From Acidobacteriota bacterium (GTDB lineage: Bacteria > Acidobacteriota > Terriglobia > Terriglobales > Acidobacteriaceae), in the NCBI GenBank assembly GCA_003225455.1, contig QIAB01000034.1:24104-63957 (forward strand): 39,854 nucleotides of DNA, read 5' to 3'. Each line of letters starts with the position of its first letter. Within the stretch, counting starts at the first letter, position 1. Below are positions 1 through 39,854 of the stretch, one piece after another. A program made the translations under genes and the position numbers. The notes under the pieces were generated by a model that saw only the letters and a list, made by a program, of their open reading frames with translations, was not told the DNA's origin and made no database searches.

Positions 1-80
1 TGATCATCGCGAGACACCACGAAAACCTCCGTCGCTTGGTCGCCGGAACCGAGCCGCGGTTTCAATGGAGGCGCGGATGA
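1..80 (+). CDS. plsY: PlsY C-terminus (acyl-phosphate:glycerol-3-phosphate acyltransferase), partial
   Basis: The reading frame open from base 3 to the TGA at 78-80 encodes a short tail containing RHHENLRRLVAGTEPRF. This matches the usual C-terminal end of PlsY, a polytopic membrane enzyme that transfers an acyl group from acyl phosphate to glycerol-3-phosphate. The stop overlaps the next start as ATGA (77-80), and plsY-gpsA is a common pair because GpsA makes the substrate of PlsY. Only about 25 residues are visible, so the call rests on the tail motif plus the neighbour. Confidence 0.72.
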   Translation, partial: IIARHHENLRRLVAGTEPRFQWRRG

Positions 81-1102
81 GCCGCATTGCGATCATTGGC
101 GCCGGCGCGTGGGGAACCGGGCTCTCCATCGTGCTCGGGCGCAAGGGAACGCACCAAGTCCGGCTTTGGGCGCTTGAAAAAGAAGTCCGAGATTCGATCT
201 CGTCCCGGCGGGTAAACGAACTTTTTCTTCCCGGCTATTCGATTCCCAACAGTGTCACTGTGACCGGCAGTCTCGATGAAGCTCTGCAAGCGGCCGAAAT
301 TGTAGTAAGCGTAATGCCGTCGCAGCACTGCCGCGGGCTTTTCGAGCAGATGCGGGCACACTTGCAGCCTGAGACGCTGATCGTCAGCGCAACCAAGGGC
401 CTGGAGGAGAAAACTTTCTTGCGCATGACGGAGGTTATTTCGCAGGTGATCGCCAAACATGGTGAATTTCAGCCACGCATGGGCGCGCTCAGCGGACCAT
501 CTTTTGCCAAGGAAGTCGCTCGCGGGGATCCCACTGCTATCACAATCGCCTCTAAAGATCCGGCGCTATCTGAAACCGTGCAGCGCGAGTTCAGTGACCC
601 GCGCTTCCGTGTCTACACCAATGATGATGTGGTCGGGGTTGAATTGGGTGGCGCACTCAAGAATATCGTCGCCATCGCGGCTGGAGTATGCGATGGCCTT
701 GGGCTGGGACACAATTCCGTCGCCGCGCTGATCACGCGGGGCCTAGCCGAGATCACACGCCTGGCTACAGCTTGCGGAGGACGCCCAGAAACTATGTCTG
801 GGCTGGCGGGCTTGGGGGATCTTGTGCTCACCTGCACCGGCGGGCTGTCACGCAATCGCAGCGTTGGAATGGAACTCGGACGCGGACGCAAACTATCTGA
901 CATCATTGCCGGCATGCATGGCATGGTTGCAGAAGGAGTCTTTACCACGCATGCGGCTCTGGGATTGGCTCGCAGCCGAGGCATCGAAATGCCAATCACT
1001 GAGCAGATGAATGCGATCCTGCATGAGGGCAAGTCGCCAAGCGATGCTATCCACGAACTGATGACGCGCACGGCAAAGAGCGAAGTGGCGTTGAGTGGGT
1101 AA
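77..1102 (+). CDS. gpsA: NAD(P)+-dependent glycerol-3-phosphate dehydrogenase
   Basis: Cytoplasmic enzyme that reduces dihydroxyacetone phosphate to sn-glycerol-3-phosphate for phospholipid synthesis. From the ATG at 77 it is 341 residues, normal for the family. The N-terminal Rossmann motif GAGAWGTGL is at 8-16, SATKG at 104-108, SGPSFAKEVA at 139-148, and the ALKN segment with the catalytic lysine (K195) opens the helical C-terminal domain, followed by ITRGLAEI. An ATG four codons upstream (65) is in frame, but the ATG at 77 overlaps the plsY stop as ATGA, the usual translational-coupling arrangement, so 77 is preferred. It converges on the gene that ends at 1107. Confidence 0.96.
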   Translation: MSRIAIIGAGAWGTGLSIVLGRKGTHQVRLWALEKEVRDSISSRRVNELFLPGYSIPNSVTVTGSLDEALQAAEIVVSVMPSQHCRGLFEQMRAHLQPETLIVSATKGLEEKTFLRMTEVISQVIAKHGEFQPRMGALSGPSFAKEVARGDPTAITIASKDPALSETVQREFSDPRFRVYTNDDVVGVELGGALKNIVAIAAGVCDGLGLGHNSVAALITRGLAEITRLATACGGRPETMSGLAGLGDLVLTCTGGLSRNRSVGMELGRGRKLSDIIAGMHGMVAEGVFTTHAALGLARSRGIEMPITEQMNAILHEGKSPSDAIHELMTRTAKSEVALSG

Positions 1103-1106
1103 CTGT

Positions 1107-1433
1107 TTAACTTTTGAGCCTTTCGAATCTTCCGATCTCCACCTCGGCCTGCGTCATTTCTTCGCATAATTGATCGATCTCTCCGTATTCGACCAAATTG
1201 TTGTCGCGAAACTGTTCGTAGGATTCCCGGGAGATCCAGAAATCTAGTGTCAGATACCGCCCGGGGTCGTTTGCATCGTGGGTCAGTTCGGTTCGGACGT
1301 ATCCTTCGCCTCGGCGGAAAAACTCGGCCCAAATTCCACCAGGACCGTATGTCTGCTCGAACATCCGCTCCATACCGGCTTTTGGCCGGAACTCCCAGAT
1401 GATCAAATACGCCCAAGCGTCGCCTGCCTGCAT
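1107..1433 (-). CDS. Small ABM-type (antibiotic biosynthesis monooxygenase-like) dimeric alpha-beta barrel protein
   Basis: The 108-residue product has the size and pattern of the ABM / dimeric ferredoxin-like barrel superfamily: an N-terminal strand (AYLIIWEFRPK), a helix (GMERMFEQTY), a central strand around RYLTLDFWIS and a following SYEQFRD helix. Members range from heme- or quinone-acting monooxygenases to uncharacterised stress proteins, so no substrate can be given. There is no signal peptide or membrane segment. It ends 4 bp from the gpsA stop and reads towards it, and has no obvious operon partner. The fold-level assignment is fairly sure; the function is not. Confidence 0.7.
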   Translation of the reverse strand: MQAGDAWAYLIIWEFRPKAGMERMFEQTYGPGGIWAEFFRRGEGYVRTELTHDANDPGRYLTLDFWISRESYEQFRDNNLVEYGEIDQLCEEMTQAEVEIGRFERLKS

Positions 1434-1515
1434 CGGTAGCTCCTATTCAGCTCTGGAAGGTGCAGAATTGTACAGTAGTGGGCCTGCTGCGTGGCGCTTT
1501 TGGCAAAATAGTTGA

Positions 1516-1959
1516 ATGAAGCTGCCTAAAACTTGCTCGGTGTTAATGCCGTTTCTAGTCGCGTCCTCATTCGTATGGCCGCAAGCTTGCCCGAAAGTGA
1601 CCTTCACGTCCGCAACCCAACAGACGATTCAGAATCTGGTTTATTCCGTAAATTGTCTAGTCGACGCTAGTGAACAGGCCCGATCAAGTCTGGCAGAGAG
1701 TTCGCAGCGAGCGTTGCTAGTTGAGGGTCTTCCAATCGAAGGCACGCAGCACACGCGTCCTTATCCGAACATTATGTTTGCGGTAATCGCGATGCCAGCT
1801 GGCGGCACGATGAAGATGTCGCTTGCAGCGCCAGACAATCCGGAAGCGCGGATTTTGTCATCCGCATCCGAGTGCAAAATCAAGATCAACCCCGACAATA
1901 CGATTGACGCACAGTGCGGAAGCACGCCGGGAACGCTATTTGTTGTGTTTCATCGTTGA
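1516..1959 (+). CDS. Hypothetical secreted protein
   Basis: 147 residues starting with a basic, then hydrophobic stretch (KLPKTCSVLMPFLVASSFVW) that looks like a Sec signal peptide. The predicted mature part carries four cysteines (in CPKV, NCLV, ECKI and QCGS), which could form disulfides outside the cytoplasm. I recognise no family. No strong ribosome binding site is visible before the ATG. It stands alone, divergent from the ABM gene and followed directly by a repeat-rich spacer. Codon use looks ordinary for the window. It could be a lineage-specific exported protein. Confidence 0.55.
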   Translation: MKLPKTCSVLMPFLVASSFVWPQACPKVTFTSATQQTIQNLVYSVNCLVDASEQARSSLAESSQRALLVEGLPIEGTQHTRPYPNIMFAVIAMPAGGTMKMSLAAPDNPEARILSSASECKIKINPDNTIDAQCGSTPGTLFVVFHR

Positions 1960-1960
1960 A

Positions 1961-2059
1961 GTAGCGCCGGCATTCTTGCTGGCAGTCCCGAGGCGCGTCT
2001 CGGCCTCGAAGAGGCGGGCGAGGACGCCCGCCCGACAGCCGCCGAGACGGCGGCGCTAC
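1961..2059. repeat. GC-rich intergenic palindromic element, GTAGCGCCGG...CGGCGCTAC family, copy 1
   Basis: It begins with GTAGCGCCGG, ends with CGGCGCTAC, and has inner GC-rich stems such as GCCGCC-GAGA-CGGCGGC. It starts two bases after the stop codon of the preceding gene, so its transcript would fold behind that gene. A second full member of the same family lies at 26815-26887. Confidence 0.7.
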
Positions 2060-2067
2060 TTTCCAGC
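2023..2067 (+). repeat. 45-bp exact direct repeat, copy 1
   Basis: The 45 bases from GACGCCCG to TTCCAGC recur without a mismatch at 2129-2173. The segment covers the right half of the GC-rich palindromic element plus its 3' flank, so a duplication of the element's right part is the simplest reading. Confidence 0.85.
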
Positions 2068-2117
2068 GCAGGCAAGAGCACCGGGCTTTTTAGGGCATGA
2101 ATATTCGGTGGTTTAAT

Positions 2118-2173
2118 GGGCGGGCGCGGACGCCCGCCCGACAGCCGCCGAGACGGCGGCGCTACTTTCCAGC
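2118..2173. repeat. Second, left-truncated copy of the GC-rich element (with the 45-bp repeat copy 2)
   Basis: A 9-bp perfect hairpin, GGGCGGGCG (2118-2126), loop CGGA, CGCCCGCCC (2131-2139), is followed by the same right half seen in copy 1. The GTAGCGCCGG left arm is missing. The rest of the 389-base gap 1960-2348 holds only this, copy 1 and the hairpin at 2213-2242. Confidence 0.75.
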
Positions 2174-2212
2174 CCTGAATAGTTGGTCGCAGTACTCACA
2201 GTCCTAAGTCAG

Positions 2213-2242
2213 ACGAAAGTGCGCCTGATGCGGTACTTTCGT
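2213..2242. promoter_or_regulatory. 8-bp inverted repeat upstream of the HD-GYP gene
   Basis: ACGAAAGT (2213-2220) and ACTTTCGT (2235-2242) form a perfect 8-bp inverted repeat with a 14-base spacer, about 107 bases before the start of the HD-GYP gene. It lies in non-repeat sequence and could be an operator or an RNA hairpin. No T-run follows, so it is not a terminator. Confidence 0.3.
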
Positions 2243-2348
2243 AATCGCAGTCCGCTATGATCCATGTCGCCGCGGTATCCAATACACAGTAAAATTTTAG
2301 GGAAGCTGCGAACTCGCGCGCCGCTCCCCACGGCGGTTTGGGGCGCCT

Positions 2349-4169
2349 TTGTCCTTCAAATTGCCTATCCCATCACGTATCCCCATTCTGTATGTAATTC
2401 TGGGTGTGCTCGTGGCCATCAGCGTGGTGCCGATGTATTTTTACTCCGGCCAAGTGGAATCTATCAACCGCGATCGCCTCATCACTAATGAGCGGCTGCT
2501 GCAGAACACCGTCACGCGCTCGCTCGCCGATGATATTTCGCAACACGAGCAAACTTTGCAGATGATGCTGTCCAATCTGTCCTCGGCCGTTCAGGTCACC
2601 AGCGGTGGAGATATTAGCGCAGAGCACGTGCAAGCGCCTGAGTTACGCGCCTTGCTGGAGAATTTTGTTTCGTCTTCGGATGATCTGGCCTACGCAACCT
2701 TGCTTAATTCTGAAGCCAAGGGAATCTCCGCCGGCCGCATTGCACCTGACGCCTTTCTGCAGCGCGAATTGGAGCGCGCGTATGCGGCTGCTCGTGAAGG
2801 CCGTGCCTACAACGGACAGGCACTCACCGTGGGCAGCGGAAAGGCGGCTCGCACCGTAGTTTTGGTTAGCGCGCCGGTAATGTATGCAGGACGTTTTCTG
2901 GGGATGATTGGCTCAGTAGTCGACTTGCAATTCCTGATCCGCCGCCTGCAAGAAATCAATCTTGGGGGGCTTACGCCTTATGTCGTCGACAGTCAAGGGC
3001 GTCTGGTTGCCGGCGCCACGCCGGATTACGCGACCGGGCAAGACATGACCAATCTGGAGATCGTCAAAAATTTCGTGGAGCAAGGCGGACAAGCACAGTT
3101 TGTGGCGGCGACCCGTGAGTTCAGCGTCAAGGATGGCAAGAACAGCGTAAAGATGCTGGGCACCTACAGCCCTGTTGGCAATTTGGATTGGGCGGTTGTC
3201 GTGCAGAAACCCCGGGCTGAAGCATATCGCGGTGTTTATGAAATGCAGCGCACAGCGCGGCTGCTCGCGCTGCTGGCGGTCTTACTCAGCATCGGCATCA
3301 GTATTTTTGCAGCCCGCCGCATAACCAACCCGCTGGAAGTTCTAACTGAGTCGAGCCACGCCATCGCGCGTGGGGATTTCTCGCAACGCGTCCATCTGAA
3401 GAGCCGCACGGAAATCGGTGAACTGGCGGCGACGTTCAACGTCATGTCTGAGGAGCTCGAGCAATTCGTCGAAGACCTTAAGCGCGCCGCGAATGAAAAC
3501 CGCGAGCTCTTCATGGGCTCGATTCAGATGCTCGCAGGCGCGGTCGACGAAAAAGATCCTTACACGCGCGGCCACTCCGACCGAGTGACGCGATATTCGG
3601 TAATGATTGCCCGCGAAATGGGACAACCCGAAGAGTTCCTCGAAATCGTACGGGTTTCTGCGCAACTGCACGATGTCGGCAAGATCGGCATTGAAGACCG
3701 AATTCTCAAAAAGCCGGGCGCGCTGACTGCAGAAGAATTCGACATCATGAAGACGCATACCAGCAAAGGCGCGCACATCCTGCGCCCGGTGGCGCAGTTG
3801 AAGGACATGATTCCGGGAATTGAACTGCATCACGAATCACTCGATGGCCGGGGCTACCCTCATGGCCTGAAGGGCGACGAGATTCCGCTTCTTCCGCGCA
3901 TCATCGCGGTCGCAGATACCTTCGATGCGCTTACTACGAATCGGCCTTATCAAGACGCGCGGGATGAGCAAGCGGCGCTACGCATCATTCATGATCTCTC
4001 CGGCAAACGGCTTGATCCCACAGCGGTTGCGGCGATCACTGCGATCTATCAGCGAGGCGAAATTCGCGTTCCGCGGCCTGTACTCCCGATGCAAGCCGTA
4101 CCCACGCCGCCCCTGCCCGAGATTGCAGCCAGCGCCGCCGCTGCCGGCGTAGAGACTACCCGAGTCTGA
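2349..4169 (+). CDS. Membrane HD-GYP cyclic-di-GMP phosphodiesterase with extracytoplasmic sensor and HAMP
   Basis: The 606-residue protein has a TM helix (about 12-33), an extracytoplasmic sensor of Cache type (about 40-300), a second TM helix (about 304-322), a HAMP linker (323-376) and a C-terminal HD-GYP domain. The catalytic set is visible: GHSDRV near 405, HDVGKIGI with H441 and D442, HTSKGAHIL, LHHESLDGRGYP with G502-Y503-P504. HD-GYP enzymes hydrolyse c-di-GMP to pGpG or GMP, so a periplasmic signal probably lowers c-di-GMP. No receiver domain is present. The start is TTG at 2349, preceded by a GGGG stretch; no in-frame ATG exists before TM1. The PilZ domain of the cellulose synthase in this window is a plausible downstream reader of the same messenger. 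Confidence 0.92.
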   Translation: MSFKLPIPSRIPILYVILGVLVAISVVPMYFYSGQVESINRDRLITNERLLQNTVTRSLADDISQHEQTLQMMLSNLSSAVQVTSGGDISAEHVQAPELRALLENFVSSSDDLAYATLLNSEAKGISAGRIAPDAFLQRELERAYAAAREGRAYNGQALTVGSGKAARTVVLVSAPVMYAGRFLGMIGSVVDLQFLIRRLQEINLGGLTPYVVDSQGRLVAGATPDYATGQDMTNLEIVKNFVEQGGQAQFVAATREFSVKDGKNSVKMLGTYSPVGNLDWAVVVQKPRAEAYRGVYEMQRTARLLALLAVLLSIGISIFAARRITNPLEVLTESSHAIARGDFSQRVHLKSRTEIGELAATFNVMSEELEQFVEDLKRAANENRELFMGSIQMLAGAVDEKDPYTRGHSDRVTRYSVMIAREMGQPEEFLEIVRVSAQLHDVGKIGIEDRILKKPGALTAEEFDIMKTHTSKGAHILRPVAQLKDMIPGIELHHESLDGRGYPHGLKGDEIPLLPRIIAVADTFDALTTNRPYQDARDEQAALRIIHDLSGKRLDPTAVAAITAIYQRGEIRVPRPVLPMQAVPTPPLPEIAASAAAAGVETTRV

Positions 4170-4235
4170 TCGTTCCTGCGCCTCCGGCTTGAGGTTCCCC
4201 GAGAGTCGATCGCGAAACCCAGCCTTCCTGAACGC

Positions 4236-4241
4236 TATAAT
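4236..4241 (+). promoter_or_regulatory. Possible -10 box of the ftsY promoter
   Basis: A perfect TATAAT sits 31 bases before the ftsY ATG in the 103-base gap behind the HD-GYP gene. No convincing -35 box is seen at the usual 17-bp distance, so the site is tentative. Confidence 0.3.
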
Positions 4242-4272
4242 CAGAAATTGAAACTGTTCCTCATCAATTCTC

Positions 4273-5229
4273 ATGATTCAAACTCTCTTTGGCAGTCTGG
4301 ACGAACAACAAAAGCCGAGCTTTCTCGATCGCATGAAGGAAGCGGTTACTCGTACCCGCGAAAACCTGAGCGACCGCATCGAGGAAGTGGTCGCGTTCAG
4401 CAAGGAAATTGATCGCGCCACGCTTGATGATCTGGAAGCCACCCTCATCGGCGCCGACCTCGGCACGAGTACAACTCACGAGGTGCTCAGCAAGCTGCGG
4501 GAGAAGGCAGATCGAAAGCAGATCAAGAATGTCGATGAACTTAAGCGGCTCCTGAAAGAAGAATTGCTGGCAATTTTGGCTGCAGCGAACAGCCAGCCGG
4601 TGCAGAAAGTGGACGGAACTCCAGAGGTAATTCTGCTTGTCGGTGTAAACGGAACCGGCAAGACGACGACCATCGGTAAGCTGGCTCAGGTCTTCCGGTC
4701 CCAAGGCAAAACTGTCCTGCTCTGCGCCGCGGACACATTTCGCGCGGCTGCAATCGAACAGCTTGAAATCTGGGGAGAACGCACCGGAACGGAAGTGATC
4801 CGCACTAAAGCAGGGGGAGATCCCTCCGCCGTCCTGTTCGATGCGTTGCAAGCCGCTTCTGCCCGTCAGACAGACTACGTAATCGTGGACACGGCGGGGC
4901 GTTTGCATACGAAGACGAATCTGATGGCAGAATTGGAGAAAATGCGGAGGACGGCGCAGCGTATCATTCCTGGCGCGCCGCACGAAACGTTGCTGGTGAT
5001 GGATGCCACCACTGGCCAGAACGGATTGCAACAGGCGCGGTTGTTTACCGAGTCTGCCGGCGTCACCGGAATCGTTTTAGCTAAGCTGGACGGCACCGCC
5101 AAAGGCGGCGTAGTGGTCGCCATCTCGCGTGAGTTGGGTTTGCCAGTCCGCTATGTCGGCGTGGGAGAAAAACCCGGTGACCTGCTGCCGTTTGATGCCA
5201 GGGATTTTGTGGATTCGTTATTTGCCTGA
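4273..5229 (+). CDS. ftsY: Signal recognition particle receptor FtsY
   Basis: SRP receptor GTPase that docks SRP-ribosome complexes at the membrane translocon. At 318 residues it is a short form: the helical N domain begins within about 25 residues and the long acidic A domain of E. coli FtsY is absent, as in many non-enteric bacteria. The G domain shows [10 protein letters not shown] (124-133), DTFRAAA, DTAGR (206-210) and [10 protein letters not shown] near 270. The C-terminus, [13 protein letters not shown], is typical. It is followed at 26 bases by the 67-codon gene and then ribD, probably one operon. Confidence 0.97.
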
Positions 5230-5255
5230 GACGTCCTTCGTGGAACAATGAGATT

Positions 5256-5459
5256 GTGAGTATACCCAGTGCAGGATATCGTTTGCTGCAGAGCTTAAAA
5301 GACCTGCTGAAGCGACTGCGACGTAAGCCACAGCCGCCGGGCGATCCATATGCCAATAAGTTTGCTCCCGTTCGTCGCGGCCCAAAAGGGCGTAGCGGCG
5401 CTGCGGTGGCCGAACCTGAAGATGATTCCTACCGCTCCTTCCCGCCGCGCTCGCGCTAA
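5256..5459 (+). CDS. Small basic protein of unknown function between ftsY and ribD
   Basis: 67 residues from a GTG start. The N-terminal half is an amphipathic basic helix (RLLQSLKDLLKRLRRK); the rest is proline- and arginine-rich and ends in RSFPPRSR. It lies 26 bases after ftsY and 52 before ribD on the same strand, which supports a real operon member. No family is recognised. The composition suggests a nucleic-acid or membrane-surface binding peptide, but that is inference. Confidence 0.5.
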   Translation: MSIPSAGYRLLQSLKDLLKRLRRKPQPPGDPYANKFAPVRRGPKGRSGAAVAEPEDDSYRSFPPRSR

Positions 5460-5511
5460 ATCAGACCAGTCTGTGCCTGTGTATCCCGTGTGGTGAAATA
5501 ATGCATAGCTC

Positions 5512-6681
5512 GTGACTACTCAGGCTCAGACCGATGAAACATTTCTTCGCCACTCTCTGGAGTTGGCGCGCAAGGGCGTTGGGCTGACTTCACCGAATCC
5601 TTGTGTTGGCGCGGTCGTTGTGGATACCAACGGTGAAATTGCCGGCGAAGGCTTTCACACCTACGAGGGTGTCAAACACGCGGAAGTGCTGGCGTTGGAA
5701 CGAGCAGGCGAACGAGCTCGCGGCGCAACGTTATACATCAACCTCGAACCCTGCTCGCACCTGGGCCGCACCGGCCCGTGCGCCGACGCTTTGATTGCCG
5801 CGGGAATCCGACGCGTGGTTGCTTGTATGGAGGATCCCAATCCGGCGGTGAGCGGCAAAGGATTCCAACGGCTCCGGGATGCTGGAATCGCGGTTACCTC
5901 GGGGATTTTCGAAGAAGAGGCCCGCGCGCTGAACGAATGGTTCGCGAAGTACATCCGGCGGCACACGCCTCTGATTACGCTGAAGGCTGCGATGACTCTC
6001 GATGGAAAAATCGCTCCGCCTGCTGCCGAGTCGCACACCCCGACGGCGCTCGGCGCAGGTAGCGGAACGAGCGGTTGGATAACCAGCGAAGCTGCCCGTG
6101 ACCACGCGCACGAACTGCGGCACCAGCACGATGCGATTATGGTTGGCGTAGGTACCATCATTGCTGATGATCCTCTACTCACGGATCGTAGCGGGGGCGC
6201 GCGGCGGCGGCCGCTGCTGCGGGTGATTCTGGATTCGCGGCTGCGTCTACCCCTCCACTCGCGAATGGCTCAGTCTGCGAGGAATGATGTACTTGTGCTT
6301 TGCTCATTCGCAGAAGAAAAACGAAAACAGCAGCTTCAGCAGCACGGTATTCGTGTGCAGCAGATTGCAGCCGGCAATCGTGACAGCCGTCCCGACCTGG
6401 CCGCAGTCGCGCGCTGCCTTGGCCAAATGGAGATTACAAGCCTCTTAATCGAAGGCGGCGCGATGGTGAACTGGGCTGCGCTGGCTTCGGGCATTGTCGA
6501 CAAAGTATTTCTCTGTTACGCGCCCAAAATTCTCGCGGGAACTGGCTCGGTGCCGTTCGCTCGCGGTGAAGGATTCGCGCGCATCAGCGATGCGGCTTAC
6601 GTGCGCTCAATTAGGTTGCACCGTTTCGGAGAAGACTTCGCGGTGGAGGGGTATTTGAGAGATCCGTATGCTGGCATTTAG
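5512..6681 (+). CDS. ribD: Bifunctional riboflavin biosynthesis protein RibD (deaminase/reductase)
   Basis: Carries out the deamination and the side-chain reduction that follow GTP cyclohydrolase II in riboflavin synthesis. The N-terminal cytidine-deaminase-like domain has the zinc ligands H56 (in HAEV with the catalytic E58), C81 (PCSHLGRTGPC) and C90. The C-terminal reductase domain starts near 155 with LITLKAAMTLDGKIA and contains VGVGTIIADDPLLT and LLIEGGA. 389 residues is normal. The start is GTG at 5512, as an in-frame stop lies just upstream. ribE follows after a 275-base repeat-containing gap and ribF is far away at 33.8 kb, so the pathway is scattered. No FMN riboswitch is apparent. 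Confidence 0.95.
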   Translation: MTTQAQTDETFLRHSLELARKGVGLTSPNPCVGAVVVDTNGEIAGEGFHTYEGVKHAEVLALERAGERARGATLYINLEPCSHLGRTGPCADALIAAGIRRVVACMEDPNPAVSGKGFQRLRDAGIAVTSGIFEEEARALNEWFAKYIRRHTPLITLKAAMTLDGKIAPPAAESHTPTALGAGSGTSGWITSEAARDHAHELRHQHDAIMVGVGTIIADDPLLTDRSGGARRRPLLRVILDSRLRLPLHSRMAQSARNDVLVLCSFAEEKRKQQLQQHGIRVQQIAAGNRDSRPDLAAVARCLGQMEITSLLIEGGAMVNWAALASGIVDKVFLCYAPKILAGTGSVPFARGEGFARISDAAYVRSIRLHRFGEDFAVEGYLRDPYAGI

Positions 6682-6858
6682 CAATTTGCACTTAGCGCTT
6701 AATCGGCGGGTTTTGGAATCTGCACCGAGCCACTGGCTGGCTGAATGCTAGGTGCTAGTGTCGGTCTCGCAATTTGGCGGCATGAATTCCAAGGCCAATC
6801 GCGACCTGCCGCGAATTCACCCAGCGGCTGAAGCCGTCATTCCTTTGACGGAACTTAC

Positions 6859-6878
6859 GGCGCGCCTGAAGGCGCGCC
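6859..6878. repeat. GGCGCGCC hairpin in the ribD-ribE gap
   Basis: GGCGCGCC, loop TGAA, GGCGCGCC gives an 8-bp perfect stem. A second small stem (CGGCT-GA-AGCCG) lies about 35 bases before it. Such 'gene-product-like' palindromes recur in other spacers of the window. It might weaken transcription into ribE, but there is no T-run. Confidence 0.5.
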
Positions 6879-6956
6879 CTTTCAAATCGTTTCTAGCTTA
6901 TGGAGCGAAGTCTTGGCACGCGACACTAACTGCTAAATGCTATCCTCACGTATCCC

Positions 6957-7598
6957 ATGTTCACCGGCATTATCGAAGAGATTGGGCGCGTCGCCCGCAT
7001 TGAACAGCGGGGAGAGAACCGCCGCATCACCGTTGAAGCGAAGCATGCTCCGAAAGAGCTGCGTACAGGCGATAGTATCGCCGTGAGTGGGGTGTGCCTT
7101 ACTGCCCTCAATATTAAGGCGAAATTATTTTCCGCTGACCTTGCCCCTGAAACGTGGGCGCGCACCTCTTTCCCTCGCATTCGCAAAGGGGCGCTGGTGA
7201 ATCTTGAGTTGCCGATGAAGGCCGACGGCCGATTTGGCGGCCACATCGTTCAGGGCCACGTCGACGGAGTCGGCAAGTTGATTGCACTTGAGCGCATTGC
7301 TGATTCTGAGAATTGGTGGTTGCGAATTGAGCTTCCCTCGGAAGTTGCAAGATACATAGTTGAGAAAGGCTCTATTTGCGTCGAGGGGATCAGCCTGACA
7401 GTGGCCAAGCTCGAAGGGAATTGCTGCACGGTTGCAATCGTTCCGCATACCGTAGAGATGACGAACCTGAAATCCCTGCGGCCGGGAGATCCGGTGAATC
7501 TCGAAGCCGACGTTATTGCGAAATATGTAGAAAAGATGATGCGCGACCGCTCCAGCACCTCGATCACGCTGGAAAGGCTCGTCAGTCAAGGCTTCTAA
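6957..7598 (+). CDS. ribE: Riboflavin synthase alpha chain
   Basis: Dismutates two 6,7-dimethyl-8-ribityllumazines into riboflavin and a pyrimidinedione. The 213-residue protein shows the internal duplication of the family: the first barrel starts MFTGIIEEIG, the second begins at GGHIVQGHVDGVG. SGVCLTAL and EGISLTVA are the paired ligand-binding segments. The ATG at 6957 is fixed by the conserved MFTGI start. The TAA stop (7596-7598) overlaps the stop of the convergent ABC ATPase gene on the other strand through the sequence CTAA. The enzyme is also known as RibC or RibE depending on the organism. Confidence 0.96.
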   Translation: MFTGIIEEIGRVARIEQRGENRRITVEAKHAPKELRTGDSIAVSGVCLTALNIKAKLFSADLAPETWARTSFPRIRKGALVNLELPMKADGRFGGHIVQGHVDGVGKLIALERIADSENWWLRIELPSEVARYIVEKGSICVEGISLTVAKLEGNCCTVAIVPHTVEMTNLKSLRPGDPVNLEADVIAKYVEKMMRDRSSTSITLERLVSQGF

Positions 7599-8365
7599 GC
7601 TTCCAGGCTCAATTCATCAAGTTTGAGAAATTCCTGCACTATAGGTTCGTCACATTTCTCCATCTCGGGGTAGGTGCCAAAGAATAGAACTTTTGCTTCA
7701 TGAAGAAAGACGATTCGATCAGCTAATTTCTTTGCCAAGCGCATGTCGTGGGTTACAACCACGCTGGTAAGGCCCAGCTGCAGCTTCAGCCGCTTGATCA
7801 GGTCGCCCAGCAACTGCGCCATGAGGGGATCGACCATAGTGGTCGGCTCGTCATAGAGAACGCATTCTGGCTGCGCTGCCAATGCGCGAGCGATTGCCAC
7901 CGAACGTTTCATGCCAGTGGAAAGTTCCGCAGGAAATAGGTCGCGCATTTCCTTCACACCCACCATTTCGAGCAAACCATCTACGATCTGAAAGATTTGA
8001 TCCTCGGAGAGCTCGCCGCGCTCGCGCAGGGGAAAGGCCACGTTTTCCCGGACGGTGAGTGAATCGAACAACGCCCCGTTCTGAAACACCATGGTGACTT
8101 TTTTCCGGATACGTTCCAGATCCTCCTCGAGGAAATCTGTAATGTCTTCGAACGCTACGATCACACGACCCGAATCGGGCTTCATAAATCCCATGATGTG
8201 ATGCAGCGCGACGGACTTCCCTACTCCGCTTCTTCCTAGGATGCACACCATTTCTTTGGGCATAACATTGAAGCTGACGTGATCCAGTACATGATTGTCC
8301 CCGAATGATTTGGAGACATCTTTGAACTCGATATATGGAGCTTGCGGATGTCCGTTCGTTCCCAT
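7595..8365 (-). CDS. MlaF-like ABC transporter ATP-binding protein (orphan)
   Basis: A 256-residue ABC ATPase: Walker A GRSGVGKS (44-51), Q-loop VFQNGALFD with Q95, signature LSTGMKR (148-154), Walker B CVLYDEP (168-174) and H-loop H206. The Q-loop wording and the VLYDEPTTMVDP segment resemble MlaF/Ttg2A-type ATPases, which drive phospholipid transport with an MlaE permease and MlaD MCE protein. The signature has T and K where LSGGM(A/R) is usual. No permease or MCE gene lies next to it; it follows mobA by 29 bases, so its membrane partner must be elsewhere. Lipid transport is family inference. Confidence 0.82.
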   Translation of the reverse strand: MGTNGHPQAPYIEFKDVSKSFGDNHVLDHVSFNVMPKEMVCILGRSGVGKSVALHHIMGFMKPDSGRVIVAFEDITDFLEEDLERIRKKVTMVFQNGALFDSLTVRENVAFPLRERGELSEDQIFQIVDGLLEMVGVKEMRDLFPAELSTGMKRSVAIARALAAQPECVLYDEPTTMVDPLMAQLLGDLIKRLKLQLGLTSVVVTHDMRLAKKLADRIVFLHEAKVLFFGTYPEMEKCDEPIVQEFLKLDELSLEA

Positions 8366-8394
8366 GACTGGAGTAAGCAGCTAGTGCAAATTTA

Positions 8395-8988
8395 TCAGAG
8401 CTCGGCTTGAGCCTTGTTCCAATCGTCCGGTGTATTGACGTTGCGGAAAATCCCCTCGCCGAATCCCGCGTTACGTATCTCCTGTTCGTCAATCACTCGC
8501 GTCTCAACTTCGGCAAACAGCGCATCAATTTTATTCTTGCCGGCTCGCAAGGACCGCTCTGAAATTGGCAAGAACGCGCTTCGATAAACTGCGCAGAGAG
8601 GCTGCAAACCTCCGGCTGCCCGCGGGACGGTGACTACTGCGCTGGTCTCGCGAGCGCGAGAAATTAAGTATTGCAGAAACTCGGGCCGGAGAAATGGCAG
8701 GTCCACAGCCACAATCAAGTTCAGCTCGGTCGCGGTGCTCGCCAGAGCGGCCTGGATCCCTCCGAGCGGTCCATGATCATGATAGATATCTTCCACAACC
8801 TGGCCGAAGCGAGAGAATTTTTGTGGATCACCCACTATCTTCGCGGGCGACCCAAGCGAAGCAGCAAGCTCGAGGGTTCGCGTCAGCAGCGTTCGGCCCT
8901 CAAGCTCGAGGAATGCTTTATCTGTACCCATGCGGGTGCTTTTGCCGCCTGCAAGGACGAAGATCGTAAGCCGGCAGTCTTTGTCCAT
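8395..8988 (-). CDS. mobA: MobA-like molybdenum cofactor guanylyltransferase
   Basis: Nucleotidyltransferase that attaches GMP to molybdopterin. The 197-residue protein begins with the signature LAGGKSTRMGTDKAF (12-26), then DHGPLGGIQAAL and AVDLPFL, where the aspartate binds metal, and ends with the NVNTPDDW segment typical of MobA. Length fits MobA. It is the first gene of a likely two-gene minus-strand unit with the ABC ATPase 29 bases downstream, although no functional link is obvious. A MobA-like cytidylyltransferase is the main alternative. Confidence 0.88.
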   Translation of the reverse strand: MDKDCRLTIFVLAGGKSTRMGTDKAFLELEGRTLLTRTLELAASLGSPAKIVGDPQKFSRFGQVVEDIYHDHGPLGGIQAALASTATELNLIVAVDLPFLRPEFLQYLISRARETSAVVTVPRAAGGLQPLCAVYRSAFLPISERSLRAGKNKIDALFAEVETRVIDEQEIRNAGFGEGIFRNVNTPDDWNKAQAEL

Positions 8989-9115
8989 CGGAACGCACGC
9001 TGGATTTTATCCCTTGGTGAGTGATGAAGCCAGGCGAGAGGCCGTCGGCGTCGTCCGCTACATAAAAGGAACAGAATGGCACGCAGACCATGTCCAAAAT
9101 TAGCAAGCTCGAATA

Positions 9116-11023
9116 CTAGTGGCAGATCATTCCATTCACTGAGAAGCTCGCCGGCGGTAAATTGGTTCCGCTGAGGTTTGCGGTAAAGCCCATGCCGTCG
9201 TATTTTCCTCCCGCCGGAATCGTCCCGTTGTAGCTCAAGTTGTTCACCATCACCGTGGAACTGGTTTGCGAATAGCTTCCGTTCCACAGATTTGTGATTT
9301 GCTGGTTGCCAGGGAACGTCCACTTCAGTGTCCAGCTCGTAATGTTCACAGTGCCGATGTTCTCGATGGCGATCGCCGCCTGGAAACCGGTGTTCCATTG
9401 GTTGACGATGCTATATGCCACGTGGCACGCGAGCCCACCAGAAGCCGGTTGTTGCGTGGTCGCGCTCGCCTGGGCGGATGCCGGCGACGAACCCGAGGCG
9501 TCGAGCGCTTCTACTTTGTAGTAGTAGGTTGTTGCCCCCGCTAGACCTGTGTTAGCGAAAGACGGCGCGCTCAATCCACTCGCAATTTGATTGCTGGATG
9601 ATGAAGTGAATCCGCTCGTCGTGCTGCGAAATACGTTGTAGGTGATACTGCAATTGCTCGGCGGAGTAACCGCCGCCCAGGTCAGATTGATTTGGCTGGA
9701 CGAGACGGCCAATGCTGCCAGGCCGGATGGTGCAGAGGGAACGACGGAACATGTTCCGCCATTACCGCCTCCGCCTCCTCCGCTGAGCGCCGACTGAATC
9801 GATGCCAGTTCGTTTTGCTTCAGGGAGCTGACTGGGGTTGAATCGTATTGGTTACCCAGCAGCCCGTAGCTGTCTTCCCCATTGAGTGCCCAATAGGTCC
9901 AGCTCAGGCTTGGATTATTTTGCAGGAAATTCACCAGACTCTCGAACCATTGTCCCTGCGAGCCAGGGGTAGCGCTCTGAATGTCAGACGTATTGTTGTC
10001 AGTGCCGAATTCTCCGACCATCACGGGAGCCGTGTGGTTCGCGTTGATGTAGCCCCAGAATTTATTCCAAACCGATGACAGGCTGGAGTAGCTCGTACCA
10101 CCGTTGAACCAGCTCTGCTGATAGAGCTTCGGGCCGTAGTCATGCGCCGAATAAACGAGCCGATTGGAGACGCTCAATGCGACGGGATGGTTCGCCACCC
10201 CTTCCAAATTGCCGCCCCACCAATCGCAATCGCCGTTATAGCAATCCGTGCCTTCGACAATGATCAGCAAGTTGGAGTTGGCAGAAAGTATGGCGTTGCC
10301 CGCACGTTGCGCAGCTGCCGGCCAGTTTTGCGAGCTGTTGGTCGTTGGACAACCGCCAAGCGCAGTATCTCCCGTCCAGCAGGAACCGGTGTGCGAGCCG
10401 TTTGCGATCAGGTGCGGCTCGTTGCGAAGATCGACCGCTATCACAGTCGGATTGCCGCTGGCATCCTTGTAGCTGGCGTATCGGCTCACCAGCGTGGTCC
10501 AGTCGTGAATCCAGGCGGATTCGGGATACGCGCTCGTATACCACAATCCATTGGGCTCGGCGCTGTTGCCGGCTTCCGAGCGGTGATTGTCCAGAATTAC
10601 TCGCAGACCAAGTGCGCCTGCCGCGCTGATGACTTCATCCATTACTTGCAGCGCATTTAGTCCCTTCAAATCGGTATTTATTGCGCCGCTGCTATTCGAA
10701 TACGAAATGTTGGAAGGAATGATCGGGCTCTCGACCATCTGGTTGGAATATGGAAGGCGAATAACGTTATAGCCATTGTTTTTTATGGATTTCAGAATCG
10801 TGTGGTAATCCTGCGCCCACAGGCCGTGGACGACCTGGCTCGTGGTTTCGAAGCCATACCAGTTGATACCGGCCATGCGCACTGTGTGGCCGCTCGAATC
10901 GATGATCAGATTGCCGCTGGTGTGCCAATATCCGGTGCCCTGGGCAAAGGCGCCGCTACAAGCCCCAAGAATTAAGATTGAAATCAGACGCCAGCGCTGG
11001 CTACAGGATGAACGGACAGACAT
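9116..11023 (-). CDS. Secreted GH5 endoglucanase with FN3 and CBM2 domains
   Basis: A 635-residue modular cellulase. A signal peptide (about 1-28, ending SGAFAQ) precedes a GH5 catalytic domain (about 30-410) that begins GYWHTSGN and resembles the actinobacterial E1 endoglucanase type. The acid/base is E202 in DLRNEPH and the nucleophile E338 in VGEFG. A glycine linker (415-423) leads to an FN3 module (about 429-523) and a C-terminal CBM2 (about 532-635) with conserved tryptophans and the terminal cysteine pair. It should act outside the cell on beta-1,4-glucan. It is monocistronic and about 5 kb from the cellulose synthase genes, on the same strand but separated by unrelated genes. The CBM2 architecture is common in soil cellulose degraders. 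Confidence 0.93.
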   Translation of the reverse strand: MSVRSSCSQRWRLISILILGACSGAFAQGTGYWHTSGNLIIDSSGHTVRMAGINWYGFETTSQVVHGLWAQDYHTILKSIKNNGYNVIRLPYSNQMVESPIIPSNISYSNSSGAINTDLKGLNALQVMDEVISAAGALGLRVILDNHRSEAGNSAEPNGLWYTSAYPESAWIHDWTTLVSRYASYKDASGNPTVIAVDLRNEPHLIANGSHTGSCWTGDTALGGCPTTNSSQNWPAAAQRAGNAILSANSNLLIIVEGTDCYNGDCDWWGGNLEGVANHPVALSVSNRLVYSAHDYGPKLYQQSWFNGGTSYSSLSSVWNKFWGYINANHTAPVMVGEFGTDNNTSDIQSATPGSQGQWFESLVNFLQNNPSLSWTYWALNGEDSYGLLGNQYDSTPVSSLKQNELASIQSALSGGGGGGNGGTCSVVPSAPSGLAALAVSSSQINLTWAAVTPPSNCSITYNVFRSTTSGFTSSSSNQIASGLSAPSFANTGLAGATTYYYKVEALDASGSSPASAQASATTQQPASGGLACHVAYSIVNQWNTGFQAAIAIENIGTVNITSWTLKWTFPGNQQITNLWNGSYSQTSSTVMVNNLSYNGTIPAGGKYDGMGFTANLSGTNLPPASFSVNGMICH

Positions 11024-11164
11024 CTGGATACTCCCCTTGTGAAGGAACTGATTCTGTGATTCGAAGGATTCGGCCAGGATGCGGTCTTCGTCGCAGCCGA
11101 AGCGTTTTTTCTAGATTATCGTGGGGCGGATCTTATGAACAAGTGTACTTGGTACATGGACTGT

Positions 11165-11222
11165 AGGGACAGCCCCTTCAAACTTCGGGGAACGTCCGGT
11201 CTGTCCCCAAGTTTCGTCCCCA
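11165..11222. repeat. GGGACAGACGGGACG-type palindromic element, copy C (degenerate, inverted)
   Basis: The left side AGGGACAGCCCC and the right side GAACGTCCGGTCTGTCCCC pair imperfectly. Read on the minus strand it matches the other two copies (GGGGACAGACcGGACGTT), so it is inverted relative to them. Its outer end repeats GGGGAC twice, like the stuttered end at 12899-12941. It lies before the DHFR-family gene. The remainder of 11024-11256 shows only the cellulase upstream region. Confidence 0.65.
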
Positions 11223-11256
11223 AAAAACTAGTTTTCACAAATAAAAGGAGTTGAAC

Positions 11257-11928
11257 ATGCGAAAGATTATTGGCGCTGCGTTTGTGTCGCTTGACGGTGT
11301 GATGCAGGCGCCTGGCGGAACGACCGAGGACCCGACCGGCGGGTTTAAGTACAGTGGTTGGCTGCCGCCCGTTGGCGATGGCGATGAAGCCATCGGGAAG
11401 ACGATCGGTGAGCTGTTCAATGGTTCATTCGACCTGCTGCTGGGGCGGAGGACCTACGACATCTTTGCCGCCTTCTGGCCCTATGTCGAGGGCAACGAGA
11501 AGCCGATGGGCGAGATATTCGACCGGGTGCGCAAGTATGTCGTCACGCGCGGCGAGAAGCCGCTGACTTGGCAAAACAGCGAGCGGGTCACAAGCATCGA
11601 AGCTATTGCCCGGGTCAAGCATGGCGATGGACCCGATCTGATTATCCAGGGCAGCAGTACGCTCTATCCGCAGTTGCTCGTGGCAGGCCTGATCGATCGA
11701 TTGATCCTGATGACGTCCCCGGTCGTACTTGGCAGCGGGAAGCGGCTGTTCGGCGAGCATACTCCAGGCTGCGCGCTGCGCATGGTCGACCACATGGTGT
11801 CGGCGCGAGGCAATATAGTTGCCACCTATGAACCTGCCGGCGCAGTTGAGACCGGAAGCTTCGCGAGCCCAGTGCCGAGTGAAGCGGAAATTGCGCGTCG
11901 AAAGGCAATGGCGGACGGGACTTGGTGA
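11257..11928 (+). CDS. Dihydrofolate reductase family protein (RibD C-terminal-like)
   Basis: Member of the broad RibD_C/DHFR-like family, whose proteins are NADPH-dependent reductases of mostly unknown substrate. Visible are the N-terminal SLDGVMQAPGG, LLLGRRTYDIFAAFWP near the middle, LIIQGSSTLYPQLL and PVVLGSGKRLFGE. The ATG at 11257 is chosen because a clean AAAGGAG (11244-11250) lies six bases before it; the in-frame TTG at 11251 is too close to that site. 223 residues is typical. It sits between two copies of the palindromic element (11165-11222 and 11961-12037) and has no operon partner, so it looks like part of an accessory insertion. Confidence 0.88.
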   Translation: MRKIIGAAFVSLDGVMQAPGGTTEDPTGGFKYSGWLPPVGDGDEAIGKTIGELFNGSFDLLLGRRTYDIFAAFWPYVEGNEKPMGEIFDRVRKYVVTRGEKPLTWQNSERVTSIEAIARVKHGDGPDLIIQGSSTLYPQLLVAGLIDRLILMTSPVVLGSGKRLFGEHTPGCALRMVDHMVSARGNIVATYEPAGAVETGSFASPVPSEAEIARRKAMADGTW

Positions 11929-11960
11929 GGCTCACACCGGTCACCGCGCGAGCCGGAAAG

Positions 11961-12037
11961 AACTGGGGACAGACGGGACGTTTCGCTAATTTCCATTCGT
12001 CGAAAGATTGCTGAGCGTTCCGTCTGTCCGCATTTCC
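11961..12037. repeat. GGGACAGACGGGACG-type palindromic element, copy A
   Basis: The left arm GGGGACAGACGGGACGTT (11965-11982) and the right arm GAGCGTTCCGTCTGTCC (12013-12029) pair through GGACAGACGG/CCGTCTGTCC. The centre (TTCGTCGAAA) has its own small stem. Copy B at 12932-13009 is clearly homologous across its whole length. The element resembles REP/BIME-type palindromes; no RAYT transposase gene is present in the window. Confidence 0.82.
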
Positions 12038-12080
12038 AATAGGATTGTCGTGTACCTTGGTCAAATAGTTGAGGAGATAA

Positions 12081-12896
12081 ATGGAACACGGACTGTGTAA
12101 GATGTGCCACAAAGAGAAAGATCTACAAAAGAGCCATCTTATTCCGAAGTCCGTGCACGAATATTGCAGTGAGGGCGGCTACAAACCAATCGGAATGTTT
12201 GGCGAGATTGTCATGGCCGGTGCACGGCAGTTGAAGCATCCTCTCCTCTGCTTTGAATGCGAGCAGATCTTGAGCGCTGGCGGCGAAGAATGGATGGCGG
12301 ACAAGCTCGCGACGTATGACAAGCAATTCCCCTTCTATGATCTCGTGATACAAGGGCATCTTGCTGATACAACCGCAGGGTCGAAGATTTATTTTGTACG
12401 GGACGTCGCAGCGATCAAGATCAAAGACTTGGTTCACTTTGCGCTTGGCATATTCTTCAGGGCTTCGGTTCATTCATGGCGCGGCGATTCGACCGAACCA
12501 CGCATCGATCTCGGACCCTACGGCGAGGCGATACGTACCTGGCTCCGCGGAGAAAGCGCCTTCCCAGAACATTGCTATCTCGTTGTCCATGTGGCGACCC
12601 CAGAGCGCGCGCATGTGGGACTTTTTCCTCCGTACCTCGCCGAGAAGAAGTCTTGGTGCGTTTATTACACGTACGTATCGGGCGTCCTCTTTATGCTAAA
12701 CGTTGGAAAGAGCACTGGTTTCGGGCCAAAGAACCTCTGCATCTGGAACAATCCTGACCGGCCGATACTTGTTTCTGGCGTTCTTCTCGACAAATTCGAG
12801 GCGATGGTCAAGGAGAAGTTGCAGTCATCGAAGCATACCCAATCCTTCCTTGCCGAAATGGAGGAGGTTGCGAAGAAGAAGCAGACTATGTCCTAA
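12081..12896 (+). CDS. Cys-rich HNH-like / zinc-binding protein of unknown function
   Basis: 271 residues. The N-terminus holds CKMC (6-9), then KSHLIPKSV and, about 45 residues later, LLCFECEQ, giving two CxxC pairs around a histidine followed by IPK. This arrangement resembles zinc-bound HNH-nuclease-like domains (C-x2-C, SHxIPK, C-x2-C). The remainder is mixed alpha/beta without a family I can name. GAGGAG lies four bases before the ATG at 12081. The gene is enclosed by copies A and B of the palindromic element in direct orientation, and the next gene belongs to a phage-linked family. A nuclease role is possible but unproven. Confidence 0.72.
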   Translation: MEHGLCKMCHKEKDLQKSHLIPKSVHEYCSEGGYKPIGMFGEIVMAGARQLKHPLLCFECEQILSAGGEEWMADKLATYDKQFPFYDLVIQGHLADTTAGSKIYFVRDVAAIKIKDLVHFALGIFFRASVHSWRGDSTEPRIDLGPYGEAIRTWLRGESAFPEHCYLVVHVATPERAHVGLFPPYLAEKKSWCVYYTYVSGVLFMLNVGKSTGFGPKNLCIWNNPDRPILVSGVLLDKFEAMVKEKLQSSKHTQSFLAEMEEVAKKKQTMS

Positions 12897-12898
12897 AG

Positions 12899-12941
12899 AA
12901 AAAACTTGGGAAAAAAACTTGGGACAAAAAAACTTGGGACA
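12899..12941 (+). repeat. Stuttered left end of palindromic element B
   Basis: Three successive copies of the element's outer end follow the HNH-like gene: A7-CTTGGG (12899-12911), A7-CTTGGGAC (12912-12926), A7-CTTGGGAC (12927-12941). Each has exactly seven A residues; the third runs on into the full element. The first copy is three residues or fewer shorter than the others, as if repeated aborted copying or slippage had occurred. Confidence 0.85.
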
Positions 12942-13009
12942 GACGGGACGTTCACCAATCTCCGTTCGGTCGAAAAACCGGGAAACGTTTCGTCTGTCCC
13001 CGGTTTCCG
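12932..13009. repeat. GGGACAGACGGGACG-type palindromic element, copy B
   Basis: Left arm TTGGGACAGACGGGACGTT and right arm AAACGTTTCGTCTGTCCCC form a long imperfect hairpin around TCGGTCGAAAAACCGG, itself a small stem. It is the same element as copy A in the same orientation, about 970 bases apart. Confidence 0.85.
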
Positions 13010-13066
13010 GTAGCATCTGACCAAGCAACATTCTGCACCGGTTTGTGTGCGATTCTATGCGGTGGA

Positions 13067-13088
13067 GTATTCTGCAATTAGCGAATAC
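13067..13088. promoter_or_regulatory. Short inverted repeat before the Gp37/Gp68-family gene
   Basis: GTATTC (13067-13072) and GAATAC (13083-13088) form a 6-bp inverted repeat with a 10-base spacer directly before the AAGG ribosome binding site (13089-13092) and the ATG at 13097. It could be an operator or hide the binding site in the mRNA. The short stem makes this weak. Confidence 0.25.
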
Positions 13089-13096
13089 AAGGCGAA

Positions 13097-13846
13097 ATGT
13101 CGGACAAATCAAAAATCGAGTGGACCGATGCCACATGGAATCCTGTGCGAGGTTGCACCAAAATCAGTCCGGGGTGCAAGCATTGCTATGCGGAAGTTTT
13201 CGCAGAGAGATTCCGGGGCGTGCCAGGACACCCATACGAACAGGGATTCGACTTGCGTCTCGTGCCCGAGAAGCTAGAAGAACCATTGAAGTGGAAAACA
13301 CCCCGTTTGATTTTTGTGAATTCGATGAGTGATCTTTTCCAAGTCGGTGTGCCGGATGAGTATATCGCGAAGGTTGCAGCCGTTATGCACACCGCGAAGT
13401 GGCACACGTTCCAAGTTCTTACCAAACGGGCAGAGCGAATGCGCATTCTCCTCAACACCAAGCTGCAATTCGCAGCGCACGCCTCGCACATTTGGTGGGG
13501 CGTGAGCGTTGAAGATCAAAAATATGGAGTGCCGCGCATTGATGAATTGCGCAACGCAAACGTCGCTATGCGGTTCCTCTCTGTGGAGCCGCTTCTGGAG
13601 GATGTCGGGCTCCTTAACTTGTCAGGTATCCATTGGGTCATCGTCGGCGGAGAGAGCGGGCCGGGCGCAAGACCTATGCGCAAAGAATGGGTGCTTTCCA
13701 TCAAGAAGCAATGCCGGGAAAAGGGTGTGCCGTTCTTTTTCAAGCAATGGGGTGGCGTGCGCAAAGCAAAGAACGGGCGCGAATTGAACGGGCGCACGTA
13801 CGATCAAATGCCGCGCTTGTCGCTCGCTGTACAGTTGGGCACCTAA
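13097..13846 (+). CDS. Phage Gp37/Gp68 (DUF5131) family three-Cys-motif protein
   Basis: 249 residues. The N-terminal signature KIEWTDATWNPVRGC with C20, then C27 and C30 (SPGCKHCYAE), is the three-cysteine motif of this family. The spacing is Cx6Cx2C, related to but not the same as the CxxxCxxC of radical SAM enzymes. Further conserved parts are FVNSMSDLF, FQVLTKRAERM, WWGVSVEDQ, FLSVEPLLED and WVIVGGESGPGARPM, which recall a TIM-barrel Fe-S enzyme such as photoproduct-lyase-like proteins. The reaction is unknown. The stop overlaps that of tcmP on the other strand by CTAA (13843-13846). Pairing with TcmP is a known genomic association of the family and occurs in phages and bacterial islands. 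Confidence 0.93.
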   Translation: MSDKSKIEWTDATWNPVRGCTKISPGCKHCYAEVFAERFRGVPGHPYEQGFDLRLVPEKLEEPLKWKTPRLIFVNSMSDLFQVGVPDEYIAKVAAVMHTAKWHTFQVLTKRAERMRILLNTKLQFAAHASHIWWGVSVEDQKYGVPRIDELRNANVAMRFLSVEPLLEDVGLLNLSGIHWVIVGGESGPGARPMRKEWVLSIKKQCREKGVPFFFKQWGGVRKAKNGRELNGRTYDQMPRLSLAVQLGT

Positions 13847-14934
13847 CGAAACTTTAATTGCGTTCCCTCTGGATAGGTGCCCGATCTGCGATTTGGTTTC
13901 GGATTCGTGACGCTGACCAACACGTCTTTCTCCATCTCGGCTACCACGTGCCTCACGTGTGAGCGTAGAAAACCCACATACTCGATCACCCAATCGCACA
14001 AAACCTCAAACTCGATTTGCACACGCCCGAATTTTTGAATGAGAATTTGGCGCAACAAGTCATAATCAGGTGCCTCTTCAAAGAGCGGAATCTGCTTCTT
14101 GGACTCAGTGAAGTCTGAAAACTGAAATTCGCCGCTTGGAGCAGCTTTCCACATAGTTTCCAGCATGGCCTCTGTGCCTTTCAGACTGTTCGTGCCAAAA
14201 AAGAGGAAATAATCGGGAGCATTGTTTTTGTTCAGCATCAAGAAGGCATGCACATACCGAGCAACCGTCTTTAGCTGATCGCGGTACAAATCGTGAATCG
14301 CATAGAACCGGCTGATGGGCGCGGTGATATTCAGAATATTGCGCCACTCAGGAGTGCCGAACAGTTCATCGAAATGTGCTGCGAACTCTGGGTTAGAGAG
14401 GAACCTATTGATTTCTCCATACATGAAGTTAACTAAAACTTCAGACTTAGGGTATCTCAATAGGCGAGCAATCGTTGTGAAAGGCGTTTGCGAAAATCCA
14501 AACGGATCAACAAACGCCAATGTTGGACCTCGGCGCTCCTCTTGCTCGTCTAGTTGCGCGAAAATCTCTGCGAGTTGGCCATTGAATTTGCCGAGGATTG
14601 GTCGGAACTTGATATTGCTCGGCAAAGTGGGCTTAGTACGGTCCAACACTCCCACCAGGTGTGTATAACGATCCTCATGGCTCTCGACGAATAGACACAC
14701 CAACTCACACGAGGGTCTCAGCACATGGTCACGAGCGGCCTTGAGTATTACGAGCGGAGAGCCATCTTCGCCTTTGCTGTACTCTCCTGGCCCGGCAAAA
14801 GCATCCACATAGAGTAGGCGCGAGTTATAGCGCCCCAAGATTGGCAACCAAGCTTGAAAGTATCTCCGCAAAATCTCGTGTTTCTTCGCCGTATGCGGTT
14901 CGATGTCCCATACCGTCTTGGTAACTCTGCCCAT
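13843..14934 (-). CDS. tcmP: Three-Cys-motif partner protein TcmP
   Basis: 363 residues. The N-terminus has the usual W-x-x-x-P-HT-x-KH-x-IL-x-x-Y pattern (WDIEPHTAKKHEILRRY), then YVDAFAGPGEY (D44 to G50) and FVDPFGFSQTP with D143-P144-F145-G146. These look like the ligand loop and DPxG motif of a Rossmann methyltransferase-like fold, although the biochemical role is unknown. The protein is cytoplasmic. It is defined as the partner of the Gp37/Gp68 three-Cys-motif proteins, and here the two genes converge and share their stop region, so they are not one transcript. AGAGG lies 11 bases before the ATG. Confidence 0.92.
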   Translation of the reverse strand: MGRVTKTVWDIEPHTAKKHEILRRYFQAWLPILGRYNSRLLYVDAFAGPGEYSKGEDGSPLVILKAARDHVLRPSCELVCLFVESHEDRYTHLVGVLDRTKPTLPSNIKFRPILGKFNGQLAEIFAQLDEQEERRGPTLAFVDPFGFSQTPFTTIARLLRYPKSEVLVNFMYGEINRFLSNPEFAAHFDELFGTPEWRNILNITAPISRFYAIHDLYRDQLKTVARYVHAFLMLNKNNAPDYFLFFGTNSLKGTEAMLETMWKAAPSGEFQFSDFTESKKQIPLFEEAPDYDLLRQILIQKFGRVQIEFEVLCDWVIEYVGFLRSHVRHVVAEMEKDVLVSVTNPKPNRRSGTYPEGTQLKFR

Positions 14935-15131
14935 GGCTTACTAACCTCTGCTCACCGTCTTATCATGCACCACGCATGAAGAAAAAGCGAAATTGCAGCA
15001 CAAATTGTGCATAGCCTGTGGGTTGGAGCCGAAACCTGTGGAGGGCTGTGCACAATTCTCGGTGCATCGCCCGGTGTGGTGCGGACGGCGGGCTTTACGC
15101 TCTTGCGATTTCAGCCAAGGCGAACTATTTT

Positions 15132-15402
15132 TTATTTCAATTCCTCGAGCCGCCTCGCGAGGAAACGGCGCTCCGGCTCCTGCTGAACCTTGCCAGTCAA
15201 AATCAGGGCGAGCGCCTTCTCATACGAAGCACAGGCCTCCGGAAGCCGTCCAGCCTGCGACACAAATCCCCACGGGCAGAGTGCGCGAGGTGACAATTGG
15301 CGAGTTCGTCGTTTTTGCGCGCCAGCAAGCCATCGATGAGACGAAGACCCTCCGGACATTCGCAATGGCGACGGCAACTGCGCGGTTGAATACAAATCAG
15401 CC
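15132..15402 (-). pseudogene. Decayed C-terminal remnant of an ECF sigma factor (TPR-tailed type)
   Basis: Three minus-strand frames together give the conserved tail of sigma factors with a TPR-like C-terminal domain. From the upstream side these are FNRAVAVAIAN, then ECPEGLRLIDGLLARKNDELA with HLAHSARGDLCRRL, then PEACASYEKALAL and ERRFLARRLEELK before the stop at 15132. At least two frameshifts separate them, and sigma regions 2 and 4 are absent. Such sigma genes (ECF42 type) often sit next to small YCII or DHFR-like enzymes, and a DHFR-family gene lies directly upstream here. In the surrounding 14935-15479 I see nothing else; 14935-15131 holds no recognisable feature. Confidence 0.7.
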
Positions 15403-15478
15403 GGTCCGACTCGGGCTAACCCATTCGACTCCTTCCGGCTCCGCCGTCAGTCGCTCAGGGCAGGCTCCAAACCCGATG

Positions 15479-16028
<550 letters not shown>

Positions 16029-16115
16029 TACGTAGGCAGGAATAATCGTTTTGGCCATTCCATCGCCCGGCAGTATACGCCCAACCGTGCCGATAATTCC
16101 TGCGACGACAAACGC

Positions 16116-19100
16116 TTACTCAATCCCGAACGGCTGGTTCCCTTTCCAGTCCGGGATGGAGTTCACGTGCAAGTCGGTGTTCGTGGGCAAACGGTGAACC
16201 AGGAACTTGAGCGAGAAGCCGACGGTCTGGGTTTCGTAATTGCGGGCGTTGTTGGCCGTGCCGACAATGTCGAAGTACACGTGAGGCGCAACTCGATAGC
16301 CAAGCCGGGCGAGGAAATTATAGTTTGGCCCGGTACTGTGGTTGCTGGCGAAGAAACCTTGCGCGAGCAGCACGGCGTTGATTCGAGCTGGGAAGAAGGC
16401 GGAGCGGTCTTGCGAGAAATACTGTGCGCCCAGGCTGGCGCGAATTTCGTATTCAAAACGTTTGTGGCGCGAGAACCAGGAAATCGGTATTGAGGCCAGG
16501 CCGTACTCTTGGGGGCTGAAGTATCCTCCCTGCCCGAGCGAAAAGAAGCTCAGGTTCTTCTGGTAGTGCATTCCGGTGACGTTGATGCCAAGGCTCAGGT
16601 TCTTCGCAACCACAAAGTAGAATCCTGCATTGCCGGAGGCTTCCCAGTTATTCGGAACGTTCTTTCCCGTGATGTACGAGCCGCTGGCAGAAGCGTACTG
16701 GCCGGCGCGTCTGCCTTTGTGGTCAAGTTGCAGCGTGCCCGTGTTGGAAACAACGCCGCCCCAGACCACACCCGTCCCCGGATCGCGCACGCCGGCATAC
16801 GAGAGCAGACTGTCCTTGACGCTGTCGCGCGTGGCCATGAACGTAATCGGTCCACCGAACGGACGGAAGCGTATACCGCCGGTGAAATTCTCGACCGGAA
16901 ATCCCTGGGGTGAGACGCCGAAGTCCAAACCGAGAGTGGCAGTCGATATTTGCGCTTCACCGGCCACGCCGGCCGTTGTCTGCTGACCAAATATCGCGCC
17001 CCGCGGCAAAGTGCCAAACTGAAACTTTGACTGACCGTTCGGCGTCCCGCTGAAAAGATAGACGCCATGTGCCTCAACACCAAACCGGACCCTGTTGCCG
17101 GCAGACACTGAGCCGCCGACCGTGCCATCCTCGATTATCAGGCGATCGATGCCAGCGTCTCCAGCGCGGCCTGTGGCGGCGCTGCCAACATCGGCAAATG
17201 GTGTGTTGCGGTTCTGCACCACATCAATTTGGTCTTGAATCTGCTGCTGCTTTTCCAAGTCAGTTTGAGGGTTAACGGCCTTGTTCCCATTCGCAGCGTT
17301 CTGATCAGTGTTGTTAGGATTTGGATTGGCCTGACTCGAATTGGACTGATTCCCGTTGCTTTGATTAGCCCCGTTCGGACTCGCATTGTCCTGATCGTCG
17401 AAGTTCGCGCTAACCAGTTTTACATGGAGATCCTCCGGCATCCTGTAGCTGGTAGTCTGCCGGCAAGCTGGCATCTGCGACGATGGAGCTGTGAGACCGG
17501 TTGTCGAATCGGCACCGCGGTCGGAAGACCCTCCGCCGTGCTGCGAGGCGCCTTCTTCCACGAAACTCCGCCGTGGCGTCGCAGGATTTTTTGCGGCCCT
17601 GAGCGCTGATTTCAGATAGCCCTGCGCTTCCTTGTATTTTCCGTGCGCGACAGCCTGCTTGGCCATCATCTGTAACAAGTCGGGATCGTTAGGGTAATGT
17701 TGCAGTCCTTGTTCCAGGAAATGGTCGGCCAGATCACTCTTGTGCGCGGCCAGGGCAGTCCCTGCCGCAGCGCGATAATCGCCTGCTTCCGCGTCAGTCA
17801 TGCCCCATGACTCATAGACGGTTAGCGCTCTCTGATAATCCTGCTGCCGCATGTATACATAAGCTAAGGCGCCATAGATTTTGGGATCGTTGGGGAGTTC
17901 ATGTTCGGCGTCGGTCAGAATGGCGATAGCGCGCTCGGGTTTCTTGTTCTGCAGAGCTTCCTGCGCCGTTCGCACGCTCCATGTTGACCAGATTTCGTCG
18001 ATTGCTGAGCGCTGCTTGCCCGTCAGGTCCGCGCGTGCCTTCGCCTTCGACAGAAACTCGCGCGGGTCGCGCTGCCGGTCCGCCAGCATGGCCCAGGCAA
18101 GCTGCACGTCAAGGTCGCCCGGCGGCATTTCACCCTGCGACTGAAAACGATTTCGAGCCTGCTGCAAGAGCTGGACTGTTTGTGTGTTCTCTCCCAATGC
18201 TGAGTGTGCGCTCGCCAACAGGGTTAAGAAGTTCGGTTCCTTCTCGAGCTGCATGCGAATACCAGCGGGCATGCGCTGTGCTTCGGCCAGAACGTCCCGA
18301 TCATCTTGCTGGTGGTGAAGCGCCGTGATGTAGCCGCGCCAGGCGTCAGCGGAATTCTGGTCTCGGGCAATAATTTCGCGATAGCCCTGGCGTGCCTTGG
18401 CGTAATTTCCTTCGCGCATCCAAATATCGACAAGCTGCAGTTGCGTGCTCTCCGCCGGCTCCCGTCCTGCCGTTTTCTCCAGGCTCAGTGAACGATTGAG
18501 GAAATCTTCCGCCTCGCTGCACTGACCGTCCGCGGAGTAGATTGCCGCTACCGAGTTGAGAAAGCCTGTGTTCTTCGTAGCGAGTTCATAGGTGTTTTGC
18601 GGCATGGAACGCACTGCCGCCTTGGCATGCGCGAAATCGCGCATGCGCGCATAGCCTCCGACCAGCCCCTCCCAGGCAATCGCGTTATCCGGGTGCAACC
18701 TAGTCGCTTGTTTGTAAACTTCGAATGCGCGGTCCGTCTTTCCTTGATCCATCAGCGCGCTTGCAACTTCGAGACGCACATTTAGAGCGTCATCCGTGTC
18801 AGCTTGAGCAGCGGCGTCTATCGCCTGACGCAATGCGCGGTCGCCCTCGGCCGGCTGATTGGTACTGTAATAAGCGAGCGCCATTTCAGAGAGGTAGTCT
18901 GGGCGAGTCTCAATTTGTGGCTTCGTGGTTGGCGGAATGCGCTGCGCGGTCTCGATTGCAGCCTTCGGGTTTTTCGCGCCGATCTGTGCTCTGATGAGTC
19001 CTAGCCAGCTTTGCGCGTCAGCCGGATTGACGGCCGTCAACTGCGTATACGCCTGAGCGGCTTCTGAGTAATTTCGCTTGCGTTCTGTTGCCCCGGCCAG

Positions 19101-20591
19101 ACCATGCAACGCGTCTGTCGCTCCTGGTTTCAGCGCAAGTGCCTGCTGATAATCGGCAATGGCGGCATCGGCTTGATTCTGATTAAGCGCGGTCGCGCCC
19201 TGCTGCATCAGTGCCCAGAACTTCGCGTTGCGATAGCCTTGCTCAACATCCGTCCGATTCGGAACCAACCTGCGTGCTTTGTCGAACAGATTTACCGCAT
19301 CATCAAATTTCCTTTCATCGAGTCGAATGAAGGCGAGCCCGGCGATGGCGTCAGTGTTGTTCGGAGATTGGCTGAGCACCTGCTGGAATTGCGCTTCCGC
19401 ATCCGGCAACTTCTTCTCACGCACCTTGGCCTGGGCAATGCCGAGCTTGGCCTGCGTGTCTTGCGGATGAAGGGCCAGCGCCTCCTGATAGGCCATGATC
19501 GCAGCTTCTGGCTGGTTCTGCTGCAGTGCGGTCGAGCCTTGCTGCATCAGGGACCAGAACTTCGCAGTCTCGTAACCTTCGCGAACGTCGGTTCTCTTTG
19601 GAGCCAACGTGCGCGCCCGATCGAACAAAGCGGTTGCTTCATCGAATCTCTTCTGATTCAAGCGGACGAAAGCCAGGCCGGCGATTGCGTTGGCATCGTT
19701 TGGCGAGCGGCGCAGAACGTCTGCGAACTTAGCTTCAGCCATGCCCATGTCCTTACTGCGCAACGCCTGGAAGCCGCGCTCTTTGTTGGCCTCTTCTTCA
19801 GCATGTTCCTGCTTTGCTCGCAAGGACGTCTGAATGTTTTGCAGTTCCTGATCCGGGTAGCGCTGCAAGTACGCGTCGAGCGCGGCGAGCGCAGCCGGGT
19901 TCTCTTTTTCCCAGAGAAGCGCCTGGCGCCATTCCGTGCGCGCCTGCTCCACCGCACCGGGGTCATGCAGCGACTGCAGCAACTGAAATCCTTCCATGCG
20001 CGTTTTCGGATCGTAGACGAGCACGCGCGCGAGCCACAGTCGATACACTTCATTGTTGCGGTCGCGGGCGCAGAGCCGGCGTAATTGCGCGATCGCCTTC
20101 TCGCGGCCACCGGTGCTGGCAGCTTCCGTTTCATAGAATGGCTCCGCCCATTTGCCCGAAGGCGGCTCGCCGCCGAAGACTTCGTTGTAAATTTTCATCG
20201 CCTCGTCTGGCTTGTGCTGCATTGCAAGGCGGCCAGCCTCGTCAAGCCGGTTGCGTTCCTGCGGCGTGAGCACGTGCATCTTCTCAATGGTGGCGATTGC
20301 CGGATCCTTGGGATTGATCTTTCGCAGGCGGTCCAGGTAAGAACGTTCTTCTTCAGCTTCGCCATTCTGCTTGGCATAGCGAGCCAGACCAGCAATCGCT
20401 TCGGTTTGGTTGGGGCTTACCAGAAGCACTTGCTTCCAGTTCTGAGCGGCGAGATCCATACGTCCACGCGCCTCAAGCGAGCGGGCTTTACTCAGCAGAA
20501 TATCGACACCACCTGGTGTCTGCGCCGAAAGAGACGCAACCGCCAGCAGTGTGAGCAGAAAAAACAAACTACGATGAATGATTCGAGTCAT
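16116..20591 (-). CDS. bcsC: Cellulose synthase outer-membrane subunit BcsC (TPR plus beta-barrel)
   Basis: Exports nascent cellulose through the periplasm and outer membrane. From the ATG at 20591 it has 1491 residues: a signal peptide (RSLFFLLTLLAVASLSAQ), a long array of TPR repeats to about residue 1050 with a strikingly repeated block (NPTxAIxxY-type units such as ANAIAGLAFVRLNQKRFDEA), an Asn/Gln-rich linker (about 1064-1110) and a C-terminal BCSC_C barrel (about 1130-1490) ending in IPDWKGNQPFGIE. A longer ORF starts at 20654, but the ATG at 20591 precedes the signal peptide and follows AAGAGG that overlaps the bcsAB stop codon. It lies 13 bases after bcsAB, so the two are surely co-transcribed. 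Confidence 0.94.
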   Translation of the reverse strand: MTRIIHRSLFFLLTLLAVASLSAQTPGGVDILLSKARSLEARGRMDLAAQNWKQVLLVSPNQTEAIAGLARYAKQNGEAEEERSYLDRLRKINPKDPAIATIEKMHVLTPQERNRLDEAGRLAMQHKPDEAMKIYNEVFGGEPPSGKWAEPFYETEAASTGGREKAIAQLRRLCARDRNNEVYRLWLARVLVYDPKTRMEGFQLLQSLHDPGAVEQARTEWRQALLWEKENPAALAALDAYLQRYPDQELQNIQTSLRAKQEHAEEEANKERGFQALRSKDMGMAEAKFADVLRRSPNDANAIAGLAFVRLNQKRFDEATALFDRARTLAPKRTDVREGYETAKFWSLMQQGSTALQQNQPEAAIMAYQEALALHPQDTQAKLGIAQAKVREKKLPDAEAQFQQVLSQSPNNTDAIAGLAFIRLDERKFDDAVNLFDKARRLVPNRTDVEQGYRNAKFWALMQQGATALNQNQADAAIADYQQALALKPGATDALHGLAGATERKRNYSEAAQAYTQLTAVNPADAQSWLGLIRAQIGAKNPKAAIETAQRIPPTTKPQIETRPDYLSEMALAYYSTNQPAEGDRALRQAIDAAAQADTDDALNVRLEVASALMDQGKTDRAFEVYKQATRLHPDNAIAWEGLVGGYARMRDFAHAKAAVRSMPQNTYELATKNTGFLNSVAAIYSADGQCSEAEDFLNRSLSLEKTAGREPAESTQLQLVDIWMREGNYAKARQGYREIIARDQNSADAWRGYITALHHQQDDRDVLAEAQRMPAGIRMQLEKEPNFLTLLASAHSALGENTQTVQLLQQARNRFQSQGEMPPGDLDVQLAWAMLADRQRDPREFLSKAKARADLTGKQRSAIDEIWSTWSVRTAQEALQNKKPERAIAILTDAEHELPNDPKIYGALAYVYMRQQDYQRALTVYESWGMTDAEAGDYRAAAGTALAAHKSDLADHFLEQGLQHYPNDPDLLQMMAKQAVAHGKYKEAQGYLKSALRAAKNPATPRRSFVEEGASQHGGGSSDRGADSTTGLTAPSSQMPACRQTTSYRMPEDLHVKLVSANFDDQDNASPNGANQSNGNQSNSSQANPNPNNTDQNAANGNKAVNPQTDLEKQQQIQDQIDVVQNRNTPFADVGSAATGRAGDAGIDRLIIEDGTVGGSVSAGNRVRFGVEAHGVYLFSGTPNGQSKFQFGTLPRGAIFGQQTTAGVAGEAQISTATLGLDFGVSPQGFPVENFTGGIRFRPFGGPITFMATRDSVKDSLLSYAGVRDPGTGVVWGGVVSNTGTLQLDHKGRRAGQYASASGSYITGKNVPNNWEASGNAGFYFVVAKNLSLGINVTGMHYQKNLSFFSLGQGGYFSPQEYGLASIPISWFSRHKRFEYEIRASLGAQYFSQDRSAFFPARINAVLLAQGFFASNHSTGPNYNFLARLGYRVAPHVYFDIVGTANNARNYETQTVGFSLKFLVHRLPTNTDLHVNSIPDWKGNQPFGIE

Positions 20592-20604
20592 AGGTGCCAG
20601 CCTC

Positions 20605-23600
20605 TTAGATGCTTCCCACTCTAAGTCGGTGTGCTGCAATGCGTTCTGTGCCATGGTGCAACCAAGCGGCGACTATGAACGCGAGCAGCACCACGACCAG
20701 CGGGATAAGCCAGTAGCGCTCGAATAAAAAAACACTACTTTGCTGATAAGGATCGAGGTGGCCAGAGTGATAGGCAAACGTGCCTACGAGGAAAGATTGA
20801 AAGCGTCCGTTTTGCGCAACTGCCAAGCCTCCGTAAATCGGGCCTTTTTCTGCGGTTGGCGTGAACATGGCGGCCATCGCGTCGTTGCCTTTCGGCGTAA
20901 GAGGCGCAATGGCTACGATGGAGCGGTCTGAACGAAAAGGCGAGACGAAATCTTCCACGATAAGATCAAACGGTTTTCCGCTCGCGAGCAGGCGCGCCAC
21001 TTTCTGCAGATCTGGCGCGCGAAATGGCCATTCAGGATGCAGCAGCCGAGACGGTTCCGGTTTGCTGTTCAGGTGCATTCCGTCCTGGGAAAGTTCGAGA
21101 GGCATGCTGTCCGCCCACTCGGATAGCAGTGGTTGCGAAGAGGGAGTGCCGAGCAAAACGATATCCTTATCATGTACGCCTTCAAGGTGAGCGGCATCCG
21201 TGATGCTTATGTTGGTCGCAGCCGAGCCAGTCTGCGCGCCAAAAAACCCCATCATGTCAAGCAGCGCCTCGTACTCTGCTGACGTCGGTGCCTGCGATAA
21301 CACGACCGCGGTCCGTCCAAGATCAGGCCATCCGGTGAACGGATAGCCCGAATCGGCGAACAGCTCTAGCCTGGGCAAAACAACCGAATGTGGGAGCCCG
21401 CTGAGATCAAGCGACGAATCTCGATGAACGGCAGCGTATTGCCATACGTTTGTGGGCGCACCGCCACGGCCGAAATCGAAATCCACCGTCAGTGTGTTTG
21501 TGTAGGGCCGCAATCTGCCGGTAGGAAGCCGCACTATTTCCGCTTCGTCCACCGAGGACGAGGCTGGCTTCAATCGAATGCTGTCAACGTCCCGATCGTT
21601 TAGCCGAACGTGCAACGCCGCCTGCGAGCCCTCGGCCACGCCTGCGTACGAGTACTTGAGAAGCAGCGGGACGGATTGGCGCGCCTCCAGGAAAAGATCT
21701 GGCGGAAGGCGGAAATAGAGGTTGATCGATCCCGATCCTTTTAGCTTTAAGCGCTCAGCCGTGGTGTACATTCCAACCGGTGCGGGCTGGCCGGTCTTGA
21801 GCCATCGCGGAGCGTCATACTCATGGCGGGCCGGAAGATTAATGTCGCGCACATAGACGGCATCGGTGTGGGCCTGAGCATTGTTTCGTGTGACTAACGC
21901 GCGAGCAGCTAGAAGCAGATCCTCGGTTCGCTCCCCGGCAATGATCAGCAATTTTCCGTATGGATCTCGCGGATTGTCACGCACTGCGATAAGCGCTCCA
22001 GGCCGCGGCGGAAGCGACAAGCTGGCGGCAAGCTCAGAGTTGCGCAGCGCCAAGACTACCGCGTTCCCGGCCGGCAGCTCGCCCACGGTGACTGGGAATC
22101 GGACACCTCGAAAGTCTGAAAAGATGCCAAACCATGAAGCCACGACCGACGCGGCTTCCAGAACATCCCTGCCAGGACGATCGGAAAAGACTACCGGCAG
22201 GGTCCAGGAATGCTGTCCCGCAGAATCGAAGAATGGCACTGGCAGCAAGGCGAGATCATTTGCCAGCGCCAAACGGGTTCCGCTCAGACTAAGTACGCTA
22301 CCAGGGCTGATAGTGATCCAGGGCGCACGCGTGTGCCGGCAAGCGGCGCAGCTTCCCTGTAGTTGAAAAGTTAGCGTGTTGTTATTGGTCAGTAAATCCG
22401 TGGGCAGCGGGATCTCGGTCTGTGAGGCGGGTCCGGGCACGATTGCTACGGAGCCCACACGGGTGCCATTCAGCCACAAATCCAGACTGCTTTCGTTTGG
22501 ACGCAGCAGAGGCGCCGAATAGTGAAGGTCAATGGTCGCGCCGCTGATGATTTTGGTGAGCGGCATATCCAAGAAGAAGTTTTGGGAAGCTCCCGCTGCC
22601 TGCAATGTGATGAGTCGCTGCCCGCTCAGTGCGCTGAGCTCATATCGCTCATGGAAGGCGGCAGGCTGAGCTGCAGGTTGGACCCCGGGCGCTTGTGCTG
22701 CAGGCACATCGGTTTTATTCGGAGCTGCGGCATCAGACCCATGTATCTTTGCGGGCGTTACCACCAGCAGTCCAAACAGCAGAATGGACGCCGCAGCAAC
22801 CGGTACACGCTGCTTCTCTCTCTCTCCGCGCACTGGTTTGCGCTCCGGAGAGGGTCGCGGCGTAAACAAGCCAAGCAGCACGATGCCAACGCCGCGCAAC
22901 GAGAGCCACAGAATGTGCGCCAAACTGCGCAGGGGGCGGTCTACCGGCCGCGAGTTGTGCCAGGCGAGCCAAGCCTCCGGGCGCGAATAAAGAAGATTCA
23001 CCAAATATTTCTCTTGCGAGAACGAGAGTTCAGGAAAGAAAAGGTGCTGATGCCGTTTGGCCGAATGCACGACACGAGCCGGAATTTCGCATCGCGATGC
23101 GTTGCTCCCGAATACAACGGTGACCGGAGCTCCGCGCACAAATTGTACGGAGCGGGCCAGGCGGGCCATGGCTCCTCGACCGGAAAGTTGCGCCGTTAAA
23201 CCCGCGATTTGGTCTCCATTTGCGGCAACCAACGTGAGCGGCACGCGCAAGTTCACCCGGACTTGCGATCGCCGTTGCCGTTTCTCCCATGCGACCGAAG
23301 CCGCTACAGACAAGATTATTACGTTATAAACCGTCCAAACTGTATTCATGATCACGGTATCGTGATGGGCGGGATCGGAAACCAAACGCCGCCCCGCCAT
23401 GAAAAGTCCGCCTATGTTAAGGGCCAGCAAAAACAGGAATGGCAGCGCAATGCGACGATCAAAATATGACCTGCGAATAATGCCGCCCTTGCTGGTGACG
23501 TTGAATTTGCCGAGCCGCGGATTAATCAGCGCCAGCAATGTGGGAAACAGAATGTACGGCGCCAGCACCGCCTCATAGATCTCGTTCCAGAAGGAAAAGC

Positions 23601-24975
23601 GGTGGCGCCCCTGAATGCGCGAGTTCGTCATGTTCGAAAGCACGATGTGCGGAAGCGCGTACGCGAACACGGCTAATGAGTAGCCGTAAATGTTCACCAT
23701 CCCGAATAGCAGGTACACAAGCGGAATGACCAGAAAGATAAGCCGCGGCAGCGCGAACAGAAAATGCGTGGTTGCGTTGAAGTAGCAGAGCCGTTGTGAA
23801 AAGGAAAGTCCGCGCACGAACAACGGATTCTCCGTGCGCAGGATCTGCACCATACCGCGAGCCCAGCGAATACGCTGGCCAATGTGCGCGGCGAGGCTTT
23901 CGGTGGCCAGACCCGCCGCCTGTGGAATATTGATGTAGGCGGTGTTCCAACGCCGCCTTTGCATGCGCAGAGCCGTGTGCGCGTCTTCCGTCACCGTCTC
24001 TACTGCGATGCCGCCGATCTCATTCAGCGCCTTCCGCCGAAGCACCGCGCACGACCCGCAGAAGAAGCTCGCATTCCACAGATCATTGCCATCCTGCACA
24101 AGACGATGGAATAGTTCCCCTTCATTCGGGATTTTCCGGAACTGCCCAAGATTGCGCTCGAACGGATCCGGCGAATAGAAATGATGGGGAGTTTGGACCA
24201 TCCCCAGCCGGCGGTCACGCATGAACCAGCCGAGTGTTGTCTGCAAGAACGAGCGTGTGGGAATGTGATCGGAGTCAAAAATCGCTACATATTCACCACT
24301 CGTACGCCCAAGGGCGTGATTAATGTTTCCCGCTTTCGCGTGCGCGTTATTGCTGCGAGTGATGTAACCTGCGCCAACTCTGGTGGCAAAATCGGCAAAC
24401 TCCTTACGCCGCCCGTCGTCAAGCACGAAAACTCTGATCTTGCTGCCGGGATAGTCCAGGGCAAGCGCTCCCAGGACAGTAGCCCGGACGACGCTAAGCG
24501 ATTCGTTGTAGGTAGGAATGAAAACATCCACGGTAGGCCAGTTCTGAGGATTTCCCGTCAACGGTACCGGCGGCCGTCTCAAGGGCCGCAACGTTTGAAA
24601 GTATCCCAACACAAGCGTGACAAACGCGTAGAGTTCAGCAAATAAGAGAAGCAACACGAAAATTGTGTCCCATTGATGCAGATGGCCTGAACTGGTAACC
24701 CCTTCCCATGTCTGCATCACCCGCCAGTATCCGTAACGCAGCGTGCTGAAAACGGAGATGGCCATCAAGGTCATGGTGACGGTCGCAGCGCGCGATACCC
24801 AGTTCAGCAGCAACGCGGCCGCAATCAGCGTAACCCCAAGAATTCCTTGTTCCTTCCACGGAAGCGGGAGGATTAGAAGTACACCAAGGCCAAACAATCC
24901 AAGCGGGGCCAGCAGACCCCACACGAGCGCATAGAGGACTGAACTTTCTCCAGATGGAGCAGAGAATTCCGTCAT
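20605..24975 (-). CDS. bcsAB: Fused cellulose synthase BcsA-BcsB (AcsAB type)
   Basis: One 1456-residue polypeptide joins the catalytic and periplasmic subunits. N-terminal TM helices precede a family-2 glycosyltransferase with VFIPTYNES, D186-D187 (VLDDGRR), D234xD236 (FDSDH), TED near 328 and Q367RIRW371. A PilZ domain follows with R569 and R573 (RSQVR) and Q596LSGRG; glutamine replaces the usual D/N. A second hydrophobic segment (about 725-745) leads to the BcsB part and a final TM helix (about 1420-1442). UDP-glucose is polymerised and the chain is passed through the inner membrane. The ATG at 24975 is chosen over 25041 because GAGGCTGGC lies just before it, as before bcsC. The fusion resembles AcsAB of Komagataeibacter. 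Confidence 0.95.
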   Translation of the reverse strand: MTEFSAPSGESSVLYALVWGLLAPLGLFGLGVLLILPLPWKEQGILGVTLIAAALLLNWVSRAATVTMTLMAISVFSTLRYGYWRVMQTWEGVTSSGHLHQWDTIFVLLLLFAELYAFVTLVLGYFQTLRPLRRPPVPLTGNPQNWPTVDVFIPTYNESLSVVRATVLGALALDYPGSKIRVFVLDDGRRKEFADFATRVGAGYITRSNNAHAKAGNINHALGRTSGEYVAIFDSDHIPTRSFLQTTLGWFMRDRRLGMVQTPHHFYSPDPFERNLGQFRKIPNEGELFHRLVQDGNDLWNASFFCGSCAVLRRKALNEIGGIAVETVTEDAHTALRMQRRRWNTAYINIPQAAGLATESLAAHIGQRIRWARGMVQILRTENPLFVRGLSFSQRLCYFNATTHFLFALPRLIFLVIPLVYLLFGMVNIYGYSLAVFAYALPHIVLSNMTNSRIQGRHRFSFWNEIYEAVLAPYILFPTLLALINPRLGKFNVTSKGGIIRRSYFDRRIALPFLFLLALNIGGLFMAGRRLVSDPAHHDTVIMNTVWTVYNVIILSVAASVAWEKRQRRSQVRVNLRVPLTLVAANGDQIAGLTAQLSGRGAMARLARSVQFVRGAPVTVVFGSNASRCEIPARVVHSAKRHQHLFFPELSFSQEKYLVNLLYSRPEAWLAWHNSRPVDRPLRSLAHILWLSLRGVGIVLLGLFTPRPSPERKPVRGEREKQRVPVAAASILLFGLLVVTPAKIHGSDAAAPNKTDVPAAQAPGVQPAAQPAAFHERYELSALSGQRLITLQAAGASQNFFLDMPLTKIISGATIDLHYSAPLLRPNESSLDLWLNGTRVGSVAIVPGPASQTEIPLPTDLLTNNNTLTFQLQGSCAACRHTRAPWITISPGSVLSLSGTRLALANDLALLPVPFFDSAGQHSWTLPVVFSDRPGRDVLEAASVVASWFGIFSDFRGVRFPVTVGELPAGNAVVLALRNSELAASLSLPPRPGALIAVRDNPRDPYGKLLIIAGERTEDLLLAARALVTRNNAQAHTDAVYVRDINLPARHEYDAPRWLKTGQPAPVGMYTTAERLKLKGSGSINLYFRLPPDLFLEARQSVPLLLKYSYAGVAEGSQAALHVRLNDRDVDSIRLKPASSSVDEAEIVRLPTGRLRPYTNTLTVDFDFGRGGAPTNVWQYAAVHRDSSLDLSGLPHSVVLPRLELFADSGYPFTGWPDLGRTAVVLSQAPTSAEYEALLDMMGFFGAQTGSAATNISITDAAHLEGVHDKDIVLLGTPSSQPLLSEWADSMPLELSQDGMHLNSKPEPSRLLHPEWPFRAPDLQKVARLLASGKPFDLIVEDFVSPFRSDRSIVAIAPLTPKGNDAMAAMFTPTAEKGPIYGGLAVAQNGRFQSFLVGTFAYHSGHLDPYQQSSVFLFERYWLIPLVVVLLAFIVAAWLHHGTERIAAHRLRVGSI

Positions 24976-25254
24976 AACCCGCCAGCCTCGACTGAAAATA
25001 AAGCTAAGCTGGGTTGTACACAGATATGCGCCCGCCAACACGGGATGGGCAAGCAGCAGCCTGGTGCGGCTGATCTGCGATGCTGGCTCATTGTGAACAG
25101 TTGTTTCATCTTTCCAATTGCTTTTCAGGATTTTGGAATCAGACGAAGCGTGTGTTTTGTTGCAGTTCTGATGCTGATCCGCTAGCTTGCGCTGCCCACC
25201 AAGACTCGCGATGTAGGGAATAATATCGCTTTCATCTTGTGAGTTTAGCGTGGG

Positions 25255-25272
25255 GTGAGCCTACTGGCTCAC
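25255..25272. promoter_or_regulatory. Perfect 7-bp hairpin in the bcsAB-bcsZ divergent region
   Basis: GTGAGCC, loop TACT, GGCTCAC. It lies in the 464-base region 24976-25439 between the divergent bcsAB and bcsZ starts, which must hold both promoters. No T-run follows on either strand in the right place for a terminator, so an operator or RNA element is more likely. No c-di-GMP riboswitch core was recognised here, and nothing else in the gap could be assigned. Confidence 0.35.
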
Positions 25273-25439
25273 GAAAAAAGCAAAAATCTAAGTGAGTAGT
25301 ACATCTCGCTTTGCGCTTCTCTGCATCGTTGAAGGCATGTCCTTCCCATTGTACGAACGATTTTGTTACGAGCACAATGCAGAAGGATTGCAGGCGGCAC
25401 CATTCACGGCTTGCCGAAAACCAAAATGCGGAAGGAATG

Positions 25440-26552
25440 ATGAAGCTGAACGCACTCTGGAGTCTATTGGCGGCGATTTTGATCATCGCGAACTGCGGCG
25501 CAGAAGATTGGACGCCGCTTTGGAAGAGCTATGCTGCGGCCTTCATGGACAATCAAATTCGCGTCATTGATCATGACGCTGCTGATCGCACCACCTCGGA
25601 AGGTCAAGCTTACGCGATGTTCTTCGCGCTTGTCGCCAATGACCGTTCCCGCTTTGATGGTCTGCTCCACTGGACCGAGGTCAATCTGGCATCGGGTGAT
25701 CTTGCGACTCACTTGCCCGCATGGTCATGGGGACACGGTCCGAACGACAAATGGGGTGTGCTCGACAGCAATTCCGCCTCAGATGCCGACGTTTGGATGG
25801 CGTACACACTGCTTCAAGCCGGCAAGGCGTGGAATGAACCGCACTACGCTTCGCTTGGAACTGCTCTGGCGAAGCGAATTGCCGCAGAAGAGGTCGTGCA
25901 GATACCAGGGTTCGGAACTGCGCTCCTTCCGGGCGCAAGAGGTTTTCACAAAGGTGACTCGTATCGCCTGAACGCCAGTTATCTGCCGCTGCAACTCTTC
26001 ATCTGGCTCGGTCATGAAATTCCGGATGGGCCATGGCAGCAGATTGCGGTGCAGATCCCCGCTTTGGTGAGCGGCTCCGCGCCCCAGGGCTTTGCGTCGG
26101 ATTGGGTTGAAGTCAAGCCTGGCAAGGGTTTCACACCATCTCCACTGGGCAGTTATGACGCGATTCGCGTCTATCTGTGGGCCGGCTTGCTCGATCTGGC
26201 AACTCCCGGCCGCGACACGCTGCTCAAGGCGCTCTCCGGAATGGCGCGCTATCTCCATAACAACCCTGTACCTCCCTCGAAGGTCAAGCCGGAGGGAAGC
26301 ATCGAAGATCCCAAAAGCCCGGTAGGATTTTCTGCCGCCCTGCTACCTTACCTTTCAGCTTTGGGTGAGAAGAACCTCGCGGATGAACAGATCTCGCGAG
26401 TGCGATCGGAGTTCAACTCTAAGACCGGCCTATACGGCAATCCTGCAAAATACTACGATCAGAATTTGACGCTGTTTGCACTGGGTTGGAGAGAGCGGCA
26501 GTTTTGGTTCGATCCTCAAGGCAACCTGAAGACCAGTTGGAAGCACGATTGA
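25440..26552 (+). CDS. bcsZ: Periplasmic GH8 endo-beta-1,4-glucanase BcsZ
   Basis: Cellulase of glycoside hydrolase family 8 that trims cellulose during its export and is needed for normal synthesis in several bacteria. From the ATG at 25440 it has 370 residues: signal peptide MKLNALWSLLAAILIIANCGA, TTSEGQAYAM with the catalytic acid E54, WSWGH, DSNSASDADVWMAYTLL (D115, D117) and SYRLNASYLPLQLF. A longer ORF starts at 25311 but has no signal peptide at its N-terminus; GGAAGGA directly before ATGATG supports the shorter form. It is divergent from bcsAB-bcsC, an unusual separation for a gene often in the same operon. Confidence 0.92.
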   Translation: MKLNALWSLLAAILIIANCGAEDWTPLWKSYAAAFMDNQIRVIDHDAADRTTSEGQAYAMFFALVANDRSRFDGLLHWTEVNLASGDLATHLPAWSWGHGPNDKWGVLDSNSASDADVWMAYTLLQAGKAWNEPHYASLGTALAKRIAAEEVVQIPGFGTALLPGARGFHKGDSYRLNASYLPLQLFIWLGHEIPDGPWQQIAVQIPALVSGSAPQGFASDWVEVKPGKGFTPSPLGSYDAIRVYLWAGLLDLATPGRDTLLKALSGMARYLHNNPVPPSKVKPEGSIEDPKSPVGFSAALLPYLSALGEKNLADEQISRVRSEFNSKTGLYGNPAKYYDQNLTLFALGWRERQFWFDPQGNLKTSWKHD

Positions 26553-26735
26553 AAAATGGTACCCGCGAGGCTCCGAATTTTCTGCGCTCGCTCTTCACCG
26601 GAAGCAAGCGGCTTCCCAGACAAAGAAATCTAACGCTGACCATACTGCGTTCTCGGCCAGAGCCGAGCAGGAAGCTGGATGGCGGTCTATACGGTGGGGC
26701 ACAACACCTGCTCGCCGATGCGCGGTTTCTTTCTT

Positions 26736-26812
26736 CGCACTGCGCAGGGCATGCTTGAAGGCAGAGCGTCAGGACAGCCGAGGGCGGCTGTCCCTACGTG
26801 TTTCTTGCCAGT
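26736..26812 (+). repeat. 76-bp direct repeat, copy 1
   Basis: Runs from CGCACTGCGC through GGACAGCCGAGGGC to CTTGCCAGT. It matches 26897-26971 with few differences. It carries GGACAGCC-GAGG-GCGGCTGTCC, a hairpin that is intact in this copy. Confidence 0.8.
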
Positions 26813-26814
26813 TA

Positions 26815-26887
26815 GTAGCGCCGGTCTCTGGCCGGCCCAAAGAGCGGGCAGGATGCCCCTGGACAGCCGGCGAGACGCCGGCGCTAC
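26815..26887. repeat. GTAGCGCCGG...CGGCGCTAC palindromic element, copy 3
   Basis: Bounded by GTAGCGCCGG and CCGGCGCTAC, the same family as 1961-2059 but 25 kb away, here sandwiched between the two 76-bp direct repeats. Confidence 0.75.
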
Positions 26888-26896
26888 ACAAGCGTC

Positions 26897-26971
26897 CGCA
26901 CTGCGCGCGGCATGCCTGAAGGCACAGGTGAGGACAGCCGAGGGCTGCTGCCCCTACGTGTTCTTGCCAGT
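26897..26971 (+). repeat. 76-bp direct repeat, copy 2
   Basis: Same order of segments as copy 1 (CGCACTGCGC, GGACAGCCGAGGGC, CCCTACGTGTTCTTGCCAGT) but the hairpin arm has drifted. A third partial piece (GGCAGCTGCCCCTACGT) follows at about 26980-27000. The 442-base gap 26553-26994 contains only these repeats. Confidence 0.8.
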
Positions 26972-26994
26972 CGCGAAAGTCGAGGCAGCTGCCC

Positions 26995-27900
26995 CTACGT
27001 ATTACGTGCCAATTGCGGCTCTCCTGCTGTCAGGACGATTTTGGGATGAAATAGCGTGCCGGCAACTCGTGTGGCGACGGCGATCAACTCTCTTTGCCCG
27101 AAGAAAACTTTCACCTGTCTGGCGCGTGACAATTCTGGGAGATTCACGGTGCGGCCGCTGCGGATGCGGGCAGCCATTTCTTCGGTCGCAGTCACAGAGG
27201 GAAACTGCGGGAGGAGCTTCCGCGGATGAACGAAGATTTCATTGACGCGCTCGGCCTTAGCGGCTGATTCGAGTTCGTCGAGAGGATGTGCTTCGGCAAG
27301 TTCGAATTCAGCTAACGCTGTTCGACGCAGCGACGCGAGGTGAGCGCCGCAGCCCATCTGCTGGCCCATTTCGTGAGCAACCGAGCGCATATAGGTTCCA
27401 GATGCCACGCGGGCCCGAAAGCTGGCGCAGTCGCGCTCCGCTCCTAAAATTTCAAATTCTTTGATTTCCACTTGTACCGGCTTCAGCGAGACATCTTTGT
27501 GCTTGCGGGCGAGTTTGTAAGCGGGCACGCCATGAATTTTTTTGGCGGAAAACGGTGGGGGGATTTGCTCGATCAGGCCTTGAAATCGAGCAGCCAAGTC
27601 GCGACACTGTTCAAGTGTTACTTGAACTGACGTCGGCGGGGTAATTGGCTCGCCTTCAGCATCGTATGTATCGGTGGCAAAGCCGAAGCGGATTACGCCT
27701 TCATAGACTTTCTCAGATGTGGTGTAAAACTGCGCCAGACGTGTGAGGTTGCCGATGACCAGCGGCAATACGCCGGTGGCGAGCGGGTCGAGCGTCCCCA
27801 GATGGCCGACCGAGCGCTGCCCCAAAATGCGGCGCACACCGTTGACAACATCGTGCGAGGTCAGGCCAGAGGGTTTATCGATAATCAGGACGCCGTTCAT
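26995..27900 (-). CDS. truB: tRNA pseudouridine(55) synthase TruB
   Basis: Converts U55 of the tRNA T-loop to pseudouridine. 301 residues, normal length. Visible are GVLIIDKPSGLTSHDVV at the start, GHLGTLDPLATGVLPL with the catalytic aspartate, YEGVIRFGFATDTYDAEGE, YKLARKHKD and SGTYMRSVAHEMG. The C-terminal portion (about 230-301) is a PUA-like extension. The repeat region runs into the stop. In many bacteria ribF follows truB; here ribF is on the same strand but some 7 kb upstream of it. Confidence 0.96.
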   Translation of the reverse strand: MNGVLIIDKPSGLTSHDVVNGVRRILGQRSVGHLGTLDPLATGVLPLVIGNLTRLAQFYTTSEKVYEGVIRFGFATDTYDAEGEPITPPTSVQVTLEQCRDLAARFQGLIEQIPPPFSAKKIHGVPAYKLARKHKDVSLKPVQVEIKEFEILGAERDCASFRARVASGTYMRSVAHEMGQQMGCGAHLASLRRTALAEFELAEAHPLDELESAAKAERVNEIFVHPRKLLPQFPSVTATEEMAARIRSGRTVNLPELSRARQVKVFFGQRELIAVATRVAGTLFHPKIVLTAGEPQLARNT

Positions 27901-27903
27901 CGG

Positions 27904-27988
27904 AATCGGGTAATTTAGTAATCGTGTAATCGGTAATTTGAATAACCGTGAAATCGTCGACGCTTTTAAATTATCAAATTACCCGATT
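27904..27988. repeat. 13-bp perfect inverted repeat with GTAAT-rich interior, truB-rhomboid gap
   Basis: AATCGGGTAATTT (27904-27916) and AAATTACCCGATT (27976-27988) are exact reverse complements. The AT-rich interior contains repeated GTAATC/GTAATTT units. It fills nearly the whole divergent promoter region between truB and the rhomboid gene, so promoters of both must lie in or beside it. Confidence 0.7.
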
Positions 27989-28008
27989 AGCAGATTGCGA
28001 AATCCTGC

Positions 28009-28716
28009 ATGATCCCGATTCGCGATGACCAGCCGCGCTTCAGCACTCCGTTTGTCAACTATTTCATTGTCGCGTTGAATGCCCTGGCGTTTTTTTATGA
28101 GCTGTCGATCCAAACGCAGGGTCACCGGGCGCTGGATCGCTTCGTATATCAGTTTGGAATAGTGCCGTCGCACGTCGAGGTCGCGCTGGCGCATTTGAAT
28201 CTGGCCGGGATTTTTCTGCCGATCCTGATATCCATGTTCCTGCACGGTTCCTGGCTGCACATTATTGGGAACATGTGGGTGCTGTGGATCTTCGGCGACA
28301 ACATTGAGGATCATCTCGGACATTTTACTTACCTGATTTTTTATCTGATCAGCGGGTTTGCGGCGGCATTTGCGCACATTCTTCTGAACCTGGGATCGAA
28401 TATCCCCAGCGTGGGCGCCAGCGGCGCGATTGCCGGAGTGATGGGAGCGTATTTTGTGTTGTATCCGCGAGCGCGAGTGCTGACGCTTGTGCCGTTGATC
28501 ATATTCTTCACATTTTGGTGGCTGCCGGCGTGGATCGTGCTGGGATATTGGTTTCTGATTCAGTTCCTGAGCGGGGCGGCGACATCCGTTGCCTACACCA
28601 GCCAGACCAGCGGCGGTGTGGCTTTCTGGGCGCACGTGGGAGGATTTGTCGCTGGCATCGTGCTCATTAAGCTTTTTCCCGAGCGCCCCAGAAGAATGAG
28701 ATACGGGACCTGGTAG
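28009..28716 (+). CDS. Rhomboid family intramembrane serine protease
   Basis: A 235-residue polytopic membrane protein with the rhomboid core: MFLHGSWLHIIGNMWVLWIF (loop and helix 2 with H and N of the oxyanion region), GASGAIAG with the catalytic serine S138, and FWAHVGGFVAG with the catalytic H209. About six TM helices are visible plus a short tail (PERPRRMRYGTW). It cleaves TM substrates inside the inner membrane; the target is unknown. It is divergent from truB and no operon partner follows. Confidence 0.93.
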   Translation: MIPIRDDQPRFSTPFVNYFIVALNALAFFYELSIQTQGHRALDRFVYQFGIVPSHVEVALAHLNLAGIFLPILISMFLHGSWLHIIGNMWVLWIFGDNIEDHLGHFTYLIFYLISGFAAAFAHILLNLGSNIPSVGASGAIAGVMGAYFVLYPRARVLTLVPLIIFFTFWWLPAWIVLGYWFLIQFLSGAATSVAYTSQTSGGVAFWAHVGGFVAGIVLIKLFPERPRRMRYGTW

Positions 28717-28727
28717 GAAAAGCACGA

Positions 28728-28754
28728 CCACAGAGGCCACAGAGGAACACAGAC
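28728..28754 (+). repeat. CCACAGAGG tandem repeat
   Basis: Two exact 9-base units CCACAGAGG (28728-28736, 28737-28745) and a diverged third (AACACAGAC). This is a short repeat in the 58-base gap between the rhomboid and SDR genes, of a kind often seen between genes in such genomes. Confidence 0.6.
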
Positions 28755-28774
28755 GAATCAAAGTCTCCCTGGCT

Positions 28775-29515
28775 TTAGAGCGTACCGGCCGAGGGTATAA
28801 TCACCAGCTCTTCAACTGTACTTTCTGCGGACAAGACCAAGGCATTTACCACCGCCTGCGCCACCGTCTCCGGCTTCATCATTTTCTGGCGCGGCGCTTC
28901 TGGCCAAAGCGTCTTCCAGATAGCTGTATCGGTCGCACCGGGGAGAAGCGCAATCACGCGAATTCCCTTCTCTCGCAATTCTTCTCGGAGCGTGTTTGTG
29001 AATCCCAGCGCGCCGTGTTTGGAGGCATTGTAAGCAGACGAGCCTGCAAACACGCGTTTGGCAGCTATCGATAAATTATTCACGATCATTCCGCCAGATT
29101 TCATCAGCGGCAACACGGCACGGGTTACGAGAAACATGCCGGTGAGATTGGTGTCAATGACTTCACGCCAAGTGGCCAGACGCAGCTCAGCCACACTTAG
29201 ATTTGGATGTGCAACGCCTGCATTGTTGATCAAGATATCCAAGCCGTGGAATCGCCCTTCAACCGCATTCACGAGTTCCTGGGCGGAGACTGGATCCCTG
29301 ACATCGCAGAGACAGGGCAGCACCCGGGCATTCCTGGCCTTCAGTTCACGACAAGCTTTGGCGAGAGTAGTTTTATCGCGGCCAGTAATGACAAGGTTGC
29401 ATCCTTCTGCAGCCAGCGCGCGGGCAATGGCCAGACCAATTCCCTGACTGGCCCCGGTAATGAGCGCGACCTTTCCACGAAGACTTTGAAAACTCTTCTT
29501 AATGCGCGGAGACAA
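28775..29515 (-). CDS. Short-chain dehydrogenase/reductase
   Basis: Classical SDR of 246 residues: nucleotide-binding TGASQGIG (20-27), NNAG (97-100), catalytic S149, Y162 and K166 (YNASK). The R46 after TG in VITGRDK favours NADP(H). Many such proteins are FabG-like or act on unknown carbonyls; the C-terminus (VEELVIIPSAGTL) resembles the YdfG/3-oxoacyl group in position only. The start is TTG at 29515, since no in-frame ATG is near and GAGGG lies about ten bases before it. It stands alone. Confidence 0.9.
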   Translation of the reverse strand: MSPRIKKSFQSLRGKVALITGASQGIGLAIARALAAEGCNLVITGRDKTTLAKACRELKARNARVLPCLCDVRDPVSAQELVNAVEGRFHGLDILINNAGVAHPNLSVAELRLATWREVIDTNLTGMFLVTRAVLPLMKSGGMIVNNLSIAAKRVFAGSSAYNASKHGALGFTNTLREELREKGIRVIALLPGATDTAIWKTLWPEAPRQKMMKPETVAQAVVNALVLSAESTVEELVIIPSAGTL

Positions 29516-29673
29516 TGGAGGTTAACCCTCTCGGAATATGCGTACGAAGCAAGAACGAGATTTTACTGTGCAGTTCGGTTCTCATGGGCACACTGTGAGC
29601 CGCGCTAGTGTCCTAATTTGGTCGCTATTCTCTGCTCTGTTGCTAGTCCATGTCAGTGAAGCCTTCGCAAGCC

Positions 29674-29835
29674 TCAGTTACAGGCGAAGGAAAACTGGCT
29701 CATGTGCATGGAGCGTTCGGTGTCCATGATGCAGTACTGGATCATCCCATAGACATACAGGCCAATCGTTCCGACCTTCATCAACTCGGCTGCTAGGGCC
29801 AGCAAGCAGACCGTCTCGGAATGGATTCGGAGCAT
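29674..29835 (-). CDS. Possible small membrane peptide (53 aa)
   Basis: An ORF from an ATG at 29835 to a TGA, with a hydrophobic stretch (VCLLALAAELMKVGTIGLYV) in the middle. It begins 15 bases after the lipoprotein stop on the same strand, so it could be its operon partner. No good ribosome binding site and no family are seen; it may be chance. Confidence 0.25.
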   Translation of the reverse strand: MLRIHSETVCLLALAAELMKVGTIGLYVYGMIQYCIMDTERSMHMSQFSFACN

Positions 29836-29850
29836 GTTGAATGCGGCAAT

Positions 29851-30150
29851 TCAGTGACCCAAACAACTGTCGTCCGAACCGAAGACGATATTCATATCAG
29901 GGGGTATGTGGCAGTCGGCTAAGCGTGGATCATTCTCTAATACGTATTTCGCCATTGCCGCATACCCCGAATCTGGGTAGGTGTTGATGAGCGTCTGAAA
30001 GGTTATTACTGCAACGTCAAATTGGTTGTGCTCCATCGCATTGGTAGCATGGATAAATAATCCCCTATCGCGATTAGGGCTAAAGTCAGACTCTTTCAGA
30101 CAAGACACTAGCCCGAGCGATAGCAGCAGCACTAAAGCCAACTTCAACAT
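29851..30150 (-). CDS. Small lipoprotein with TPR-like helix pair
   Basis: 99 residues. The N-terminus is a lipoprotein signal (LALVLLLSLGLVSC) with the lipobox cysteine C17. The rest contains NAMEHNQFDVAVITFQTLI with NTYPDSGYAAMAKYVL, a helix pair like the TPR units of BamD/YbgF-type outer-membrane assembly proteins, and ends in two cysteines. It is much shorter than BamD (about 240 residues). It is enclosed by the 14-bp inverted repeats. Location in the outer or inner membrane periplasmic face is likely; function is unknown. Confidence 0.7.
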   Translation of the reverse strand: MLKLALVLLLSLGLVSCLKESDFSPNRDRGLFIHATNAMEHNQFDVAVITFQTLINTYPDSGYAAMAKYVLENDPRLADCHIPPDMNIVFGSDDSCLGH

Positions 30151-30260
30151 GACATAATTATCTCACCACTATTCAACGCGACGATCGGCAAATTAGGACA
30201 CTGCGAGCCGCCGTAGTGTCTCAGTTCGACCATAAACGGCTTCACCAGTCGCGAACAGTA

Positions 30261-30981
30261 CTAGGCGGAAAGGGAGTGAGCCTTTTGTAATCGCCAAATG
30301 AGATATGGCAGCATTGTCAGCGCGAAAATCACCAGGGCATGCAGCACGCCATCTGCGATAGCCTGACTAGAGGACCCAAGGATGAAGAAATTCATGCTGA
30401 TATGTCCGAGTCCGCGAGGCACGCCTGTTCGACTCGCGTGAATTTGGGAGGTAGCACCCATCCATGCGATCAGGACCAAAGCGACCGTGGGCCAAACGGC
30501 CTTAAATCTTTGACGGGCGGCCACGAGCCCAATTCCCCAACCGATGAGAACCGGAGCGCTGAAATAGTACAACTTACCGGCCTGGAAATAGAGATTCGCA
30601 AGCCCGTAGATTGGGCCTGTTGAGGCGCGGAAAGGCGTATCGGATCCCGGCAGAAAGATTTTCCAACCACACCACAAATAGAAGCAGGCGACGAAGTAGG
30701 CCACGGGCAGAAAGAGGGAGACCGAACATCGCCCACGGCGCTCGGACACACCAAGATTGGAACTGGCGCTGCTCTATCATCGCCTTGGCGAGATCATCCA
30801 TCCCGCCGAGGCGGACGAGCGCCGCGGCTTCCGCATCCGCTCGGCTGCGACCCGCGCGTTCTTCTTCCGCCCTCAGGTCGGCCAGATGATCGGTAAGTTC
30901 GGTCAGGTAACGCCGCACATGCCGTGGCGCGACGCCAGCCCGCAGTAGGCGTTCGCGAAGTTCATTGAATGGCTTCGCCAT
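30261..30981 (-). pseudogene. PadR-linked membrane protein, frameshifted
   Basis: Two minus-strand frames make up one protein. The first (30981 to about 30720) gives a soluble N-terminal domain of PadR-linked type (RYLTELTDHLADL, ALVRLGGMDDLAKAM) and QSWCVRAPWAMFG. The second (about 30740 to 30261) continues with SLFLPVAYFVACF and at least four TM helices. In the first frame the membrane part is lost. A single-base shift near 30715-30740 joins them. It overlaps the padR stop by 20 bases, so it is the second gene of that operon. Similar pairs encode PadR plus a membrane or permease-prefix protein. Sequencing error is an equal possibility. Confidence 0.72.
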
Positions 30982-31318
30982 GTTGCCCTCCCGTCAGCAT
31001 CTTTTGGATTGCGGCCGCCAGATTGCTCCAAGCCTCCGATAGATCAGCCAATCGATGCGATCCTCTGGGCGTTACGGAATAATAGATACGGCTACGGCTG
31101 TTGACGGTCTTGCGTCGCGACCTTAGCGCCCCCTCGCGTTCCAACGCGTGGAGCACTGGGTAGACAACACCTTCGCCGACTGCGATCACCGCGGCGGTGC
31201 GGTTACGGATGGCTTGAACGATCTCATAGCCATACATCTCCTCTTGCTGCAGTAGCCTGAGGATCAGGAGCTCCGGAACTCCATTCATAAAATTGGGATT
31301 GGTCTCGCGGGCTGCCAT
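30962..31318 (-). CDS. PadR family transcriptional regulator
   Basis: 118 residues with the PadR winged-helix pattern: LLILRLLQQEEMYGYEIVQAI, then GEGVVYPVLHALEREGAL as recognition helix and RSRIYYSVTPRGSHRL as the wing. PadR proteins are usually repressors released by small ligands. It overlaps the next gene, a membrane protein, by 20 bases; such pairs are commonly self-regulated. It is divergent from the DMT transporter gene and shares a 191-base promoter region with it. Confidence 0.92.
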   Translation of the reverse strand: MAARETNPNFMNGVPELLILRLLQQEEMYGYEIVQAIRNRTAAVIAVGEGVVYPVLHALEREGALRSRRKTVNSRSRIYYSVTPRGSHRLADLSEAWSNLAAAIQKMLTGGQHGEAIQ

Positions 31319-31347
31319 CGAAGACCATAATACCTCGTGGTTCGATG
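31316..31347. promoter_or_regulatory. 7-bp inverted repeat at the padR start, possible operator
   Basis: CATCGAA (31316-31322) and TTCGATG (31341-31347) are exact reverse complements with 18 bases between, and the left arm covers the padR start codon. A dimeric PadR binding here would block its own operon. This is inference from position only. Confidence 0.3.
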
Positions 31348-31509
31348 TATGGCAAGTGACTCCAACTGTTGGAACGTCTGTTCCTGGCGAGAGGCAAATT
31401 TCTACGGTGAGACATCACCTGAGCCGCACCTTTCAAATCATGATTTCGTTTATAACTGTGACGGAGATGAATCGGTCGGCAGTAGGCCTCTCGGGACCTC
31501 ACCAACTGC

Positions 31510-32469
31510 TTGGACAAAAAGAGCCATCCTCTTCGCGGATATCTTTACATCGCCAGCGCCACGTTTCTTTGGGGCGTTGCTGCCGCTCTGGGCCGCGCCG
31601 CATTTACGGGACATCCGCTCCCCGGCGGTCAGGTCCTGCGGCCAATTGACCCGCTGATTCTTTCGCAGACCCGAACGACATTTTCGTTCCTTGTGTTCCT
31701 GCCGGTACTGGGTTTGTGGCGGGGCTGGAAGCGTCTTCGGCTTCCGACCGCCGACGCGCTGCAGACATTGCTGATAGGTGTGCTCGGAGTGGCGGCCTCG
31801 AACTATTTTTATTACCTCGCGATTCAGAGGACGAACGTGGCAACGGCCATCATCTTGCAATACACGGCGCCGATTTGGGTTTTGCTGTATGCAGTCGTGA
31901 GGGGGATACAGAGAGCAACCTGGCAGCGTATTTCTGCAGTCACGCTGGCGCTCGCGGGAATTGCCTTGGTGATCGGAATTTTCGGATCAAGCGGCTTCAA
32001 GCTGGACCGAATCGGCGTAATCGCTGCGCTGCTCGCCGCGTTTTCGTTTGCTTTTTACAACATTGGCGGACACAGCATCCTTGCCCGCTACGACCGCTGG
32101 ACTGTGCTTCTGTACACCACGGGGAGCGCGTCGCTTTTCTGGATTGTGTTGAATTCTCCCTGGAAGATCGCCGCCGCACATTACTCGGCGGCGCAATGGC
32201 TGTTCCTGCTGCTGTTCTCTCTGCTTTCGGTCCTGGCGCCGTTCTCGTTTTATTTCGCAGGACTGCAGCATCTGGAACCAACGCGAGCCGTAGTGGTCAG
32301 TTGTCTGGAGCCGGTGTTTTCGATTGTGCTGGCGGCGATCCTGCTGGGCGAGGTTCTGCGGCCACTGCAAGCGTTGGGGATTATCCTGGTGCTCGCGGCG
32401 ATTGTGGTAGTGCAGATGCCGGAGCGGCAGAAAGTTGCTGAGATGACCATTATCGAGCCAGTCGACTGA
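31510..32469 (+). CDS. DMT superfamily (EamA) transporter
   Basis: 319 residues with two EamA repeats and about ten TM helices. The first repeat begins GYLYIASATFLWGVAAALGR and has NYFYYLAIQRTNVATAIILQYTAPIWVLLYAV; the second has AFSFAFYNIGGHSIL and the characteristic EPTRAVVVSCLEPVFSIVLAAILLGE. Such proteins export or import metabolites such as amino acids; no substrate can be assigned. The start is TTG at 31510; no in-frame ATG lies close by and the ribosome binding site is weak, so the start is uncertain. It converges on the MFS gene, 6 bases apart. Confidence 0.9.
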   Translation: MDKKSHPLRGYLYIASATFLWGVAAALGRAAFTGHPLPGGQVLRPIDPLILSQTRTTFSFLVFLPVLGLWRGWKRLRLPTADALQTLLIGVLGVAASNYFYYLAIQRTNVATAIILQYTAPIWVLLYAVVRGIQRATWQRISAVTLALAGIALVIGIFGSSGFKLDRIGVIAALLAAFSFAFYNIGGHSILARYDRWTVLLYTTGSASLFWIVLNSPWKIAAAHYSAAQWLFLLLFSLLSVLAPFSFYFAGLQHLEPTRAVVVSCLEPVFSIVLAAILLGEVLRPLQALGIILVLAAIVVVQMPERQKVAEMTIIEPVD

Positions 32470-32475
32470 TCTTGC

Positions 32476-33723
32476 TTACTCCAACTGTTTCCCCTTTGTT
32501 TCCGGTAACTGCGTCGCTACCAAACACGCCAGGAAGAACGAGAGACCGCACAAATAGAATGCCCAACTCAGGCCTTTTACTTGTCCGACGCGCCCAATCA
32601 CATAAGGAGAGATTGCACTCATCGTGCGTGCGCCGTTGTAGGTGAAACCGAGCGCGCGGGCGCGCACACTGGTGGGAAAGATCTCGCTGCCGATGATTCC
32701 TGATCCGGAGAAGAAGCCCGTACCAAAGAACGCCACCACAGTTCCTGCCACGAGCAGCGCCCACGGCGCTCTAACCATCGCATAAAGTGGAACTAGAAGA
32801 GCAGCAATGAAAGTATACAGAATGAAAGACTTTCGCCGTCCCAGATGATCCGCAACCCAGCCGAAGCTGGCGTAACCAGGGAACATTCCGAACAGATTCA
32901 GCACCACCAAAAGTGTTGTGGTTCCCATCACACCGAAGCCGCGCCCTCCCTGAGCTATCGGGAGCGAAAGATACGGCGGCATCCAGGTGAAAAGCCCCCA
33001 CCACGCGAACATCCCGAAGAAATTCATGAACAGAAGGGCGAACGTGTCTTTTGCGAAGGGAGGCTGGAAGATGCGGAGAAATCCCTGAGCATCTGCGGTG
33101 CTGCGGATAGTGCCGGTCGCGGCTCGCTGCGTCCGCCACATTTCAGACTCCGGGACATCCTTCTGAATCCACAGCGTGACCAGCGCGGGAAAAATGCCGA
33201 CAAAGAACACCATGCGCCAATCGGCGTAATGGAGCACGATTCCTGCGACTAACGCCGCGAGTGCGTAGCCGATTGCCCACGAACTTTGCACGATGGCAAT
33301 CGCTTTCGCGCGCAGCTCCGTGGGCCAGGTTTCCGCTACTAGAGTGGCTCCGGTATTCCATTCACCTCCCATTCCTAATCCGAGAACAAAGCGGAAAATG
33401 GCGAGCATCAATACAGAAGTCGAGAGGCCGGAGGCGAAGGAGCAGATCGAGTACGTGAGGATACTCAGCATCAGCGCCCGCTTGCGACCGACGCGGTCGG
33501 CGATGAATCCGAATGCCACCCCGCCAATGCCGGAGGCCAACAGAGTCAGGCTGCCGAGGAAACCGGCGGTCGCCTTGCTCATTCCGAGGTCCCGCATGAT
33601 ATAGGTCAGCACCAACGCGTAGAGCATGGCGTCGAAGGCGTCGAGCATCCAGCCGAGAGCGGCGGCTAACAGCGTGCGCCGCTGCGCGGAGGTGACTTGG
33701 GCGAAAGTGACGGCTGTGGCCAT
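32476..33723 (-). CDS. MFS transporter of the aromatic-acid/sialate/sugar-acid type
   Basis: 415 residues and twelve TM helices. LGWMLDAFDAMLYALVL in helix 1, DRVGRKRALM in loop 2-3 and RFVLGLGMGGEWNTG in helix 4 fit the AAHS/SHS group of H+ symporters for acids such as benzoate, shikimate or sialate. The second-half loop ADHLGRRKSF is the repeat of the same motif. The ATG at 33723 is preferred over the TTG at 33738. It lies 56 bases after ribF on the same strand, but a functional link is not apparent. Confidence 0.9.
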   Translation of the reverse strand: MATAVTFAQVTSAQRRTLLAAALGWMLDAFDAMLYALVLTYIMRDLGMSKATAGFLGSLTLLASGIGGVAFGFIADRVGRKRALMLSILTYSICSFASGLSTSVLMLAIFRFVLGLGMGGEWNTGATLVAETWPTELRAKAIAIVQSSWAIGYALAALVAGIVLHYADWRMVFFVGIFPALVTLWIQKDVPESEMWRTQRAATGTIRSTADAQGFLRIFQPPFAKDTFALLFMNFFGMFAWWGLFTWMPPYLSLPIAQGGRGFGVMGTTTLLVVLNLFGMFPGYASFGWVADHLGRRKSFILYTFIAALLVPLYAMVRAPWALLVAGTVVAFFGTGFFSGSGIIGSEIFPTSVRARALGFTYNGARTMSAISPYVIGRVGQVKGLSWAFYLCGLSFFLACLVATQLPETKGKQLE

Positions 33724-33779
33724 GCGCAGGATTGTCAATTCTCACGTACAAGTTGGCAATTGGAAAATTGGAGTGCGGG

Positions 33780-34724
33780 TTACTTTCTGAGCTTCAGAAG
33801 GTGGAAGTATCGCCGCGCATGTTTCACGTCGATGGCGATCTGGGTGCGCAGTGCATCGATGGATGGAAACTTGATCTCATCGCGTAGCCGCTCCAGGAAA
33901 TGGATTTCGACTTCTGTCTCCGGAGTTAGCTCGATGGGGTGGAAATTTAGCAGATGGCTTTCAATCGCAAATAAATCTGCGCCGAAGGTTGGACGATTGC
34001 CTATGTTGGTTACGGAATCGAAACATTCACCGCCCACGCGCGTTCGTGTAATGTAAACGCCGTCTTTGGGGATGAGTTCTTCGTAGCGGGCGAGATTGAT
34101 GGTTGGGACGGTGTATCTGGAACCATATCCGCGGCCACGACCCGGAGTTGAAAGAATGCTGAAAGGTCTCCCCAGCAGATGGCGGGCGCGGCTCACGCGC
34201 CCTTCGCCGAGCAATCTGCGGATGTGGCTGCTTGAGACCGGCTCGCCTCTCAGCTTCATCTCGGGGTAAGTAACCACCTTGAAGCCCATCTCCTGACCGT
34301 ATTGCGCGAGCATCTCCACTGTGCCCGAGGCCTTGTGCCCGAAGCGGAAATTGAAACCCTCGTGAACTTCGCGGGCTTGCAGACCCTTGGCGAGGATCTG
34401 TTCGGCAAACTCGGGTGGGGTGAGCAGAGAAAGGTCGCGAGTGAAAGGAAGTAAAAGGATGGCATCGAGGCCAGTGGCTTCGAGCAGGCGCAGTTTTTCC
34501 GGCGTGGGCGTGAGCAGCTTCAGAGGTGAATCAGGGCGAAGGATGCGAGCCGGATGTGGCTCGAAGGTGATGGCGACTGCTTTCGCGCCAATTGTCCGTG
34601 CGCGGCTCACGATTTCACAGAGGACATGCCTGTGGGCGCGGTGGACGCCATCGAAATTGCCGACGCTGACTACTGTGTATCCGAAGTCGGGCGGGAGGTC
34701 ATCGAGTTTGTGGAAGAGTTGCAT
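33780..34724 (-). CDS. ribF: Bifunctional riboflavin kinase/FAD synthetase RibF
   Basis: Makes FMN and FAD from riboflavin. 314 residues: the N-terminal FAD-synthetase domain has VGNFDGVHRAHRHVL (alanine replaces the usual glycine of GxH) with TFEPHPARIL and the SSSHIRRLL segment; the C-terminal flavokinase domain starts GRPFSILSTPGRGRGYG and contains VPTINL and SVTNIGNRPTF. The order of domains is standard. It follows the MBL hydrolase gene by 134 bases that contain a long nested palindrome. Confidence 0.95.
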   Translation of the reverse strand: MQLFHKLDDLPPDFGYTVVSVGNFDGVHRAHRHVLCEIVSRARTIGAKAVAITFEPHPARILRPDSPLKLLTPTPEKLRLLEATGLDAILLLPFTRDLSLLTPPEFAEQILAKGLQAREVHEGFNFRFGHKASGTVEMLAQYGQEMGFKVVTYPEMKLRGEPVSSSHIRRLLGEGRVSRARHLLGRPFSILSTPGRGRGYGSRYTVPTINLARYEELIPKDGVYITRTRVGGECFDSVTNIGNRPTFGADLFAIESHLLNFHPIELTPETEVEIHFLERLRDEIKFPSIDALRTQIAIDVKHARRYFHLLKLRK

Positions 34725-34736
34725 TTCAAATCTTTA

Positions 34737-34805
34737 ACCGCAGAGTTCGCGAAGATGTCGCAAAGCACGCAGAGAATTTCTTTGCGAGCTTCGCGATCTT
34801 GCGGT
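34737..34805. repeat. Nested palindrome between ribF and the MBL hydrolase gene
   Basis: Three pairs of arms nest in register: ACCGCA (34737-34742) with TGCGGT (34800-34805), TCGCGAAG (34747-34754) with CTTCGCGA (34789-34796), and CGCAAAG (34759-34765) with CTTTGCG (34780-34786). The transcript could form one extended hairpin. It is followed by a short stretch, ATCCGTGTTCATC...GTGGTGAATCTC, of another intergenic repeat type. Confidence 0.75.
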
Positions 34806-34858
34806 CAAAGGCTTCTTGTTTAGCCCAAACCATCCGTGTTCATCAAACGTGGTGAATC

Positions 34859-35632
34859 TCAAATCTCAAACTCCAACTTCATCCCGTCATAGGCCAGCCG
34901 CACCGCCGGCGGAAGCATCGCATTCGTGGCCTCGTGCGGCAGATCGTGACAAATATGAGTGAAAAAAGCGCGCTGCGGCCGCAGCCGTTCTACGATCTTC
35001 AGTGAATTCTCGACAGTAGAGTGCGTGGGATGCGGCTTGTGCCGAAGCGCGTCCAGAAACAGAATGTCGAGATTTTCCAATTTCCCAAAAGACTGTTCTG
35101 GAATGGCGCTGTGATCGGTCAGATAAGCCGTCGCTCCGAAGCGGAATCCATAAATTTCTGAATCACCGTGTATCACGGTCACCGGCACGAATTGCGCGCC
35201 GAAAAGATTGAGCGGACCATCGATTGTTTTCAATTCCACTTGCGGGAGCCCGCCAAACCTGTAGTTCGCGTCGAAAACATAGCGGAACATGGTGCGGATA
35301 AAATCGGCTGCATCAGCGCGGGCATACAGTGGCAGCTTGCCTGGTTTATGGCGAAAGCTCAGAGGCCGCAAGTCGTCGATACCGAGAATGTGATCGGCGT
35401 GGGCGTGGGTGTACAGCACGGCGTCAAGATGAGTAATGTGCTCGCGGATTGCCTGCTGGTAGAAATCCGGTGTGCTGTCGACGAGCACGGCGCGACCGTC
35501 GTATTCAACCAGAACTGAGGGACGAGTACGGCGGTCGTGCGGATCGGACGAATGGCACACCGCGCAGTCGCAGCCGATGGTGGGCACGCCCATAGACGTG
35601 CCGCTGCCCAGCACGGTCAGGGTGGCCTTCAT
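34859..35632 (-). CDS. PhnP-like MBL-fold metallo-hydrolase
   Basis: 257 residues of the metallo-beta-lactamase fold. GSGTSMGVPTIGCDCAVCHS carries C21, C23 and C26, a structural zinc site typical of PhnP-like phosphodiesterases. The metal-binding THAHADH gives H76, H78, D80 and H81; IHGD, TDHS, LFLDALRHKPHPTHS and FTHICHDL complete the set. PhnP hydrolyses 2',3'-cyclic phosphates; the substrate here is not known. The start ATG overlaps the DUF1844 stop as ATGA, so the two are translationally coupled. Confidence 0.93.
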   Translation of the reverse strand: MKATLTVLGSGTSMGVPTIGCDCAVCHSSDPHDRRTRPSVLVEYDGRAVLVDSTPDFYQQAIREHITHLDAVLYTHAHADHILGIDDLRPLSFRHKPGKLPLYARADAADFIRTMFRYVFDANYRFGGLPQVELKTIDGPLNLFGAQFVPVTVIHGDSEIYGFRFGATAYLTDHSAIPEQSFGKLENLDILFLDALRHKPHPTHSTVENSLKIVERLRPQRAFFTHICHDLPHEATNAMLPPAVRLAYDGMKLEFEI

Positions 35633-36180
35633 TTTTTAGCGGGATCCGTGCCCGTCGCCTGTGGCGGACGAGCCAGCGCGTTGGTTACTTCGACATAAGC
35701 CATGCGCAATTCGTAAAGCGAGTTTTGCAGGAAATTCTCCTCGGCAGCGGTGAGATTACCTTTTGTTTTCTCTGAAAGCAGGCTAATGGTATCGATGGTT
35801 TGGCGCGCGCCGATCAGGTCAATGCGCGGCTGGCTGCTTTCTTCGCGCATCAGGCCGAGCTGCAGCATCGCGGTCATATAAAGCGAAGCCATGAAACGCT
35901 CAAACGTCATCTCCAGGTCTTTGGCGGAGTGGCCGCTGAGTTCGACACGGGAATCGAGATCCCTGGATGACTTGCGATAGGCGTCAGCCTGCTGTTGCTG
36001 CTCGACCGCACTGGGCGCCGGTGGAACCGGCGACTCTTCTGTCAGTGTGGACTGCCGGGGAGCAGCGGCGGGTTGCGGTTCGGTTGCTTCTTCTTCCGTT
36101 TCCTGCCGCAGCTCGCCTTCCGGCGTGAACAGCCGGCGATCGGTTACCGTGAAAGCACTGTTTTGTTTCTTATCAGGCAT
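35629..36180 (-). CDS. DUF1844 domain protein
   Basis: 183 residues. The N-terminal 80 are low-complexity (Glu, Pro, Gln-rich) and probably disordered; the rest, from LEMTFERFMASLYMTAMLQLG to the end, is the DUF1844 domain with LIGARQTIDTISLLSEKTKGNLT. Function unknown; the family often lies next to this type of hydrolase in Acidobacteriota. No membrane segment. It is 56 bases after ygfZ. Confidence 0.9.
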   Translation of the reverse strand: MPDKKQNSAFTVTDRRLFTPEGELRQETEEEATEPQPAAAPRQSTLTEESPVPPAPSAVEQQQQADAYRKSSRDLDSRVELSGHSAKDLEMTFERFMASLYMTAMLQLGLMREESSQPRIDLIGARQTIDTISLLSEKTKGNLTAAEENFLQNSLYELRMAYVEVTNALARPPQATGTDPAKK

Positions 36181-36236
36181 AAAGCTTCGATCCTGTGCGT
36201 GGAATAATCAGCAAATTTGAGGTCAGCCTCAGACGA

Positions 36237-37265
36237 TCAGCCGTTCGCAACAATTCCGGCGAATGGCAGCTGGGAAATTCGCGCCGTCACTCCTTCTATC
36301 GTAACTTCCCTCCCCGGAGTTGCCACCTCGCGGCGGCAATATCCGAGAGCGACTTTGCGCTCGCCGGCATCGACGGGCAACGATGCAGCGCTCGTAACTT
36401 CCCCGACGTCTTTGCCCGCCGCCTGAACTTTTGTCCCGGGCACGGGCAGGGGACCCTCAATTTCAAACCCTGTGAACTTGCGATGCACCGCTCCCCGAGA
36501 GCGAATGCGTTCCACAATTTCCTGGCCGATGTAGCAACCTTTGGTGAAATTCAACGCTCGTTCCTGCTCGGTCTCCTGCGGCAGGTCACGCTCGCGGATG
36601 TCCTGCCCATAGCGCGGGATACCGGCTGCAATGCGGAGTAGCTCAACTGTTGCCGCGCCTATCGATTTGGCGCCGGCATCGGCAAGCGCTTGCCGCAAAG
36701 TCTTGGAGTAATCGGGCGCACTCCACAATTCATACGACTCGACCAAAGGATTATCGCCGCGCACCACAGTCACACTGGTTTGCTGCCAGGTGATCTCGGC
36801 GAAGTGAAGCGTCTCTAGCTGCGGAAATTGAACCCCGGCGGCTTTCAGCAGCTCTCGGGAGCGCGGCCCGGCGATCCCGACGGAAACCAGTTTGTCGCTG
36901 ATATCTTCGGCTTCGACTTTGTCCATGATGATGTATTTACGAAAAAATGACAGCATTTTCTCGAGCTGCGCGCGATCTGTGTCCACCAGGAGGGACTCGC
37001 CGCTGTTGTACGCGTATAGGTCCCCCAGAATGTGTCCCTGCGCATTGAGCACAAACGCGTACACACCATGGCCAGGCGGTAAATCACGAATATTGTTGGT
37101 GACCATGCCATTGAGCCAGCGCACGCGGTCTTTGCCCGTGAGCTTGATTTTGGCACGCTGCGCCCAATCGTAAACGCCGCAGCCGGAGACCAGAACTTTG
37201 AATTCTCCGCGCACGTCGCCAAAATCCGCGGCGCCCACGCTCCCCTGTAGTTCAGTCGCGCTCAT
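36237..37265 (-). CDS. ygfZ: YgfZ/IBA57-type folate-binding Fe-S cluster assembly protein
   Basis: 342 residues of the GcvT-like fold, with the family motif KGCYIGQEIVERIRSRG (invariant cysteine C244) and GPLPVPGTKV in the C-terminal barrel. YgfZ helps assemble or repair Fe-S proteins using folate. The ATG at 37265 is preferred over 37271 because GAGG lies six bases before it. It is divergent from the dehydrogenase gene with 90 bases between, in which a minus-strand TATAAT sits only about ten bases before the start, so a very short leader is possible. Confidence 0.92.
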   Translation of the reverse strand: MSATELQGSVGAADFGDVRGEFKVLVSGCGVYDWAQRAKIKLTGKDRVRWLNGMVTNNIRDLPPGHGVYAFVLNAQGHILGDLYAYNSGESLLVDTDRAQLEKMLSFFRKYIIMDKVEAEDISDKLVSVGIAGPRSRELLKAAGVQFPQLETLHFAEITWQQTSVTVVRGDNPLVESYELWSAPDYSKTLRQALADAGAKSIGAATVELLRIAAGIPRYGQDIRERDLPQETEQERALNFTKGCYIGQEIVERIRSRGAVHRKFTGFEIEGPLPVPGTKVQAAGKDVGEVTSAASLPVDAGERKVALGYCRREVATPGREVTIEGVTARISQLPFAGIVANG

Positions 37266-37355
37266 ATCCATCCTCGATTATATCCAAGTAATGGGGCGCG
37301 ATGAGTCGGCCACAATCCGCAAAACGGCCTCGGTGGACACCCTCTGTTCGCTGTA

Positions 37356-38465
37356 ATGCTTCGCTGTGATACCTTTCCTGCCGTGAATCACAAGAAACGA
37401 ATCGCGGTTATTCCCGGAGACGGGATCGGCAAAGAAGTTATTCCACAGGCGGTGAAGGCGATCGAGGCGGCGAACGCGCCTGTCGAATTGAGCTACTTCG
37501 ATTGGGGCGCAGACCGCTATCTTGCCGACGGAGTGACGGTTCCACCGGACGGCTTCGCCATGCTGGCGCGTGACTTTGATGCCATTCTCGCAGGCGCGTT
37601 TGGCGATCACCGGGTGCCGTCCAATGTTCATGCCAGAGAAATTCTGCTCGGCATGAGGTTCAAGATGGATCTTTATGCGAATGTGCGCCCGGTGAAGTTG
37701 CTGGACGCTGCGCTTTGTCCGCTTAAAGGAGTGGGACCCAAGGATATCGATTTTGTCGTCATTCGCGAAAACACTGAGGGCGTTTATGGCGACCTGGGCG
37801 GAGTGTTCAAGCAGGGCACTCCGGATGAGATCGCCACGCAGGAGGACATTAACACCCGCAAAGGGGTGGAGCGCATAATTCGGTATGCATTCGACTACTG
37901 CGAGCGCCATGCCAAGCTGGACGGATCGCCGCGGCGATGGGTTCTCATGTGCGACAAGTCAAATGCCATGACTCACGCCGGCAGCCTGTGGCAGCGCACA
38001 TTCAAAGAAGTGGCGCGCGAGTATCCACAAATTAACTCAGAGCATATGTACGTGGATGCGCTTTGCATGCAGATGGTGCGCGACCCGCGGCAATTTGAGG
38101 TCATTGTCACCAACAACATGTTTGGCGACATCATCACCGACCTGGCTGCGGGACTGCAGGGCGGGCTGGGCGTGGCCGCAAGCGGGAACATTCATCCTGG
38201 AAAGACGTCGATGTTCGAGCCGGTGCACGGCTCGGCTCCGCAGATTGCAGGGAAGAACCTGGCTAACCCGTTTGGTGCGATCTTGACGGCGGCGATGATG
38301 CTGGGGCACTTAGGGCTGAGTTCGGAGGAGAAGAGAATCGAAGCGGCGGTGCTGGCCGCCGTGCAGCAGAAAAAGCTCACGCAGGATGTGGGCGGAAGCT
38401 TAGGGACGAAAGAAGCGGGAGAGTGGATCGCGAACAGAATGGGTCACGACTTCACAGAAATTTAA
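37356..38465 (+). CDS. Isocitrate/isopropylmalate dehydrogenase family protein
   Basis: A 369-residue NAD(P)-dependent beta-hydroxyacid oxidative decarboxylase. [14 protein letters not shown] is the N-terminal signature, [18 protein letters not shown] the substrate loop, [15 protein letters not shown] the family block, [22 protein letters not shown] holds the metal-binding aspartates, and [20 protein letters not shown] the adenosine-binding site. The loop and the PDEIATQ region resemble both 3-isopropylmalate and tartrate dehydrogenases, so leuB or ttuC remain open. It is solitary, not with leuCD. GTG at 37383 is an alternative start. Confidence 0.88.
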
Positions 38466-38557
38466 CCAACTATTCATCTGACCAGCGTTCCTCATCTGGC
38501 ATATTGCGTATGTAGCCGCGTGACTCCTCCGAGTTGGGGATAACTAGGAGGCATTTC

Positions 38558-39751
38558 ATGCAACGGATGCTCTCTGCGGTGCTGTTCGCAGCTCTTGTCT
38601 CGATTCTTCTCGCGCCCAACCCGGCCCTCGCCGATGGCAATCTGTACAAGGTCAACCACATCATTATCTTGATGCAGGAGAATCATTCGTTCGACAACTA
38701 CTTTGGCGCGCTTGCTTATGCGCCGGGCGCTCCCTACCACAACGGAAACGGCGTTTGTTCGGCGACCGATCATCATTGCGTTGACGGCCTGACCTGCACC
38801 GTAGATTCTGCGGGTAATCTGACATGCTCCAGCTCAAATCTTGACGACAATGGCTCGATTGTCCAGGCGTTCCATGAAGGAAGCCGGTGCGTGAAGCCCG
38901 ATCTCGACCACTCCTGGCTGAATACGCATCGAGAAGCGAATTTTCTGAATCCGAACCAAACCCTGAAAAGCTTTCTGAGTGACGGTTTCGTGCGGGTGAA
39001 CGATCTTACCGAACAATTGGATAATGGCAGCGAAAGCGCAACCGACGACCAGACCATCGGTTTTTATAACCAGAGCGATATTCCGTTCTATTATGACCTT
39101 GCCGAGAAATTCGCCATCAGCGACCGCCATTTCGCTTCAGTGCTGGGCCCGACTTTTCCCAACCGTTCTTATTTAATGGCCGCAACGTCGTTCGGCCATC
39201 TTACGACTGACGATACTTTCCCTCCGCCGGGCGGATACAAACCAATCACTGGAACTATCTTCGATCGGTTGAACAAGTTCGGCGTCTCCTGGGCCGATTA
39301 TTTTGTCGACGCGCCGCAAGCCGGCAGTTTCTTACCCAACGATCCCCACTTCTTTCCGGTTTCAGTTTTCCTGGCACAAGCCGCGGGACTGGGCACGCTG
39401 CCCCAAGTGTCATTCGTTGACCCGGATTTCGGTTTGGAAGGAACGGCGCTCGAGAACGATGAGCATCCGCCGGTTGACATTCAGCGTGGGCTGGCCTTTG
39501 TTTCAAAGATAGTGAACGCCGTGCGCAATGGCCCACACTGGAAGAATTCGATCATATTCATCACTTATGACGAGCACGGCGGGTTTTACGATCATGCGAA
39601 GTCGCCCAGAGCGCCGCAAGGGGGAGCTTTGAATCCGGATGGAATCAATCCGGGACAATGTGAAGATCTCTCCAATCCTCCCGCCAGCGAACAGCCCGGT
39701 GGAGGCGCAGACTGTGTCGAGTTACCCGGAACAGCATGGTACTGGAAGTAG
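38558..39751 (+). pseudogene. Secreted phospholipase-C/acid phosphatase-type phosphoesterase, 3' truncated
   Basis: Alkaline-phosphatase-fold phosphoesterase (PF04185 type). The ATG at 38558 follows AGGAGG (38546-38551); an upstream TTG ORF start (38534) is less likely. A signal peptide (about 1-26, ending LADG) precedes IIILMQENHSFDNYFG with the active-site region, VLGPTFPNRSYLM and TYDEHGGFYDH. The frame reads through to about PGGGADC near 39716, where the typical last 60-120 residues (RVPxIVVSP, DHTS) are missing. The final residues, LPGTAWYWK, are the antisense of an intron reverse transcriptase. The product is therefore probably truncated and inactive, unless the junction is an assembly artefact. 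Confidence 0.85.
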
Positions 39752-39854
39752 CCCAGCACAACTTTGCGGAGCCATGCACCGACCTCGGTCGTGCGATGAT
39801 GCTTGCGACGTTGCAGCTCAGCCTTGATGGCTTTGAGCTTCGCCGCCATTCGCT
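39721..39854 (-). mobile_element. C-terminal piece of a group II intron reverse transcriptase, cut by the window edge
   Basis: On the minus strand the frame reads RMAAKLKAIKAELQRR, then GAWLRKVVLGYFQYHAVPGN. This is the usual tail of group II intron-encoded reverse transcriptase/maturases (KL..K.EL.RR, G.WL..V..GY..Y.AVPGN). It ends at the VPGN codons (39721) where phospholipase sequence begins, so the last few residues and the intron RNA domains V/VI are absent. It continues beyond the window. An intron fragment rather than an intact element is likely. Confidence 0.75.

What the first reader, a model, noticed from the sequence alone, without database searches (positions are those of the whole stretch)
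13097..14934. Convergent Gp37/Gp68 three-Cys-motif protein and TcmP pair inside an accessory island
Two families of unknown function that are known to occur together lie tail to tail, sharing CTAA as overlapping stops. Their neighbours are palindromic elements, an HNH-like gene and a sigma-factor remnant, not phage structural genes. The three cysteines (Cx6Cx2C) and the methyltransferase-like loops of TcmP suggest an Fe-S or SAM enzyme acting with a Rossmann partner, perhaps on nucleic acid. A role in defence or in a mobile-element life cycle is possible; the convergent layout implies that the pair is not simply one operon.
Basis: partly seen in the sequence, partly recalled or inferred. Interest (0 to 1): 0.72.

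Follow-up and report, generated by a model that had tools for sequence, protein, structure and literature searches.

The report
SOS-linked radical-SAM and methyltransferase gene pair
Two neighbouring bacterial genes of unknown function look like a DNA-damage-controlled pair, one resembling a DNA-repair radical enzyme and the other a base-methylating enzyme, which gives a testable job to a gene pair found in bacteria, archaea, plasmids and phages.

Summary
DUF5131 (Gp37/Gp68; 13097-13846 +) and TcmP (13843-14934 -) meet tail to tail and share CTAA. The pairing is known (NCBIfam TcmP; PADLOC candidate PDC-M30). Convergence is one recurrent variant; most relatives are co-directional.

New here: (1) Of 17 long-TcmP loci lacking DUF5131, 13 have a radical-SAM protein in its place (10 spore-photoproduct-lyase-like, 3 of a bridging family). 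DUF5131's model best matches spore photoproduct lyase; its three cysteines are invariant in 90 of 90. (2) TcmP's model best matches (VIA) the m6A-rRNA methyltransferase RlmJ; Lys18 and the catalytic Asp are kept, but motif IV is DPFG, not DPPY, and a winged helix is added. (3) Promoters often carry the host group's LexA-type box: GTTCN7GTTC in Pseudomonadota (15 of 27 DUF5131-first loci; 7 of 313 control genes), GAACN4GTTC in 5 of 15 convergent loci, and here TTCGCN6TTCGC directly before DUF5131, as before this genome's lexA and recA. TcmP-first and partner-swapped loci showed none.

Best reading: an SOS-induced, mobile two-enzyme module acting on DNA bases, probably repair or processing. Defence remains a rival; nothing was tested at the bench.

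The parts
13097..13846 (+). DUF5131 (Gp37/Gp68) gene, 249 aa; predicted radical-SAM-type barrel
   Evidence: PF07505 E 2e-99; PDC-M30B; AF2 pLDDT 91.9; best PDB match spore photoproduct lyase
13154..13186 (+). Cys20-x6-Cys27-x2-Cys30 motif of DUF5131, in the loop between the first strand and first helix of the model
   Evidence: invariant in 90 of 90; DSSP of the model
13843..14934 (-). TcmP gene (long form), 363 aa; RlmJ-like methyltransferase domain plus C-terminal winged helix
   Evidence: TIGR04474 E 1.6e-60; PDC-M30A; AF2 pLDDT 91.4; best VIA match DUF519/RlmJ
14881..14883 (-). Lys18 of TcmP, same number and neighbourhood as catalytic Lys18 of RlmJ
   Evidence: 98 of 98 non-gap rows of 99; RlmJ mutagenesis read in passages of PMC3814359
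14497..14508 (-). motif IV Asp143-Pro-Phe-Gly of TcmP (RlmJ has DPPY)
   Evidence: D143 99 of 99, P144 97, F145 84, G146 93 of 99
13846..14064 (-). C-terminal winged-helix part of TcmP (residues 291-363)
   Evidence: secondary structure H-E-H-H-E-E; PF22560 GMT-wHTH in 71 of 99 aligned members, not in the window protein itself at E 0.01
13843..13846 (.). CTAA: overlapping stop codons of the two genes
   Evidence: the same 4-nt overlap recurs elsewhere
13081..13096 (.). candidate LexA/SOS operator TTCGCN6TTCGC (on the + strand GCGAAN6GCGAA), abutting the DUF5131 start codon
   Evidence: only copy in the window; also before this genome's lexA, recA and a RecA-like gene
13067..13088 (.). perfect inverted repeat GTATTCN10GAATAC overlapping the operator; exact copy unique in the genome
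   Evidence: one mismatch in the nearest relative
13011..14937 (.). 1.9-kb block shared with the nearest relative at 85% DNA identity; flanks unrelated: the compact unit that moves
   Evidence: G+C 0.510

Best explanation
The pair is a compact, mobile, DNA-damage-controlled (SOS/LexA) two-enzyme module that works on nucleic-acid bases, most likely DNA. DUF5131 is a divergent radical-SAM-type enzyme of the spore-photoproduct-lyase fold: three invariant cysteines are expected to hold a [4Fe-4S] cluster that cleaves SAM and makes a radical on a base or lesion. TcmP is an RlmJ-like SAM methyltransferase with a DNA-binding-type winged helix, expected to find, flip or methylate the exocyclic amino group of the target base for, or after, the radical step. 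Damage lifts LexA from the promoter before the first gene (here before DUF5131). Shown by computation: co-occurrence, replacement of DUF5131 by radical-SAM proteins, predicted folds, conserved residues, LexA-type boxes in part of the loci. Inferred: LexA binding, cluster, chemistry, DNA as substrate, repair as purpose.
For: Pairing: 79 of 94 TcmP places in two samples of related genomes lie within 1.5 kb of a DUF5131 place; 63 of 80 named loci within 3 kb. Partner swap: 13 of the other 17 have a radical-SAM protein beside TcmP; 10 of those 13 were scanned, 7 pass the SPL cut-off and 3 the Radical_SAM cut-off; a Halopiger plasmid likewise by annotation. The SPL label needs 3 changes on the tree, at least 2 forced. 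The bridging family matches PF04055 above and PF07505 below the cut-off and aligns to DUF5131 at E 1.3e-5 with the cysteines in register. Fold: SPL first in Foldseek (E 1.6e-3) and in VIA, Z 13.5 against 12.0 for the next family. TcmP: DUF519/RlmJ Z 17.5-16.6 against 14.6 for the next group in VIA; best sequence-profile hit RlmJ, E 0.09; K18 and D143 kept. SOS: GTTCN7GTTC 17-35 nt before DUF5131 in 15 of 27 testable D>T loci against 7 of 313 other genes of those loci (Fisher 4e-14); GAACN4GTTC before DUF5131 in 5 of 15 convergent loci against 3 of 894 other genes; TTCGCN6TTCGC: 14 of 17 sites in 202 kb around pairs of the window's phylum sit at the 5' end of the pair's first gene, by my placing, and one site each before lexA and recA here. 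Literature: in M. tuberculosis the gene that by order is TcmP follows recA-recX, is partly co-transcribed with recA, and is in one mitomycin C-responsive cluster with them.
Against: No match of the window DUF5131 to PF04055 or PF20903 and no canonical CX3CX2C. Direct profile comparison of DUF5131 with the SPL-like partners was not significant. Foldseek alone does not put RlmJ first for TcmP; histamine methyltransferase leads and RlmJ is not in its 50 rows. None of the tested LexA-type boxes exactly in TcmP-first (0 of 17), SPL-partner (0 of 10) or bridging-partner (0 of 3) loci; 12 of 27 D>T loci lack GTTCN7GTTC. In a tighter window GAACN4GTTC is in 3 of 15 convergent loci against 4 of 898 controls, and with one mismatch 7 of 15 against 55 of 898. 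LexA binding is untested; the window's box was found by comparison with lexA after other motifs had been tried, and such a site is expected 0.34 times per window. DUF5131 often occurs without long TcmP: 161 phage records against 10 (single-sequence searches), 98 genomes against 63. Motif IV differs from RlmJ, so even methyl transfer is inferred. Rv2734 as the DUF5131 partner is recalled, not checked.
Confidence: 0.52

Rival explanations
1. Anti-phage defence: the pair (PADLOC candidate PDC-M30) modifies or damages phage nucleic acid, or marks self DNA, and is carried in defence islands and prophages.
For: PDC-M30A/B profile hits. The 122 genes next to the pair match 205 PADLOC models at E 1e-10, among the 25 shown HmaA/B/C, MTase_III, REase_MTase_IIG, REase_I, DpdF, DrmD, DarG, SIR2; 122 genes six or more places away match 71, the shown rows being chiefly PD-T4-6 models in 3 members. 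In two Gordonia phages the pair lies between immunity repressor and integrase. PMC10855318 (passage): PDC-M30 predicted in 32 P. aeruginosa strains, 68.8% of them resistant. PMC12445080 (table passage): a TcmP listed in one unit with the defence gene hna.
Against: No experiment on the pair seen in the listings of searches. No recurrent third gene: the largest neighbour clusters cover 12, 6 and 4 of 80 loci at scattered positions. SOS-type boxes in part of the loci. The PADLOC comparison counts models, not genes, and only the top 25 rows are visible.
Confidence: 0.25
2. RNA modification: TcmP methylates an RNA base as RlmJ does and DUF5131 adds a radical step (as RlmN/Cfr do, recalled), tuning translation under stress.
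For: RlmJ is the closest fold of TcmP in VIA and acts on rRNA (PMC3814359). Trm1 and Trm5 are further rows.
Against: A winged helix; SPL, the nearest fold of the partner, acts on DNA (PMC5368176); SOS-type boxes; patchy distribution (63 of 396 genomes).
Confidence: 0.13
3. A selfish or mobile-element function: the pair helps a prophage, plasmid or island to be kept or excised after DNA damage, without repairing the host.
For: 1.9-kb block with unrelated flanks (one independent comparison); phages and plasmids carry it; SOS boxes would fit prophage-type timing.
Against: Only 3 of 122 adjacent genes match Phage_integrase; archaeal copies exist with a swapped partner (L114, L116, L133, L185).
Confidence: 0.1

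Closest known systems
PADLOC candidate system PDC-M30 (and PDC-M41): TcmP + DUF5131
   Same: Both proteins match: M30A E 6.7e-64, M30B E 8.5e-107. Same two genes.
   Different: A candidate without a mechanism in the library used; here promoter evidence points to SOS control of part of the family.
Spore photoproduct lyase (SPL, PF20903; PDB 4fhf)
   Same: Nearest fold of DUF5131 (Z 13.5, 3.0 A, 195 residues); SPL-like proteins take DUF5131's place beside TcmP.
   Different: No SPL profile hit, Cx6Cx2C instead of CX3CX2C, 12-13% identity, no known lesion.
RlmJ, 23S rRNA m6A2030 methyltransferase
   Same: Nearest fold of TcmP in VIA (6qe5 Z 17.2, 3.1 A, 207 residues); Lys18, motif I, GSP stretch and catalytic Asp kept.
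   Different: Motif IV DPFG not DPPY; the long insert of RlmJ is absent in the profile alignment; added winged helix; no Pfam hit; not first in Foldseek.
Radical SAM mobile pair protein A (TIGR04471)
   Same: Weak profile hit of DUF5131: 81 bits over residues 15-217.
   Different: Far below its cut-off of 355; not a member.
SplB-like radical-SAM proteins linked to SOS operons (PMC3765255)
   Same: Radical-SAM repair enzymes of SPL type already placed in SOS neighbourhoods (abstract and passages).
   Different: The passages I saw do not mention TcmP or DUF5131.

Membership tests
TcmP (TIGR04474) | score above the curated cut-off of 53 bits | tested here: met
   205.3 bits, residues 13-264
DUF5131 (PF07505) | score above the gathering cut-off of 28.9 bits | tested here: met
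   332.4 bits over the whole model
PDC-M30 (PADLOC candidate) | both components, adjacent | tested here: met
   adjacency
PDC-M30 (PADLOC candidate) | anti-phage activity | not testable with these tools
   no experiment seen in the listings of searches
Radical SAM superfamily (for DUF5131) | partial TIM-barrel fold with the cluster loop after strand 1 | tested here: met
   AF2 model; the first 27 VIA rows are radical-SAM entries, some by my knowledge of the entry
Radical SAM superfamily (for DUF5131) | three conserved cysteines | tested here: met
   C20, C27, C30 in 90 of 90
Radical SAM superfamily (for DUF5131) | canonical CX3CX2C spacing | tested here: not met
   Cx6Cx2C; variants of the spacing exist in the superfamily (recalled)
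Radical SAM superfamily (for DUF5131) | Pfam Radical_SAM PF04055 match | tested here: not met
   no hit at E 0.001; bridging relatives match both models, PF07505 below its cut-off
Radical SAM superfamily (for DUF5131) | [4Fe-4S] cluster and reductive SAM cleavage | not testable with these tools
   needs bench work
Spore photoproduct lyase family | PF20903 match | tested here: not met
   no hit: works like, not filed as
RlmJ family | Lys18 and catalytic Asp of motif IV | tested here: met
   K18 98 of 98 non-gap rows, D143 99 of 99
RlmJ family | DPPY/F motif IV | tested here: not met
   mostly DPFG; position 145 is Pro in 0 of 99: not filed as RlmJ
LexA/SOS regulon | LexA-type box before the first gene, matching the host group's box | tested here: met
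   for Pseudomonadota D>T loci, some convergent loci and loci of the window's phylum; not found in TcmP-first, SPL-partner and bridging-partner loci
LexA/SOS regulon | LexA binding and damage induction | not testable with these tools
   only literature for the M. tuberculosis genes

The most novel reading that the evidence does not exclude
TcmP-DUF5131 (and its TcmP-SPL-like variants in archaea and Chloroflexota) is a new kind of SOS-induced direct-reversal DNA repair or base-processing system, in which an RlmJ-like methyltransferase fold recognises or methylates a base and an interchangeable radical-SAM enzyme does the radical chemistry; phages and plasmids spread it.
Probability: 0.3. Interest if true: 0.9.

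Novelty: new variant of a known kind. Interest (0 to 1): 0.68.

Why it matters
DUF5131 and TcmP occur in bacteria and archaea, on plasmids and in phages, and I found no function for them. Three lines (partner replacement, predicted folds, host-matched LexA-type boxes) converge on one testable idea: a damage-induced radical-SAM plus methyltransferase pair acting on bases. If so it would add a radical-chemistry branch to the SOS response, explain a phage gene (Gp37/Gp68) seen in 161 phage records, and move a listed defence candidate towards DNA repair, or show that the two overlap.

Tried and rejected
Pfam and PDB by single sequence for TcmP: no Pfam family, PDB matches only at E 0.14 and above. 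PDB by DUF5131 profile: nothing at E 5. Direct DUF5131 versus SPL-like profile comparison: not significant; the link goes through the bridging family and the fold. A third conserved gene: none seen; the largest neighbour clusters cover 12, 6 and 4 of 80 loci at scattered positions. Empty-site comparison: not possible. The inverted repeat GTATTCN10GAATAC as a regulon box: one exact copy in the genome, 7 with up to one mismatch against 3 for the control, so rejected in favour of the overlapping direct repeat. E. coli-type SOS box: 0 exact. PADLOC near/far contrast: suggestive only. Complex prediction was not possible with the tools; co-inheritance was tested instead. Families absent from the VIA lists are not taken as evidence.

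Selections: the Pfam scan of swapped partners used 10 of 13 (L114, L164, L180 not scanned, but aligned with the others). Of 145 genes next to the pair, 122 were used: those of 110-1320 aa in the 76 loci with a known partner; the far set is a random 122 of 285. An earlier draw was not used. The TTCGCN6TTCGC counts used 58 loci on 53 contigs, picked by hand from the 109 loci. The 14 of 17 count includes G006, G014 and G025, which the script left unmarked or marked inside the called start; I assigned them by position. The 12 of 18 count is my own from the same rows.
Full report
1. OBSERVATION. They match PF07505 DUF5131 (E 2e-99) and TIGR04474 TcmP (E 1.6e-60), and PADLOC's phage-defence candidate PDC-M30, components B and A. 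The pair is therefore known as a pair. The genome (G000, 4.99 Mb) has a second, divergent pair on another contig.

2. HOW OFTEN AND HOW ARRANGED. In 396 genomes drawn from the phylum, 63 have a TcmP match and 98 a DUF5131 match at E 0.001 (55 and 83 over the cut-offs); in 100 relatives 19 and 28. Of 94 TcmP places pooled from both samples, fragments and weak hits included, 79 lie within 1.5 kb of a DUF5131 place: TcmP first 43, DUF5131 first 29, convergent 4, divergent 3; 15 are not near one. On a tree of the 80 plus the window, the convergent label (16 rows) needs 6 changes and at least 5 are forced by well supported branches; the window sits in a four-row convergent clade with two Acidobacteriaceae and one unnamed bacterium. 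So gene order flips repeatedly while the linkage stays. Stops overlap by exactly 4 nt in 4 of 15 convergent loci and by 11-34 nt in 5 more. Of seven annotated phage or plasmid regions opened, five are convergent with a 4-nt overlap, one is divergent and one has a radical-SAM partner. Distances of the two proteins correlate over 60 pairs (r 0.44, largest of 2000 permutations 0.24); DUF5131 is the slower partner (median identity 0.53 against 0.41).

3. PARTNER REPLACEMENT. In 13 of the 17 loci without DUF5131 the gene beside TcmP encodes a radical-SAM protein: ten SPL-like (L113, L114, L116, L118, L133, L156, L164, L179, L180, L182) and three of a bridging family (L120, L140, L185). Ten were scanned: seven pass Pfam's SPL cut-off, three pass Radical_SAM and also match PF07505 below its cut-off. 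Of the remaining four, TcmP of L151 and L166 lies at the contig end, and L142 and L154 (Ktedonobacteria) show no such gene among the called ORFs; L142 has a second TcmP beside the first. A Halopiger plasmid TcmP follows a gene annotated 'radical SAM protein'. The SPL label needs 3 changes on the tree, at least 2 forced. The bridging family aligns to DUF5131 at E 1.3e-5 with the cysteines in register and to the SPL-like group at 2.9e-5; DUF5131 against the SPL-like group directly is not significant. I take the replacement as the strongest sequence evidence that DUF5131 does a radical-SAM job.

4. STRUCTURES. DUF5131 (90 sequences): pLDDT 91.9, pTM 0.89; first in Foldseek is spore photoproduct lyase 4fhg, E 1.6e-3, none below 0.001; VIA gives SPL Z 13.5, then SuiB 12.0 and viperin 11.7. 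C20, C27, C30, H103, K110, R111, E164, GGES184-187, K216 and Q217 are invariant in 90 of 90; C206 in 86. TcmP (99 sequences): pLDDT 91.4, pTM 0.89; VIA gives DUF519/RlmJ Z 17.5-16.6, next group 14.6; Foldseek ranks other methyltransferases first, histamine methyltransferase leading; the sequence profile's best PDB hit is RlmJ, E 0.09, over the stretch with motif I and GSPL. RlmJ needs Y4, H6, K18 and D164 (PMC3814359, abstract and passages). TcmP keeps K18 (98 of 98 non-gap rows), D44, G48 and D143 (99 of 99), GSP58-60 (93-94 of 99), but motif IV is mostly DPFG; Pro follows the first Pro in 0 of 99. A GMT-wHTH domain is recognised in 71 of 99 members, not in the window protein at E 0.01. I recall DPFG from Trm1, an N2-guanine methyltransferase; not tested.

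5. REGULATION. Upstream of DUF5131 in D>T loci the alphaproteobacterial LexA box GTTCN7GTTC (consensus seen in passages of PMC12700426 and PMC3091678) lies 17-35 nt before the start in 15 of 27 testable loci, all 15 Pseudomonadota by record title or tree label, against 7 of 313 other genes of the same loci and 8 of 894 in all loci (Fisher 4e-14). L128 also shows it once the start is taken at its later ATG. Upstream of TcmP it was in 0 of 76 (31, 17, 15, 10 and 3). The Gram-positive type core GAACN4GTTC is upstream of DUF5131 in 5 of 15 convergent loci, three of them within 50 nt, and upstream of TcmP in 1 of 15, against 3 of 894 control genes. In a tighter window the figures are 3 of 15 against 4 of 898 exact, 7 of 15 against 55 of 898 with one mismatch. 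Of five phage or plasmid DUF5131 promoters viewed by eye only the Rhodococcus one shows this core. The window carries neither box. Its DUF5131 promoter has TTCGCN6TTCGC at 13081-13096, the only copy in the window (0.34 expected). I found this repeat by comparing the window with the genome's lexA promoter; recA and a RecA-like gene then showed it too, one site in each locus. Over 53 contigs with pairs from the phylum samples (202 kb) there are 17 sites, of which I place 14 at the 5' end of the pair's first gene (binomial 4.5e-20). Among 18 pairs of the window's own family in that set 12 have it. Not found exactly: any tested box in 17 TcmP-first, 10 SPL-partner and 3 bridging-partner loci of the named set. 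SOS control is thus supported for part of the family, not for all.

6. LITERATURE ON DAMAGE. recA-recX is followed by Rv2735c, partly co-transcribed with recA (PMC3062782, passages). In BCG, recX is BCG_2749c and BCG_2748c has a TcmP domain (PMC7387457, passages), so by gene order Rv2735c is TcmP. Rv2734, Rv2735c, recX and recA form one cluster of genes changed by mitomycin C (PMC5057432, passage). That Rv2734 is DUF5131 is recalled only. A genome of the window's family (G010) has a broken TcmP with DUF5131 directly beside recA, with the TTCGCN6TTCGC box between. SplB-like radical-SAM proteins were linked to SOS operons before (PMC3765255, abstract and passages), and a radical-SAM gene is in the S. 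venezuelae LexA regulon table (PMC9380542, passage), kind unknown. A second mitomycin C study showed neither gene name in its main text (PMC8151990). I saw no paper stating SOS control or a function for TcmP-DUF5131 in the listings of searches; most subscription papers are not held.

7. MOBILITY AND DEFENCE. The window and its nearest relative share 13011-14937 at 85%, and nothing next to it; L110 and G006 are almost the same genome, so this is one comparison. The block has low G+C. DUF5131 relatives are in 161 of 50,697 phage records, long TcmP in 10, all Gordonia; TcmP relatives are in 58 of 72,556 plasmid records. In phages Easley and Bosnia the pair lies between repressor and integrase. 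In viral contigs 11 loci were found, 7 with DUF5131 next to TcmP. Genes next to the pair match more PADLOC models than genes further off (205 against 71). Defence is a live rival, above all for the TcmP-first group.

8. VERDICT. Ordinary in being a PDC-M30-type pair; not ordinary in what the comparison shows: interchangeable radical-SAM partners and host-matched LexA-type boxes. Best reading: SOS-induced radical-SAM plus methyltransferase module on DNA bases, 0.52; chemistry and substrate are inference.

Noticed in passing
window 11957-12029 and 12927-13006: Two palindromic ~73-nt elements (71-78% alike) bracket the HNH-like ORF 12081-12896; one further partial copy on contig C83 of the genome. 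Possibly a small mobile unit of its own.
   Followed up: partly
L203 (Rhodococcus plasmid), L198 (G011), L142 (Ktedonospora): Two TcmP genes with one DUF5131 (L203, L198) or two TcmPs in a row with none (L142), as if several TcmPs can share one radical-SAM partner.
   Followed up: no
L219/L025 (G010:C37): Frame-broken TcmP and an open DUF5131 directly beside recA, divergent from it, with TTCGCN6TTCGC in between.
   Followed up: partly
L202 (M. chubuense plasmid), L201, L205 (Gordonia phages): Genes annotated ImmA/IrrE metallo-endopeptidase or metallo-protease near the pair; a zincin-like metallopeptidase is also named with SOS components in PMC3765255.
   Followed up: no
window 11251-11928 and 15480-16058: Two RibD_C (reductase-like) ORFs lie on either side of the HNH-pair stretch.
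   Followed up: no
G023:C75, G044:C11, G274:C24, G246:C34, G477:C93: A DUF5131 form with a longer open frame (385-468 aa) and no TcmP place on the same contig stretch.
   Followed up: no
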